Assembly: GCA_003116975.1 (NCBI GenBank)
Contig: BGKB01000089.1
Coordinates: 62,001 to 126,000 of the forward strand
DNA from: Aurantiochytrium sp. KH105
Lineage: Eukaryota > Sar > Bigyra > Thraustochytrida > Thraustochytriidae
Length of the DNA stretch: 64,000 bases
Reading direction: 5' to 3'
Part shown: positions 1-64,000 of the stretch, piece after piece
Position numbering within the stretch: position 1 is the stretch's first letter
Layout of the letters: each line of letters opens with the position of its first letter
Made by a program: the position numbers and the translations under genes
The notes under the pieces: generated by a model
Seen by the model: only the letters and a program-made list of their open reading frames with translations
Databases searched by the model: none
What the model was told of the DNA's origin: nothing

Positions 1-3000
1 ATGCGGAGAGCAGTGCCAATGGTTGCCAAAGATGGGCCAACGCCGGTCTGGGCGGCACGCTGAGATGGAAGACCTACCTTTCTTTCAAGGATGGGTCTGC
101 ATTCGTCTGCGTCTTCACATTCATCTTGTTCCACTTGTGCATCGTGCAGACCATTCTTCTTGGTCTCACCGATACAATCGGTTGCGTCGCTTGTGGTCTC
201 TCCGAGAGCGTAGCTGGTGGCAAGTGCCAATCGATCGCGCTCCGTGAGCTCGGCTTCAAGCCCAGCTCCCCTTTGCAATTGGATCTGGGCCTTTGCAGCA
301 AGCACATGACAACGTAAAACAATGAACTCGTCATCAGCACATAGATGCAAAAGCTTTTCGGCATCAGCTTCCGCGCCGAGAAGATCCCCCTTGTGACGTT
401 TAAGCGCAACAAGCTCACGTAGCACAGCCATTACGAGGCGCGGGTTACGATCGAGGACTTGCGAAGCCATCGCGTATGCCTTTTCCAACTTAGAAATGCT
501 TTTGTCTCGCTTGCCGCGCTTGAAGCATGCTACAAAAGCTTCTTCGAACGGCTCCTGCTCTGCTATCGGCTCGACACACTTTGGAATCGTGCGTTGCGTG
601 ACCGCTTTGTCCTGGTTTTTAGAAGGACGCGATGGTGCGGACTTCTTCTTGACTGTGGCTGACGAAGCCTTTCCGCCGCGAAGATGGGTAGTGCGATCCT
701 CGATGACGAGGGCCTTGGGCTCACACTGCGCCAATGTAGTATCTATGTACACATTCTTTTCGCGATATATTTCCCCCAAAAGAGACTCGAGTCTTGCTTG
801 GATGCGCTTTCTTTCTCCGACAAGATTGACAACGGCCCGGGAGGCCCGAACGCAGGCACTCAGTGGACGAGAGGCCTGTACAGTTTCGTGAGAAAGAGAC
901 GGATGACGTGGACTGAGTTGTAGACCGTTCTCCTCGGCGGCATGATTGATCGCCTGAATCCCAGGGCCCTCGCAGATCGCCACAAGCTCAGCTTGAGTTG
1001 AAAGGTCTTCCTCATTCTTTTCAGTGAACTTGATGTTTCCACTACTGCTCTCATCCAAATCATCGCCTGCAGCCTTCAACACGGGCCGTGGCTTTGCATA
1101 GGTCGGCGCTGCTGCTGTTCGAAAGGTCACGCGTGGTCGATCAATTTCGCCGAATCGGTCTGCGTGCCGCTTGGCGCCCTCGCTCGATTCTAGTTCGCGA
1201 CCCATTGCTGTAATGAGCTGAAGCGAGTCGAACCGGCCATCAATTCTGAGCTTTCCTTCCTCGTCGAGAGGAAACCGAGACAGAGGCCATCGCGTGGAAG
1301 CTTCTGCTCGGGCATCGGCAGCTTCGAGCGCAGTGGGCCCCTCTTCATGGCTCGTCCAGATTACAGAGCTGTTGCTGCATATACTTGCTGCTCCGCTCTC
1401 CGCGGCGTTCGAGTCATGGCTCTGCTGGCTTGGAGTTCTGGATAAGTGGCCGACGCCCGTGAGATCCTCTTGCATGGTGAGATGAAAAACAGGTTGCGTC
1501 GTCGACGAGTCATCGGTACTATCGGCGCTAAACTGGGATCCGCGCTTGTCTATTGGATCATGCGCAACATGTGGATCTGCTGTCTTGAGGTTGCGCGCTC
1601 GTGCCCTCGGCGATTGTAACGAAGACCGAAAGCGTCGTCGATCACGAGGAGATCCTGAAGGCTTGGCAGGAATGTGAGTTTGCGCGCCGATATCCTCGAT
1701 GAGCTCTGTAAAGTCGTGATCGACTTCGTCGCGGAGCTCGCGGATATTTTCCTGCCGTGAAATTGACGAGCGGCGACGAACAGGTGACTGTGATGAGCGC
1801 TGAGACCTCCTCGAAGCTCCGCTTCCATTCGAGGCAGCGGCTTCCTGGCTGCGTTCGTTTTGTGTGAGACCTAGCAAGGCTCCCCACACCGTTTTGGAGT
1901 TGTTCGCCTCGGTCACTTGCTGAGTTGCGAGGCGTAATTTGTGGTTGTGCAAGAGTTCTTGCGGCGTCATTTTGTCGCGTTTTCCGGAGCTGCCTCTTCT
2001 TTGACCTGATGAGGAGAATCCTTTGTTATTGCTCTTGCTGTTCTTGGAGCTGCCGCTACTGGTATGAGTCTCGCTTGCAGTGGCTTCTCTGTCATTGTGA
2101 AGAAGCATTTGCGGACCCATGGGCGAGCCGGTCTTGGTATGGTACAAGCGAGCGGACGAGCCGAGTCCGCGCGAGGCAGGCTGATATAGCTCGTAAAGTA
2201 CGCGAAGTCGCGTCGACGCAGCTCTCTTGATCTTGCCCTCGGGCGATATGCCACGCGAAGAGCGACTCCCGTCCTGATACCAGCGTTGGTCCATGTGCAC
2301 CTCAGCACCGTGCTCAGCGCGGGCTTGAGCAAAGAGAAGGCGCTCCACCGCGGTGCAAAAGGTGTCGAACGACATTCGTCCTCGGTGATCAAGCTTGCAC
2401 GGCGCATCGAGTCTCTCCAGCTTCTCCAAGAGCGAAGGACGGTGATGGCTGGCACGAGGCGACGAAGACACTGTTGCTTTCGAATATGTCTGCAGACTCA
2501 GCGCCTTGGGGTCTGCATTAGCTTCTGGGCCGGGATGCTGATGTGAAGAGGCTTCAATGGCAATGTTCTGGATTTCTGTGCCCTTAAGGGCCTTGAAGCA
2601 TCCGGCTTCTCGCGCAAAGAGATGAAAGGATTCCCAGGAGATAAATTCAAGTCCAAGCGGGTCATCCCTAGCAGCGTATCCCGCAAAAACTCGCCTCAGC
2701 TGGCGATTCAACGCCGTCTGTACAGCGGGAAGCTGGTCATCCGTTTGCTCGACTGGCATTGTGTCCGCTTGCACGAGCTCCTGGTTAAAGAGAACCTCGT
2801 AGTGATGGCTCAAAAGTTGAAGGAGACTGTGAAATTTGCCAGCCGCGGTGGCGAGCTCGTCGGCGTCTTCGGCCTCATAAAGCGATGAAAGCGAGGCTCG
2901 TGCTTTAGGCCCAAGTATGATGCGAGCAAAGTCAACCGTGAGTAGTATGAACTCGGGCAGGGAAAGCGAAGCATTGTCGAGGACGCGATTGCGCGATTCT

Positions 3001-4529
3001 ACAATGCGGAGATGTTCGTCAAAGTCAGCGTAGCGAAGTTTGTCGCAGTTTCCAAGGGCCTGCCGGATCCGAACGGTTGTATGCTGGATTCGGCGTGTCT
3101 CATTTGCGTCGTCGTGATAGAAAAGGCGCAGCACACGTTCAATGTGGCCCATGGATTCGGCTGGATTAACCATGGCGACTTCGTTACCTTCCTCCTCCTG
3201 GATTGCGTCAATTTGAGCAAAAGTTGGTGTGCGAGCCTGTTTGGTCTTGACCGCAAATGACAGGAGCGAGTTCGTCGCGGATCCCTCGCCGCCAGATGCA
3301 TGCTTGTCGTCCTCACCTCCAGTAGCCGCACCCATGTCCATGCTCGCAACGCGAAGAAACGCTGAGCGAAGCCGGAGACTTTCCTCCCATGGGCGATGCA
3401 CGCGTCGCCGTCTACATGCGCGGCAACGTCCCCCATTGAGACTCGCCTCCGGCTCGAAAAAGGTGCATGTGGATCTACAGACTTGATCACCCCAGGTGCC
3501 TTGCCGACCATTGTAGAAGGCTTCCGAATAGTCGAGATAAGTCATGAGACCCGGCGATATTTTGAAGTCCTTTAGCATCTGCACAGCGTTTGCGTACGAG
3601 AGCCCTTGGGTCGTCGCGCTGCCGGCGCAAATGTCCTCCCACGTCTGGATTTGGTGCGACAATCGCACTTTCTCTGAAGTTGAATAATATACATAGAGTG
3701 GCTTGAAGGCCTCCTCATGCCGAATGAGAGCTTGAACAATTTGTGGGAACAGAAGACTCTGGCCTTGCCGCGTAACGGAGCCACTGGCGCGCGTCGCAAC
3801 AATGTCCTCCATTGCGGGATGGATCTTTTCGCGCAAAAGGTCCTCGAGACTGTCAAAGTCCAGCAAAGTTGCAAGCTTTACAAGGACTGTCAAAAAATCA
3901 TCGCAGAGAAGCCATGATCTTCTATGTTTGCGAGCTCTGTGCGATGGACTTGCAGACGTTGCCGGCAAGGTTGGACTTTGTTCGAGTTCGTTTTCCTGAC
4001 TTGTCGCCTCGGCATTATGATTGTCGCTTTCCGCGCCTGTCCGGGTCACTCGCGACGCGTGTTTTTCAAAGACTTGAACGCAGGTCTTGAGCGTAACAAG
4101 ATTTGAGACAAGGGCGCAGTCGATGCAAAAGTTCAGAAAATATCCAAGTCGAAGCGCATCGGTGGCGCTTGCAAAGACAAAATCCACGGAAGTTCGAGCG
4201 CACTCGCATGATAATTCCTCGACGAGAGAACCAAAGATCTCCTTTTCGGGCTGGTGCTGGAACATGAGGTACGCGGTGCGCTTCTTGGCCTCAATATCGC
4301 TCTGTCTGCGCACGAGAAACCTAAAGATTGCCTCTGCGGTCCATCGGAGTGCGAGCTCACGTGCACGTTTTGCTCTTGGTACGAGATGGGAGATTGCGTG
4401 CGCTTTCCTCACAGCGCGTTGGATAATTACAGCACTCCGCTTAAATCGCACCGAGGGATTTCTGTATTTTTCCACGATCGCCTCGCGCTGCAGTCGCAGC
4501 TTGGCCAGCAGTCTGCCTGTTTCACGCAT
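1..4529 (-). CDS. Large hypothetical protein with an N-terminal IQ-like motif, 3' end outside window
   Basis: I do not recognise this gene. One frame stays open from the ATG at 4529 to the window edge (1509 codons, no stop reached). The ATG is the first after an in-frame stop near 4560. Near the N-terminus there is an IQ-like, Arg-rich stretch (IIQRAVRKAHAI), which would suggest calmodulin binding. A degenerate EF-hand-like segment (KLDHRGRMSFDTF) lies in the middle of the protein. Long Ser-rich low-complexity regions follow (SSSGSSKNSKS; a Ser/Arg-rich block). The last part visible looks alpha-helical and TPR-like (LDRNPRLVMAVLRELVALKR). No signal peptide or membrane segment is evident. It is divergent from the APC7 gene. 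It could be a cytoskeletal or ciliary scaffold, but that is a guess. The frame as coding is fairly certain because 4.5 kb without a stop is very unlikely by chance. Confidence 0.75.
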   Translation of the reverse strand, partial: MRETGRLLAKLRLQREAIVEKYRNPSVRFKRSAVIIQRAVRKAHAISHLVPRAKRARELALRWTAEAIFRFLVRRQSDIEAKKRTAYLMFQHQPEKEIFGSLVEELSCECARTSVDFVFASATDALRLGYFLNFCIDCALVSNLVTLKTCVQVFEKHASRVTRTGAESDNHNAEATSQENELEQSPTLPATSASPSHRARKHRRSWLLCDDFLTVLVKLATLLDFDSLEDLLREKIHPAMEDIVATRASGSVTRQGQSLLFPQIVQALIRHEEAFKPLYVYYSTSEKVRLSHQIQTWEDICAGSATTQGLSYANAVQMLKDFKISPGLMTYLDYSEAFYNGRQGTWGDQVCRSTCTFFEPEASLNGGRCRACRRRRVHRPWEESLRLRSAFLRVASMDMGAATGGEDDKHASGGEGSATNSLLSFAVKTKQARTPTFAQIDAIQEEEGNEVAMVNPAESMGHIERVLRLFYHDDANETRRIQHTTVRIRQALGNCDKLRYADFDEHLRIVESRNRVLDNASLSLPEFILLTVDFARIILGPKARASLSSLYEAEDADELATAAGKFHSLLQLLSHHYEVLFNQELVQADTMPVEQTDDQLPAVQTALNRQLRRVFAGYAARDDPLGLEFISWESFHLFAREAGCFKALKGTEIQNIAIEASSHQHPGPEANADPKALSLQTYSKATVSSSPRASHHRPSLLEKLERLDAPCKLDHRGRMSFDTFCTAVERLLFAQARAEHGAEVHMDQRWYQDGSRSSRGISPEGKIKRAASTRLRVLYELYQPASRGLGSSARLYHTKTGSPMGPQMLLHNDREATASETHTSSGSSKNSKSNNKGFSSSGQRRGSSGKRDKMTPQELLHNHKLRLATQQVTEANNSKTVWGALLGLTQNERSQEAAASNGSGASRRSQRSSQSPVRRRSSISRQENIRELRDEVDHDFTELIEDIGAQTHIPAKPSGSPRDRRRFRSSLQSPRARARNLKTADPHVAHDPIDKRGSQFSADSTDDSSTTQPVFHLTMQEDLTGVGHLSRTPSQQSHDSNAAESGAASICSNSSVIWTSHEEGPTALEAADARAEASTRWPLSRFPLDEEGKLRIDGRFDSLQLITAMGRELESSEGAKRHADRFGEIDRPRVTFRTAAAPTYAKPRPVLKAAGDDLDESSSGNIKFTEKNEEDLSTQAELVAICEGPGIQAINHAAEENGLQLSPRHPSLSHETVQASRPLSACVRASRAVVNLVGERKRIQARLESLLGEIYREKNVYIDTTLAQCEPKALVIEDRTTHLRGGKASSATVKKKSAPSRPSKNQDKAVTQRTIPKCVEPIAEQEPFEEAFVACFKRGKRDKSISKLEKAYAMASQVLDRNPRLVMAVLRELVALKRHKGDLLGAEADAEKLLHLCADDEFIVLRCHVLAAKAQIQLQRGAGLEAELTERDRLALATSYALGETTSDATDCIGETKKNGLHDAQVEQDECEDADECRPILERKVGLPSQRAAQTGVGPSLATIGTALR

Positions 4530-5793
4530 CCTGTTTAGGCTTGGGAACCGTGAGCGAGCTCACGCTTGCTCGTGCGTTTGCTCGGGTGATCTCGTCGGCG
4601 CGAGCCGGCCGACAGGCAAGGCTCGCCGCAGCTTGCTTGCGCAAAAGACCACAGCATGTCTGTCTGCATGCACACAGGCCAATCGATCGATCGATCGATC
4701 ATCATAATCATCACCATCATCAGAATTATCTCCATCATAGGCCTAGTAGCTGGGAAAAGAGAGAGGGAGGAGATAAATCCGTTCAGGGGACACATTGCTT
4801 ATGTCCCTAGCAAGTCGTAGGCTGAAAGGAAAGAAAAAGGGAACAAATGTCAAGACAAGGTCACCGCGACAGAGTTGTAGCCTATAACGCAGCATCCGAT
4901 ATCTCTGTGGAGACCTGATAAACTTTCGCAAGATCAAGAACTCCTGCCTGGTACAGAAATAGATTTCTCGGTAAAAGTACGCGTTTGAGCTGTTGGACGG
5001 TCCGTCGCTCATGTGGCTGACATCCCTTTACAAGTGTAAGGATAAAACAGTCGTCAAAGCAACGCTTGCAAGCATCTCGGGGACGACCCAAGGTGAAGAT
5101 CTCGAGTGATCCCCCTCGCCCCCTCTCAGCAGCCTCAATTCCCTCACATGCTCTTCGCCTCCACGTCCTCGCGCCCGAGCCCTTCCCGCTCATCGCGCGA
5201 GTCAGGTCAGAATCACCAACCCTCACCCTTCCAATCCGCGCGGCCTCTGCGCCAACCCCTTTTCTCCATTCTCAGCCCGGGCTCCTTCTCCCTCCCCTCT
5301 TCGCTGTCGCCATCCCCGTCGTCTCGGCCGTCATCGAGACCGGCGATCCCCCAACGTCGATGATGGTCCGGGGTCCACGATCCTCGAATGCAAATGTGAA
5401 ACGGGCCTGCTGCTCCGGGTCTCTCTCGCTCACTCGCCGCGGCGTGCGCTCTTCACCAAACGCCAAACCGCCGCGGGCGAGGCGCGAGCAGGCGCGAGCG
5501 AGGCACGTCCGCACGCGGAGCGCGCCGCGCCGGGCGCACGCGCACGCTCGCGCGCAGCGCGACGCCCGCCCGCCCGCCCGCCGCTCGGCGAGGGCAGGAG
5601 CAGGAGCAGGAGAAGTCGCGGGAGACGGTTGCCGGCGAGGCGTCTTGGCGGCGGCGAAGAAGCCTTCTTGGCGGCGGCGGAGGAGAGGACCAGCGGGGAG
5701 ACGCGGGCGGCTTGGCGCAGAGCGCAGGCAAGAAAGATTCAGGATCCGCACGAGGAATCCAAGGCCCGCGTCGGCTTGCGCTGGGCAAGGCAA
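4530..5793. other. Divergent intergenic region (hypothetical gene / APC7)
   Basis: No gene is supported here. It contains a palindromic CGAT tract (4682-4702) followed by an ATC/CATC-rich stretch to about 4740. A very GC-rich, Arg-codon-like leader runs from about 5430 to 5790 directly upstream of the APC7 start. Open frames in that stretch begin at non-ATG codons or are low-complexity. It probably holds both promoters. Confidence 0.5.
4682..4702. repeat. (CGAT)n palindromic tetranucleotide tract
   Basis: About five uninterrupted CGAT/GATC units upstream of the divergent gene pair, running into ATC/CATC triplets. A similar tract occurs at 12606-12627. Confidence 0.8.
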
Positions 5794-7539
5794 ATGCCCA
5801 AGACTCAGGCCGACGAGATTGGCAACTTGCAGGCCCAGGTGGCAGAACTCCTCGCCGATGAGGTCCTGGACAGCGCAGCGCTGCTCGGCACGATGATGCT
5901 GAGCAGGTCTGCGAAACTGAGAGCGCGCCTCCCGCAGGTCGGAGTCGGCTCGCACCTCGAGTCGGTGCTGCTCTTCGCCGATGTGCTCAAGCGCCAAGGC
6001 GAGAACAAGCGCGCCATCGAGTTCTACAATCAGGCGCTGACGCTTCGAGAAAACCTCCGCGGCTGTCCCTCGACGCCAGCGTCAAGCCTGCTGAGCGAGA
6101 CGTCAAAGCGCAGCGTTGCCGCGCTGCCGGCGTCCCTGGCAGGCAGCAAGGAAAATGACTTTTCGCGGTCGCAGCGGGGGCTCGACTTGGACATGTTGGA
6201 GGCGCACATCCGATTTTCCATTGCGCGCTGTCTCTCGGCCCTCGACATGTCGCAGGCAGCGATTCGAATGCTCGAGTCAATCGATGCCAAACACAGGACA
6301 GCGTCCATGTTACTGTGGATGGGCAAGCTGTACGAATCGAGCGGGATGGATCGCCCAACGGTGAGCTCCTATCGCGAAGCGTTGCGTTCGCAGCCCTATG
6401 CGCTGCGCGCAGCGACCTCGCTGCTGCGCCTCGGCGTGAATGCGAACGATGTCTGGCAGGTTTGTCAGGGCCAAGTAGCAGCGGCGGATCAAGCATGGCT
6501 CCATCGCTTTGTTGACGCGCACGGCCTCATGAGTTTGAATCAGTATGGTCCGGCGCTGCAGCAGTTCCACAAGCTGAGCCAAGAAGTGCCCAACAACAGC
6601 CACGTGCTCACCAACATGGCATATATCAATTTGCAGACCGACGACCTGGACGATGCGCTTACGCACTTTCGCAGTGCTCGACGAGCCGATCCGACCTCGA
6701 TGGAAAATATGGATGTCTACGCGAGGGCCATTTATGAGGTCGGCGACGAGACTCGTCTGAACAGTCTGACTCGAGAGCTCATGGACATTGACGAGAAACA
6801 TCCCGCCCCGTGGCTGGCAGTGGCTCTCTTTTGCGACACCAAGGGGGACTCCATGAGTGCTCTCAAATTTCTTGGCAAAGCGCTCGAGCTCGATCACCAC
6901 CACGTTGCCTCGTACCAGTTCAAAGGCCTGCTGCACTTGCGCATGAGCCAACCCGAGCTTGGTGTGTCGGCCTTTTACAAGTCGTACTCGATTCGACGCG
7001 ACTATTTTGCATATCAGGGACTGGTTCACGCATACATGTCGATTCCCAAGTTGAGCGATGCGTTGCGCACGGCCAAGGAAGCTCTGCAACTCATGCCAAA
7101 GAACCCGCGGGCCATTGTGCTGGTAGGCCGCGTATTGGCTCAAACCTCTGGGGATGGGCCCAAAAAGGCAAAGAAGGCGTATCTCAAAGCGCTCAAGCTT
7201 GATCCCAAGTGCCACGAGGCGGCCATTGCCCTTGCGGACCTGAACATTGAGGAGGAGAAGCACAACTTCATGTCTGAACTTAAGCCCGCGGTAGAGATTT
7301 TGCAGGAAGCGCTTCGACACAGTCGCAGGGAGGAGCTCCACGTCAAGCTCGGCGATGTCTTTGTGATGAATGGAAGGTACCCGCAGGCGTTGCACCATTA
7401 CAATGCGGCGCTGAGTCTCAACAGTAACTGTTACAGCGCAAAAGAAGGTCTTGAGCGCATCGAGAGCGAGATGCCCCCACGGGACGAATGGGACCAGTCC
7501 TTTGGACCCGAATACGCCATGGGCGACCAGGTTTTGTGA
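5794..7539 (+). CDS. APC7: Anaphase-promoting complex subunit 7 (TPR protein)
   Basis: A 581-aa TPR protein of the APC/C ubiquitin ligase, acting in the nucleus and cytosol to scaffold mitotic cyclin/securin ubiquitination. Similarity to animal and plant APC7 runs the whole length: RFSIARCLSALDMSQAAIRM, then a segment close to the family's ESIPAKQRT region (ESIDAKHRT), SSYREALRSQPYAL, LLRLGV, a segment on working through MDVYARAIYE, and C-terminal TPRs ending NAALSLNSN...GLERIE. It lacks the acidic C-terminal tail of the human protein. The start is the first ATG of the frame; the frame is open further upstream but only from a TTG at 5629. The N-terminus chosen (MPKTQADEIGN) leads straight into family-like helices. 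No introns are needed. It converges on the ERICH3-like gene downstream. Confidence 0.85.
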   Translation: MPKTQADEIGNLQAQVAELLADEVLDSAALLGTMMLSRSAKLRARLPQVGVGSHLESVLLFADVLKRQGENKRAIEFYNQALTLRENLRGCPSTPASSLLSETSKRSVAALPASLAGSKENDFSRSQRGLDLDMLEAHIRFSIARCLSALDMSQAAIRMLESIDAKHRTASMLLWMGKLYESSGMDRPTVSSYREALRSQPYALRAATSLLRLGVNANDVWQVCQGQVAAADQAWLHRFVDAHGLMSLNQYGPALQQFHKLSQEVPNNSHVLTNMAYINLQTDDLDDALTHFRSARRADPTSMENMDVYARAIYEVGDETRLNSLTRELMDIDEKHPAPWLAVALFCDTKGDSMSALKFLGKALELDHHHVASYQFKGLLHLRMSQPELGVSAFYKSYSIRRDYFAYQGLVHAYMSIPKLSDALRTAKEALQLMPKNPRAIVLVGRVLAQTSGDGPKKAKKAYLKALKLDPKCHEAAIALADLNIEEEKHNFMSELKPAVEILQEALRHSRREELHVKLGDVFVMNGRYPQALHHYNAALSLNSNCYSAKEGLERIESEMPPRDEWDQSFGPEYAMGDQVL

Positions 7540-8124
7540 GAGAGGAATCGAAAGGTTCGTTTTCTTTTTTCAATTGTGTGGCGTAATGTATGCCCCCCAA
7601 TAAGCCCTGTCCAGACTTCAAAAGCGCGTCCTTTGTCGTAGAGAGGGAGAACTGTATAGGGAAGCAGCATTCGCATGGTGTTGTCTGCTACATTTCTGAA
7701 GAAGAAGAAGAACAAAAACAGGTAGAATGCTCGAGAAGTATTGCTCATTCTAGTGAGTCGCAAAGAGCCTGCGAGTCACAGAATTCTTGCCACGTCGACA
7801 CAGGGGTGCAGGAGTGGCGATTATGTTGTTGCGCGAGTGAATGCGACAAAAGAGCAGACGGAATCTTTTTCTTACAATTTATATTCTCTGCTGTCGTTGA
7901 CCGATGAGGACAAGGATTTGGGCATGCGTTTTCTCGTCTTGTGAGGATGGAGATTGTTGAAATGCAAAGCACAATAAATTTTAGCAAATCCACCACGCTC
8001 ATTGATTTCCTTTTTCTCCCTTTGTTCGTGTCCGTTCTCGCTTCCAAAGCGACAAGCGTCGCGAGGTCTCCGCCAAAGTGGCAATTCTTTAATCTCTGTC
8101 CAACGAGCGTGCCCTTGTCGTCGA
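7540..8124. other. Convergent intergenic region
   Basis: 3' flanks of two converging genes. Contains a GAA-rich stretch (about 7699-7712) and AT-rich sequence likely to hold both poly(A) sites. No supported gene. Confidence 0.5.
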
Positions 8125-8763
8125 TCATTCAGTCTGATTCGATTCCTTGATCTCCGTAACGAAAAAGCTATTTTCCGAGTCTGCCTGAGAGTTATCTTGA
8201 AGAGACGATGCAGAGGGCATCTTGGAGAGCATTCCCGACTTGCTTTTGGACTTGCTCCGTTTTCTGGACTTAGACTTGGTGGAAGACTCGTGGTCCCTGG
8301 GGACACGACGCGCGGGTTTGGGCGTTGGAATGGAAAGTGCGCTACGGCTTGTGGCCATGATTTGCTGTCGGATCTCGCGGTCCTCCTTGATGCGCTGGAG
8401 ACGCTCTGCGCGACGCGCCTTTTCGAGCATTTCGATGCGCTTTTGCTGCACACGATGACGCATTTCTTCTTCTTCTTTGCGTCGAAGCGCCTGCGCGCGC
8501 TCAGCAGCCTTGAACTCTTGCTCGATAATAAAGAGTTTGGATTTGTTTTTGTCAAGGTTCACAACGCGCCCGTTCCCGTCGATGAGTCCGTTCGCGTAGA
8601 GGTGCGATTGCACATTTTTGCAGCCGAAAAATTGTCGGAGATTCGCGTCTTGGAGCGCATTGTACGAGGGAAGTTTTTCGTTGCGGAATCCGAGATCGAA
8701 GCCAAGTTCGCGCGCCTTCATGGCTTGTTTTTTGGCGCGCCGCCGCGCGCCCTTGCCCTCCAT
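8125..8763 (-). CDS. ERICH3-like ciliary protein
   Basis: A 212-aa basic, coiled-coil protein. Residues about 29-90 (LPSYNALQDANLRQFF, then KNVQSHLYANGLIDGNGRVV) match the N-terminal domain of glutamate-rich protein 3, in which a segment of the form AYNSLxDxxLxxYFxxxxIRRHLxxxGLIxxxGRI is conserved. ERICH3 family members are associated with cilia. A Glu/Arg-rich coiled coil follows (about 80-145), then a Lys/Ser/Arg-rich tail with KSKSRKRSKSKSKS. The start is the ATG at 8763; the only upstream in-frame start is a GTG at 8808. The protein is far shorter than vertebrate ERICH3, so the shared part is just the N-terminal domain. Family assignment is by remembered motif pattern; the coding call is firmer. 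Confidence 0.65.
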   Translation of the reverse strand: MEGKGARRRAKKQAMKARELGFDLGFRNEKLPSYNALQDANLRQFFGCKNVQSHLYANGLIDGNGRVVNLDKNKSKLFIIEQEFKAAERAQALRRKEEEEMRHRVQQKRIEMLEKARRAERLQRIKEDREIRQQIMATSRSALSIPTPKPARRVPRDHESSTKSKSRKRSKSKSKSGMLSKMPSASSLQDNSQADSENSFFVTEIKESNQTE

Positions 8764-9359
8764 CTTGCAGGTAGACTCCGCTGCGCCTTTCCGCGCGCTG
8801 CTTCGCACAGCTCCGCGCTGCCGGCGGTTCGCTCTCCCTGCTCGGGGTTCTGCTTTGCCGTCTTTTTTAATTTCTATTCTACGAACTCCCCTCGAGCTAG
8901 CTGGTCTTGCTGCGTCTACTGTTTTCTTTTTCCTTGTTTTTCGATTCTTGCCTTTTCACGGCGCGGACTCGGACCGTCGCTCGCAACCCGATCCTTTTCC
9001 ATACCTTTCCTTTCCATTCCTTTCCTTTCCTTAACCTTTCCCTTCTTTCTTCTTCTCTGTTTTCTCACGCGCTAGATAGACTCTTATTATGACAAATGTC
9101 GCCCTTGAGTCCATCGATTCGCATATTTGCCCAAGTGGGGGTGTGTACCGTAACGGATCTGCCATAACTGGGAAAGCCAATGGCTTCGCTCACCATGCAT
9201 GGCCACGACAGATACATTTCTATTTTCGTTCCCTCCGGCAAACACGAGCAAGAGAGAGAGAGAGAGAGAGAGAGAGGCTCATCAGAGAAGCAATAGCGGG
9301 CGCTACGTCGTATAAATAGTGCCCCTGACTGTAAGTTCTTTCGCAGCTCTTGCTGGCTG
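8764..9359. other. Intergenic region upstream of the ERICH3-like gene
   Basis: About 600 bp with a pyrimidine-rich CCTTT/CCATT repeat stretch (about 9002-9050) and an (AG)n tract at 9251-9276. The 3' end of the GT25 gene follows. No supported gene. Confidence 0.5.
9251..9276. repeat. (AG)13 microsatellite
   Basis: Uninterrupted AG dinucleotide run in the intergenic region between the ERICH3-like and GT25 genes. Confidence 0.9.
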
Positions 9360-11831
9360 TTATGCTGAGCGTGGGGGTGGGGGCCCATAGAGGGCGAGAG
9401 AGACGGAGATGCTCGTGGGCTCGGTGCCCGCAGGGATGTTGATTTGTATGGGCCGGGCGAGCTCGCGGTCGTCCCCAAGAGCGTGGAAATCAGCTGATAT
9501 GGAATGCGCATGCGGCGATGACCGAGCGAGCCGAAAGCTCCATGGAAGCGCCACAAGCGGCGCACAGTGGTCAGAGCAGCAAATCAACGCGGTGCTATGC
9601 TTGCTGGTAAAGTCAGACGGAGCGTGCGACACGACAATAGTTACCTCGAGCTTATCCTTGGAGGTCCACCGGGACTGGAGCTGGATCGCTTCGGAAATGA
9701 CAAATATGGGGATGGGCCCGACGACAGCATTCGACCATATGACTCCACTCTCGCTGACGACTGAAGCGATGATTTCACTGGCTCGGCCAGGCATTGTACT
9801 GGCCGGGTCGATGTAGATGGGGGAAGCCATCTCACCAAAGAGGAAGACGCATTGCCACTGCAAGGGATGACTCAGATTGCTCGTACCGGAAGGAAAGACG
9901 TGAACACAGACGCGAGCGCATTGATGTTCGTCCTCAAACGTCTGGATCTCCTGGCCCGTAGCAAGAACGAGGATAGGAACAAGACCTACGTCAGGATGCA
10001 CATTTAGGCGCGATTCTGGCATTTTGTCGTCGATGACGATGCGAAGATAATTGATGGCGGGGTGCAAAGCCGTCTCGCCAGTGATTGGTATGGGCAAGCA
10101 GTTCGAGACACGAGAAAGAGGATAGCTCGCTACTGTGCGTGAATCTTGAAGGTCTTCTCGTCGATCGAGAATGACGCGAGGCACAGCCTTGTAGGCGACA
10201 ATGACGCGACGTGGACCCCAGGCCTCCATGAGAAGCCAGTCGACTGGCTGTGGCACTCCAGATGTCCGTACGTGATGAAGCAGTCGTATTGCGCCGCTTT
10301 TGCGAAGAATGTAACCATGCGTGCCTTTGCCTGCGCTTCTTGATCGACGAGAGAATCTTTCGACGCCGTCCCAGATCCTGTTGGCAGGGTGAAAATCCGG
10401 ATCAGTTGCGAATCCGAGCATGAAAATGTCCCAACGAGGATCTTGCCAGACGGGAGGACTGCCTGCACTACCGTGCCAGCGCTGCACGGCGTCTGCAGGA
10501 AAGTGCGCGTCGTCCTCGAGGACCAGAATGGCATCTAAATCGGAGAGGTCGGAGCGTCTTGCGAGAGCAGCCCATATTGCGATATGACTTGCGGCACATC
10601 CCAAAACGCCGGCTCTGAAGCCGTGGTCCTCATACGGGTTTCCTGAATGCACAATGTCGTCGACGCGAAAGAGGTGTTGGCGCTCTTTGGTAAAGACGAT
10701 GTCCCGACCGCCATCAATGGCACGGTAGCGTTCGGGCTTGGGCCACACCTTGTCGAGACCGGTATCTTTGAGTTCGCGTAGAACACGGGGCCAGCGTGTC
10801 AATTTGTCCTGCTCCATATTGATGACAAGGGTCTGCACGAGACGAGGCGGTGCGTGCAGCGAGGGACATGGCAGGGAATCCCTCGCGGGAACGGCAACGC
10901 ACGGCTTGCTTGCTGCGAGAATGCAAAACTTGTGCTCTTTGAGTGCGTCGTGACATTCTTTGTCTGCATTGCCGAGCATGACAAGCTTTCCGTCAGGGGG
11001 CAGCACCTGTTGAACGACTGAAAGGTCGATGTCGATATCCAGGTCTTTATCCAGGACCAATGTGCGTGGCTGGGCAGCGCGAAAGATTTCGTCGTGTATG
11101 ACCCACTGACTCACGACGAAACACCGCTGACCCGGTTGGAGATCCCTTGGATTACCCTGATCTGTTTCGGAAACAAAGCCGATGCCTTGGTTGACGAGGT
11201 GAGCGAAGCCAATGACAGGTCTGCAGGTGCGCATGATGACGAGACAAGTTGGCGCGTTGCGAATGTCCCGCCAGTACTCGAGGGCTTCTTGGCGCCTGAA
11301 AAGGATGAGCTTGAGTCGTCGCTCGATGTGGACGCGCATGACGTCGCGCTCAATGCCTGCGATTGCCGCGCGATCGGCCGCATAAGCAAGAACTTGATTT
11401 TTGTCCCAATCTGTGCGAATAATGTGTTCTTCCTCGTCGCCTTCAGGTCCAGGCAGGAGGATGCAGCACTGATGTTGATGATGGTCCGGGAGAGGGCTCA
11501 CCTTTGGGAAACACGTATTGTCATCGTTTCCGATTTCTTCAAGAGAGGCCGCGAGAGTTGGCAGCGCGAGCAGTGCGAGGAGCACGACGACGCAGCGCAG
11601 TGTCTTCGCCAGCCACGCGTCTTTTCTTCCTTGTGGCGACTGCTGGCGTCCGGCGCGCGGGAAAAAGCGAACGTTGCTGCTACATCTGTGTGTTTCACTC
11701 GCGCAGTCTTTACCTCTCCGCCTCGGCGTTGTTGGGCTGTCCGCGCGCGGCGAAAGGCGCGTCGTTTGCGCGTCTGCTTGCAGGTCTGTTTGCGCGGGCG
11801 CCCAAGCAATGGACGCCCTCCGGGGTGTCAT
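9360..11831 (-). CDS. Glycosyltransferase family 25 protein, type II membrane
   Basis: An 823-aa protein with a basic N-terminal tail and one hydrophobic segment at about residues 76-96 (VVVLLALLALPTLAASL), fitting a Golgi/ER signal anchor. The central part (about 310-540) carries GT25 hallmarks seen in LPS-biosynthesis and procollagen galactosyltransferases: LVINMEQDKLTRWPRV, GVLGCAASHIAIWAAL, then the acidic LVLEDDAHFP motif, and GTHGYILRKSGA. The family transfers sugars, typically galactose, from UDP-sugars; the acceptor here cannot be told. A Cys-containing region (about 100-300) and a beta-rich C-terminal extension (about 600-823) lie outside the core. The start is an ATG and the frame has no intron. 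It is divergent from the next gene across a 3.9 kb repeat-rich gap. Confidence 0.75.
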   Translation of the reverse strand: MTPRRASIAWAPAQTDLQADAQTTRLSPRADSPTTPRRRGKDCASETHRCSSNVRFFPRAGRQQSPQGRKDAWLAKTLRCVVVLLALLALPTLAASLEEIGNDDNTCFPKVSPLPDHHQHQCCILLPGPEGDEEEHIIRTDWDKNQVLAYAADRAAIAGIERDVMRVHIERRLKLILFRRQEALEYWRDIRNAPTCLVIMRTCRPVIGFAHLVNQGIGFVSETDQGNPRDLQPGQRCFVVSQWVIHDEIFRAAQPRTLVLDKDLDIDIDLSVVQQVLPPDGKLVMLGNADKECHDALKEHKFCILAASKPCVAVPARDSLPCPSLHAPPRLVQTLVINMEQDKLTRWPRVLRELKDTGLDKVWPKPERYRAIDGGRDIVFTKERQHLFRVDDIVHSGNPYEDHGFRAGVLGCAASHIAIWAALARRSDLSDLDAILVLEDDAHFPADAVQRWHGSAGSPPVWQDPRWDIFMLGFATDPDFHPANRIWDGVERFSRRSRSAGKGTHGYILRKSGAIRLLHHVRTSGVPQPVDWLLMEAWGPRRVIVAYKAVPRVILDRREDLQDSRTVASYPLSRVSNCLPIPITGETALHPAINYLRIVIDDKMPESRLNVHPDVGLVPILVLATGQEIQTFEDEHQCARVCVHVFPSGTSNLSHPLQWQCVFLFGEMASPIYIDPASTMPGRASEIIASVVSESGVIWSNAVVGPIPIFVISEAIQLQSRWTSKDKLEVTIVVSHAPSDFTSKHSTALICCSDHCAPLVALPWSFRLARSSPHAHSISADFHALGDDRELARPIQINIPAGTEPTSISVSLALYGPPPPRSA

Positions 11832-11922
11832 TGCGCCGAGTTGGGACGTGGTCTGTTGATGCTGCTGCTTCTACTCCTGCTCAAAACTAGAGTGACCTTG
11901 TGAGTCAAACGCGATCAAACGT

Positions 11923-11960
11923 ACAAACAAACAAACAAACAAACAAACAAATAAACAAAC
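11923..11960. repeat. (CAAA)n microsatellite
   Basis: About nine CAAA units with one ATAAA variant, 90 bp upstream of the GT25 start codon, so probably in its leader or promoter. Confidence 0.85.
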
Positions 11961-12197
11961 ATGACGTCATCAAGCAACGATGGCGAGTGGCGGTAGTCTG
12001 TCTGGCGGACTTTGCTTGGATTGCAGCGCCGCACGTCAAACACGCGTCCGCGTCGCCTCCCGTCGGCTTTGGCAAGCCACCGTCATTTCAGAAGTGATGG
12101 CGAAGATGAGGATGGAAAGCTTTTGCGTGAGCCAACGAGGTTGATGTCAGGATGGTGCCAGGATCCGACGAGAAGAGCAGCACTGCTTCGCCAAATA

Positions 12198-12324
12198 GGC
12201 AAGCAAGGAAAGGCAAGCAAGGGAATGCAAGTAAGGAAAGGCAAGCAAGGGAATGCAAGCAAGGAAAGGCAAGCAAGGAAAGGCAAGCAAGGAAAGGCAA
12301 GCAAGGAAAGGCAAGCAAGAAAGA
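12198..12324. repeat. 14-bp tandem array (GGCAAGCAAGGAAA type)
   Basis: About nine copies of a 14-bp unit with variants ending GGGAAT. Because 14 is not a multiple of three and the unit has no stop in any phase, the array is open in several frames on both strands, which creates artefactual open frames. Confidence 0.85.
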
Positions 12325-12605
12325 TCTCCGACCGCGTAAATCTTTTGGAGGCGCGAGTCGACGCGAGTGATGACTCTTTGCAGGCGTTGCCGCGGCCTCC
12401 AGGCCGCCGTCTCGTGCGGTGCGCTTGACTTTCTGTCCAGTACTAAGGCCTTCGGCGAGATTATGAAGAAGATCGATTGATCGCATCGCAGCATCAACCA
12501 ACTCTTTTCCGAAGACGAACGAGGCTGCGGTGTTGTACCACAAGAGGATCGGCAACATCTCCACCATCCATGGCCACTCCACGGTGCCGGACGCGCTGGA
12601 CGCGC

Positions 12606-12627
12606 CGATCGATCGATCGATCGATCA
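12606..12627. repeat. (CGAT)n palindromic tetranucleotide tract
   Basis: Run of about five CGAT units, the second such tract in the window. Confidence 0.8.
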
Positions 12628-12740
12628 GCGCCCTGATCTCCATTGACGGTTGCGGAGCCCGGCTCGGACGGCGTGCGCGCGGAATTGAGTCTCGCCGGGC
12701 CAGGGCGCGCAGGCAATCGAGTGCATGCGCGAGCAACCCC

Positions 12741-12785
12741 GATGCGATGCGATGCGATGCGATGCGACGCGACGCGACGCGACGC
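12741..12785. repeat. Pentanucleotide array (GATGC)5(GACGC)4
   Basis: Perfect 5-bp period with a one-base switch in the unit from GATGC to GACGC half way. Confidence 0.9.
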
Positions 12786-12930
12786 GAGCCCGGCCGCGAG
12801 GAGCTCGAGGGCTGGTCGGCGACGGGGTGTGCACGTACTTCTTCTTCTTCAAGCTCGTGTGGTCGTGGTTCTCCTTCCGCGGGGCCGGGAACGCAGCCCG
12901 GGGATGGACGATGAGGGGCGGCGGCAGGGC

Positions 12931-12965
12931 CATGCCATGCCATGCCATGCCATGCCGTGCCGTGC
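12931..12965. repeat. Pentanucleotide array (CATGC)n/(CGTGC)n
   Basis: Five CATGC units followed by CGTGC variants; 5-bp period. Confidence 0.85.
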
Positions 12966-14516
12966 GTGCGTCGCTCGTGCTGGTGGACGGACTGCTGCAG
13001 CATCTGCAGCTTGCTCGCTCGCTTGCTTGCTTGCTTGCTTGCACTGCGTTGGGGGTAAGCTTTCGTGAGACCGACTGCTGCTGCCGCGCGAGTGAGCGTG
13101 ACACGACAACCTACGACGACGAAGCGAAGCTCGGAAAGCTCCGACTCGAGCTTCTTCGAGTTGCTTGGTGGGGCCGGGCCTTTCTGTCTTATTTTTGCGA
13201 AGTGTACGGCGCTGTGCAAGTTCGGGGCGCTCCGATCTTGGCAGCTGGCTGGCTGCATTGCCTCTGGAGACGGCAGGCCCGCTCGTCCATCGCAGACTTG
13301 CGCTCGGGCCGCCAGATCTTGTTGGTCGCGGCGATGTGCGCCAAGGCGGCTGACCAATACGGGCTGAGTAGAGTGGTGACATTTGTCTCGATCGTTGACG
13401 CGCACGAGCTTGGTCGAAGGATAGGTCCCTAAAAAATGAATGAAAAGTCTCGTGCTGCTTCTTTCCCTCGCCCGCGCTGCGTTGATTAATTGCGCTGCAC
13501 GGGACGCGAACCGGAGGGAGAGCGGAGGGACGCACCTGGCGCGCATTGTCAACCGAGCAATACAGCAGCAGGCATGCAGGATACTACGCGGAAACAAGTC
13601 CGCTCTCCCTCGCTCTCTCTCCATGAAATTTGACATTTGGACTTGCTGCGTTGAGGTTCGCGCCGCCGGGGTCCGCACAATCGTAGGTGCGACCACCAAG
13701 CAGGGCGCAGGCAGGCTTCTGCGGACCGACCAGAGAGGCAGGGACCAAGAGAGTGAGAGAGAGTACTAGAGATTTAGAGATGGGGTTTTCATTGAAGATG
13801 AAGAAGGCTTTTCGAATGAATGGTCAACCAAGGATCGCCTCCCTTTTCCGCGCAAAAATACAGTGGCAGAACAGTTGAAGAAGACCAGCCAACCCACGCA
13901 GGGAGAACGGCGCGGGGCTTTGTGCCCCATGCCATTCTCCTGAGGTGTGGGCGAAAAAGTAGCTCAAATTTTGCTCTGCACTGCTTTCGCCTTTCCGGCG
14001 GTCTCGCGCGAACGAGTGGGACCGGAGGGCGGCTCTTTTCTTCTGGCCAGGCAGCCTTCCTGCCGGCCAAGCCCTCCGCCTCGTACGCTCGGCAGGCAGC
14101 AGCCGCACGTGACAAAGTTGCGGCTGATCGTTCCGGTCTTCGCGACGTCACCCTCGGGAGCGTTGCGTCGCGCTGTGTCGCTCGCTGCTCGGCACGCGGC
14201 GTTTGTTCGTTCATCTTGCGCACTGTCTGTCAAGCATCTTGCTGGTTGCTGCGCCCTCCCTCTCTTTTCCCACAGCGCACCCACATGCGTCGCGAGCCCT
14301 TCCTCCCCCTAACTTTCCGAGCAGCCTGCGGCTGCTGCGGCGGCGTGTTGGCGGCTGCGGGCGCTGTTTTTCCCCGCAGTGATGTCCCGCCGGCTCCCGC
14401 AGTGGCTCGTACATGCGCGCGCGTCCTGCGCGGCAGGACAGGATCGCGCGTAGGCGGCGCTAGGCCGCGGGTACGCGTGCAGCAGCCCGGCAGCTGCGTT
14501 GATGAGCCAACCAGGC

Positions 14517-14582
14517 CGATCCCAGCCCAGCCCAGCCCAGCCCAGCCCGGCCAAGCCCAGCCCAGCCAAGCCAAGCCCAGCC
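14517..14582. repeat. Pentanucleotide array (CAGCC/CAAGC)n
   Basis: About 13 units of CCCAG with CCAAG variants, a polypyrimidine/purine-skewed tract. Confidence 0.85.
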
Positions 14583-14870
14583 GCCCCCGCGCAGAGCGGC
14601 TGGCTGCCAGCGGTGGCGGGCGCGCTGCGCGCGGCCGAGCGCGGCTCGGGGCGGCTGCGAAGGCGGCGCGAGAAAAGGAAAGAGAAATGGAGGGAAAGGA
14701 AAAGATGCAGGAGGAGAAGTGGTCTCAGGGGGTGTGCACCGGGAAGCAAGCTGCTGCTGCGGCTGGCTGGTCGCGTAAAAAGACCGGGCCCGGAAAGAGG
14801 ATCGTCGAGCTGCACGGGCCGATCGAGTGGATCGTGGGCGGCGCACGGCACGCACGGCCTTCGACGGAGG

Positions 14871-14940
14871 CCTCGCCTCGCCACGCCTCGCCTCGCCTCG
14901 CCACGCCTCGCCTCGCCACGCCTCGCCTCGCCACGCCACG
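14871..14940. repeat. Pentanucleotide array (CCTCG/CCACG)n
   Basis: About 14 units alternating CCTCG and CCACG, giving a higher-order period of 10-15 bp. Confidence 0.85.
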
Positions 14941-15653
14941 GCAATGAAAGCGAAGCGGGGCGAGGCGAGGCGAGGGAACGGAACCCGAGCGGAGAAAACG
15001 GAGATCAACGCGAACCCCCACGCTCGGCCCGCGCGGACGCAGCCGCGGAGCGCGCGGAGCGGAGACGGAGGCGGAGCCGCAGCTACAGTGCAAAAAAGCA
15101 GCGCCGCAGCGGGCGGCGTGCGTGCGCGCGCCTTGATTCACAGCCAGGCAGCAGTGCAGACGCGGAAGTCGAGGCACGTCCAGCAAACAGACACGCAAGA
15201 CAGACCGACGTATAAACACACAGACGTATACAGTCAGTCAGTCATACAGACATCCTTCCACCAGACAGACAGACAGATAGACAAGAGAAGAAAGAAACCA
15301 CCACCCGAAGGCCCAAGCCGGCCGAGCCCAGCCCGGCCGCGAGGACGCGGACACCGATCGTCCCGGCCGAGCGCAGAGACGCAACGCAACGCGCCGCGAC
15401 GCGACGCGCCCAGTCGCGCCAGACGCGCCGGACGCGAGGCGAGGCGAGGCAGCGCGGGCGGAGCAGCGGAGCGGCGCGTGCCGGCGAGCGGCGCAGTGCG
15501 CGGGGCCATCAGGAAAAAGGGAGGACGCATCAACATCAGATCGTCAACGCGGCGAGGCAGGCGCGAGCGAGCAACGCGGCGCGCAAGGCGGAGCAGAGCA
15601 GGTCGGCCTGGGCAGCGACAGCAAGAGCAGCGACAGCAAGAGCAGCAGCAGCT

Positions 15654-15654
<1 letters not shown>

Positions 15655-15693
<39 letters not shown>
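15655..15693 (+). repeat. CAG trinucleotide tract in leader of the TPR gene
   Basis: About 13 uninterrupted CAG units, flanked by looser CAG/CAA repeats from about 15610, ending 40 bp before the ATG at 15734. It lies outside the reading frame chosen. Confidence 0.85.
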
Positions 15694-15696
<3 letters not shown>

Positions 15697-15733
15697 CAAA
15701 AGAGCAGGGCAGCCCGCTGGGCGGGCGGCGAGG

Positions 15734-16948
15734 ATGCCGAGCCTGCTGGAACTGTGCTGCGGCGAGGCGCGGCGCGGCGACTCGCACGGCGAGGACGTCA
15801 AGGCGTTCTCCGTGTTCGGGCAGGGGCCCGCGCAGGCGGACGGCGCGGACATGAAACTGCCCAGCGTGGATCTCTTCGACGATGCAGACGGCCTCGCGCG
15901 CTTCATCGGCCGCGAGCCGAGTGACAGATATACGCGAATCTTCGTCGAGGAGCAGACCAAGGCCCTCGACGCATGGGAGGCAGAGGAAAAGCAACAACTC
16001 ATGGACCTCGACGAAAGGGAGAGGCTCGTTGACGAGGAACTTCGCGCCATGGTTGAAAAGAATCGCTCCCTCGACGAACAGGTCGCCAACCTCGAGGCCC
16101 ACGCACAGGGGTCCGAGCCGCTCGACCTCAACCTCCACGAGAGCGAGCTCGTCCGCGTCTCCGGATTCTCGCACATGACCGGCTTCAGCAACCGAGACCT
16201 CGACCTCCTCAGCAGCTTCTTGACGAGTAAGCCGGAGGAAAGCGCCCAAACATCCATACAAGGCGTCTCGCTCGCCGACCCTTCGTCCGCCTTTATCCAC
16301 GAACTCCAAGACTCGCTGGCCGATTCGGACGACGAAGGCGAGGCCGAAAACACGTCCTCAACATCTTCCGCTGCTGCTGCTGCTGCTGCAGCAGCAGCAG
16401 CAGCAGCTCCCGTCGACTTGCTGCAGTCCGGCGTCGAGGCATGCTACCGCAAGGACTACGCGCGCGCAAAACGAAATCTCAAAAAGTGCGCACGTCTCGC
16501 CGTGCTGCAACAGGATGAGATGCTCGCGGCGCGCGCCCTCGCAAACCTCGCAAATGTATACGAAATCACGCTTCGCTCCGCAAAGGCCCTCGCACTCTAC
16601 AGAACCTGCATCGCCCTCTTGCGCAAGAACGAGGATCTAACGCGGGAACGATTTGTCGTCGCCAACGCGCTGCTTTCCTGTGTCAATATGAAAAAGTACG
16701 AAGAGGCCATCGAATACGGCCGTCGCCAGCTCGAAATTCTCACAGCCACCCAGGCACTCCACTCGAGGCGCGCAGAGCCACAGGACATCCACGATGATAT
16801 CGAACAGCAGATCCGCGACACATCCGAGGTCATCGCCGAGCTCGAGAGCGCCCTCGCTGACGGCTACGAGGTCTCCTTTGATCTCCACGCAAAAGATCGA
16901 AGTCTCTATGCCCTCAAGTCCACCAGGTCCATGTACGCCTCTGAATAA
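15734..16948 (+). CDS. TPR-repeat protein with poly-alanine tract
   Basis: A 404-aa protein. Residues about 65-125 are Glu/Lys-rich and probably coiled coil (EAEEKQQLMDLDERERL). A 13-residue alanine run (about 213-225; GCT then GCA codons) separates this from a helical C-terminal half (about 225-375) with TPR-like repeats: VEACYRKDYARAKRNLKKCA, ARALANLANVYEITLRSAKA, and a third starting ANALLSCVNMKKYEEAIEYG. These resemble GPSM/LGN-type TPRs, which act as protein-binding scaffolds. I cannot name the orthologue. The ATG at 15734 is the start; a CAG tract lies just upstream. The opposite strand is also open because of codon bias and was not accepted. Confidence 0.7.
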   Translation: MPSLLELCCGEARRGDSHGEDVKAFSVFGQGPAQADGADMKLPSVDLFDDADGLARFIGREPSDRYTRIFVEEQTKALDAWEAEEKQQLMDLDERERLVDEELRAMVEKNRSLDEQVANLEAHAQGSEPLDLNLHESELVRVSGFSHMTGFSNRDLDLLSSFLTSKPEESAQTSIQGVSLADPSSAFIHELQDSLADSDDEGEAENTSSTSSAAAAAAAAAAAAAPVDLLQSGVEACYRKDYARAKRNLKKCARLAVLQQDEMLAARALANLANVYEITLRSAKALALYRTCIALLRKNEDLTRERFVVANALLSCVNMKKYEEAIEYGRRQLEILTATQALHSRRAEPQDIHDDIEQQIRDTSEVIAELESALADGYEVSFDLHAKDRSLYALKSTRSMYASE

Positions 16949-17447
16949 TGCCATCATGCTCGCGCGCATGCGCATGCTGGTTCTCTTTTTTCTCGCGGCA
17001 GTCTGCGTGCGCGCAATCGTAATCTAAGCGAAGCGTTGTCTCTCTTTTCTGTTTTGTGTGTCTCGCCATCTCTGGCTGCAAACTTATGCTCTTTTGATGG
17101 AGGTTCGTCGAAGGCTTTCCCGACGGCCTGAATGCTAGATAGGAGGCCATCATCTCATGCACCATGGTGCAAGCAAGCACATTTCGAGGGAAGCCACCAC
17201 GGACGTTTTCTTCTAAGAAATGGGCGCCTTCTTTTTTATTGTCACAATGCAAAATGTTGTCTCAATTTCCTTGTTCAATGCAATGCAATGTGAAGATAAT
17301 AAAAATGAAAACATAGTCTTTGATGAGCAAGCTCATGTACTCTCTACGGCCGAAAGAAAACCTTTGACTGGGGCCCCGCACTTGCAACGGCCTTGGTATG
17401 GGACCCACAAATTGTTGGATTAGGACTACGCGCTCGCAACAAACTTG
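16949..17447. other. Convergent intergenic region
   Basis: 3' flanks of converging genes; AT-richer after 17220 (TTTTTTATTG, AATAATAAAAATG-type sequence). No supported gene. Confidence 0.5.
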
Positions 17448-17948
17448 TTAGTATGTGCACTCCGGGAAAGCGAGCTGCGTCATGTCCTTGATGATATTCT
17501 GAATATCGTGAATGAGCGCCACCGGGTTGTGCTCGTCCATGGCAGCGCGGGCAATCTCGTAAGGAATGCGCACAGCCAAGTCAATCACCTTTTGCGAGCA
17601 GACCTGCTTGTCCTCGCAGCAGATGGCACCAGCATTGATGTCGTATCCCGCCGGGCAAGGGTCGAAGCACGTCGGGCCCTCACCAATCGCGCCCTTTTCA
17701 CCGCATTTGGCGTAGCACAGGCCCATCTGCTTTTCTTCGTCGGCCGTGCAGTTGCCGAGGTGTCCGAGGCCTCGCCACTCGATCTTCTTCCAGCACGCGC
17801 CGCTCTCGTTGGCCGTCTCCACGCCGCGAAGACTGTTGGGGGCTTCCTTCGTCTCCACGAGAAGATCCGTGAAGTGCGCCGAGGCAGGCTCCATCACGAG
17901 CGCCAGAACGGCCAGAATGACCACGAGGATCACGTTGCTAGAACCCAT
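17448..17948 (-). CDS. Small secreted cysteine-rich protein
   Basis: 166 aa, starting at a clear ATG. A typical signal peptide covers residues 1-24 (VILVVILAVLALVMEPASA). The mature part has ten cysteines, including a CYAKCG...CFDPCPAGY...CCEDKQVC cluster, and a potential N-glycosylation site (NCTA). The C-terminal third is helical (VIDLAVRIPYEIARAAMDEH). I do not recognise the family. The cysteine spacing suggests a disulfide-stabilised extracellular protein. It is divergent from ATG9 across a 1.3 kb repeat-containing region. Confidence 0.65.
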   Translation of the reverse strand: MGSSNVILVVILAVLALVMEPASAHFTDLLVETKEAPNSLRGVETANESGACWKKIEWRGLGHLGNCTADEEKQMGLCYAKCGEKGAIGEGPTCFDPCPAGYDINAGAICCEDKQVCSQKVIDLAVRIPYEIARAAMDEHNPVALIHDIQNIIKDMTQLAFPECTY

Positions 17949-19284
17949 CTTGAAGCTGGTATTTTCGTCTTCGACGAAGAAGTCTGTGCTACGGCTGCTC
18001 TCGCCACGAGAGAAATAGAATAGAAAGGAGGTTGTTGACGTTGTCGATCACGATCACGTTAGTAAAGTCCGCGGGCACAGCAACCCAACGCAAACCAAAG
18101 CAGAGCAAAGCAAAACGATACAATGCAATACAATGCAATGCAGTGCAACGCAACGCAACTCAATGCAAACGAGAGAGGGCCTCAAGCGCCTGCCCTTGGC
18201 CACCGCAACGGCGGCGGCATTCACCCATCCTGACCGAGGCTGAGGCACTCTCTCGTGAAAAAATCCATCGCGGGCCCGGCCCCATCCACCTCCTCGCGAA
18301 GGGGAGAAGAGACAGCGGGGCGTGCAAGTCCAGTGCCGACGCGAGCGCGCTGGGCGCCGCTGGGCGCGACTCTCTCGCAAGTGACCTACCTGGCTTCGCG
18401 CTGGGGCTTCGGGCTCTGCTGCAGCTGCGTCTCGATTGCGCTTTTGCCAAATGAGCGCCGGCCGGAACTGCAACCCCAAGATCGCGTCAGTGGGCCTCCT
18501 CACTGCTCCACTGGCCCCAGAGTAACGGACTCCACTGTTGATACCCTGGCCGAGGAAGATTTTATCAGAGGGGAAACGAAGCCCAAAGCATACCGTACAC
18601 ACTGGGAGTATTTGTGAGTTGTGCAGTCCCGGGGAGGGAGTCCTCGGGGACAAGGACAGGATGTGCTGCAGATGTGGAAATATCCCGTCGAGGTCTCCGT
18701 GGGATTTGCTTGTGCATGGATGTCTAAAGCTCGAGAAGACGACGCCACGGCAGGCTGACATGCTTGCTTGCTTTATAACAGACCACGAATCATTCTTTCG
18801 CTTCTATTTCCACATCACTGCCAGTGATTGATGATCTCAACGGACTTGATAATCAATGTCCTGATTGACGTTTAGCCATAGAAAAACTAGGCCTAGGCCT
18901 ATTGTGGATTATTGTTGTTCTCCAATGAACACAAGGCCTGATTGATTGATGAGCAATGGTGATTGTGAGCACCAAATGAAGACAGTGTAGTAGTCAGGCC
19001 TCGTCTTGGCGAGCATGACAAAACACAGCACGTACATCACCAAAAAACATCAAGGAGAGCGGGCCCAGGCTCAAGCTCTCATACTGAGCAAGCTCTTCTT
19101 CTTTTCACCACGCACCATCCTGCTGACGCGAGTTCTGTCTCGGTGCAATTTCCGAGATCCTGCCTTCTGCTGCTACTGCTGCTGTCAGCATGGTCAGGCC
19201 AGTGACGACGACGACGAAGAAAACTCCAAATCTGGGCAGACGACACAACAGACACGCAAAACCCTTTTGGCGAGTCGGAGCGCC
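17949..19284. other. Divergent intergenic region upstream of ATG9
   Basis: Contains a CAATG/CAACG/CAAAG pentamer-rich tract (18079-18169) and a palindromic AGGCCTAGGCCT (about 18890-18901). The ATG9 frame is open from an ATG at 19015, so 19015-19284 could be coding or leader. No other supported gene. Confidence 0.5.
18079..18169. repeat. Degenerate pentanucleotide tract (CAAAG/CAATG/CAACG)
   Basis: About 18 units with 5-bp period and single-base variants, in the region between the secreted Cys-rich gene and ATG9. Confidence 0.7.
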
Positions 19285-21867
19285 ATGTCCGTGCAACCCA
19301 TGGACGCGAGCGGGGCCGCGGCCTTCGCGCCGTTGCCCTCGTCCCGCGAGTCCGCAGACCTGGAGGCTTCGCGCAGCGCGACACGCCATGCGGACTTCGA
19401 CAACGTTCCGCGGACCGGGCGTGGCGACGACGAGCAGCGGTACGGCGGCGGCGCAGGACGCGACGCTCGCGCGTGGTGGGACTGGCTGCTCGGCGAGGCC
19501 CGCCGCGAGTATCACGCAGCCGTAGCGACTGGCCGACGACCTCTGTCGAGCGCAGGCGGGTTCTTCGGTATCGCCACCTCTGCGCAAAACGGCGACTTCG
19601 TAGACTACGGAGGCAGCGGCGGCGACGGCGGCGGCGGCGGTGTTTACGTCGACGCCGCAGAAGAGGACGAGGACCTCTGGATTGTGCAAAATAACCTCGA
19701 CGACTTCTTTTCGCGCGTGTACAGCTACTACCTGGAGGGCGGCTTTGCATGCATTGTCACAAAGGGTGCAGTCAATATCGTGACACTCGGATTCACAGTC
19801 GTCTTTTCCACCTTTTTGCTCGGATTCATGGACTGGGCCAAGCTGCTCACCTGCAAGGACGAAGACTCGTGTCTTTCCTTTTCAGAATACATTCGCACGC
19901 TCGATTCGCACGATTCCTTGCTCTTTCGTGTATTCGTTGTACTGTACTGCGTGCTCTTTCTCGTATACTGGCTCTGGACAGTCGCTTCGTTCGTGCCAAA
20001 CGTCAAGCGCAACTGGGAAATTTGCCGCTTCGTTGGTCGTCGTCTTGGCATCCCCACGCGCCAGCTTCAGACCATGGAGTGGCACGAGGTTGTAGATAAA
20101 ATGATCGAGGTGCAGGAGCAGGGCATCTACCGCATTCAAATCAACGGCAGCAGCTTCTCGGCCAAGGACGTAGTCACACGAATCATGCGTCGCGAAAACT
20201 ACATGATTGCAATGATCGATGAAGACGTTCTTCCCGTGGGCACGGGTCTCTATGAGCGGAACTCGTGGTTCCTTGGCAAGAACCTCGAGCTCGTTCTTGA
20301 CCTTGCCATTCTCGAGCCCATGTTTGATGACCAACATCGTCTTCGCCGTCACGAAGTTTCGCCAGCTGCTCTGCGGAGACGCTTTCTCGTGTATGGAGTC
20401 GTCTGCCTCGCACTTGTGCCGTTCTCCATCGGATTCATGTTCATGTACTCGTTCCTCAAATATGCCGAGGAATTTCACTCGAAGCGGAACTATCTTGGGC
20501 CACGCACCTGGTCTGCCTACGCACTCTGGAAGTTTCGCGAGTTCAATGAGGTCAAGCATCTCTTTGGACGTCGCGCTGCGGCCTCCATGAAGCACGCCGA
20601 TCTGTACATTCGTCAATTCCCTACGCCCGTGCCCACCGTTTTGGCGGGCGGCGTTTCCTTTGTCGCAGGCGCCTTTGTCGCCGTCCTCATGCTCTTCACG
20701 CTAATGGATGAAAGCATTCTTTTGCACATCAAGCTCTGGGATCGTGACCTCGTGTGGTACATTGCCATCTTTTCTGGGATTCTCGCCATATCGCGCAGCC
20801 TCGTGCCGCCCGCCGAGGAGCTCGTGTTTTCTCCTGAAAAAGCCATGCGGCGCGTTGTCGCATACACACATTTCCTCCCCGACAAGTGGCGGCCCAAGAC
20901 TCACACATACGACGTCCGTGACAGTTTTAGTGATTACTTTCAGTACAAAGCAGTCTTGCTCATGCGCGAGCTCCTCGGGATTCTCACTACGCCCTATGTC
21001 CTTCTCTTTGTGCTTCCGGAGCGCGCACGTCTGATTAGCGAGTTCATTGAGGCGCGCACCGTCTCTGTTGATGGGCTTGGCGATATCTGTATTTATTCAC
21101 TCATGGACCTCGCCGCTCACGGCGACCCTCGCTACGGATCCGCAGGCACCCGCGTCGAAAAAGACTTGGATCCCTTCGTTCGCGTCGACAGCCGCGCCGC
21201 CTCGGATGGTAAACTGGAAAAGTCCTGGCTCAACTTTCGCCTCAATTACCCGACGTGGCACGATCCCCAAACTGTTGACCCGGCCTTGGACGATCGTCTT
21301 GCCGCATTTCAGCGTGAAATGGTCAACTCGATGAATGCGGAGGCTCAAGAGGCGAGTCAGAACGGTAGCCACGGCGACATGCGGCTGTCTATGGCAAGCG
21401 CGCATGCCCAAAGTGTCGGTTTTGCACGCGAGGGCACTAGAGGATTCAATCCGCGCCCTTCTTTTGCAAGATCGTCACCGTCGTCCTCGTATGCGTCGCT
21501 TTCGAGACAGTCCTCGGGCCGTCGAGTTGCAGCAGACCACGATTACTTTGCGACGGCAGAGATGGCCATGGCACCTCTCGACACTTTTCGGTATCCCAGT
21601 GCGGAGAACTACTTTTACTGGCTCGAAGAGTACCGAGAGGATCAGGTACAAGGTCAACCACCTGTGGAATACTCTCAGGTCCCAGGTACAGGCGGTCGTC
21701 CAGGCACCGGCGGTCGTCCAGACACAGGCGGTCGTCCAGGCACAGGCGGTCGCGTGGCAATGGCAGACGAAGGGGAAGAGGGAGAGGGTCTTTTGGGTTC
21801 TCAAGACGCCTCGCAGTCGCGTGCATCTCGATCAAGGCGCGGTTTGCAGGCTTTAGAAATGACCTAG
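19285..21867 (+). CDS. ATG9: Autophagy-related protein 9 (lipid scramblase)
   Basis: An 860-aa polytopic membrane protein of the ATG9 family, the scramblase on vesicles that seed the autophagosome. Conserved core segments are present: DDFFSRVYSYYLEGGFACI, a first hydrophobic segment (VNIVTLGFTVVFSTFLLGF), FVVLYCVLFLVYWLW, then MEWHEVVDKMIEVQ and RRENYMIAMIDEDVLPV (family: ENYMIALxNKDIL), followed by FLVYGVVCLALVPFSIGFMF, YIAIFSGILAISR and LMRELLGILTTPYVLLF. The N-terminus is disordered and Gly-rich. The C-terminus is Ser-rich with four 6-residue GTGGRP-type repeats. I chose the ATG at 19285; an in-frame ATG at 19015 would add 90 Cys-rich, low-complexity residues and cannot be excluded. Confidence 0.88.
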   Translation: MSVQPMDASGAAAFAPLPSSRESADLEASRSATRHADFDNVPRTGRGDDEQRYGGGAGRDARAWWDWLLGEARREYHAAVATGRRPLSSAGGFFGIATSAQNGDFVDYGGSGGDGGGGGVYVDAAEEDEDLWIVQNNLDDFFSRVYSYYLEGGFACIVTKGAVNIVTLGFTVVFSTFLLGFMDWAKLLTCKDEDSCLSFSEYIRTLDSHDSLLFRVFVVLYCVLFLVYWLWTVASFVPNVKRNWEICRFVGRRLGIPTRQLQTMEWHEVVDKMIEVQEQGIYRIQINGSSFSAKDVVTRIMRRENYMIAMIDEDVLPVGTGLYERNSWFLGKNLELVLDLAILEPMFDDQHRLRRHEVSPAALRRRFLVYGVVCLALVPFSIGFMFMYSFLKYAEEFHSKRNYLGPRTWSAYALWKFREFNEVKHLFGRRAAASMKHADLYIRQFPTPVPTVLAGGVSFVAGAFVAVLMLFTLMDESILLHIKLWDRDLVWYIAIFSGILAISRSLVPPAEELVFSPEKAMRRVVAYTHFLPDKWRPKTHTYDVRDSFSDYFQYKAVLLMRELLGILTTPYVLLFVLPERARLISEFIEARTVSVDGLGDICIYSLMDLAAHGDPRYGSAGTRVEKDLDPFVRVDSRAASDGKLEKSWLNFRLNYPTWHDPQTVDPALDDRLAAFQREMVNSMNAEAQEASQNGSHGDMRLSMASAHAQSVGFAREGTRGFNPRPSFARSSPSSSYASLSRQSSGRRVAADHDYFATAEMAMAPLDTFRYPSAENYFYWLEEYREDQVQGQPPVEYSQVPGTGGRPGTGGRPDTGGRPGTGGRVAMADEGEEGEGLLGSQDASQSRASRSRRGLQALEMT
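21682..21753 (+). repeat. Four 18-bp in-frame tandem repeats
   Basis: Exactly 72 bp, encoding PGTGGR/PDTGGR hexapeptides in the cytosolic C-terminal tail of ATG9. Confidence 0.85.
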
Positions 21868-22370
21868 CATAGACATACCTGAAATGAATCGACTACCTAC
21901 CTGCACGCTTGGCGCGTGCATACTACCTTTTTCTCCAACGTAAAGAGCAACTTTCATTCGCTTTTTGGAAAGGAACCCGTGCGATCTTGGCCACTTTGCA
22001 GCATCACGAGCGAGTAAATGGTCTTGTTCCTGCCAAATAAAACGTATACGACCACCGGTCTGCATCCAGCACGAGTGCTGCAGCCAGATCGAGCGCGGCT
22101 CTCATTTTATCAGAGGCGTTCTTCTTAGGTCTTTGGGCTTCATACCACCAGGAGCTCAGAAGAGCTGGCAGAACCCGAACACGCTCGGTCGGTCTCCGTC
22201 CCTCGTCCGCCAGCCCCGCGCTGCGTGCGTGCGTGCGCTCCCCGCTCGCGGTCTCCCGCGCGGGCGTGCGCTGGCCTGCACGTGCCGCACGCGCTTGCAA
22301 CAAGAGGAAGAGGAAGGTACCATCCATACACCGGCAAAGCTGCCGAGCGAGACATCGAGGCGAAAGAAAG
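21868..22370. other. Intergenic region between ATG9 and the START-domain gene
   Basis: Two + strand genes separated by 503 bp. The last 180 bp is GC-rich and open in the downstream gene's frame, but only from a GTG at 22233. No supported gene. Confidence 0.5.
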
Positions 22371-23495
22371 ATGGGCATCTTCTCCTGGTGGCGTGGCGCC
22401 GACTACGCGCAGGAGCGCGAGGAAGCACGAAAGTCCGTGAGCCATGCCAAGCTCGCCTTTCAGCGCGCCAAGCGGTCCGCCATGGAGCGAGTCAATGAGT
22501 TCGCGAGAGACCCGGACGGCGACTTGGAGAGCTTTGGGAAAGTCACTCAGCTCACAGGCTCTACGGCATGGTACCAATTTTGGGAGCGCAGCAAGGGCAT
22601 CCCGTCCGAGCTTGAGCTGTACTCTGGCGAAACGATGCCATGGAAAGAAGTCGCCTCCTCGAGTTTAGCCGAGGTTTTTGCTGCAGCATCCGATGATCTC
22701 ACGTCCACTGACGCGACCGGCAATGATGATCTTGGTGGAGGTGATGATAATGTTGAGAATGATGATGCGGAGAATGCTGACGACGCTGCCGACAACACGG
22801 CGACCAAAGCGGAGGAGACCAAGGATGCGCAGACCTGGTCAGAGCCGAAAAAGGTATTTTGGATGGGCGATGTCCTCGGGTCCTCAAATACCTCGCGGTC
22901 GACGCGTAGTGTGCCATACGTGCGCGTGCAAGCGAGGCTCGATGTGCCAGCCCGCGTGCTTTTGCTGACCCAAATCCGCGCAAGTCTTGCAGGAGAGAGC
23001 GATCCGTATCTGGTCTACGCCCGTGAGCATTATCGCTTTCGCGGCGATCAGACCATCTTGCTTCATTCCATTCGCGACGGTCCGGCACTTTGTGCGACGC
23101 GCGACTTTGCTGAGCTACTCGCCTGGGAGGAACGTGCTGACGGCACGATCGTGGTCGCAGCCGTATCCATTGTAAATGTGGTGCCTCGTAAATCCATTCC
23201 CGGTGTCGTTCGCGCACAAACGCGCATTCGAGGTATGGTCATTCGTCCTTTGGTGGAGGAGAAGCGCACCTTGTTGGGCGGCAAGTCGATTCACTCGATT
23301 TGCGATGTCGTGGCCGTGAGCAGCGTCGACCCTCGCGGCTGGGCTCCTCGTTGGCTTTGGAACGCTTCGCCGCGAAAGACGCTTGCGAACCAGCTTCTTG
23401 GCGCCGAGCGCGTCGCCAAGCGTCTCGTCAAGGAGCACCAAGCGGACCAGCTCGTGCGTCAGCATATTCGCAACCAGATTTCCGAAGAGGTGTGA
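22371..23495 (+). CDS. START-domain lipid-binding protein
   Basis: A 374-aa protein with a probable StAR-related lipid-transfer (START) fold. Diagnostic C-terminal parts are visible: RDFAELLAWEERADGTIVVA, VSIVNVVPRKSIPGVVRA, then a beta strand through KRTLLGGKSIHSICDVVAVS and DPRGWAPRWLWNA, ending in a long helix (LLGAERVAKRLVKEH). This follows the usual START order of DG..., P...G.VR..., V...DP.G..P. The N-terminus has a short helix (MGIFSWWRG...). An Asp/Asn-rich acidic stretch (about 105-145) interrupts the domain. The ligand cannot be told. The start is the first ATG, in a good context (AAAGATGG); the upstream frame begins only at GTG. No transmembrane segment is seen. Confidence 0.65.
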   Translation: MGIFSWWRGADYAQEREEARKSVSHAKLAFQRAKRSAMERVNEFARDPDGDLESFGKVTQLTGSTAWYQFWERSKGIPSELELYSGETMPWKEVASSSLAEVFAAASDDLTSTDATGNDDLGGGDDNVENDDAENADDAADNTATKAEETKDAQTWSEPKKVFWMGDVLGSSNTSRSTRSVPYVRVQARLDVPARVLLLTQIRASLAGESDPYLVYAREHYRFRGDQTILLHSIRDGPALCATRDFAELLAWEERADGTIVVAAVSIVNVVPRKSIPGVVRAQTRIRGMVIRPLVEEKRTLLGGKSIHSICDVVAVSSVDPRGWAPRWLWNASPRKTLANQLLGAERVAKRLVKEHQADQLVRQHIRNQISEEV

Positions 23496-23547
23496 TGCGA
23501 CTGGTGCGTCTCCATCTGCTGTGATCCTTCGCTCTGGTCCTTGTCCA

Positions 23548-23585
23548 TAGCTAGCTAGCTAGCTACTAGCTAGCTAGCTAGCTAC
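23548..23585. repeat. (TAGC)n palindromic tract
   Basis: Two blocks of four TAGC units around a TAC centre, able to form a near-perfect hairpin, about 50 bp after the START gene stop codon. Confidence 0.85.
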
Positions 23586-23984
23586 GTGGGTCTCCTTCGC
23601 CGACGCCCTTTGACTTTGCACTATCCGTAAACATAAATTCAATCACATCTTCTCCCCTCACGCGACCCAACGAAAGAAGACCTCTCTCCTCCACCTTCGC
23701 CGCCGCTGACGAGGACCTCTCGCGCTCTCTCCATCGCCGCTTCTTGAAGGAGCGGAACATCGCCGCCAGCCCCCCCTCGCCGCATATCCTCGCCCCTGCC
23801 TTAGATAACATAGGACATAGCGCCCGCCCAGGAGGACATCCATCGCCCATCTCTCCTGCCCTGCCTTTCTCCCGCTTTGCTTTCCTGCCGCGCAGCCCGG
23901 ATTTCCCGGCCGACAGAAAGAAGGAAAGAAAGAAGGAAAGAAGGAAAGAAACCAGGCTTGGCGGCACGCCGCGGCGGCGAAGGC

Positions 23985-24048
23985 GCAAGCAAAGCAAAGC
24001 AAAGCAAAGCAAAGCAAGCACGCAACCGGGCAGGCAGGCAGGCAGGCA
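23985..24048. repeat. (GCAAA)n and (GCAG)n microsatellites
   Basis: About six GCAAA units followed closely by four to five GCAG units in the leader region of the PXMP4 gene. Confidence 0.8.
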
Positions 24049-24441
24049 CGCCGCGCCGCAGAGAGACGCCTCGCGCCGCGTAGAGCAGCGCCAGCAGCGC
24101 AGCAGCGCCGCGCGCAGCGCCGCAGCGCAGCGGCGGCGACGGGCAGCGACGGAGGCGCTCGATCGCGCAGAGCGGACCGAGCGGCGACGTCTTTGCGGAG
24201 CAGGTGGACCTGGACCCGGACCCGGACCCGGAGCCCGTGCGCGAGCAGGACCGCGGCAGCGCAGAGCGCAGCGCAGCGCAGCAGAGCCGAGACGCGGCGA
24301 GCAGCGCGGGCGGCGCGGCGCGGAGCGGAGGCGCGGAGCAGCGAGCCGGGCGCGGCGGAGGAGGAGCAGAAGAGAAGCGCGCGGGGAGGCAGAGCAAGAC
24401 ACAGCGGGAGCGCCGTGGCGGACGAAGCGCGGGGGAGGAGG

Positions 24442-25140
24442 ATGGTGGCGGCGTCGGCGATGGACGAGGAGGTGAAGATCGCGGTGCTGAGCGTGTGGAG
24501 GGCGTTCAGGAATGGGCTGTTCTACGGGACGAAGATCCGGCTCGTGCACGCAGGCGTCATGACGCTGCTGTTCCGCAGGAACTCGGACATCAAGAAGATG
24601 CTCGACCCCGTAGCGCGCATGACGTACGAGCACTCGCGGAACCTGGCCATGTTCGCGGGATTTTACAAGCTCTTCCTGGCCGTCTCGCGCCTGGTCCGTC
24701 TCCGCCTCGGCGACCGCCTCGAGACGCCCCCGGGCGTCCCCACGAGCCAGCTCGAGACCATCTTGGCCGCGGGGCTCACGGCCAACCTGGTCTGGGCGAG
24801 GTACTCGTCAGTGAACTCCCAGATTGTAATGTATCTGCTCAGCCGCGTCATCTTCGCGTTCTGCCACCTTCTCGCCAAGCGCGAGATCCAGCCCTTTGCC
24901 TCCATTTCCTTTAGTCAGGCATATCCATGGCTGGCCACCAGCGTCTGGGCCTCGGTGCTCTGGCTCTACGAGTACCACCCGGAGACGCTTCAGGTGAGCC
25001 TCTTTTCCTCGATGGACTTTTTGTACCATCAAACCAACGAGTGGAGCACTGCCGAAGACTTCCTCCCCAGCCCAGCCACGGCGGGCGTCTTTGTGTACCT
25101 GGTCCTTCGCGCCCGGCAGATTGCTGCTGGCGGAAAGTAA
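24442..25140 (+). CDS. PXMP4: Peroxisomal membrane protein 4 (PMP24)
   Basis: A 232-aa member of the Tim17/PXMP4 family; human PXMP4 is a small integral membrane protein of peroxisomes. Similarity runs the length: VWRAFRNGLFYGTKIRLVHA (family: LKGFRNGAVYGAKIRAPHA), VMTLLFR, YEHSRNLAMFAGFYK, a segment matching NNINSQINMYLLSRVLFAL (here SSVNSQIVMYLLSRVIFAF), VLWLYEYHPETLQVSL and SSMDFLYHQTNEW. The start is the ATG at 24442 (or 24460, six codons on). The frame upstream to 24193 has no ATG and reads as Arg/Ala low complexity. It converges on the NHE gene. Confidence 0.9.
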   Translation: MVAASAMDEEVKIAVLSVWRAFRNGLFYGTKIRLVHAGVMTLLFRRNSDIKKMLDPVARMTYEHSRNLAMFAGFYKLFLAVSRLVRLRLGDRLETPPGVPTSQLETILAAGLTANLVWARYSSVNSQIVMYLLSRVIFAFCHLLAKREIQPFASISFSQAYPWLATSVWASVLWLYEYHPETLQVSLFSSMDFLYHQTNEWSTAEDFLPSPATAGVFVYLVLRARQIAAGGK

Positions 25141-25612
25141 CACTATATTTTTTCCCCTCTATCCATCTGCTTTGACGTACCAAAACTTGTGACCAAGAAG
25201 AAAACGAAGAAGAAGAAGTTGCAGCAAAAAAGGAAATTTTAAGAAAAAGAATGGAAATATTGCAAGATATTGCTCTCATTCTAGATTTTTCCACACTTCC
25301 GTGAACGATAGCCATCCAGCACAAGTCCGTTCATCTTTTCATCCATCTGCCAGTCTTGCAGTGACAGCCCCTTGTCTTATCGCTCTTCCAATAGTGAAGA
25401 ACGCATTCCGGCTGACAGAACCTATTCAGGCTGACAAAATTCATCAAATTTCACATACATGTATTGTAATTCACGGAAAGGGCGTAGTTTCTATCATCGC
25501 GGAAGTCACCAATTTGAGCCACTGTTTTTTGACAGCGCACATGCCGAAGGCATCTTCTGTCTCTCTGCCTCTCCATTCAGCCGTTTCTCGCCACCCTGTC
25601 ATTGTTTCGTTT
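25141..25612. other. Convergent intergenic region
   Basis: AT-richer 3' flank between PXMP4 and the exchanger, with a GAAGAAGAAGAAG stretch near 25200. No supported gene. Confidence 0.5.
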
Positions 25613-27406
25613 TTAGATGTGTGCAAGGTCCTCGTGAGCGTTAATTTCCAGCTCTGAAATGTCGCGCACGGTGTTGCTTCGCTGATTATCACTGTCACTC
25701 TGCCGAATAAGCACGGGTCTCAAGAAACGATTTTCAAAGCGTTCCCAGCGCGAAGCGATGCCCGTCGACTCATCCTGAGATGCAGAAACCCTTGCTGCCT
25801 CCGCAAACGGATTCTGCGCCGCTTCGCCCGATGATGCTGCCGTGCTTGACGACGTCGTTGCAGACAGATCGGCAAGTTCTACTTCCGCCAAATCACCGCC
25901 CTCCCTGGTCGTGCCATTGTTTGCAGTAAAAGAATCCACTTTGGGAAACGATGGGCTCGCCTGGTTGATGAGTTGGTGCTCGTCCGCGTAAGGGGACGGA
26001 ATCGGAGATGGTGCAGATCTGTCGACGAGATCGAGACGGTTTGATAGCATTTTCACGCTTCCACCAAAGAGGAAAACCGTCACAAAGACGATTATCGTTG
26101 TAGCAGCCTCAAAGACCTGCCCCGTACTTTCACGCGAAAGCGTGTTCGAGGAACTCGCGGCGAGCGCAAAGGCCATGCCTCCGCGGAGGCCGGAGAACCA
26201 AACCATGAACATTTCTGCACACGAGATGCGCTGTGAGCGCGGGCGAAAAATGTTCCCGATCGTGCAGAGTGGAATGATGGCTGCAAAGCGAGCCACGAGA
26301 CATGCAAGCACGGCAACAAATCCGTAAATGATGGAACCCGTGTTCCACGTCCCGTCACCCGTGAACACGGCCATTCCAAGGTAGATAAAGACAAAGGTCT
26401 CGGCCATGTGCGCCAGGAGATGGAAAATCTCTGCCACAAACTTGGCGGCCTCGGTGCTCAGGTTGTGCCGTGTAAAGGAGGCCATGAAAATGGCCGTAAA
26501 GAGCATGCTGACGATACCGGAAATGTTCACGCCCTGTGCTAGCGTGTACGATAGATAGGGCACCGTGACGGCAACGGTGCACTCGAGCTCACGCAGCTCC
26601 ACCTCCCAAAGCCGGAGCCACTTGAAGAGGATGGCACTGCCGATGCCAATGGCAATGCCCAAGAAGGCTGAGCCAAAGAGGTTGATGGCAAATTCAGCCA
26701 CGGCGCTCAATACAGGGGCCGTAGCGTCTTCATCGAGCGCCTTGTCCTCAAAGAGAACCAGCGTTCTGTAGAGGACGATGGCGACAGCATCGTTGAGCAC
26801 GCTCTCACCAAAGACGAGAATGTGAAGCGCTGGTTTCACACCAATGCTCTGAAACACGCTAATCACTGTAACAGGGTCTGTGGCAGAGATGATGGCCCCA
26901 AACACGAGACTTTCGATCCACGTTGTCTGGTACATGGAGCCGGCCGCGGACGAGGATGTGGCATACATGCAGATGCCGACCACAAAGGTGGAGATGATTG
27001 TTCCCGCGACAGCGAGGGCGAGAATGACAAAGAAGTTGCCGATAAACATATCCCTGCGCACCGTGAAGCCCGAGTCAAAGATGATCGGGGGCAGGAGCAC
27101 AATAAAGAAGAGATTTTCGTCAAATTCTGTGAGTTTGCCGACGGCCGTGAGGATGCCGCCGTGTTCGCTGGCCCTGATGATGGCGCCGATGGCCATACCC
27201 AGCAAGAGCAGCAGGCCCGCCTCCGGCACCAGCGACTGGTTCAGCTTGCGCGACAGGTACAGGAGCAGCTGCGACACGAGCAGGGTCGCCATGAACACGA
27301 CCAGGACGAGGAACTCCACCTCCTCCTGCTCCTCCTCGACCTCGACCACGCTCACGTTTCCGGCGCCGGCGCGCATTGCCGCCGCCGCCATCACGTCCGT
27401 CGCCAT
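25613..27406 (-). CDS. Na+/H+ exchanger of the NHE/SLC9 family (NHE8/NHX5-like)
   Basis: A 597-aa cation/proton antiporter with about 11-12 membrane segments. Family signatures are present: the amiloride-site-like ENLFFIVLLPPIIFDSGF, VFGAIISATDPVTVISVF, and VFGESVLNDAVAIVLYRTLV, whose ND is the ion-binding pair. Later comes MFMVWFSGLRGGMAFALA. A short cytosolic C-terminal tail (about 485-597) is Ser/Thr-rich, much shorter than in plasma-membrane NHE1-type proteins. This favours an endomembrane NHE8/NHX5-type exchanger that adjusts luminal pH. The start used is the ATG at 27406; a further in-frame ATG follows five codons later. Upstream in-frame extension begins only at GTG (27466). Acidic residues precede TM1 (EVEEEQEEVEF). 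Confidence 0.88.
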   Translation of the reverse strand: MATDVMAAAAMRAGAGNVSVVEVEEEQEEVEFLVLVVFMATLLVSQLLLYLSRKLNQSLVPEAGLLLLLGMAIGAIIRASEHGGILTAVGKLTEFDENLFFIVLLPPIIFDSGFTVRRDMFIGNFFVILALAVAGTIISTFVVGICMYATSSSAAGSMYQTTWIESLVFGAIISATDPVTVISVFQSIGVKPALHILVFGESVLNDAVAIVLYRTLVLFEDKALDEDATAPVLSAVAEFAINLFGSAFLGIAIGIGSAILFKWLRLWEVELRELECTVAVTVPYLSYTLAQGVNISGIVSMLFTAIFMASFTRHNLSTEAAKFVAEIFHLLAHMAETFVFIYLGMAVFTGDGTWNTGSIIYGFVAVLACLVARFAAIIPLCTIGNIFRPRSQRISCAEMFMVWFSGLRGGMAFALAASSSNTLSRESTGQVFEAATTIIVFVTVFLFGGSVKMLSNRLDLVDRSAPSPIPSPYADEHQLINQASPSFPKVDSFTANNGTTREGGDLAEVELADLSATTSSSTAASSGEAAQNPFAEAARVSASQDESTGIASRWERFENRFLRPVLIRQSDSDNQRSNTVRDISELEINAHEDLAHI

Positions 27407-28149
27407 GTCCCTTCCCCGCCGAGCCCTGCCTCGCGCCTCCACGCTCGCTGTCTCGACGCGGGACACTCAACCGTTCAATGAAGGACTGCTCGGTCGAGTT
27501 GCGTCGAGCTGCTGCTAGTTACTTCAGAGGAGGCAGGCTCGGCTGGCTTCCTGCTCGTCTCTCTTACACAGGTAGCACAAGCCCAGGAGTCGACGAGCAG
27601 GGAGCTGGGCACGAAGACGGCGAGCACGCTGACGTCGCTGGCCCGATGGGGTGGGATGGGAATGGAGTGCGCGGAAAAGAAAGGAAAGGAAAGGATAGGC
27701 CAAGGCTTTTGCGGAACGAGATGGATCAGAGTCGAAGGAGACGAGCGATGTGGCGGGCAAAGAAAAACGAAGAGCGCGCAAACGTGGGGAACGAAATGCG
27801 AAAAGTGGCGATGCCAACCGATTTGCAAACGTTGCGTTGCGTTACGTTAGAGAAAGGCAAAATGGAAATGGAATGGAATGGAATGTGACAAGACAGATGA
27901 CTGTTGTGATGGTTATATCTAGCAAGAAATCGCACCCATTCTCTGCACCGCACAGAGAATGTGAATGGATTTGCCTTTTGTGCGCGGCGAAGCTGTCGCT
28001 CGGCGCTCGAGGTGCTAAGTCGAGCGGGCGTCGCCGCTGGCGCTGTTGATGATAACATAGCCGATAAGTGCCAGTCAGTGCGTGACTGGCGCGAGGTTCG
28101 AAGACGAAGAAGAAGAAGAAGAAGAAGAAGAGAAAGTAATCGGCAACAT
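27407..28149. other. Intergenic region between exchanger and fumarase genes
   Basis: 743 bp upstream of the NHE gene and downstream of fumarase. It has GAAAGGAAAGGAAAGGA purine repeats (about 27677-27695), GGAATGGAATGGAATG (about 27869-27886) and a (GAA)n run at 28105-28132 just after the fumarase stop. No supported gene. Confidence 0.5.
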
Positions 28150-30219
28150 TTAGCCGAGCCACTCCGAGAAAAAGTCGTTGCCCTTGTCTGTAAGGTGATG
28201 AAATGTAAACATAGCAAGATTCGTGAGTTAAATGCGTCGAGACGATGCAAGCGAGCGTGGAAAAGTAACGTACCATCAACAATGATAAAGGCAGGGAAGT
28301 TCTCGACGCGAATCTTGTGCACGGCCTCCATGCCAAGCTCGTGCATGTCGATAACCTCGACGCTCTTGATGGCCTCCTTGGCAAGAATAGCGGCGGGACC
28401 ACCAATCGAGCCAAGGTAGAAGCCACCATGCTTCTTGCAGGCGTCCGTGACCATCTTGGAACGGTTGCCCTTTGCAAGCATGATCATGGAGCCACCGTTG
28501 GCCTGGAACTGGTTCGTGTACGGGTCCATGCGTCCAGCAGCTGAGACAAATTGTTGCAAACGCAAAAGTGTTAGTATCGGAATTGTTCGAACGGAGAAAA
28601 GGAAAGGCAACAGAAACAAGCGTCCGAGAAAAAGAAGGTTCTCGAGGCGAAAACAAGTCAAGGGAAGTGGAAAACGTACTGGTGGGACCAAAGCTGCCAC
28701 TGGCGTAGCCGTCCGGGGTCTTGGCGGGACCCGCGTAGTACACTGGGTGCTTGAGCATGTACTCGGGCATGCCCTCGCCGTTCTCAATACGCTCCTTGAT
28801 CTTAGCGTGTGCAATGTCACGCGCCACGATGAGCGTACCGGTGAGGCTGAGGCGAGTCTTGATCGGGTACTGGGTAAGCTCCGCAAGAACATCAGCCATG
28901 GGGCGGTCGAGGTTGACTTCAACGGTGTTCGTGTCTTCCAAATGCTGGTCCGTGACGTCCGGGAGGAACTGCGAGGGGTTGGTCTCGAGGCGCTCGAGGA
29001 AGACACCGTCCTTGGTGATCTTGGCCTTGGCCTGGCGATCCGCAGAGCACGAAACACCGAGACCGACGGGGCACGAGGCGCCGTGGCGCGGAAGACGGAT
29101 GACGCGGAAGTCATGGCAAAAGTACTTGCCGCCGACCTGGGCGCCAATGCCGAGGTTGCGCGTGATCTCGAGGATCTGCTGCTCCATTTCAATGTCGCGG
29201 AAGGCACGGCCGAGCTCGTTACCCGTGGTGGGCAAGTCATCGTAGTAAAGGGCGGAGGCGAGCTTGACGGTCTTGAGGTTCTGCTCCGCAGAGAGACCGC
29301 CAATGACGAGAGCGCCCTTGTAAGGCGGGCACGCGGCCGTGCCGAGCTGGAGCAGAGAGGCCTTGACAAAGTCCATCATGGATTTGGGGTTGAGAAGAGC
29401 CTTGGTCTGCTGGTACAGAAAGGTCTTGTTCGCCGAGCCACCGCCCTTGGCCATAAAGTGAAAGTGGTACTCGTTACCCTTGGTGGCAAAGAGGTCGAAC
29501 TGCGCCGGAAGGTTGCACGCGGTGTTCTTCTCCGTGTACATGTCAAGGGGCGCGACCTGGCTGTAGCGCAGGTTGCTGAGCGTGTAGGTGTCGTAGACGC
29601 CGTGCGAGAGCGCCTTTTCGTCCTCGCCGTCCGTAAAGACGTGCTGGCCGCGCTTTCCCATGACGATGGCCGTACCCGTGTCCTGGCAGCTGGGAAGGAC
29701 CATATCGGCAGCCACGACAGCGTTCTTGAGCAGCTGGAGGGCGACAAAGCGGTCGTTGTCCGAGGCCTCTGGGTCATCGAGGATCTTGCGCAAATGCCCG
29801 AGGTGCGTGGGGCGCAGCAGGTGCGAGATGTCGTGAAGGGCCGCGGCCGCCAGCTTGCGGAGGGCCTCGGGCTCTACTTTGAGGCACTCCTCGCCGCTGG
29901 GGAGGGTGAAGGTGCTCACGTGCTCGCTGGCGTCGTCAAGCCTGTAATACGGTGTGTCGACCGGGTTGGCGTGCTCAAAGAGCTCCTGGTACTGAAAGGG
30001 CACCGGGGCCTTGGCCTTCATCTTTTGCTGCGGCACGGCATGGCGGCCCGAGTGGTTCTTGATGACGACGCCCTCGAAGGCGCCCTCGCCCGAGGCCGAG
30101 GACGACGAGGACGCAAAGGCCCTCGTCGCCGTGCCGAGGTTCGTGTTCGCGCTGCGCGAGGCCGCGGCCACTGGTCGTGCCTGACGCAGCAGGCGGTGCC
30201 AGGGAGACACCTTCATCAT
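28150..30219 (-). CDS. Class I (4Fe-4S) fumarate hydratase, mitochondrial, three exons
   Basis: Catalyses fumarate + water to malate in the TCA cycle. Exons on the minus strand are 30219-28680, 28540-28274 and 28187-28150; both introns have GT/AG ends. Joined, they give 614 aa. The junctions restore the conserved text GSFGPTTAGRMDPY and [15 protein letters not shown], which an unspliced reading destroys. Cluster cysteines by analogy with bacterial FumA are C178 ([10 protein letters not shown]), C297 (TAACPPYKG) and C383 (GASCPVGLG); the 119-residue spacing of the first two matches FumA. Residues 1-36 are basic, Ser/Ala-rich and lack acidic residues ([16 protein letters not shown]), a typical mitochondrial presequence. 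The start is the ATG at 30219; the frame further upstream begins only at TTG. Confidence 0.93.
28188..28273 (-). other. Fumarase intron 2 (86 nt)
   Basis: Begins GTACGT (28273) and ends TTACAG (28188). It interrupts the codon for Asp in VDDKGN after its first base. Removing it restores the conserved class I fumarase C-terminus. Confidence 0.9.
28541..28679 (-). other. Fumarase intron 1 (139 nt)
   Basis: Begins GTACGT at 28679 and ends TCTCAG at 28541. Removing it joins GGT CCC ACC A to CT GCT GGA CGC, restoring GPTTAGRMDPY of the family. Confidence 0.9.
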
Positions 30220-31565
30220 CCCGCTCCTCGCCTCGCCTCGCTGCCTCGCTCGCTGCCTCGCTCGCTCGCTCGCTCGCAGCCGGAGCGCGCAGACCAAGCT
30301 CCCGCTCGCAGTCGGTCGTGCCGAGCGCGCGCGAGAGACGCTCTCTCGCGGGCGCCGGTGCTCAGAGCGCGGCGCAGGTCTCGCCCGGTATCGAGGTCTG
30401 CCGCACGTTCATTCGCGGGTCCAGACTCGCGGGCGGCCGCGCGGCCCGCACCGGACCCGGGCGCCGCCGCCGGCCGGCCGGGCCGCGGACCAGCGCCGCC
30501 GCCGCGCGCGTCCCCGGGTCCGGTGCGCGCCGCGCGCGGCTGCCGCGCCGCCGCCGCGCGGAGGGGGGCAGTCTGGGAGACTCGCGGCGCCGCCCCAAGA
30601 CACCAAAAACCCGCTGCTTTCTACCAGCTAGCTCGCGGCCGCTGCAGTTTGGCTGGCTGGCCGGCCGGCCGCGCGCGCGGGCTGAGGCGCCGCGCCGCCC
30701 AGGCTGCTCCGCCGCGCCGCGCGCCCTGCCGCCGGCGGCACGGCGCCCGCGCCGGCGCCGCCGGCGCCCGCGGGGAGGCCCCGCGCATTCGAGGGGCGGC
30801 TTCGCGGCAGTTAGGTTAGTATCCTGGAGGCCGGCGGCGGCGGCACGCCTGGAAGGACTGGAACGCTGGGAAGGTGCGGAACGCAGGAAGGGCGGAGAAG
30901 GGCTGGAACGCGTGGAACGCGTGGAAGGTGTGGAAGAAACGAGGTGGCAAAGGGCACGCGCATGGAGCAGTACAAGCACGAGCACGGGCACGAGCACGAG
31001 CAGGAGCAGCGGCAGCAGACCCTGTCGCGGACGAAGGAACGGGCGGGAGAGGAGACGGAGGCCGACGGCAGGCCCGCGCGGACGCTCGCAGGCGCGCAGG
31101 CGCGAAGGCGCGGCAGCAAGGAGGAGCGCAGACAGGATCGACAGGGTGAACGAGCGCGCGTCTCCGGATAGGTTGGAGTGGAACGCCGGGTCTGCTGGTC
31201 TGCTGGCTGCTGGCTGTCTCTCTGCGGACCTGTGTACACTTGCCAGCCTGCCGGCTTGGGTCTGCTCTGCTGCGTGCGGACGGCCGAGGCCAGCGTGGCG
31301 CATACTCTTCGCTGTTCGAACGACCTGCTTGGCGCGTTCCGACGAAAGAGAGAGGTCTGTCAGATCACAATCAATCAGACAATCAATCAATCTATCAGTC
31401 AGTCAGTCAATCATCGTCTTGTCTCTCCACGTTGGAGACCGTCTCTCTCCCGGTAACAAACAGCGAAAATCATAAACATCCCTTCGCCCCGGCGCCAAAC
31501 GAAACAGGTGATAGCAGTGCTCGGCGCGTAGTGCTCGAGGCCAAGTTTTCATTCCAGCAGAAATC
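30220..31565. other. Divergent GC-rich intergenic region (fumarase / GDP-mannose transporter)
   Basis: About 1.35 kb, extremely CpG-rich between 30400 and 30790. It opens with CTCGCTCG-type repeats (30225-30280) directly upstream of the fumarase ATG and ends with CAATCA repeats (31370-31410). Long open frames on both strands are composition-driven. Probable CpG-rich bidirectional promoter. Confidence 0.5.
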
Positions 31566-32774
31566 ATGATGGAGGAAACGAGGTCAGAGCGACGACAGGA
31601 TCCGATGCGTGGTCGGAGCTCCTCCAGCGTGACCGAGGCCGGCTTTGGAGAGGCAGAGCTGGATAACCTCATGGACGGTCTCATCGGACCGCAAGACTCG
31701 AAAAAAGACAGCGCTCCTCGCTCCAAGGGTCTCGCCGCATGGCTAGAGCGTCTCAAGATGCTCTGCGGCACAGCCGTGCTGAGCTGTCTGATCTACAGCA
31801 CGTTCTCGATCGGCATGACGCTCGTCAACAAGGTCATCCTTACAACGTACCACTTTCACCATCACATGGTGCTCCTTTTGTACCAGAATGCCATGAGCGT
31901 GCTCTTGTTACAATTTGCGCGCTGGATGGGCTGGGTCCAGTTTGCCTCGCTGCAGACGCGCCAACTCATCGCCTGGATCCCGCTGAATTTCCTCTTTGTA
32001 GGCATGCTTCTCACCTCGTTCTTTAGTCTCAACCTTCTCTCTGTGCCCATGGCCACCATCTTCAAGAACTCCACGAATATTCTCATTACCATGGGCGATT
32101 ATGTCTTTTACGGACGCCGCGTTTCGCAAGGCATTGCAGGCAGCCTCGGGCTCATGTTTGTAGGTGCCGTGCTGGCCGGCCGCAGCGACCTTGAGTTCAA
32201 CACACTGGGTTACTTTTGGGCAGCTTGCAACTGCGCAATCACAGCAGCCTACGTTCTCTACATGCCACGCGCAATGGCGGACTCTAAACTCAACGCCTTT
32301 GGCCGCGTTTACTACAACAATCTCCTCTCTCTTCCACTCGTCATCGTCACGGACTTGGTGGTCACCAGCGATATCCAGAGCATGTTTCAGAGCTTTGATT
32401 CACCCTCCTCGCCCGAAATCACGGGCGAGACAGACTATGGATTCATTGCGACTGTTCTGGTGAGCGGTTGCATTGGCTTCTTCCTCAGCCTTTCTTCCTT
32501 TCAGTGCGTGCAATCGACCTCACCCACCACGTATGCCATGGTCGGGGCCATGAACAAGATCCCTCTGGCCATCATTGGCATTATCATGTTCAACACGCAG
32601 CTCAACTCCCAGTCTGTCATCTTCATTTCCATCTCGCTTGCCGCGGGAACATTGTACGCGTATTCCAAGTCCAAGCTCGGATCGCCTGTTGCCTCGTCAA
32701 CGCCGCAAGCATCTGCTGCAACGTCGAAAATGGCCTCGCTCCAGCCCGGGGCTGTGAAGCTTGCGGCGAGCTAG
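31566..32774 (+). CDS. GDP-mannose transporter (nucleotide-sugar transporter, VRG4/GONST1 type)
   Basis: A 402-aa Golgi membrane protein with about ten TM segments, importing GDP-mannose in exchange for GMP. Recognisable motifs: TFSIGMTLVNKVIL, the VRG4-like block ATIFKNSTNILITMGDYVFYG, the YYNNLLSLP motif, and YAMVGAMNKIP, which corresponds to the nucleotide-binding GALNK motif with Leu to Met. The N-terminal 60 residues are cytosolic and acidic/Ser-rich. Two ATGs in a row open the frame (31566 and 31569). A short Ser/Ala-rich tail follows the last TM. It is the expected donor supply for Golgi mannosylation. Confidence 0.88.
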   Translation: MMEETRSERRQDPMRGRSSSSVTEAGFGEAELDNLMDGLIGPQDSKKDSAPRSKGLAAWLERLKMLCGTAVLSCLIYSTFSIGMTLVNKVILTTYHFHHHMVLLLYQNAMSVLLLQFARWMGWVQFASLQTRQLIAWIPLNFLFVGMLLTSFFSLNLLSVPMATIFKNSTNILITMGDYVFYGRRVSQGIAGSLGLMFVGAVLAGRSDLEFNTLGYFWAACNCAITAAYVLYMPRAMADSKLNAFGRVYYNNLLSLPLVIVTDLVVTSDIQSMFQSFDSPSSPEITGETDYGFIATVLVSGCIGFFLSLSSFQCVQSTSPTTYAMVGAMNKIPLAIIGIIMFNTQLNSQSVIFISISLAAGTLYAYSKSKLGSPVASSTPQASAATSKMASLQPGAVKLAAS

Positions 32775-33452
32775 AAGATCTATCAAAGACAGCTGTACTC
32801 TCTCTTCTCTTTTTGCTTCTTCGTGCGAGCAGCGCCGCAAACGACAGTGACAAGAATGAGCTTCACGCACACACTTTAGAGAATCCACACAAAATGGCGG
32901 TCTCACTTCGAGGACAAGAGCCCACGGAGACTGTGACTTCCATTGACTCTGTATCGATTCAGGACTGTCAATACAGCGTGAGCGGAGAAGGGGCAAGGGC
33001 GAGTTGGCGCGATTCATTGGGCGCAGCCAACGCTGGACGGTACGCTGCGATGAAGACTTTACAATCTACATTGTGCCGAAAGCTCCACAAGTGCGATGAG
33101 ATGATATCTTCATTTCCCCAAACGCAAAGAATCGCTTACCAGCCCAGTCACGCATCTCTTGTGTCTGCGGAGTTAGGTGGGCGAGCTAGCGAGATAGCTT
33201 TGTGACGAAAATAATTCTCGTGAATCCCAGTGATTGATCGATGTTCCAAGACCATCGAAAGCAAGATCATGATAACTATTTACTTGAAAGAGGCAAGTAG
33301 GCCAAGGAGCTAATCATGAAAAAAAGCAAAATGTGAGGATCACCATCTTTTATCATCTTTTCCTTGCAAGGTAAAAGAAGGCAGGAAGGCACGAGTCATT
33401 CGCCAGATAATAGGCATTTTAATGAAATCTTGAGACCGATGAGGCAAGTGGG
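32775..33452. other. Convergent intergenic region
   Basis: 3' flanks of the transporter and the Ppx/GppA-like gene. AT-richer after 33200. No supported gene; apparent + strand frames through here overlap the transporter out of phase. Confidence 0.5.
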
Positions 33453-34478
33453 CTATGCCGCTGCAGCCTGCGAAAGCAAGACGCCAAGACAAGATCCCGT
33501 GGAGGGACAATACTCAAAGGCCTTCACGTTGAAGATCTCCATTACCGTGGACACGAGCACAAGCTTGGAGACCACCATGCTTGGCTGCAGCGCGCGCGTA
33601 TAGCCAAGCCCAATGAGCGCCTCGTCGTCGAGGTTAAGATGCCGTCCAATGGCAGCGTCGAGCGCTTCTCTTTGCACCACATGAGGCGCAGCGTCGCTTC
33701 CAATCGCCAAGCGAGCAATGTTAAACGCACAGGTATCGCCTCCGATGGCCACCACACGAGAGGTCTCGCTCCCAATGGGGCAGTCGCCCTTGTCGAGAGG
33801 TTCGAGAGTTTTGCGAATAAAGTCTCGCAGGCCATCAACATGCGAGGCCTGGACCGGGTTCGGCGAGACTGCCGAGGAGAATTCACGGCCTTGCAAACGG
33901 ACCAGTGCGGCCGTGACAGTTGAAGTGCCCATGGGGCCCTTGAAGAGTTGGCTGCCCTGGTTCCACGACAATTGAAAGGAACCCCCGCCGCTGTCCCAGC
34001 ACACGAGATCTTTTGCAGCTTCCTCGGACGGAGACATGCCTGTCACCGCACATGCAGTCGCCCAACCTAGCTTGCCCTCCTCGGCCTGCGAGATGAGTCG
34101 AACATTGATATCGTCTTGTTCTCGTAGGGCATCAAGAAAGGCTGGCCCGTCCTTGGCGAGACGAAAGACAGCCGTGCCGACGCCTTCAAGATTCGGGGCG
34201 CCAAGATTCAAGGCCGCCTTCTTGTACTCTTGTAGTGCGTCGTGGCACTCTTGCAGAGCAACAGCGCCAATTTCTCCTTCTCCCGCTGCCGTCGCGGTTT
34301 CCGCCCCTTCGGCTTTGGACGTCGAAGACTCGAGCGCGTGCGCGAGGAGCACCTCGGTTTCGCGATGCAGCAAGACCTCGTCGATCGCGAGGCCGCCAGC
34401 CTTTTGCGCCAATCGGGCCACCACGAGCTTGGTCGACCCGCTGCCCACGTCCACCGCTGCGCGCACTGCGCCCTGCAT
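33453..34478 (-). CDS. Ppx/GppA phosphatase family protein
   Basis: A 341-aa protein of the ASKHA-fold Ppx/GppA family (exopolyphosphatase / guanosine pentaphosphate phosphohydrolase). Phosphate-binding motifs are visible: VDVGSGSTKLVVARL at the N-terminus (family: DIGSNSxRLxV), a middle VFRLAKDGPAFL (family: TxAxRxAxNxxxFL), DSGGGSFQLSW, and VVAIGGDTCAFNIARL. It fits the N-terminal catalytic two-domain unit only; no HD domain follows. The substrate (polyphosphate or other phosphoanhydride) is unknown. The start is an ATG six residues before the first motif. No targeting signal is obvious. Confidence 0.75.
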   Translation of the reverse strand: MQGAVRAAVDVGSGSTKLVVARLAQKAGGLAIDEVLLHRETEVLLAHALESSTSKAEGAETATAAGEGEIGAVALQECHDALQEYKKAALNLGAPNLEGVGTAVFRLAKDGPAFLDALREQDDINVRLISQAEEGKLGWATACAVTGMSPSEEAAKDLVCWDSGGGSFQLSWNQGSQLFKGPMGTSTVTAALVRLQGREFSSAVSPNPVQASHVDGLRDFIRKTLEPLDKGDCPIGSETSRVVAIGGDTCAFNIARLAIGSDAAPHVVQREALDAAIGRHLNLDDEALIGLGYTRALQPSMVVSKLVLVSTVMEIFNVKAFEYCPSTGSCLGVLLSQAAAA

Positions 34479-35702
34479 CCTCGCACGTCTGCACGTCTCG
34501 GTTCGCGTTCGAAGATTGCGCAGTCATGTCAGTCAGTCAGAGAGCGTCGTCATCATCCATAAGACCTGACAACTGCGGAGAGGATGACGTACCAGATCTA
34601 CTACTTTTTTCAAGCCAAGCAAGGCAAGGAGTCTTGTTATAGCAGATCTACGTACCACGTACACCAAGCGCTCCAGAGAACAGGAAATAGAAGAGGAAAA
34701 GGAGGAGGAAAAGGCAAGTGCGGCGTCGGCGGTGGTGCATGCAAGTCCAGCACAAACAAAAAAAGATCGTAAACCCTGGTCGCGAACCGAAAACCCCTGG
34801 CTAAATTTCGTCCCGTTTTTCGGGACGAAATCATCGGCGAAATAGTTTTGCCGAAACGGGGTGTAGTCTCGGCCCGAAAAACGGGACGAAATATCTAAAA
34901 ATCAGAAAAGTCATTGAAAGAAATACCCCAGATCAAATTTAAATCTCGCGCGTTGGCATGGTTATTCCCACGATACCCCTCCGTCGCCATGCAAGTTTTC
35001 GGGGAGATTCATCCGGTAGACATGATCAAGCATGATCTGCAAAGTGGGTACTTGTTGGCATTGTAGCGGGAGCCTAACCACCGCTCTTCGTTGATAGCTG
35101 CGACGGCTGCACAGCCTTACCTTGGCGTCGCGTTGCGACGCGCAACGACGAGATCACCCAGCAGACGTGCCGCAGCTGTTCTCGCATCATCCTTCTTCGC
35201 GCTGTGGTCGGCAGCGCAAGTTCGTCCACGCCATGACGCACGCCTTTGAGGATGGTGACGTGCGAGCGCCGCAGCAATAAATTCTCCGAGCGCAACGCAA
35301 TTCTTAAATTTACTACACGAAACTCCAGTAAGAGGGTCTTAGTCATATTAGCCTTAATTAATTTCGTCCCGTTTTTCGGGACGAGACCTATTCTGACCAA
35401 ATAGACCACTTTATACTCGCAGCCGCCAAGTCAGTCTTTCATCTAAATCTCAATCAAAAACACTTTTCAGAATCTCAAACTTTAGTATAGTAATCTAGAC
35501 ATGGAAACCTAGCTTTGCGCTCAATTTCATAACACGCGGTGTAGATCTGATCATGCCCAGACGGATAACGTGAGCAGAGATTTCGTCCCAATTTCGTCCC
35601 GTTTTATGTGGCTAGCCAGGGTTATGGAAAGGAGAGAAAATTAACATACTTTTACGCACACAAATGCACGTCTACAGATCCCGACCTTGGGTCTCTCAAT
35701 GC
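34479..35702. other. Intergenic region holding an AT-rich repeat-bounded insertion
   Basis: The first 290 bp is upstream of the Ppx/GppA gene. The rest is almost entirely the candidate transposable element at 34772-35623. The short remainder leads to the stop codon of the ADF-H gene. No host gene is supported. Confidence 0.6.
34772..35623. mobile_element. Candidate non-autonomous DNA transposon (about 850 bp)
   Basis: The ends are inverted: AACCCTGG at 34772-34779 and CCAGGGTT at 35616-35623. Just inside each end, and twice more inside, is the motif TTTCGTCCCG or its complement CGGGACGAAA. It occurs as near-perfect hairpins at 34804-34830 and 35359-35385, as a single copy at 34880-34892, and doubled at 35580-35602. 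The stretch is visibly AT-richer than its neighbours. No transposase is encoded. The flank is TA-like on both sides (GTA before, TTA across the right end), so a TA target duplication is possible but not proven. Confidence 0.5.
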
Positions 35703-37160
35703 TTACACCATCTGGGCCTCATAACCGGCGGTAATCTCGTCGCGCGAGGACCCATCGAGGTTAAAATGGTAAGGAGAAAAGAACGCAGAAGCAGCTCCAA
35801 CAAGAATGCCAGCATTTCCTGCCTTTGTCATGCTCACATCAGCACCTTGCCACCGGACCAAAAAGAACCTTACGACCGTGGAGCGGTCAATGACCTGTTC
35901 AGCACGGAAGATGCCGTACATGATCTTGGAGGGGTCGAGCTCGTCAAGGAGCTCATCCATACCGCCCGTTCCGGAATTAGAAAAGTCGAGCTTGAGATCG
36001 TGATTCTGACCAATCAACTCCGCGATGACCCAGTTCGTCTCCGTTGCATCGTTGCGCACATCAGCGATCGCTTCGCTGAGCTCCTCCTTGTTGGTGAACT
36101 CGAGCGACAATTTGCCCTTGTTCGCGCCACCGAGAAAACTGCGCGCGAAAAAGGACTTTCGCTTCTCCTGCTTGCGCTCCGTGACGTGGGACATGGTGCC
36201 GGACTTGCTCGCAATCTTTTCGAGCGCAATTTCCTCCGTAAGCTCCTCCGGTTCCGAAATGTGAAAATCCTCGTGGAACGGACGGAAGAGAGGCGTGATC
36301 GCGCCCTTGTGGGTGGCGATCATAGCCTTGGCCATTGGCGGGACGTAGTCGGGGGTGTGCACGACGAAGCAGAATCGCGTCGCGCTGATCTTGTCAATCT
36401 GCTCCTGCACACGAAAGAGTCCGTACGAGACTTGAGTCTCGTTGGTGTGCGAAAGCATCTCGCTCACGTCGCCTTCACCCTTGCTATTAAAAGTCAGAGT
36501 ATCCTTGTTCACATAGGTGGCTAGGCACCAGCGAATGGGTGATGCGTCATCGCGGACCTCGGCAAGGGCGGCTGCGAGCTCCTGATCGGCGCCCTCGGTC
36601 CACTTAATATTGGCACCCTTGATGACCTTGAACTCGTTGCGCGAGTCGGGCTTGACAACCTCGCGCGTCTTGTTCCAGCCGACCTTGTTTCCGCCAAGGT
36701 ACATGGTGATGGACTTGCGCGTCGTCACGCGATCGGCGGTCTGCGTGATCTTGGCGAGCATATCGTGAATGATCTCGTCCGAGATCTCGTCCTCATCGTT
36801 GATATCCATGTCGGTGTGGTAGCTCGAAAAGAGCTTTTTGACTTGGCCATCGTAGCGCCCGATCTTCATCTTGCGCTTGAGAGGAATCGCGTCTGGCCGC
36901 CACAGCACAAAGATGAACTTGGTCGTGTCGGCGGCCACCTGGCCCACCTTTTCCACCATGAATTGGCATCTCAGGAGCCCGTACGCAACATCGGAGCTGG
37001 GCAGGGCCGCCTTGAGCCCCGCGACGCCCTCGCTGCCGCACGCGATCACCTTGAGCGTGTCGTCGTCCTCGTACCCGGCCAGCATAAAGTTCTCAGGCGC
37101 CGCGTCGCTCCGCACGCTCGCCAACGCCTCGGTCACGTCCTCCGGCACATTCAGCGCCAT
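35703..37160 (-). CDS. Triple ADF-H (coactosin/cofilin-like) domain protein
   Basis: A 485-aa protein made of three consecutive actin-depolymerising-factor homology domains, at about residues 5-140, 190-325 and 355-480. Each has the same order of features: a first helix followed by RxDAxxxxW/F (VRSDAAPENFMLAGY; VRDDASPIRWCLATY; VRNDATETNWVIAEL), then AYGLLRCQF / SYGLFRVQE / MYGIFRAEQ, FIFVLWRPD / FCFVVHTPD / FFLVRWQGA, and a terminal F(S/R)PYH-type helix start. The pattern is closest to coactosin-type ADF-H domains, which bind F-actin. The linkers are short and basic. The start is the only ATG available; the frame runs 500 bp further upstream without another. No other domain is present. Confidence 0.85.
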   Translation of the reverse strand: MALNVPEDVTEALASVRSDAAPENFMLAGYEDDDTLKVIACGSEGVAGLKAALPSSDVAYGLLRCQFMVEKVGQVAADTTKFIFVLWRPDAIPLKRKMKIGRYDGQVKKLFSSYHTDMDINDEDEISDEIIHDMLAKITQTADRVTTRKSITMYLGGNKVGWNKTREVVKPDSRNEFKVIKGANIKWTEGADQELAAALAEVRDDASPIRWCLATYVNKDTLTFNSKGEGDVSEMLSHTNETQVSYGLFRVQEQIDKISATRFCFVVHTPDYVPPMAKAMIATHKGAITPLFRPFHEDFHISEPEELTEEIALEKIASKSGTMSHVTERKQEKRKSFFARSFLGGANKGKLSLEFTNKEELSEAIADVRNDATETNWVIAELIGQNHDLKLDFSNSGTGGMDELLDELDPSKIMYGIFRAEQVIDRSTVVRFFLVRWQGADVSMTKAGNAGILVGAASAFFSPYHFNLDGSSRDEITAGYEAQMV

Positions 37161-37728
37161 CCTGCTGCTGCTCTTGCTCTCGCTCTTGCTGCTGCTCCTG
37201 GCTTTCCCACTCTCCGAGCGACGCCTCCGCTTCCTCGCTCGCGCTCTGCTTCTCGCTCGCGAAGCCTCTTTGCCTCGCGCCCTCGCTCGCCGGGACTGTA
37301 CTACAGCAGCAGCAGCAGCAGCAAGCACGTGCCCCCTTCCTCCGACCGACCGGAGTGTGCACCTGCACACCGCGTGTGCGAAGTGGATTCCTTTCCTGGT
37401 CTTGACTCGCGGCTTTGGATAAAGGAGCGAAGAAGAAGCCACTGCCGAAAGAGCATGAGCGTGGGACAACCCTCGGGGAGAAGCCAGACGAGTGGCCGGT
37501 GTCCATGTCCAAGTTTGCTTGAGCGCGCGCGCCCGTCCATGATTTCTCGCTTCAAGCAACAGCGAGTGACTGCTGCTGCAGGTTTTAGGAGCCGGCTTTT
37601 GGACGCGGGTTTGCCAAAGGAAGGAAAAGGTCGAGCTTGATCGCTCACTGATAAGACTGTCCAAGCAAGAACTCGAAGAAGCAGCATTCTTTCTTTCTCT
37701 CCTGCGACTACTACTAGGCCCACTACCA
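37161..37728. other. Intergenic region upstream of the ADF-H gene
   Basis: 568 bp between two minus-strand genes. GC-rich, with CTGCTGCTCTTGCTCTCG repeats before the ATG. The ADF-H frame is open through most of it, but without an ATG. No supported gene. Confidence 0.5.
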
Positions 37729-40275
37729 CTATGACTTCAAGCTAAGCTGGTTTGCATGCCGCTTCTGTAAGCGGGCTTGCTTATCCTGCTCAATCTTTTG
37801 CAGAGCACGCAACCAGTGCTCCGGGGACAGCCGCTGATAGTTGACATTGTTGAGCATGCCCCAAAGTGGCTGGAAGCGCACGGCCGGAACGTTGGCCGAC
37901 ATGCAAACGTTGCGCAAGTTCGTGTCTCCGGACAGCACGAGCGTACGCATGCCAGCGGCGACACGCGAGTTCGCGCATTCGAAGACGCGCATATCATTCT
38001 GCGCATTGAATGGCTTGACGTGCTTGTGCTTGGCGGCATGCGGAGCATCCTCTGAGACAGATTGCATGACGATGAAACGCGAGCCGGCCGCAACCTGAGA
38101 ATTCAAGTACCGGATGGACGCCGTCGCATTGGCGAGCTTGACCGGGTCCTTGACGTGATGCTTTTGCCAGTCGAGCTCGTGCACGGTCGCAAATGGAATC
38201 ACCATGACAATCGAGTCGCCGTGCGTGTGCTCGAGAGTTTTGAAGAATTCGAAGCGATCCGACGCGCAATGATGCAGCACGTTCGTGTCCACGACGATGT
38301 GCCACTTGCTGCGCAAGATCGGGTCTGCAAAGTCCTTGGCTGCGGCAAGCTCCGGGGGCACGCCCCGCGTTTGGGGCGCCTGAAATTCTTGCAGCCAACG
38401 ATGCTTTTGGAATTGCACCAACTGCATCAGGTCTGGGACAGACGGCTGCGGCCCCACCAAGAGGCCGCCGAGCACATTGCCCTCTGCCTCAAGCTGGCGC
38501 AGCCAACCGGACAGCTCTCGCGAGAGCAGGTCGCAACGCTCATAAAACATGTTGCGGATTGCGTGCACTGCGTGCAGAACGGCGGCAAGCCCAGTGTCCA
38601 AGTTGCCGGAATATGGTTCGTAGGGCCGTACAGGCCATACTTTGGCAAGTCCAGAACGACCAAACCACCGCGTGCTATTATCCACTGCCATAGTGACCTG
38701 ATGTTCGCAAGGAAAGGCCTTTAGGGCAGCGGTGATCGAGCGCTCCGGTGCCGTGGCGTGCGAGTAGAGACGCGAACGCGTGCTCGAGAGACCGCCTGTG
38801 TCCACGAGAAGCTCGCTGTCCGGATCAAGCAGACGCCAAAGCTCGAGGGCCTCGCGTCGCGATCGCGCCTGCTTGCAGCATGCAAAAACACGAAAAAGTA
38901 ACGACGAAGAAGACGACGTTGGTGATGAAGAAGAAGCAGACTCTTTGGCCGCACCCTGCTGCTGCTGCTGCTGCTGCTGCTGCGCCTCGTTGGGCCCTTG
39001 CTGATTGTTGAGAATGTAGCGGCGAAGTTCTGGCCAACCGGGCCGAATGTGTACAAGGATACTTCGCACGAAGCTTCCATTCGGCCCATATGCAATCTTG
39101 GTGAGAACCAGCTCGCCTTCTGCGGACGAGAGTCTCACCACGGGGTGTTGTTTATCCAAGGAGGCGCTTTCGGCCGTCGGCGCATCTGCGGCCTCCGGTT
39201 CGGGAACAAGAGCGTCCTCTTGAACGGCGAGGTCATCGAGCCAAGTGTCTTCCATCTGGGCCATAATCTGCGTTCCTCCTGCCAGCGAGACGCGTTGTCT
39301 GTTATCGAATTCCTGTAGCATTGCGAGCTCCGTCTCCCGAGGAGGTTTGTTGGAGGTAAGATCATAGATGCAGGAAAGCGTGTGTTCTACGCCGAGAACG
39401 AGGCCTAACTGTGCGTGCGAAAGTATACCTTTTGCAAACCGTGAGGGCAAAGGCGCGATCGACGTGCTTGCATCTTTGCCATTCTCGTTCTTGACGAGAA
39501 CTTCTTCACCAAAGGTCCCGTTGGGCACCGCATACACGAGAAAGCCAACGGGGCCTTGTGCACTTGGAGGATCATTGTCTTCAGTTTTCACTTGCGCCGC
39601 CTCTTCCGTCTTGACCGCTGCCCCCTCTTCTTGCGAGGCCTCGGGGCGCTTGCGTTGCGGTGGTTTCGGTACAAGGCACACCTGAAAGGCATCCGAGTGC
39701 ATCTTGGGACCACTCTGCGCAAGATAGACTGCATTCTGCGCATGTGCCTCGTTACACATGGAGGCGAGCTTGCCACCGGCTTCAACTTCGAGCCACAAAA
39801 TGGCACGAGCGCCCGCGCGAAGATGGACCTGCGTCCAGAGTGGAAGACCTGGGCCGTCGCGCGATCGTACGAGCTCTTTAATCGTCAAACGGGGTGCATC
39901 GCGAAGCGGAATGACTCGCAACGGTCCATGAATGGCGTCATACATTGTAAAAGGAGTCACCTGAGGCGTTCCTTCAGGAGATGTAAAGCGATACCCACGC
40001 GCTACTTCTTGAGTTGCGCCGTTTCCATTCGCTTCGGTGGTGCCCTGGGGCAAGAGGTCAACAATCACGTCAAGTGGGCCTGGGACTGGTGCTGCATCTG
40101 ATGCTGCAGGAACTTGATCTGGAACGTGCGCCCCGGTCTTGGCATTGTCGGTTCCGCCATTTTGATCCTCCATCTTGATTCGTTTTGCAGGTGGAGGCGC
40201 TGCGGCATCATCGTCTGCATTGCGTGTCGTGTTGTCTGCCGTTGTCTCGGCTTCCCGTTTGACAGCTCTCTCCAT
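37729..40275 (-). CDS. PIN-domain protein (putative RNA endonuclease)
   Basis: An 848-aa protein with a C-terminal PIN nuclease domain at about residues 655-810. Acidic residues expected for metal binding are present: D663 (HIVVDTNVLHH), E700 (TVHELDWQKHH), D761 (QNDMRVFECA) and D784 (LVLSGDTNLRN). The arrangement resembles eukaryotic SWT1/SMG6-type PIN domains. The long N-terminal part has an acidic/basic leader with an NLS-like PPPAKRIKME, a poly-Gln run (about 437-446) and poly-Ser runs, and no recognised domain. This suggests nuclear RNA surveillance or decay, by inference. The start is the ATG at 40275; the frame above it begins at TTG. It is divergent from the RCC1-BTB gene. Confidence 0.72.
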   Translation of the reverse strand: MERAVKREAETTADNTTRNADDDAAAPPPAKRIKMEDQNGGTDNAKTGAHVPDQVPAASDAAPVPGPLDVIVDLLPQGTTEANGNGATQEVARGYRFTSPEGTPQVTPFTMYDAIHGPLRVIPLRDAPRLTIKELVRSRDGPGLPLWTQVHLRAGARAILWLEVEAGGKLASMCNEAHAQNAVYLAQSGPKMHSDAFQVCLVPKPPQRKRPEASQEEGAAVKTEEAAQVKTEDNDPPSAQGPVGFLVYAVPNGTFGEEVLVKNENGKDASTSIAPLPSRFAKGILSHAQLGLVLGVEHTLSCIYDLTSNKPPRETELAMLQEFDNRQRVSLAGGTQIMAQMEDTWLDDLAVQEDALVPEPEAADAPTAESASLDKQHPVVRLSSAEGELVLTKIAYGPNGSFVRSILVHIRPGWPELRRYILNNQQGPNEAQQQQQQQQQGAAKESASSSSPTSSSSSLLFRVFACCKQARSRREALELWRLLDPDSELLVDTGGLSSTRSRLYSHATAPERSITAALKAFPCEHQVTMAVDNSTRWFGRSGLAKVWPVRPYEPYSGNLDTGLAAVLHAVHAIRNMFYERCDLLSRELSGWLRQLEAEGNVLGGLLVGPQPSVPDLMQLVQFQKHRWLQEFQAPQTRGVPPELAAAKDFADPILRSKWHIVVDTNVLHHCASDRFEFFKTLEHTHGDSIVMVIPFATVHELDWQKHHVKDPVKLANATASIRYLNSQVAAGSRFIVMQSVSEDAPHAAKHKHVKPFNAQNDMRVFECANSRVAAGMRTLVLSGDTNLRNVCMSANVPAVRFQPLWGMLNNVNYQRLSPEHWLRALQKIEQDKQARLQKRHANQLSLKS

Positions 40276-41071
40276 CTGCCCTATGAATATGTCTTCTTTC
40301 AATCAAGTTGCACGTAGGATGAATGACCCAGAGCAAGCAGGCACGCTCACCGGAGCTAGCTTTTATCAACGTGACTTGACTTGACTTGACTTGACTTGAC
40401 TTGGCGTGCTCTACAGAAGCTTGCTGCTCAAGGTGAGGTTATTCTGGCCCTCGCAAGCACGCTTGGCGAACCTTTTGCTGGGCTCCCTTTCACCCGGTTT
40501 GCGCACGCGCGCCTCGCTATCTTCGCACTCAACAGCCAGACAGCTCCGTCGAAGGTCGTCGGCGCTCGTGCGCCCATCCACAGGCGGCTTCACGGCCTTC
40601 TCGGGCGCCGCCTCGAGCTCTGCTCCTGCTGTTGTGCTTGCTCTGTTTGGCCTCGCCTCGCCGTGCAGCGAAGAGGCCCGGGTCTCTGTCTGAGAACTAG
40701 TCGCGACTAGTCATGTGACCGTTGGATGAGAGCGCTCGCGGGATCTCTCCCAGGAGAGCGTCTCGCTCGAGGCAACAAGCAAGCAAGCACGCAAGCAAAG
40801 CTCGCCCGCGCCGCAGCTGCCGCCGCCACCGCGCGCACAGACCGCGGGCGCGGGCCGGAGGGAAGGAGAGCCCGGCGCCGCGCGACCCTACGCGAGGGCC
40901 CGCAGGCGGCCAGGTCTGCGAGCTCGCTTTTCCGACTCGCTGTTCTCCAAGGCCCGGCGGCTCTGCGACGAAGCAAGACGGGGCTGCGACAAGCGCGACG
41001 TTGACGACAACGACGACGGCGAAGGAAGACGGCGATTGCGGGGAAGGTACGATAGCGTGATTCGTGGGATC
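40276..41071. other. Divergent intergenic region (PIN / RCC1-BTB)
   Basis: 796 bp with an ACTTG pentamer array (40372-40403) and a GC-rich leader before 41072. No supported gene. Confidence 0.5.
40372..40403. repeat. Pentanucleotide array (TGACT)n
   Basis: About six perfect TGACT/ACTTG units, 100 bp upstream of the PIN-gene ATG. Confidence 0.9.
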
Positions 41072-41242
41072 ATGTCCGGATTCTCGCCCCCGAGCACGCC
41101 GCAAAGCGTCGGCGAGGCGGCCCAAGACCTCGCGGCGGATGACGCCGGCGCCCAGAGCTTCGAGCAGCATCAGAGCCAAAACGAGGTGGATGAAGACGGC
41201 AACGAGGTCGACGAGGCCACTTCGGCGGCAGACATTGCTTCG

Positions 41243-41278
<36 letters not shown>

Positions 41279-43372
41279 ATTTCGGCCGCGACTTCGGAAT
41301 CAGCTAATCTGGAAAATAGCGGAACTGCAACAGGGGCCAGCCGATCCTCGAACTCGAGAGCCAACGATAATCGCTCAGACGGGGAAGACGCAGACGGCGT
41401 GGTGGTGGTTGAGGAAGATGAAAATCCGCGACTCGTCATGTGGCGCGAGAGCGCACGGCGCGATGCGGAACTGAATGCAGAAGCCATGCGGAGATCAAGG
41501 GGCCTGAGCTCGAATGCTGCAGAAATTAAACAGCAAGCAGGACGCCGACACCACCAACAAGAGCCCGATGAGCCCGGTCAAGGCGTTCACCTGCTAAGCT
41601 GGGGCCAAAATAGCTACAGTGAACTTGGGCACGGAGATGTTGAACCAAGAAGCGTACCGGAGGTTGTGAGCTTTCTCACAGACCAGGGTCTCGAACCGAA
41701 ACAGGTTGTGGCTGGTAACGAGCACACGGCGATCTTGACGAGATCAGGCGCCGTATATTCGGTCGGTTATAATGATTCAGGACAGTGTGGCGTGGGCCAC
41801 ACGAATCGCGTATCGTCTTTTCAAGAAGTAGTGTCCCTGCGCGACAAGAACATTGTCTCTCTGTGCTCGGCAAATGGATGCGAGCACATTCTCGCCATTT
41901 CTTCACAAGGCATGTTGTACTCGTTTGGCTACAACTCTCGGGGCCAACTGGGGCACGCGACGACGACGCACGTATCGCGGCCGCGTCTCGTTGAGGCCCT
42001 GGCCAGTCGTCGCGTTGTGAGCGTGAGCTGCTCCTATCACCATACAATTCTGTCGACGAGCGACGATGAGGTGTTCGCGATGGGTCGCAACGACTTTGGC
42101 CAACTGGGACTTGGCGACAATGTGGATCGCAATGTCCCTGTGCAGCTGACGGCCTTGCCACGTGGCGTTGTGCTGAGTTTGGCAGCAGGACAGTATCACA
42201 GCGTGATTTCGATTGACGGCCTTGGTGTTTTTTCTTGTGGTAAAAACGACAATGGCCAGCTCGGCATGTCCTCGACTGCGAGCGAACCGCAGTCTCTTCC
42301 GGTACACGTGATGCACCCGCTGGGCCCGACCGCTGCCCCGGCGAGGCTCCATGCAGCTGGCTTTGGCCTGCAACGCTCCGGCAGCTCCACTGGGCCTTCG
42401 TCTTCGCTACAGGTAATCCACCTGAGTTGTGGCTACTACCACACGGTGGCACTCACCTCGGAAGGATCCGTGTACGCGTGGGGAAGAGGAGATTACGGTC
42501 AGTTGGGTCTCGGAGCACGTGAGAACCAGCCGCAGCCACGACGCGTGATTGGCATTTCGGACAATATTATAAGCGCAGCTTGCGGCGCTTACCATACGCT
42601 CTTGCTCTCTGACGATGGTAAAGTGTTTGCCTTTGGGCGCAACAACCACTCGCAGCTTGGATGCGCGGACACCGAGAGCTGCGCATCGCCTGTTCGTGTG
42701 ACTGCGCTGGCGGATCATCACGTGTCGCAAATCGCGGCGGGCTTTTACCACTCGGTCTGCCTCACAGGTCAGCCGGATCGCTCTTCGGAGGTGCCGACGT
42801 CGACGCTGAGTCTGGATTTGCGCAAGATGCTCAACAACCCAGCGCGTGCAGACGTGACATTTGTCGTGGAAGGGCGGCCATTGTATGCGCACCGGGCCAT
42901 CATTATGGCGCGATGCGAGCCATTCGAGGCGATGCTGGATGGTCCGATGCGCGAGGCGAATCAGCGCGAGGTGCATCTTCGCGATCAGCAGTACCACGTT
43001 ATTTTGGCGCTGCTCGAATTTTTGTACACAGACGAGGTCCAAGCGCTCGTTGAGGGTGTTGACCTAGAATTCGCTCTCGATCTCTTGGCCGTTGCGGATC
43101 AATTTCTTGTGGACCGTCTCAAGAGCTTGTGCGAGATTGCGATTCAAAAGTCAATCTCCACAGAGAACGTCTCGATCATGTTTAAAACTGCGGACCAGCG
43201 GCAGGCGCTGGCGTTGCGCCGTCGCTGCTTTGACTTTATTCTTCAAAATTTTGGAAATGTCATCGGAACGAAGGGCTTCGTCGAGCTGCCTCGCAATTTA
43301 TTGTCGGACGTGCTTCTTGCAGCCTATGAGCGTGGCGTCACCATTCGTCCACCCCAGCCCGCTCTCTCATGA
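41072..43372 (+). CDS. RCC1-repeat / BTB-domain protein
   Basis: A 766-aa protein. An N-terminal disordered segment carries a poly-Ala run (about residues 60-69). RCC1 beta-propeller repeats occupy about 180-570, seen as recurrent blades: LLSWGQNSYSELGHGD, VYSVGYNDSGQCGVGH, LYSFGYNSRGQLGHA, VFAMGRNDFGQLGLGD, VFSCGKNDNGQLGM, VYAWGRGDYGQLGLG and VFAFGRNNHSQLGC. A BTB domain follows (about 590-700): ADVTFVVEGRPLYAHRAIIM, RCEPFEAMLDG, LEFLYTDEVQ, then a BACK-like helical part. Such proteins often act as Cullin-3 adaptors. The target is unknown. The start is the first ATG (41072), within GGATCATGTCC. Confidence 0.88.
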
Positions 43373-44002
43373 TACATCTTCCGCGACGCGTCGTTCATCC
43401 ATTCCGTTTGAAAAAACAAAAGAACAAAAGAACAAAAACAAAAACAAACAATCTCGTATGTTTCCTTTTCTTTCGTCTTGACTTGATGTCGCTGTTGGAA
43501 ACAACACCAAAAAAAAACTTGTTTCACGAAAAGACTGTCAGTCAAGTGGAGCGAGCGAGTGCAAAAATGAAATTTCTCGATGATTTTCTTCGTCTCCACT
43601 TCAGAGCTTTGACATCAAAAGCAAAAGCAAAAGCAAAAGCAAAAGCAAAAACACGAATCGATAAAGGACGTCAATGCGATAAGCTAATCCGTATGTTGAT
43701 TCGTATTACCAATTCGAAGTACTGTTGTCAAACAAAAACAACAAGCTCATGTGTGACGAGCGTGGCACCCTCCTTCGTTGGTTTGCCTCAGTTTCCCTTT
43801 CATGATGCGTCTTTTGCAACGTGTCGCCCATGCGTTCCATAGAGAACCACAGCCTCGTATGTTATCGTGAGAAATGTTGACAATAAAAGGGCGAAGCAAT
43901 ACACTTTCGCCAAAGATGGGGAAGTGGAACATCACATTATAAAATTAGATATGCTGTTGCATCTGGGTGCGACATTGTGTTTCGATAATGGAAGGAAAGA
44001 GG
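43373..44002. other. Convergent intergenic region
   Basis: AT-rich, with ACAAAAGA-type (43416-43448) and GCAAAA (43621-43650) hexamer repeats. No supported gene. Confidence 0.5.
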
Positions 44003-45415
44003 TCACAGGCGGCTCCGAATCAGAGCTGCAGCCCCACCCACCATGAAGGGCAACGACACGAGCGGAAGACTTGCGCGGAGCATTTGCAAGGAGGAAAGCT
44101 CTGCACGAGCGGGCCGCGACGTGGGCGACACGGCACCAACCTCTTTCAAAAAGGCTGCGAGGTCGTTCGCCAAGAGTTCGGGCTGCTCCATTGGTAGAAA
44201 ATGGCCGCCCACGTCAAGCTCTGTGTAGCGGCGAACGTTGAACGAGAGGTCCATGAGACGGCGAGGCATTTGAAGGGGCTCGCAGGGCGCCACCAGAAGC
44301 GCTGTTGGCACGCTGACAAAATCGGGAAGCTCATCTGCGAGGTTGCGGCAGTGGCGGTAAAAGGCCATAGAAGAGGCAATGGAGTCGGTCGCCCAGAACA
44401 TCATGACGGTGGTGAGGATTTCGTCCTTGGACACGGCATCAAAAACATTGCCAGTGCTGCGAAAGTCTGTGCAAATGTAGAACTTCTCCATGATCCAGGC
44501 CACAAGGCCTGCCGGGGACTCGCGCAGCGCGTGGCCCAGCGTTGCGGGTTTCGTAACATGCTGCAGAAAGTATCCCGTGTTCGTTCGGAGAAACGCGACG
44601 AGGTTTTCTGCTGCAGAAGCTTCGCGCGGGCCAAGCGTCCACGAAGGAGCAAGAGCGTATGCTGCGAGACGAGCGACCTTGTTCGCATTGAGCAGAGAAA
44701 ACCGTTTCGTGACCATAGCAACGGGCAGGTTCAAATGAAGAGCAATACAGTGGCTCGAGCGAGCAGCCATTATTGTACCGATGGCCCCACCCCAGTCGCC
44801 GCCCTGCACAGCATAGGCGGGAAGCCCGAGCACCTCGCAGGCGAGCTTGTCGTAAAGCTCGGCGGTGCGAACCGCGCCGCTGTGCGGCACCAAATCCCCA
44901 GTAATCTGCGAATAGCCGAAACCAGGAATCGATGGCACAATGACGTTGTATCCTCGTGCGATAAGATGGGGCACAACTTTGTGGTGGTCAAAGAGGGTTG
45001 AGGGCCATCCGTGCAGCAAGAAGACGGTCAGCGCTTGATCGCCGGCAGCGCATCGTGCGTGGATGTAGTGGATCTTTACACCTGGTTCGACCTCGGCAAT
45101 GTATTGCGGCAATTCATTGAGCTTGGCTTCTTTCTCGCGCCAGTTGTCGAGAAAGTCCGTCTCAAAGTACTTGAGCACGTCCTCGAGAAACTCCGGGTCG
45201 ATGCCGTACCTCCAGGCTGAGGGTGACCCGGAGACGCTGTAATTTTCGTTGGCGTACGAGGTGGCGAGCCTTTCATCGGCCCGGAGGTCGGGGAGATCTC
45301 CGCGTTCAGGCGGGACGAAGTCGCTCAGCCAGCTAAGGTCCCGATTCGCGAGCCTCTCGCGCAGGTCCTCCAGCGTCGCGTCGGGCACGTGGAGGGCGAA
45401 CCTTTCCGTCGTCAT
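44003..45415 (-). CDS. Epoxide hydrolase, microsomal (EPHX1) type
   Basis: A 470-aa alpha/beta hydrolase with an N-terminal EHN region (residues 1-110: LRERLANRDLSWLSDF, YFETDFLDNWREKEAKLN). It hydrolyses epoxides to diols through an Asp-ester intermediate. Oxyanion motif HGWPST (135-140), nucleophile D207 in QGGDWGG, likely acid E379 (APCEP) and base H405 (VGGHFLPMEQPELLA) are in family order. Unlike mammalian EPHX1 there is no N-terminal anchor; instead the C-terminal end has a hydrophobic stretch (LPLVSLPFMVGGAAALI) that could be a tail anchor. The start is an ATG. Both xenobiotic and lipid-epoxide substrates are possible. Confidence 0.88.
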   Translation of the reverse strand: MTTERFALHVPDATLEDLRERLANRDLSWLSDFVPPERGDLPDLRADERLATSYANENYSVSGSPSAWRYGIDPEFLEDVLKYFETDFLDNWREKEAKLNELPQYIAEVEPGVKIHYIHARCAAGDQALTVFLLHGWPSTLFDHHKVVPHLIARGYNVIVPSIPGFGYSQITGDLVPHSGAVRTAELYDKLACEVLGLPAYAVQGGDWGGAIGTIMAARSSHCIALHLNLPVAMVTKRFSLLNANKVARLAAYALAPSWTLGPREASAAENLVAFLRTNTGYFLQHVTKPATLGHALRESPAGLVAWIMEKFYICTDFRSTGNVFDAVSKDEILTTVMMFWATDSIASSMAFYRHCRNLADELPDFVSVPTALLVAPCEPLQMPRRLMDLSFNVRRYTELDVGGHFLPMEQPELLANDLAAFLKEVGAVSPTSRPARAELSSLQMLRASLPLVSLPFMVGGAAALIRSRL

Positions 45416-46853
45416 GACTTCCTTTCTCTTTCTCCTTCCTTCCCTGCCTGCCTCGCTGGTTCTAGCTGGAGTCGCGCGTGCAGACGTGCCGATGAGCGTG
45501 CCGACGTGCGTGCGTGGGTGCGTGCGCAGCGCGCGTCCGTGGCTTCGAGGTGGGTCTCCTCCTCGTCCGAGTTCTTGGCTTGCCAGCTTGCTCGCCTCAC
45601 GCGGGCCGTGGACTCTGCGAGGTCGAGGCGCTCGCCGTCGCCATCATGCCATGGCCGGGTTGCATTTCTCTTCGCTCGCTCCCTGCGACTTGCGTCGAGC
45701 TTGCGGATCTTGAGCCTGTCTCCGCGGGCGTCTCGCGCGCCCTCGATTCCTCCGCCGATCGAAGGAGAGAGCTCTGATCAGGGTTTGCGTGCTCTCACTG
45801 TCAATGCTGCAGAACTGGTGGTGGATGTATGATGGAATGGGACGCACTGCATCCTTTTTGGCCATGCGGCATGGACCATCCATCGCTCAGGCGAACCCAG
45901 CGGGCACTGCAGCTGCAGCTGCATTGACTACATCTCCGGCACAATGTCGAACCCGAGAGAAACACCCTTTCCGCCAGGTCTCGTCGTTGATCTCCTCCTG
46001 CGAGCCAAAGCTCTCCTGCGAGCAATCGTGCACTGCAACTGCTTGTGCGGCAGGCGCTCACTTCCACTCCTGACCATCGTCGGCCCGGAGCAGCTGCAGC
46101 TGCTGCTGCTGCAGCCAGCGAATGAGTCCCGTGCAACATTCACAGTCAGCCTGCCGCCTCTGCTGCGCCAGCCACCAGTGCCACTGCCAGCCACACCACC
46201 ATGGCCACTGCCGGATCTTCGGGCGGCTTGGTCTTGTTGTCGACGCTGATTATGTCAACCAACCCGTTGACGACCACCCTCGATGTCCACCCAAGCCGCC
46301 TTCCGGGTCCGGCCCGATCGGGAGGCCGGTGGGAAGCGGAGGGAGCTCGCAGTCGCCTGCTCTGCTCTGCTGACGGCAGCCACCTGCATCTCGCTCCTCG
46401 GCCCCGGCTTCTGCGCCGCGCCGATGGACGTCGAGCCGCTCTCGCTCTCCGTGCCGGGCCGGCGAGTGTCCATCGATCAAGCGCTCCGTCGATCGCGATG
46501 CCTCACCCTCCACGAGTTGTTTGGACGCCTTGCTTGCAGTGCAGCGCACGCCGCGGCGTGCTGCTGCTGCTCGTTGTTTGTGTGTGGCTGATGCCGCAGT
46601 GCAGCACTGTGCGTGTGTGCACAGCGCAGCTGGGAGGATGTATAGTAGGCTGGGGTGCTAGTACCACCGCGTGTGTGCGCGTAGCCCTCGCTTCTTCCTT
46701 CCTGCTTTCCTTGCAGCCAGCCCCCGCCGGCCCTCCCTCCTTCCCTCCCTCCCTCCCTCCCTCCCTGCCTCGCCAGCGCGGACCTGCGCTCCTCGAGAGC
46801 ACGTCTCAAGAAGTCCTCCCCATGCGTCTGGGCCGCGGCCTCCAGGTCTCGGG

Positions 46854-46879
46854 CATCGCATCGCATCGCATCGCATCGG
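46854..46879. repeat. Pentanucleotide array (GCATC)n
   Basis: About five perfect GCATC units. Confidence 0.85.
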
Positions 46880-47025
46880 CTTGGCTTGGCTTTGCATCGC
46901 GTTGACGCTTGTGGATTGCACCGCTTCCGCTGCGGTGCACTGCACCAAGTTGTAGCTTGCTCTGCCTGCTGTCTGCATCCGCTGTGCTCGCGTCTGCTTC
47001 GCGTTGCTTCGCGTTGCTGCATGCA

Positions 47026-47110
47026 CTGCCTTGCCTTGCCTTGCCTTGCCTTGCCTTGCTTTGCTTTGCCTTGCTTTGCCTTGCTTTGCTTTGTGCTGCG
47101 CTGCGCTGCT
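47026..47110. repeat. Pentanucleotide array (GCCTT/GCTTT)n
   Basis: About 17 units with a 5-bp period, switching between CCTTG, CTTTG and CTGCG variants, 330 bp upstream of the argininosuccinate synthase ATG. Confidence 0.85.
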
Positions 47111-47129
47111 TCTTCTCCATTGCACTGGC

Positions 47130-47252
47130 TGCACCGCCTTGCACTGCCCTGCCCTGCATTGCATTGCATTGCATCGCACTGCAGTGCATTGCATTGCAGT
47201 GCATTGTATTGCAGTGCATTGTATTGCAGTGCAGCGCAGCGCAGTGCACCAC
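47130..47252. repeat. Degenerate pentanucleotide array (GCATT/GCAGT)n
   Basis: About 24 units of 5 bp including GCATT, GCAGT, GTATT and GCAGC variants, with a partly higher-order pattern TGCAGTGCATTGTATT repeated twice. Confidence 0.8.
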
Positions 47253-47436
47253 ACTGCGCCGGTGATGCAGCGCCGGATGCGTGGCTGGCGAAGAAGGGAA
47301 AGCCGCGGCAGCAGACCCGCAAAGGCAAGGCCGACGCGCAGCCAGCGAGCGAGCGAGCGAGGGAGCGAGGGAGCGGCAGCAGAGCGCGGAGGAGCAGCGG
47401 CGCGCAGACGGCAGCGCGGGCGAGGGAGAAGGCAAG

Positions 47437-48861
47437 ATGCTGGCGGCGGCGATGCGCGGACGCAGCCTGGCGGCGGCAGGCGGCAAGCTTGTGCAGAAGT
47501 CGGCGGCGGGCGTGGGCATGACGACGCGCGGCCTCGCGGCGGCCGCGGGCGGACGCCAGTTCAACCGCACGGAGTTCCGCAAGCCGGACGAGAGCAAGCC
47601 CAAGCTCGTGCTCGCGTACTCGGGCGGCCTGGATACCAGCACGCAGCTCGCGTATCTTGTGAACGAGCTCGGCTTCGAGGTCGCTGCCTACATCGCCGAC
47701 CTCGGCCAGGACGATGTCAAGACCGAAGAGGACAAGGAGGAGATCAAGCGCAAGGCCGAGCTCAGCGGCGCCTACGCCTTCTACTGCGAGGACCTCCGCC
47801 AGGAGTTCGTCGACGACTTCGTCTACCCCATGATCGCCGCCAACGCCATCTACGAGGGACGCTACCTCCTGGGCACCTCCATCGCCCGCCCGGCCATCGG
47901 CAAGCGCCAGGTCGAGATCTGCCACAACGAGGGCGCCACGCACATCAGCCACGGCTCCACCGGCAAGGGCAACGACCAGGTCCGCTTCGAGCTCTGCTAC
48001 CTCGGCATGGACCCCAACCTCAAGTGCGTCACCCTCTGGCGCGACCCCACCTACTGCGACAAGTTCCAGGGCCGCCAGGACCTCATCGACTACGCCTCGC
48101 AGTTCAACATCCCCATCTCCCAGACCAAGAAGCACTCGTACAGTGAGGACGAGAACATGCTCCACATCAGCTACGAGTCCGGCGAGCTCGAGGACCCCGC
48201 CTTCCCCGGCACCGAGGACTACCCCGGCATGGTCCTCAAGAAGAAGTCCCGCGAGATCATGGACACCCCCGACCAGCCCGTCGACCTCACCATCTCCTTC
48301 GAGTCCGGCATTCCCTCCAAGGTCGTCAACAAGACCGAGGGCAAGGAGATCACTGGCTCCCTCGAGATCTTTGAGTACCTCAACACGATTGGCGGCGAGC
48401 ACGGCGTCGGCCGCATCGACATTGTCGAGAACCGCTACGTCGGCCTCAAGTCCCGCGGCTGCTACGAGACCCCCGGCGGCTCCATCCTCTACGCCGCCCA
48501 CCACGACCTCGAGCTCCTCTGCCTTGACCGCGAGGTCATGCGCATTCGCGACCAGCTCTCCCTCAAGTACGCCGAGCTCGTCTACAACGGCTACTGGTTC
48601 TCGCCCGAGATGGCCTACCTCAAGCACTCCATGGAGTACGCCCAGCGCACCGTCACTGGCGAGGCCCATATCCGCCTCCACAAGGCCAACATCATGTGCC
48701 GTGGCCGCTCTTCGCCCAACTCGCTCTACTCCGAGGCTCTTGTCAGCATGGACGAGCACGGTGGCTTTGACCCCACTGCCGGCACCGGCTTCATTAACAC
48801 GCTGGCCAACCGCCTCAAGGCCACCAAGAAGCGTGACACCGACTTTGGCACCAACTGGTAA
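47437..48861 (+). CDS. ASS1: Argininosuccinate synthase with probable mitochondrial presequence
   Basis: A 474-aa protein joining citrulline and aspartate with ATP to form argininosuccinate (arginine and urea-cycle pathway). The P-loop AYSGGLDTS, IADLGQ, YLLGTSIARP, the HGSTGKGNDQVRFE signature and WRDPTY/YSEDENMLHISYESG blocks are all intact. The family core begins at about residue 45 (KLVLAYSGG). The first 42 residues are Ala/Arg/Gly-rich without acids (MLAAAMRGRSLAAAGG...), fitting a mitochondrial presequence. Codons are almost all C- or G-ending, which points to very high expression. The ATG at 47437 is the first in frame; earlier starts are GTG. The long open frame on the other strand is a by-product of this bias. 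Confidence 0.95.
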   Translation: MLAAAMRGRSLAAAGGKLVQKSAAGVGMTTRGLAAAAGGRQFNRTEFRKPDESKPKLVLAYSGGLDTSTQLAYLVNELGFEVAAYIADLGQDDVKTEEDKEEIKRKAELSGAYAFYCEDLRQEFVDDFVYPMIAANAIYEGRYLLGTSIARPAIGKRQVEICHNEGATHISHGSTGKGNDQVRFELCYLGMDPNLKCVTLWRDPTYCDKFQGRQDLIDYASQFNIPISQTKKHSYSEDENMLHISYESGELEDPAFPGTEDYPGMVLKKKSREIMDTPDQPVDLTISFESGIPSKVVNKTEGKEITGSLEIFEYLNTIGGEHGVGRIDIVENRYVGLKSRGCYETPGGSILYAAHHDLELLCLDREVMRIRDQLSLKYAELVYNGYWFSPEMAYLKHSMEYAQRTVTGEAHIRLHKANIMCRGRSSPNSLYSEALVSMDEHGGFDPTAGTGFINTLANRLKATKKRDTDFGTNW

Positions 48862-48882
48862 GGTATGCAGGCTTCTTTTTTG

Positions 48883-48916
<34 letters not shown>

Positions 48917-49279
48917 AGTTGCCTCGCTGCTCTATCTCGATTCTATACCCACGTATTCCCCTTTCAGACCATGAGTAAACATTCTTTGACATCACCATCA
49001 TTATCATCAGCAGCAGGTTTGTTTACATATTTCGCTTGCTCTTCTTGTCTAGCGAGCCTGCAGCGTCGAGATCGGCATCTTTAGAGTGTGAGTCACACAC
49101 AGCATTTTCGGTGGTGCGTAGAGCTCGCTCTTTTCTACGCGTGAACGTTCAGAGCAAATATTGCTACTCTGGTCATTTGGGGGAATTGGAGTTTGTCGCC
49201 CCCTCCAGGCCAAACCCCTGAGTCATGCCTTTCGGAGCGCTTCATTCATCCATTGAAACACTTTTTCTCCTTGATTCAA
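48862..49279. other. Convergent intergenic region with (ATC)n tract
   Basis: 3' flanks of argininosuccinate synthase and the Cys-repeat gene. An ATC/CAT triplet run occupies 48883-48916. No supported gene. Confidence 0.5.
48883..48916. repeat. (ATC)n triplet microsatellite
   Basis: About eleven ATC units 22 bp after the argininosuccinate synthase stop, so probably in the 3' UTR. Confidence 0.9.
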
Positions 49280-52200
49280 TCACAAAGACATCACGCAACA
49301 ATTTCTTGATGTCTTGCATGTAGCCTGCGCTGTGCCGCACGCTACGCACGAAGCAGAGCCCGGGGGGGCGTACCAAAGATCCGGACATGCAAGAGGCTCG
49401 GATGTGCCCTCAGGACATGCCGCACCCGCTGGACAGTATCCACTGCACAGCGCTGAAGCAAGGCCTTCGCGGTCGCCGAAAGTCCCTGCAGGGCATGGCT
49501 TTTTCATGCCTTGCATACAAAAAGAGCCCAATGGACACTTGAGCTGCACCGTTCGAGCGTCATTGGTGTAATACCCAAGTTTGGCCATTCGAGGCTGAGG
49601 ACTTCCCTCTGGGCAAAAGAGCATTGCCTCAGAGTTATCGAGCGCTCGGGGAAGGTTTGGCACGACAAACTCCTTGGCCTGATATATGCCAGGCGTGTTT
49701 GACACGGGCTGATAGTTGCCCTGAGCGTCTTTCTCATAATGGATGCTAGGCACTGGGCCAACATGGCGGCCCAAGAAACCTTGATTCCATTCCGTTGATG
49801 GGTATGCCCCGCAGTGCAACTCGCGAACGGGACGCGCGTCGTTCTGATAAAAGTACTTTGTCACTTGGTGCGCATTGAGAATTTCGGACGCGTTCAGATG
49901 TGCGTTCCAATGAATAAAGCCTCCATAAACTGCATCAGACATGTCGCGACCGTACTCTACCGACAATGTGCTTCCTGCGAGGACACCGCGGTCTGCGCCA
50001 TTGTCGTTCTGGCTCCACATCAGCTTGGGCGCGAGGTCCGTCGGACTCGCCATGTAGGCTTCTGCTGTACCCCCATTGCCGCTCGAAGCGAGACAATAAA
50101 AGATCCATTCGTTGCTTGCCACCACAAAGCTTTCAGATCCATATCCGCCCAATGTCGGGCCCGCACTTGCATAAATGCGATCCCGATGTGACCAATGCGT
50201 GCCCACAAAAAAGTAGTCGTTTTCAGCCTCGTCCTTACGGAGACCGTCAATGCCGAAAATGTAAGAGGACATGAACTTTTTCCAAAAACACATGGTCTTC
50301 GGGCCTGCGTCCGGTCGCCAACCCGACTGCAACGTCTCATTGCTCACCTCTTCGCGCATGTTCTCATCGCTGGAGCGCGAGCGGAAGCCAAGTTCCTCGG
50401 AATCCCAGCGTAGCGAATTTGCAATCTCGTACCTGCCAATGTTCGCATGAGCGAGGTCCCAAGAGGAAACATCAAACTCCCTGCGAGCGCCAATAATGGA
50501 AAACTCGAGGAATTGCTCGGGGTAGACGTCCAAAAGATGGACCACGCAGGAATCATCTGCAACGTTGTTGGCGCGAAACGTCTGGTCGTCAGTGGTCAAC
50601 GCCAAGGCATCGCGACACGTCCATGTATCGTTCACGACAGTTCCCTCGGGACAAAAGTAACCCGCAGGACAAGATCCAGCGCACGCCGCGCTGGCCAAGG
50701 CGGCCTGATCGCCGAAAGTGCCACCAGGGCAAGCTCTCTTGACACCGTCTTTACAGTAGTTGCCCGGCTCGCATTCATATTCGTTCGAGCGTTCCGCCTT
50801 GGTGTAGTATCCTGGACGTGTTGTTCGAGGTTCGCCAGAGCCCACAGGGCAGAATACAGCAGGACTTGAGCATGCGTTCGCTCGTGCCTCTGTCGAGCCT
50901 TCTGGGCAATAGAAGCCCGCCGGACATCGGCCGGAACACAATGGACCTGTAAGTCCTTCTTCGCCGCCGAAAGTTCCTGCCGGGCAGACTCGTTTCACCC
51001 CGCGCACACAAAAGTGCCCAGGCTCGCAAATGTGCTCGCTCGCGCGATCATCCGATGAATAGTAGCCCGTTTGCACGGGATACGGCGTCCCTGTTCCTTC
51101 TGGGCAGTACCATGCGCCGGATGGGCACTCGATTTGCGTACTTACGATCGAGGCAGCAGGACAGTAGTATCCTGCGCTGCAAAGACCAGAACACCCTTGC
51201 GTGGTGAGACCCTCTGAGGCTCCGTATCGTCCCGGGGCGCACTCGAAGCGGGCTCCTTCAATGCAGTAGTGTCCGCGCTCGCAGACTTTGGCCACGCTTC
51301 GGTACAGAAGATCCCCAACAATCGTAAAGCTCTGATACAAGAGCGCATCGTAGCCATAGAGTCTGCACGACGGCTCTGCCAAGCTGTGATCGCACTCTGT
51401 TCGGGTAGTCTTTCGCGCCGCGCCATCGACAGTGTCGCTGTAGTAGCCTTCGGGAACCGTCAATGGATTCTTGGCGTCGCCTGCAGGGCAGTACAGGTGC
51501 GGGCCGCCGCAATTCTGTGCAAGATCTGCATAACACACATAGCCTGCTGGACACTGCGAACATTGTGATCGGTCGTGCAAGCCTGTGCGGTCCGTGTTGG
51601 CACTGCCTGCTGGACATGGAATCTTCATGCCACTCACGCAGTATGATCCAATCGGGCACTCGATTTGCATGGTTCGATTTCTTGGCGTGTAGTATCCGAG
51701 GTCCGTAACCTGAGGAGCAGCAGAGGCGTCGGGGCAATAATCCGCGGCCCCAACGCAGGGTTCTTGTTCGGGACTGATGCTGCCATCAGGACAGAAATAG
51801 CCCGCTGAGCAATTTCCAGAGCAGGCAGCATCGCTCAATCCGCGTGTTTCTCCAAATGTACCGCCGGGACATGGTGTTCGCACGCCCTGCGTACAGTAAA
51901 ACCCTCGTTCGCAAATGCGCTCTTCTTGGACTTCAGCATCCACGTAGCGACCCTCGCCTACAATTTGCGGAGACGAAGACCCTTCGGGGCAAAAGCTGAC
52001 CAGGTCTGCCGGACACGGCTTGGGAATACCATCCGCGCTGTCGCAGTAATACCCGCGAGGGCAGACTTGGAGGACCCCATTGACGCAATAGAAACCCAGC
52101 TTGGGCGCGCAGGTTGCTTGTGCGTTAGATTCCATCTCAAGATCATCAGCAACGCTTGCAACGGCGCTAGTATGCGCGGCAGTAAGCGTCGTTTGCATGG

Positions 52201-52453
52201 AACGACGAGGTGTGATGCTGCCAAGAGGACATGTTGCATCAGCGGGGCATGACTGGCACGCTGCGCTACCGACATCCCCATTGTACGTCCCTGCTGCGCA
52301 TGGTGTCTTGACGTTTTGTACACAGTAATGTCCAGGAGGGCAGATCCTCGTCTGGCGCGTCTCGTCAATATAGGTTGCGATGGTGCGCGCTTTTCCATTG
52401 CTAATGAGCAGCAGCGCTGCGACAAAGAAGAACATTATGCGGACATGCACCAT
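49280..52453 (-). CDS. Large secreted protein with GCC2/GCC3-type cysteine repeats and a LamG-like region
   Basis: A 1057-aa secreted protein. The N-terminus is a classic signal peptide (MVHVRIMFFFVAALLLISNG). About nine related cysteine modules follow, each built like CPxGxxCxxGxKxxCPAGTFGxxxGLxxxxCSGxCxAGYxCPxGS, the ephrin-receptor-like / GCC2-GCC3 pattern. They occupy about residues 35-600, with a final one near the C-terminus. Between them (about 615-860) is a cysteine-poor region with the features of a concanavalin/LamG-like fold (TMCFWKKFMSS, SNEWIFYCLASSG, GGFIHWNAHLNASEIL). No TM or GPI signal is evident at the C-terminus, which ends in a Cys-rich stretch. In-frame ATGs at 52576, 52516 and 52486 exist, but the signal peptide sits best with the ATG at 52453. 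Likely cell-wall, scale or extracellular-matrix protein, by inference. Confidence 0.78.
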   Translation of the reverse strand: MVHVRIMFFFVAALLLISNGKARTIATYIDETRQTRICPPGHYCVQNVKTPCAAGTYNGDVGSAACQSCPADATCPLGSITPRRSMQTTLTAAHTSAVASVADDLEMESNAQATCAPKLGFYCVNGVLQVCPRGYYCDSADGIPKPCPADLVSFCPEGSSSPQIVGEGRYVDAEVQEERICERGFYCTQGVRTPCPGGTFGETRGLSDAACSGNCSAGYFCPDGSISPEQEPCVGAADYCPDASAAPQVTDLGYYTPRNRTMQIECPIGSYCVSGMKIPCPAGSANTDRTGLHDRSQCSQCPAGYVCYADLAQNCGGPHLYCPAGDAKNPLTVPEGYYSDTVDGAARKTTRTECDHSLAEPSCRLYGYDALLYQSFTIVGDLLYRSVAKVCERGHYCIEGARFECAPGRYGASEGLTTQGCSGLCSAGYYCPAASIVSTQIECPSGAWYCPEGTGTPYPVQTGYYSSDDRASEHICEPGHFCVRGVKRVCPAGTFGGEEGLTGPLCSGRCPAGFYCPEGSTEARANACSSPAVFCPVGSGEPRTTRPGYYTKAERSNEYECEPGNYCKDGVKRACPGGTFGDQAALASAACAGSCPAGYFCPEGTVVNDTWTCRDALALTTDDQTFRANNVADDSCVVHLLDVYPEQFLEFSIIGARREFDVSSWDLAHANIGRYEIANSLRWDSEELGFRSRSSDENMREEVSNETLQSGWRPDAGPKTMCFWKKFMSSYIFGIDGLRKDEAENDYFFVGTHWSHRDRIYASAGPTLGGYGSESFVVASNEWIFYCLASSGNGGTAEAYMASPTDLAPKLMWSQNDNGADRGVLAGSTLSVEYGRDMSDAVYGGFIHWNAHLNASEILNAHQVTKYFYQNDARPVRELHCGAYPSTEWNQGFLGRHVGPVPSIHYEKDAQGNYQPVSNTPGIYQAKEFVVPNLPRALDNSEAMLFCPEGSPQPRMAKLGYYTNDARTVQLKCPLGSFCMQGMKKPCPAGTFGDREGLASALCSGYCPAGAACPEGTSEPLACPDLWYAPPGSASCVACGTAQATCKTSRNCCVMSL

Positions 52454-52965
52454 CCTGCTTGCAGCTGTCAGTTTGTCCGCACCCTTCATGTGACACCCCT
52501 GAGGCAGCCTTGCCATCGCCGACAAAGCGAGCTTACAGCTCGTGAGTGCAGTGGCTTTGGTGTTCACATGCGGCATCCTGCGAAACTCAAGTTGAAGATG
52601 AACGGCCAACGTTGACAATTCACTTTACAGGGGGGCAAAGAACATCATCAAAAAAAAAGAGAACAACGTCCTCGCAACTTGCTTCTTTTGGACTCAGTCA
52701 AACAAATCTCCCTTTCTTCACATAGGTATTGCTACTGTATCAGCGGTTTGCAAGCTTGCCCGTGCCGTTCTTGCATGAACTCAAGTTTAAATGGTCTATC
52801 AAAGAGTAAAGTGGCCGAACGGCTCTTGGTTTTCCGAGTCGGCCGAAAGACATCATCATGTGGGCCGATGAAGGAAGTCTGTGAGTCCAAGGAAAGGGAA
52901 TAACCGAGGCCAATCTTTCCGCAGAAAAATAAAGAATAAGTTCACAACTAGGCCTGTTTTGTTTT
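52454..52965. other. Intergenic region upstream of the Cys-repeat gene
   Basis: The proximal part (to 52618) is open in the Cys-repeat frame and could be coding if an earlier ATG is used. The rest is AT-richer 3' flank of the next minus-strand gene. No other supported gene. Confidence 0.5.
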
Positions 52966-54342
52966 TTAGTAACCTGTGGCGGACTCTGGGTTACTCTTTT
53001 TAGCGGCTTCTGCGCTAAGGCGTATTTCCTCGGCGCGATCAAAGTGAAAGTCAATGGTCTGAATGAGCAAGGCAATGTCATGCTTGAGTTTGATATTGTC
53101 GAAGCCATTTTCCTGCAAAAAGGGATCCTCGAGCGCGCGGCCCGCGGTGATTAGACCCAAGAGAACGAGAAATGTAAGACACGAGATAGCGAGCGCCATG
53201 CCGTAATTCTCAGTCTCTTCGTAGACCCAGGCAAAATAGGGGCCAAGAAACCAGGGCAAGACAAAAAGATAGACGCGGCCAAAGGATCGCGTGGCCTGCG
53301 GCGTGCGATAAATCTTCTGGTTGCGCAACAGATTGATGCGCTGTTGCAAGAACCAAACGTATTGGTTAATGCGCGAGGACTCATTGCCTGGCATGCCTGT
53401 AGCCTTCATAGTTTCCACGATGCCGTACAGTTGGCGAAAAAGAATTGCGAATCGCTGCTCAATTTCTAAACGAACCGCCACGACTTCCTGCACGCGTTGG
53501 CTATCATGACGAAAGACAAAGTTGCGAGCACGCCCGACGAGCCATGGAATGGAAAGGTATTGATAAAGAATCTCTGCCATTTCGACACCCGTGTCGCGCA
53601 CCAAACGATTATGTGTGCTCGGCAGCTCCGCGCGACCACCCCAGTTCTTGGTGATGGCGCTCGGAAAGTCCCAGGTCAGGTCGGCGCAGACAATGGATGT
53701 GAGAATGGAGCGAAAGTCTGCGGCGTGCTGAAGCGCCTGCTCCCGTCTCCCAAAGGCCTGGCCCAACAGATATGTGAGCGGAAAGGTCACAGAAAAGGCC
53801 AAAAATGACATGTCGAGCTTGGCTGCAATGAGTTCGCCGCTTCGGTCGTCCTCGTACTCTAAAAAGAAGATTGTTGCACCGACAGCGTTTGCCATGACGA
53901 TGAGGGCCTCAAAGGTGACAGTGAGGCGAATATATATGTAAAAGGCAGCAATTTGGTCCTGCAAGGTGGTTTTGATCCGTTTGCGCATCATGTTGAGCAT
54001 GCTTTCCTTTGCTGGGCTGCCCTCGAACTGCTCATTCACGAGATTCCTCTCGTAATCGGAGAGTCGTCGAAAGAGCATGCTATCGTTCGCTCCGTTCTCG
54101 GGCGAAGGCGTTTGCTCGTCTGTCGGCAGCTCTTTCTCGAGGTCTTCGTTCGTCATCTTGGGCGACATGTCCATGGCGCGAGAGCTGTTACTCATGTTGC
54201 TGCTCCACCCGCTCGCCTGCACGCCGGGCATCGTCGTCTCCAGGCTCGGCTGCGCATCCTCCGCCGCCTCCGTCTCTGACTTTGGCACCGCGCCGGCCTG
54301 CGACTCCTCCTTTGCCGGCGGCGGCGGCGGCGGCGACGACAT
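52966..54342 (-). CDS. Multi-pass membrane protein of unknown family
   Basis: A 458-aa protein not securely recognised. The N-terminal 125 residues are disordered and Pro/Ser/Glu-rich (MSSPPPPPPAKEE). Four hydrophobic segments are seen, in two pairs: LTVTFEALIVMANAVGATIF, DMSFLAFSVTFPLTYLLG, VYLFVLPWFLGPYFAWV and GMALAISCLTFLVLLGLITA. Between the pairs lies a large helical, charged region (about 245-385) containing TKNWGGRAELPST. After the last TM comes ALEDPFLQENGFDN, which faintly resembles the ExPF motif after the last TM of bestrophin-like channels. A bestrophin-like chloride channel is therefore a weak possibility. The ATG at 54342 is the first; upstream the frame opens at TTG. Confidence 0.65.
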   Translation of the reverse strand: MSSPPPPPPAKEESQAGAVPKSETEAAEDAQPSLETTMPGVQASGWSSNMSNSSRAMDMSPKMTNEDLEKELPTDEQTPSPENGANDSMLFRRLSDYERNLVNEQFEGSPAKESMLNMMRKRIKTTLQDQIAAFYIYIRLTVTFEALIVMANAVGATIFFLEYEDDRSGELIAAKLDMSFLAFSVTFPLTYLLGQAFGRREQALQHAADFRSILTSIVCADLTWDFPSAITKNWGGRAELPSTHNRLVRDTGVEMAEILYQYLSIPWLVGRARNFVFRHDSQRVQEVVAVRLEIEQRFAILFRQLYGIVETMKATGMPGNESSRINQYVWFLQQRINLLRNQKIYRTPQATRSFGRVYLFVLPWFLGPYFAWVYEETENYGMALAISCLTFLVLLGLITAGRALEDPFLQENGFDNIKLKHDIALLIQTIDFHFDRAEEIRLSAEAAKKSNPESATGY

Positions 54343-55152
54343 TGCGCGGCCCTGTTCCGTGTTTGGTGTCTGCTTGGGGCCGGAGCCTCTATTTGTCCGG
54401 GCTGCTTCTTCTTCTTCTTTCTCCGAGTTTTTGTGAAACAAACCCGAACAAACCTCTTTTCATGGTCGACCCCAGCGGAGATCTTCTTCATGAACCACGA
54501 CCACTTCCACAAGCTTCTGACGCGATGCGCCCAGCCAGGGGATGCTTGCTTCGCGGAGAGCGAGCAGTGAGGCGCGGAACGGGGATCGAGAAGGAGGAAA
54601 AGGCCGGCCATGTCGAAATGATCGTCATGTGGGACGACCTTCTCTGCTCAAGTTGCTTCTCTTCAGTGGCCTCCTTCGTGTCGCCGCGGCTCTCGCTCCA
54701 TTCGGCCGCGCGTCGTGCAGAGATAGAGGTTTCCGCCAGCCAGGCCAAGAGAGACCTTCTCTCGCACGCAGCCCGGCTGAGACGCGCGAGCTCTGACGCT
54801 GCGGCGCTCCGCTCTCGAGGGACGATTCCTGATCTGGAATGGGCCTCGTCACGAAGAGTCGAAGCCGCGCACGTGCAGGTCGAGGGCCGAGAGCACGATG
54901 CGCGGCAGATGAGCAACGGCCGCGCACGAGCCTTGCGTCGCCAGGCTGATGGCGAGGCTTGGCTTGGCTTGGCTGTCAGAAACCAGGCTTGCTTGGCTTG
55001 CTGCCTGCGCCGATCGTCTTCGCCGTGGAGCGAACCGGGCTGGTCCGACGAGGACGGGATCTCGGAAAGCTCGATCGAAAGATAGGAGCCGCAGCAGAGC
55101 AGCAAGGGAACGGCGCGCGCGAGCTGGGGGCGACGGAGGGCGGAGGAGGACG
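54343..55152. other. Divergent intergenic region (membrane protein / HINT)
   Basis: 810 bp. The HINT frame is open from an ATG at 54949, which would add a 68-residue Arg-rich extension. TTGGC repeats occur at 54958-54972. No other supported gene. Confidence 0.5.
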
Positions 55153-55710
55153 ATGATGTCGGCAGCCGCGAGGCGCATCGGCGTCCTGCAACGCACGCTC
55201 GGCAGCAGCGGCGCCGTGCGGCGAGAGCTCGTGGATGTGCAGCAGCAGCAGCAGCTGCTGCTGCAGCGGCGAGGGGTTCATGGAGCGGACTGCGGCGGCG
55301 AGGCCAAGAAGCACGACGAGGCGGCGGCGGCGCGCGCGGCGGCGAAGTCGGCGAGCGAGGGAGGCCCGACCATCTTTGATAAGATCATCAAGCGTGAAAT
55401 TCCTGCGACGGTGGTCTTTGAGGATGAACTCTGCATGGCCTTTCGCGACGTGAACCCGCAGGCGCCCACGCACCTTTTGGTGATCCCAAAGGAACGCGGA
55501 AACCTTTCACAGCTCAGCAAGGCTCAGGAAGACGACAAGAGCATGCTGGGTCATTTACTTTACACGGCGAATCGCGTTGCTGCCCAAGAGGGTCTCGACA
55601 AGACTGGATATCGTGTAGTCATCAATGACGGCGTCGAAGGGTGCCAGAGTGTCTACCATTTGCATCTTCACGTTATTGGTGGTCGCCAACTTACGTGGCC
55701 GCCCGGCTGA
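55153..55710 (+). CDS. Histidine triad nucleotide-binding protein (HINT1/HINT2-like)
   Basis: A 185-aa HIT-superfamily purine nucleotide phosphoramidase. The C-terminal 115 residues follow HINT1 closely: [73 protein letters not shown], then the triad [17 protein letters not shown] (from about residue 169). The N-terminal 70 residues are Ala/Arg/Gln-rich with few acids ([17 protein letters not shown]), a likely mitochondrial presequence as in human HINT2. Poly-Gln and Ala runs follow. I chose the ATG pair at 55153; an in-frame ATG at 54949 exists, but its extension looks like translated leader. Confidence 0.88.
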
Positions 55711-56182
55711 TCTTCTTTTGCACGCTTCAATGGAGGGAAATGTTTTCAGAAGACGCCGCCAATCAGTTTAGAATTGGCAATTTTGTAAGACATGATTTCG
55801 AAACTTTTTATCTTTGCGTTCCACACGAACGACACGTTCTACTACTGTTGCTCATGTTCTCCCTAAGCTTGAACGTTTCGTTTTCCCAAAAAATGAAGCA
55901 CCTCTGTTGACTTTCATCCAGGCAAAAGCACAAAGTTTGTGCGCAACAGGACTATGACAGGCTCAACACTAACTCAACACTAAATACGATTGCCTTCTGC
56001 TCACACAACCTCATGCCAGCCATCCTCTGTTTATCTCATTAAGCTCGGCTGAGGCTGCCAACGCAGAGTGGTGTCAATGAAGAAGAAGAAGAAGAAGAAG
56101 AAGAAGGGTGATGATGCAAGTGACGATGATGACGCTTTGTTGGCTTGATTGGCTTGCTTGCTTCGAACAAAGACGAAATAAA
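55711..56182. other. Intergenic region between HINT and malonyl transacylase genes
   Basis: AT-rich 3' flank, then a (GAA)n run at 56080-56107 about 75 bp upstream of the next ATG. No supported gene. Confidence 0.5.
56080..56107. repeat. (GAA)n triplet microsatellite
   Basis: About nine GAA units 75 bp before the malonyl transacylase ATG. Confidence 0.9.
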
Positions 56183-57103
56183 ATGGCAGTCCCTTCCGAC
56201 TCGAGCGAGGCGACGACGGCGCGAGTGATCTTCGTGCTCGTGCCGGGCCAAGGCACGCGCAGCGAAGGCGTCGCGCCGCTGCAGAGCGCGCGTGTTGCCT
56301 CGTGTGCCCAGGATGAGCTTGGGTTAGACGTGACACGGCTCACGGCAGAGCAGCTCAGCGGCAACACCTACTACGCGCAGCTGGCAGTAGGCGTGCGCGC
56401 GTTGGACCGCATCGATAGGCTGCGCAAGGAACGCAGCGACCTCTTTGCACAGCCAGGTACGCAGACGTGCTTTGCCGGCTTTTCTGTAGGCGAGATCCCG
56501 GCCCTTGTCGGCGCTGGGAAACTCAGCCTCCGTGATGGCTTGCGTGTCCTCCGCGCGCGAGCTGCAGCAATGCAATCCGCGTGTGAGGCTGTCCCGGGAA
56601 CAATGGTCACCTTGCAAGGCGTGCAAGACGAGACGGCGCTGTTGGCGCACGGCAGTATCGCATCCAAATTGTACCCCGGATGTTGTGTCGTGGCGGGCCC
56701 AAGTGCCAAATTGACAAAAGTGAACTGGGTCCCAGAGCTAGCTGAGCGAGCCAGAGTCCGTACAGACCTTGCAGGTGCCTTTCACACCGAACAAATGACT
56801 CCTGGCGCCGATGCTATCCGCAATTTACGCGGTAAAGTCATGCCGGCTCGCGGACGCCCCGATAGCGTCATCTTCGCCAATGTATCTGGCAAACTCTACA
56901 CTGACACTGATGATGTGCTCGAGTGCCTTGCGGACCAGGTCGTATCCACGGTGCAATGGGAGAGCATTTTGCAGTCAATTGTCGCTGATTCGCGCCCAAA
57001 GGTCATCGTTGATCTTGCGTCAAAGGGACAATTTCGTGCAATGCTTCGTTCGATTGACCCCTCCCTCGTCGAAGATGAGTCTCTTTTTGTCGAGTTCCAA
57101 TAG
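56183..57103 (+). CDS. Malonyl-CoA:ACP transacylase (discrete acyltransferase)
   Basis: A 306-aa FabD/MCAT-family enzyme that loads malonyl units from CoA onto an acyl carrier protein. The catalytic pieces are present: PGQGTRS (oxyanion Gln), nucleophile S101 in AGFSVGE (usually GHSxGE; His replaced by Phe), RARAAAMQSA (carboxylate-binding Arg), GAFHTEQM with H201 as base, and FANVSG. Length and spacing match bacterial FabD. The start is the ATG in the context AAAATGGC at 56183; upstream in-frame ATGs (56111 and 56114) would add 24 unlike residues. The N-terminus (MAVPSDSSEATTARV) is not a clear mitochondrial presequence, unlike usual eukaryotic MCAT. It lies about 2.2 kb from the 3' end of the KS-ACP gene, which shows no acyltransferase domain. 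Confidence 0.88.
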   Translation: MAVPSDSSEATTARVIFVLVPGQGTRSEGVAPLQSARVASCAQDELGLDVTRLTAEQLSGNTYYAQLAVGVRALDRIDRLRKERSDLFAQPGTQTCFAGFSVGEIPALVGAGKLSLRDGLRVLRARAAAMQSACEAVPGTMVTLQGVQDETALLAHGSIASKLYPGCCVVAGPSAKLTKVNWVPELAERARVRTDLAGAFHTEQMTPGADAIRNLRGKVMPARGRPDSVIFANVSGKLYTDTDDVLECLADQVVSTVQWESILQSIVADSRPKVIVDLASKGQFRAMLRSIDPSLVEDESLFVEFQ

Positions 57104-57654
57104 GTGGGAGCTACAATAAGTGCAACTCTTCAGCTAACTGAAGAATTCATGAAATTGCAATCAGCTTCTTCATCGAGATTGTCTTGCGCAAAAGTTCGAT
57201 TTCACGATGGCACCTTGACTGAGAATTAAAATTCATTAATGATGTTCCAAAAGGGAGAACAAACATGGCTCGATTCACCGGCGGGAGAGGAGGTCTTCCA
57301 TTTACAAGCCCACTTGTTATAGCAAGGAAAAAGAAAGTTGGTGTCGGAAAAGAAAAAAGAAAAAAAAATCCGTTGAGTCGTCGCTTTTGTTTCGGCCCCT
57401 CTTTCCTTTTCACACAGAAGTAATGTCCGAGCCTACTTTTGATAAGGCGTATAGGACAATAAAGAGAGCGCTTTGCCCGTAGAGAATCATTTTTTTATCC
57501 TCTGCGCTTCGACGGTGAAAGAAAACGTCTGGACGTTGGTCACCGTAGACCAACGAATATAGTGCTGTCTCGATGTGAATCAAAACGGGAAGGCAAACAG
57601 CCATTGCAGTTCTCCTGGCCAGTGCTACAACGTGAAGCTCTGCTACGAGGAACG
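57104..57654. other. Intergenic region upstream of the two-TM protein gene
   Basis: AT-rich 551 bp. A short Cys-containing + strand frame just before 57655, in another phase, could be part of an upstream exon but is not demonstrable. No supported gene. Confidence 0.45.
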
Positions 57655-58962
57655 ATGGGACCGATAGAGATTCCACTCGCAGATCCCGCGCAGGCGAGTA
57701 TTTGCAATGGTGGTGTCTATTCTGTATCAAGTTCGTGCTGCTACAATGAGTGCTCGCTGTATTATTATGACTTTTGCAAGCTGTCCTGGTACAGTAGCTA
57801 TGGCACCGTTGAATGCTATTCGTCTTCTGAGTACAATTGGTATGGCATCTCACCCATGACATCGAGTCCAACAGTCGATGATGATTGGTACGATTCAAAT
57901 CCAACACGGGTTTATACAAGTGGCCGCCTTGTCAGCGTGACCGTCGAGCACATAATTGCTTCTGTGCTTATCTTGCTCTACGCAATGCCACTCGTGTGCA
58001 TCATTCCCGCCTTTTACGCAATGAAGGGAAAGGAAAGCAAACTGTCAAAGTATGCTCCTCCAATGATGAATGGGGAGGTCCTGTGTATTTGGATTTTCGC
58101 AACAATCTTCTTCAGCTGGATCGGTTATTTAATCGTTGGCGTTGTGCTTCGGTTTGTCCTCAGTCTCAAAGAAGAAATGCATTTTGAATTCAAGCTTGTA
58201 CAAAAGCAAATGAAAGAATTGGAAGGAGTCTCCGAATCGGCATCAGATCAGGGAAATGCAGGTGAAGAGGAAGGAGACAGAGATGACAGTCTCGAACAAG
58301 CTACAGCACAGGTCTTGTCGGCGCCAGGATATCATTATTTCGAGCCAGAACAAGTCTATGAGCAAGAACCTATTCGAGCGCAGACAGAGGAGCTTCAGCA
58401 CACACAGTCTAATCGGAGGGCAGTGATGCCGGAAGCTGCTCACGCAGCCACCACCACAAGCCTTGAGGTCTCTCCACCAACTCGAGGAGCTGGCTTTCCC
58501 GTTCACTCTGCATTCACACAACGTGGTGCAGCGATCTCAGGTCCCAATCCCACTACTGTTTTTGATCAGTCTCTTGCTGCGCAAGAGATCCAATTTCATC
58601 AGCAACAGCAACAACTTTTCCAGCAATATCGTTCGCTCGTACACCAGCAGCTCTTGAATCAAGTTCAAAGTATTCAGCCTGCGAGCGCAAATTTCTCACA
58701 TGGACTTTCAACGCCCATAGCTCAGCAGTTCGTGAGTCTTCAGCCTGCCAGCGCAAGCCTTTTGCAAGACGTTCCAACCTCCGCAGCTCAGCAGTTCGTA
58801 AGCGACGCAGACCTCTCAAACTGCGAACTCGAATTTGTCAGAGGAAGCTTCAACGCTCACAGCTCAGCAGTTCGACAGCTCAGCGCAAATCTATCAAACT
58901 GCAGACTCGCAACCGTCCCAAGATCCTCAAGATACGTTCGAATCATCGGAGCAAACGTTTGA
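57655..58962 (+). CDS. Two-TM protein with Cys/Tyr-rich N-terminus and Gln-rich repeat tail
   Basis: I do not recognise this gene. As read it gives 435 aa. Residues 1-90 are Cys/Tyr/Ser-rich (SSCCYNECSLYYYDFCK), like an extracellular disulfide module, though no signal peptide precedes it, so a first exon may be missing. Two hydrophobic segments follow at about 100-125 (IIASVLILLYAMPLVCIIPA) and 140-165 (LCIWIFATIFFSWIGYLIVG). The rest is acidic then Gln/Ser-rich and contains imperfect repeats ending AQQFVS. The frame changes in the third repeat: in the +1 phase the sequence goes on as TAQQFDSSAQ and stops at 59004, a better match to the repeats than the frame as annotated. Codon use is less GC-biased than in neighbours. 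Confidence 0.55.
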   Translation: MGPIEIPLADPAQASICNGGVYSVSSSCCYNECSLYYYDFCKLSWYSSYGTVECYSSSEYNWYGISPMTSSPTVDDDWYDSNPTRVYTSGRLVSVTVEHIIASVLILLYAMPLVCIIPAFYAMKGKESKLSKYAPPMMNGEVLCIWIFATIFFSWIGYLIVGVVLRFVLSLKEEMHFEFKLVQKQMKELEGVSESASDQGNAGEEEGDRDDSLEQATAQVLSAPGYHYFEPEQVYEQEPIRAQTEELQHTQSNRRAVMPEAAHAATTTSLEVSPPTRGAGFPVHSAFTQRGAAISGPNPTTVFDQSLAAQEIQFHQQQQQLFQQYRSLVHQQLLNQVQSIQPASANFSHGLSTPIAQQFVSLQPASASLLQDVPTSAAQQFVSDADLSNCELEFVRGSFNAHSSAVRQLSANLSNCRLATVPRSSRYVRIIGANV

Positions 58963-59287
58963 AAACCCGAGCCCAGCAGCGAGTGCTCCCGGGGCCTCTT
59001 CATGAATGAGTTATCTTTTAGAGACTCCAATTTGCGGGCAGCCCGCTGCTGGTGATAGCACTAAAAGAATCGATGTTCCCACGGGGTATTTGGTCTTCTC
59101 ATCTTTCTCTCGAAAAACAAGTCGTAGGTTGACAGACCTGGAGAGAATCTCGTGGGGTGGTGCGCACGACTTGGATTGTTTGTTTGTTTTACAGAAAAGG
59201 TATTACTTACAGTACAATTTACGTATCATAATTCCCCAGCCAGACGTTCATTCAGCTCACACAAAGTTGCGAGTTTTCAAAGGCTGT
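58963..59287. other. Convergent intergenic region
   Basis: 325 bp between the two-TM protein gene and the stop codon of the KS-ACP gene. The first 42 bp may be coding if the alternative frame of the upstream gene is used. Otherwise nothing is seen. Confidence 0.45.
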
Positions 59288-62200
59288 TCAGGCCTTCCAG
59301 TCAGGGTAGGGCAGCGCGCAAGACTCGTCGATGATGCCCTGCGAGAGAATGTCGTGCAGCTCCTGCCACTCGCGACGGTTGGCTGCAATATACTCTTCGA
59401 CCGACTGAGAATCGACAAAGTCGTCCCGACGGCTGCGAAGGAGCGCATTAGCCTTCTCTCGGATACCAGGGACCTTGTCCACGAGAAATTCGGCGCCACG
59501 AATGTAGTCCGTCCACTTGCGATCCTGCACATCAACATTGTTGGCAAGCTCGGCGCTGTCAAGAATGGCTGCGTCGTTGCCCTTGAAAAAGTGCAGGTAA
59601 ACCATGACGTAGAACTTGGACATTTCGACAACGCTGGAGCCAAAGAAGGAGTTGAAGGCGTCGTCGTCAATAAAGGCGTCCGCCAGGTACATGACGTTGG
59701 TGTCAAGGTAGTTGATGGCGTTCATGTGCGTGTAGGGTGTAAGGTCGGGCACAAGACTGGCGTTACGCTCAAAGCCAGTGCAGCGAACCACAATGTCCGC
59801 CTCGATCACGTCGTCCGCGCTGCCGCCACGCACGACGACACCGTTCTCGACAAAGTGGTCGATCTCGCCAACGCAGGTCTCGAGCTTACCGAGAAAGTGG
59901 CCCACGAACCAGACGTCCGAGACGCTAATAGTGTGGCCCGTGTGCTTGATGAGGTCAAGCCAGCACTCGGGCATGGTCGAGTTGCTCGATGCGTAAAGCT
60001 GACGCCAAAGAAACATGTTCTTGCTGTTGTGGGTGGCGTTCATCTCGTCGCCAATGTCATCGACGCTTGCGCGGTGCACAAAGTTAATGTAGTCAATGTA
60101 CTTGGGGCAAATGGTGCCATGGCGACGCGCCAGGACGACTACGTTCTTGGCACCGTGTTCAAGCGCAGTACGCGCGTTCTCGACGGCGAAGGCGCCCATG
60201 CCAACAACGACGACCCGCTTGCCAGCCCAGTCAATGTTTTTGTTCTCGGCGTCGCCTCCAAAACCATCGACAATCTGGCCGGAGAACACCTCGTGCTGCT
60301 TCCAGACAATGGGACGAGGGGTACCGACGCGATCGTTAATGGCGAGAATGACTCCCGTCGCGGTGATCCTGGCCCCGCTCTTTTCGAGGCTCACAGTGTA
60401 CGAGGAACCCGAGGCGCCGGAGCGCTCGACGTTTGCAACGCGGGTACTCGTGAAGAGGCGGCCCTGGGCGTTGAGCTCGCGTGCCAGCTTGAGAATATCG
60501 GCGCGAACCTCGGCCGTGGTACTGTGGTCGCGGTTCGGGCGCGAGCGGTAGTCGTGGACGACGCGGTACGAGCCCTCGGAGCTGTTGACCTGGCTCTTGG
60601 CGTTGGCAAAGGTGGTCCAGATGCCGCCGCAAAACTCCTCCTTCTCAAGGACGACAACGTCAACGCCCTCATCCATGAGGCGCTTGGCGGCGAGCAGACC
60701 GACCACACCGGCGCCGACGACGACCACCTCATAAGAGTCCCGGGGAGCGCCAGACGTTGAGACAACCATGTCTTCCTTGGTGAGCAGGCCGACGGCCTCA
60801 TCGTCCTCTACAGGGTAGGCCGGGGAGTTGCGACGCTTGCCGTCGGCGAGGTATGCCTTGACTCGCTTGACAAAGTCCTCGGACTGGGCGGAACCGTCCG
60901 TGGCAAAGCGCACGGGGACGTCAACAAAGAGACGGACATGGGCCGCAAAGCGGGCGGCATCCTGTTCCGGATCAAGATGTCCGGTGAGCACGATCCGCGT
61001 CTCTTCGCTGCCACCGTCGGCAGGATCCGGCTGCACGGCATCGAGCACCTTGGCAGACGCCTCCTGGGCAAAGTAGAAACGGCGGCGGGCAGGGCGAAGG
61101 ACAAAGCCCGGGACGACCTTGGGGAAGAAGGCGCGAGAGGCCATGCGGGCACCGGCAACGAGGGCGCGCATCTTGAGCATGGCGACCTGGCCCGGGATGC
61201 CCTGGGTCTCCGCCGTGGTGGAGAACCCACAGTCGGTACCGGCGATGACCCGCTCGGGGCCCACAACGCGGGCATAGCGGCAGATGCGCTCGCAGACCAC
61301 CGAGGGGTCCTCGACGCTCGAGGAGCAGGTGTCGATGACGCCCGGGTACAGATCAACGTCCTTGGGAATGTCCACGTCCAGAAGCGCGCCGGCGTCGGCG
61401 TTGTGGCGGTGGTTGGCGGTCTCAAATCCAAAGCCACCAGCGTTGATACCAAAAGCAATGGGCATGACCTCGCGCGCGCTCACGTCGCGGTGATGCGTGC
61501 CCGGGTAGTTGCCCCAGCAGACGTGGACGCGTACAGCCTCGCGAGGAATGCCTTCGAGCGCACGGTTGAGCATCTTGACGTGCATGCGGGCGATGCGCTT
61601 CCAGGCCATGAGACCAAGGTGCTTGAAGCGCGTGTGACGCGACATGGCAAGATCGGGGCAGTCGACCTGGAGCGTGAAACCATGACGAACGATCGTGGCG
61701 TACTCGACGTGCATCGCGTCGGCCACCGCGCCGAGGTACTCCTCGTAGGTGGGGTAGACCTCAGGGGCATCATTGTTGAAGAACATGGCGAGCGTGCCGG
61801 GGGAGGGCGCAGAGTAAAAGGCCTGACCGGGAAGTCCAGCGTTGCAGAGGCGCATGGCGCGCTGCACGGTCTGGAGCTCGCGCTCGAGGGCCTTTTGGCC
61901 CGTGTAGGTGACCTCGCCGATGCAGTGCGGGTTGCACGTGCGCACGCTCTTGTTGAGCGTGATGAGACCCGCGCGAACGAGGAAGCGGCGCGCGAGGCAG
62001 GGCAAATCCTCGAGGTCGAGCGGCTGCGGCGCGACGGATTCGTCCTGCTCTTCGAAGCCGGACATGCGCGTGAGCGCCGAGGTGACGTAGTCCATGCGGC
62101 CGGCCTCGCCGTCATTGATGATGCTAATACCGATGCTGAGCTGGGTCTGGATGATCTTGTGGAGCTCCTTGTACTGCTGCTCGGGCTCACGGGGACGCGG

Positions 62201-64000
62201 AAGCGAGCCGACGTGAGTAGTCCGGATGAGACCATCGAAACGCGGGACAGCCCAGGTAAAAGCATCCGGCACGGAATCCTCGCGCTCGGATTCGGGTGCG
62301 CGGGCCGACTGACGTTTGGCCTGCGGCGCGACGGCGGGAACAGGGGTCGGCGCAGCAGTGGCCTGCGCGCGCGAGATCTCACCGGGGGCGATCTTGGCAG
62401 ACTGCATGATCTTCTCACGAAGGTCGGCCCAGGTATAGCCACCGCCGAGAAAGTCGCTGAGCGAGGAAGCCTCGACGGCCATCTTTTGCTCGATGCGCAA
62501 GAAAAGTTCGGTGAGGCCAAGCGAGTCGACGCCGCTCTGAAGGATCTGCGCCTCGGGGGAGACCTGGCCAGCGACGGAGCTCACAACGTCCCAGAAAATC
62601 TGCTCCATGACGGTCTGCTGCATGCTCGCGTCCTCGTGGGCGGCGGAGGAAACCTGCTGCGCGGGTTCGTGCTGCAATTGCATTTGCTGCAGTTTCTGCA
62701 TTTGCTGCTGCAGCTGCTGCTGCTCGAGAATCTGGGCGCGTTGCTGCGTACGGTCAAAGACAAAGACTCTGCTGTTGCTGTTGCGCTCCTTGGCGGGGAC
62801 GGCAACGGGCGGAAGCGGCTTGGGCAAGAGCTGCTGCGGCGCGGCACGAAGCAAGATGTGGACGTTGCTGCCGCCAAAGCCAAAGGAGGAGACGCCAGCG
62901 ACACGGAGCGGCTGGTCAGGGCGGACGTTGGCGTCGGCGGCGAGGCGAAGACCCTCGCAGGGTTCCAGAAGCGGGTTGGCCTCGACAAAGTTGGCCATGC
63001 GCGGAACTTCCTGGCGCGAGAGCACCATGGCTGCGTGCAGCAAACCTGCGACGCCGGCGGCGGCCTCGAGATGGCCGAGGCTGCTCTTGACGCTCGCCAG
63101 GTAGCAGGGACGGTCCGCCGACCGGGACGTGCCCACGGCAGCCTTGAGAGCGCTCCATTCGATCGGATCGCCGAGCTTCGTGCCGGTACCGTGGCACTCG
63201 ACAAAGTCCACCTCGCCAGCATCCACGCGCGCCGCGCGCAAAGCCGCCGCAATGCACTCCTCCTGAGCGGCTGGGCTGGGCGCGGTCAGGCTCGCGCCGC
63301 GGCCACCATTCTGGTTGGAGGCGCCGCCGAGCACCTCGGCGTAATACGGCTCGCAGTCGTCATTGTTGACCTTGCCGGCGTCAGAGCCGTTGAGAGCATC
63401 CGAGTTCTTGGGCTCGCGGCGCTGGAGCAGCACGAGCGCGGCGCCTTCACTGCGCACGTAGCCGTCGGCGCTAGAGTCAAAGGAGCGGCAGCGCGCACCG
63501 GGGGCGAGGAAGCCGGACTGCGCCATGCAGGTGGAGAAGGCGGGGTCCCAGAGCAGGTTGACGCCACCGGCAATGGCGGCATCGATGGTGCCGGCGGCGA
63601 GGTCGCGCTGGGCCTCGAGCACAGCGTCGAGCGAGGAGGCGCAGGCGGAGTTGATGACCTTGCAAGGACCGTGGAGGCGGTAGACGTGGCTGACGCGCGC
63701 GGCGATGATGCTCGGGTTGGTGCCCGTCGGGTAAAAGACCGAGGAGCGGTCGCCGGCAAACTCCGAGTTCCAGGCGCCAATGTAGACGCCGGTGCGCGCG
63801 GGAAGCTGCTCGATACCATGCTCAGTGAGAAGCTTGTCCACGCACGAGAGCACGAGTGCCTGTTGCGGGTCCAGAGTCTGGGCCTCGCCTTGCGAGATTC
63901 CGAACTTGGCGCAGTCCAGCGTCAGATCCCCGAGAAAGGCAGCTGCGCGCTTGCCGCCGTCAAAGCCCGCGTCGAAGCGCACAGCGTCGCCCTGCGACGA
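59288..64000 (-). CDS. Ketosynthase - ACP - core-MetE-like - flavin monooxygenase fusion, N-terminus outside window
   Basis: One frame runs from the right edge to a stop at 59288 (1570 aa visible, no intron). In order: (1) beta-ketoacyl synthase, about 1-390, with C120 (NSACASSLDA), H270 (VECHGTGTKLGDPIE), H310 (KSSLGHLEAAAG) and the end motif SSFGFGGSNVH; (2) a Gln-rich linker, 415-450; (3) acyl carrier protein, about 460-535, with phosphopantetheine serine S493 (GVDSLGL); (4) a domain like the C-terminal half of cobalamin-independent methionine synthase, about 590-965, opening RTTHVGSLPRP and keeping the four likely zinc ligands H826, C828, E860 and C924; (5) flavin-dependent monooxygenase, about 1088-1520, with an FAD site (VVVVGAGVVGLLAA) and an NADPH site (VVVVGMGAFAVENA). 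No acyltransferase, ketoreductase or thioesterase is visible in this part. The opposite strand's open frames are shadows. Confidence 0.9.
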   Translation of the reverse strand, partial: SSQGDAVRFDAGFDGGKRAAAFLGDLTLDCAKFGISQGEAQTLDPQQALVLSCVDKLLTEHGIEQLPARTGVYIGAWNSEFAGDRSSVFYPTGTNPSIIAARVSHVYRLHGPCKVINSACASSLDAVLEAQRDLAAGTIDAAIAGGVNLLWDPAFSTCMAQSGFLAPGARCRSFDSSADGYVRSEGAALVLLQRREPKNSDALNGSDAGKVNNDDCEPYYAEVLGGASNQNGGRGASLTAPSPAAQEECIAAALRAARVDAGEVDFVECHGTGTKLGDPIEWSALKAAVGTSRSADRPCYLASVKSSLGHLEAAAGVAGLLHAAMVLSRQEVPRMANFVEANPLLEPCEGLRLAADANVRPDQPLRVAGVSSFGFGGSNVHILLRAAPQQLLPKPLPPVAVPAKERNSNSRVFVFDRTQQRAQILEQQQLQQQMQKLQQMQLQHEPAQQVSSAAHEDASMQQTVMEQIFWDVVSSVAGQVSPEAQILQSGVDSLGLTELFLRIEQKMAVEASSLSDFLGGGYTWADLREKIMQSAKIAPGEISRAQATAAPTPVPAVAPQAKRQSARAPESEREDSVPDAFTWAVPRFDGLIRTTHVGSLPRPREPEQQYKELHKIIQTQLSIGISIINDGEAGRMDYVTSALTRMSGFEEQDESVAPQPLDLEDLPCLARRFLVRAGLITLNKSVRTCNPHCIGEVTYTGQKALERELQTVQRAMRLCNAGLPGQAFYSAPSPGTLAMFFNNDAPEVYPTYEEYLGAVADAMHVEYATIVRHGFTLQVDCPDLAMSRHTRFKHLGLMAWKRIARMHVKMLNRALEGIPREAVRVHVCWGNYPGTHHRDVSAREVMPIAFGINAGGFGFETANHRHNADAGALLDVDIPKDVDLYPGVIDTCSSSVEDPSVVCERICRYARVVGPERVIAGTDCGFSTTAETQGIPGQVAMLKMRALVAGARMASRAFFPKVVPGFVLRPARRRFYFAQEASAKVLDAVQPDPADGGSEETRIVLTGHLDPEQDAARFAAHVRLFVDVPVRFATDGSAQSEDFVKRVKAYLADGKRRNSPAYPVEDDEAVGLLTKEDMVVSTSGAPRDSYEVVVVGAGVVGLLAAKRLMDEGVDVVVLEKEEFCGGIWTTFANAKSQVNSSEGSYRVVHDYRSRPNRDHSTTAEVRADILKLARELNAQGRLFTSTRVANVERSGASGSSYTVSLEKSGARITATGVILAINDRVGTPRPIVWKQHEVFSGQIVDGFGGDAENKNIDWAGKRVVVVGMGAFAVENARTALEHGAKNVVVLARRHGTICPKYIDYINFVHRASVDDIGDEMNATHNSKNMFLWRQLYASSNSTMPECWLDLIKHTGHTISVSDVWFVGHFLGKLETCVGEIDHFVENGVVVRGGSADDVIEADIVVRCTGFERNASLVPDLTPYTHMNAINYLDTNVMYLADAFIDDDAFNSFFGSSVVEMSKFYVMVYLHFFKGNDAAILDSAELANNVDVQDRKWTDYIRGAEFLVDKVPGIREKANALLRSRRDDFVDSQSVEEYIAANRREWQELHDILSQGIIDESCALPYPDWKA

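Follow-up and report, generated by a model that had tools for sequence, protein, structure and literature searches.

The window analysed here is a stretch of 64,000 nucleotides of Aurantiochytrium sp. KH105 (C89:62001-126000 in a 76-Mb assembly). Its last open frame raises the question whether a ketosynthase (KS), an acyl carrier protein (ACP), a core-MetE-like zinc domain and a flavin monooxygenase (FMO)-like domain are really joined there in one protein, as a sequence-only reading had claimed, and what chemistry such a protein could perform. The frame at 59288-64000 on the minus strand is open and carries all four domains. It covers the last four fifths of a gene for 1999 aa, the remainder lying beyond the window, on the continuation of contig C89. 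The complete synthase gene (C89:121288-127287, minus strand; protein P0001) is an intronless frame of about 6 kb read from an ATG. The additional N-terminal domains that the reading had considered possible past position 64000 turned out to be an acyltransferase (AT) and a further ACP, giving the full order AT-ACP-KS-ACP-MetE-like-(stretch of ~115 aa)-FMO. The features are as follows, in window coordinates unless the contig is named:

C89:126163-127287, minus strand, beyond window position 64000: AT (residues 1-300) and first ACP (ACP1, residues 310-375)
62810..64000, minus strand: KS domain, residues 430-826 in the window, its start at about residue 400 outside it
63632-63652, minus strand: contains the codon of the catalytic KS Cys549
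63179-63199, minus strand: contains the codon of the catalytic KS His699
63059-63079, minus strand: contains the codon of the catalytic KS His739
62408..62650, minus strand: second ACP (ACP2), residues ~880-960; PF00550, E 6.6e-5
62513-62533, minus strand: ACP2 motif GVDSLGL with Ser922
61103..62236, minus strand: core-MetE-like zinc domain, residues ~1018-1395
62192-62215, minus strand: MetE-like motif HVGSLPRP
62096-62116, minus strand: MetE-like motif NDGE
61646-61666, minus strand: MetE-like motif VDCPDLA
61508-61528, minus strand: MetE-like motif HxC
61412-61432, minus strand: MetE-like Glu
61223-61240, minus strand: MetE-like motif DCG
60752..61099, minus strand: linking stretch of ~115 aa, residues ~1397-1512, without a Pfam name
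59288..60745, minus strand: FMO-like flavoprotein domain, residues 1515-1999 and the stop codon
60695-60718, minus strand: FAD site
60578-60598, minus strand: contains the FMO-type Asn
60185-60211, minus strand: NADP site
56108..57103, plus strand: stand-alone malonyl-type acyltransferase (MAT); PF00698, E 1.6e-9, malonyl Arg kept

A second haplotype on contig C98, 95% identical over 9.7 kb, holds a frame of the identical size of 1999 aa. The two copies differ at 83 synonymous versus 16 non-synonymous codons, which indicates that the gene is under purifying selection, and third-position GC stays at 0.74-0.84 throughout. In each domain of P0001 the expected key residues are present, except for the malonyl Arg of the AT and the His of the FxGxxxH fingerprint of the FMO.

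The fusion was also found in other protists, namely dinoflagellates, Amoebophrya, a pelagophyte and a pedinellid, and the architecture is thus not unique to this genome. In homologue searches, which scored a subset of candidates and gave results as the best 120 rows, at least 31 relatives (P0003-P0033) ranked above ordinary polyketide synthases (PKSs) among the matches listed for the whole protein. Named relatives come from Amoebophrya sp. A25, Effrenium voratum, Cladocopium goreaui, Symbiodinium sp. CCMP2592 (called PKS40) and Chrysophaeum taylorii (the pelagophyte), with a symbB-model protein besides; P0015 carries the fusion on one protein in the MMETSP transcriptome of Pedinellales sp. CCMP2098 (taxid 483369). 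The remaining ones are mostly metagenomic and some are partial. When P0001 and the 31 relatives were aligned, the AT motif region was represented in 24 of the 32 rows and gapped in 8, and a MetE-like segment of more than 300 aa was present in 31. Therefore, with the frame open in both haplotypes and the fusion recurring in relatives, a real single-polypeptide KS/ACP/MetE-like/FMO synthase of conserved architecture is confirmed. Among the metagenomic relatives, P0007 (2225 aa) has two tandem MetE-FMO units on one protein, the first of them preceded by an ACP.

The first half of the protein is a type I PKS, in that a KS with Cys-His-His and an ACP with a modifiable serine lie on one chain. The KS matches PF00109 (E 2.4e-42) and PF02801 (E 6.4e-37), and its triad, seen already in the sequence-only reading, is kept in the aligned rows (Cys in 33/33, His in 32/33, His in 33/33), the one row lacking a His being P0023, from whose gene model that stretch is missing. 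A glutamine-rich linker leads from the KS to ACP2, where the serine of the DSL motif noted earlier is found in 23/23 protist rows and in 9 of 10 bacterial PKS frames, the tenth (L032) stopping before ACP2. ACP1 has the motif GLASADI, with its Ser in 33/33 aligned rows; the ACP1 stretch of P0001 gave no Pfam match. The N-terminal AT is recognized by PF00698 (E 2.1e-10). The malonyl-type Arg, expected 25 residues after the active Ser, occurs in none of 33 rows, the position being Ile, Leu, Met or Val in 32 and Asn in one, while it was found in all 44 GHSxGE motifs of other PKS matches, for which the names seen were all bacterial, and also in the MAT of the window. As a synthase AT without the malonyl-binding Arg looks like a loader of starters, its residues point to a starter-type AT, and the membership in the PKSs stands. 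The stand-alone MAT, separated from the synthase by one other open reading frame (ORF), is a possible supplier of malonyl to ACP2 in trans; alternatively, it may be a mitochondrial FabD, perhaps unrelated to the synthase.

Single-domain searches revealed free-standing bacterial-type proteins for both C-terminal parts, MetE-like ones of ~380 aa (up to 46% identity among the matches listed) and FMO-like ones of ~612 aa (~48% among those listed), and 12 source contigs were apparently common to the best 120 MetE-like and the 119 FMO-like matches. A scan of a genome collection with one genome per species (84,980 species) found 12 bacterial loci with Desulfobacterota-type MAG titles: Desulfobacteraceae, Desulfosarcina, Desulfofustis, Desulfobulbaceae and Desulfobacterales, together with an Olavius-associated Delta 1 proteobacterium and unclassified Delta- or Proteobacteria MAGs. 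The FMO gene is present in 12/12 by selection, a MetE-like gene beside it in 11/12 and a PKS gene in 10/12; L037 and L040, where one partner gene or both are missing, begin at a contig end adjoining the FMO. The bacterial PKS (805-995 aa) aligns within residues 3-946 of P0001 with 30-35% identity, and by alignment nine of the ten ORFs contain AT, ACP1, KS and ACP2; one of these ten, from L038, was also searched with Pfam. Wherever a PKS gene is present (ten loci), the MetE-like gene sits between the FMO and PKS genes. Its orientation agrees with that of the FMO gene in 6 of 11 loci and is reversed in the other 5:

L036 8606-9742, inverted MetE-like gene
L042 8599-9732, inverted MetE-like gene
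L043 8710-9843, inverted MetE-like gene
L032 6963-8267, inverted MetE-like gene
L037 1-342, inverted MetE-like gene

Position kept despite inversion argues for selection on the neighbourhood and not on one transcript. Among 27 ORFs scanned, a subset of those flanking the cassette in the 12 loci, no recurrent pathway partner was detected; they encode abhydrolases, LysE, PGI, GcpE, a transposase, GH10/GH62, Dus, a helicase and others, 5 of the 27 being familyless. Sequence clustering across the loci gave one cluster shared by four of them, away from the cassette (its L037 member is an ABC-transporter ATPase), an alpha/beta hydrolase directly upstream in two (L035 and L039), a Pyr_redox-type cluster in two and no further shared genes. 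Thus, the three-gene unit seems complete in itself. Its distribution is patchy. With the query genomes counted in, FMO matches were found in 1 of 395 genomes from a sample of the phylum to which G001 belongs (that one being G001, the query), in 3 of 30 from its family and in 9 of 389 from the class to which G003 belongs.

Since adjacent bacterial genes match the parts of the protist protein, the latter represents the three-gene unit on a single chain. The direction of the change is not settled, as two trees disagree. A quick tree with the ten bacterial loci as outgroup placed the 23 protist proteins on one side (SH-aLRT 100), and a tree of the MetE segment with distant MetE-like outgroups placed the bacteria inside the protist rows, beside a dinoflagellate-type clade (support 88, long branches). 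Fusion in protists, splitting after a fusion, or two fusions may each be read from these sequences. On plasmids of Ruegeria and Marinovum, MetE-like relatives of ~40% identity (L053 6013-7137 and L056 5989-7110) adjoin histidinol-dehydrogenase-like, ester-cyclase/SnoaL-type and cupin genes, the Marinovum gene lying near DmdA and SBP56 genes.

The reading that we prefer, with a probability of about 0.5, is that the synthase is the one-chain version of a self-contained three-part PKS cassette which performs one extension, then zinc/homocysteine chemistry and then a flavin oxidation. The AT would load a non-carboxylated acyl starter onto ACP1, and the KS would join it to malonyl on ACP2, provided by a separate malonyltransferase, to yield a beta-ketoacyl-ACP. 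The zinc domain would then activate homocysteine or a similar amino-thiol, which would either be joined to the chain or accept an alkyl (methyl) group from it, and the FMO would oxidise the sulfur, the nitrogen or the adjacent carbon. As no thioesterase domain was found in P0001, the product may also be set free in the zinc or the FMO step; it would probably be a small polyketide that contains sulfur or has been demethylated.

The zinc site of the core-MetE-like domain, said to be complete in the sequence-only reading, is so throughout the family, with the ligands H641, C643, E665 and C726 (E. coli MetE numbering after PMC7857596, here and for the thiol site) in 41/41 rows. The homocysteine-site residues S433, E484 and D599 are kept in 31/31 protist and 10/10 bacterial rows. 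These three residues, one of them common to EtnE, suggest homocysteine as the thiol. The PF01717 profile proposed for this domain missed even the synthase gene itself in a search of its genome, so that MetE genes elsewhere in it may have escaped this search too. The closest solved structure is 3rpd (21% identity), called MesD in PMC7857596. With MesA-D and the catalytic half of MetE the synthase domain has in common the fold, the H-C-E-C ligands and the Ser/Glu/Asp of the homocysteine site (same source), but only ~20% identity. MesA-D and MetE are methionine synthases, whereas the synthase domain is likened to them by sequence and fold alone; it is fused to, or lies beside, a PKS and an FMO and has a DCPDLAMGRH stretch absent from the MetE and EtnE proteins compared.

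These likenesses also feed the strongest rival, which we consider unlikely: a methyl-transfer unit, that is, a folate-independent methionine synthase with a flavin domain, comparable to MesD with MesX and oxygen, in which the PKS makes or carries the methyl donor (e.g. a dimethylsulfonio-acyl chain) and methionine would be among the products. It agrees with 3rpd as nearest structure, with the complete zinc and homocysteine residues, with the reported dependence of MesD on oxygen and on MesX, for which a flavin is predicted (PMC7857596), and with the plasmid relatives, the Marinovum copy near DmdA and SBP56 included. However, the identity to 3rpd is low, the flavin partner is FMO-like and not DUF1852, and MetH/BHMT-type domains of the host could provide methionine. 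A search for MesX (DUF1852, PF08908) matched in 0 of 4 genomes, the positive control likewise in 0 of 14, so that it weighs neither way.

We hold as improbable a C-S bond formation as in epoxyalkane:CoM transferase, in which a zinc-activated CoM-like thiol would open an FMO-made electrophile. The comparison was made with one EtnE reference, from pNOCA01 of Nocardioides JS614 (L057). Its annotation reads methionine synthase II family protein, and we take it to be EtnE from its neighbour genes. Superfamily and zinc ligands are alike in both, and among the 120 relatives listed one bacterial protein bears the name epoxyalkane-CoM transferase in its source, although this name is annotation only. 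The thiol site of EtnE is Asn/Lys/Asp, whereas the family here has Ser/Glu/Asp (Glu and Ser in 41/41), with 27% identity to EtnE, so that this enzyme, suggested earlier as a model, is left unsupported; the CoM-type site (Lys at E484, Asn at S433) occurs in 0/41 rows.

The preferred sequence of one extension, homocysteine chemistry and oxidation depends in its last step on the flavoprotein. The bacterial FMO proteins have ~130 aa ahead of the flavin domain (ADLPYVYVV...CYPYA) without a Pfam match, to which the linking stretch of P0001 is apparently related, a weak likeness by eye and alignment; this stretch was modelled with low confidence, and the fold comparison covered other parts of P0001. 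The two dinucleotide sites (GxGxxG/A) expected for the FMO, the GGxW motif and the Asn, presumably with its FMO-type role, are each present in 33/33 rows. FxGxxxH is the fingerprint of class B flavin monooxygenases; here its His is absent, the position being D in 15, S in 6, N in 5, R in 3, A in 2, P in 1 and Q in 1 of 33 rows. In fold, the domain is equally close to disulfide reductases and to FMOs, and both features may speak against an oxidation by the FMO. Many of the bacterial hosts come from lineages generally regarded as anaerobic and sulfate-reducing, a poor fit with an oxygen-using FMO, and the flavoprotein may thus act otherwise.

More doubtful still is a Baeyer-Villiger route, in which the FMO would insert oxygen beside the beta-keto group and release the chain, the zinc domain merely binding or transferring the product. 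The best sequence matches in the PDB are Baeyer-Villiger enzymes, and LbmA (8odw), a PKS oxygenase domain, is among the best fold matches, but the column after GGxW that corresponds to PAMO D66, presumably the catalytic Asp, is Gln in 31 and Arg in 2 of 33 rows, and the Asn to which we assign an FMO-type role is invariant. LbmA Ox-ACP of the lobatamide PKS is likewise a PKS-embedded flavin oxygenase, with 18% identity to the FMO of the synthase and, to our knowledge, no MetE-like domain. That adjacent genes were read as one frame, or that the gene is decaying, can practically be dismissed: the frame is known here from genome DNA alone and an intronless 6-kb frame is unusual for many eukaryotes, but both haplotypes are open with predominantly synonymous differences, third-position GC is even over the entire frame, and the fusion occurs in several protist phyla, once in a transcriptome.

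Beyond the one-chain cassette itself, these data tentatively suggest a new class of assembly line, with one extension, a zinc-homocysteine station that moves methyl or sulfur between chain and amino-thiol and a flavoprotein finish; its parts are encoded separately in bacteria and on one chain in several protist phyla. The new element is the core-MetE station, PKSs and PKS-borne flavin oxygenases being already known. Gonyol-type sulfonium chemistry is reportedly a related case of methionine-derived units on a dinoflagellate PKS. According to PMC7159223, the BurA-like NRPS/PKS of dinoflagellates likewise brings methionine-derived units onto a PKS, but its order is TE-A-PP-KS-AT-TE-KR-PP, with an A domain and neither core-MetE nor FMO. 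The claim that no synthase with the present domain order has been described was borne out within the main texts of the open-licence literature searched, where neither a KS-MetE-FMO synthase nor any polyketide assembly line bearing a zinc domain of methionine-synthase type was found. The architecture is absent from the available parts of PMC4647583, PMC6361889, PMC7159223, PMC12366255 and PMC7857596, and the terms sought are absent from PMC10794256. The part of PMC12366255 available deals with core-MetE and the use of DMSP methyl groups in a marine bacterium and does not touch this synthase family.

The synthase looks like a so far unexplained biosynthetic machine, and its split bacterial form makes the question directly testable, as the three genes can be expressed separately. 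If the starter were a dimethylsulfonio-acyl group, as it could be in DMSP-rich organisms, the synthase would connect the chemistry of polyketides with the methionine/DMSP cycle. As the carriers of the fused form include symbiotic dinoflagellates of corals, a parasite of dinoflagellates and marine algae, the product may be ecologically common, and it may belong to the marine organic-sulfur cycle.

Several minor observations were made in the same genome. At C43:428016-433463, three MetH/BHMT-type S-methyl_trans domains with equal scores are spaced 2,259 bp apart inside one open frame of 2,874 aa, and two more are found on C193. On C27 and C56, one for each haplotype, open frames of 5708 and 5831 aa each give four ketosynthase matches, and the genome also holds a PfaA-type PUFA-synthase KS. 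In the window, 47179-47239 on the plus strand matches Rfam mir-33 with 50.3 bits against a cut-off of 50, probably by chance in a protist.
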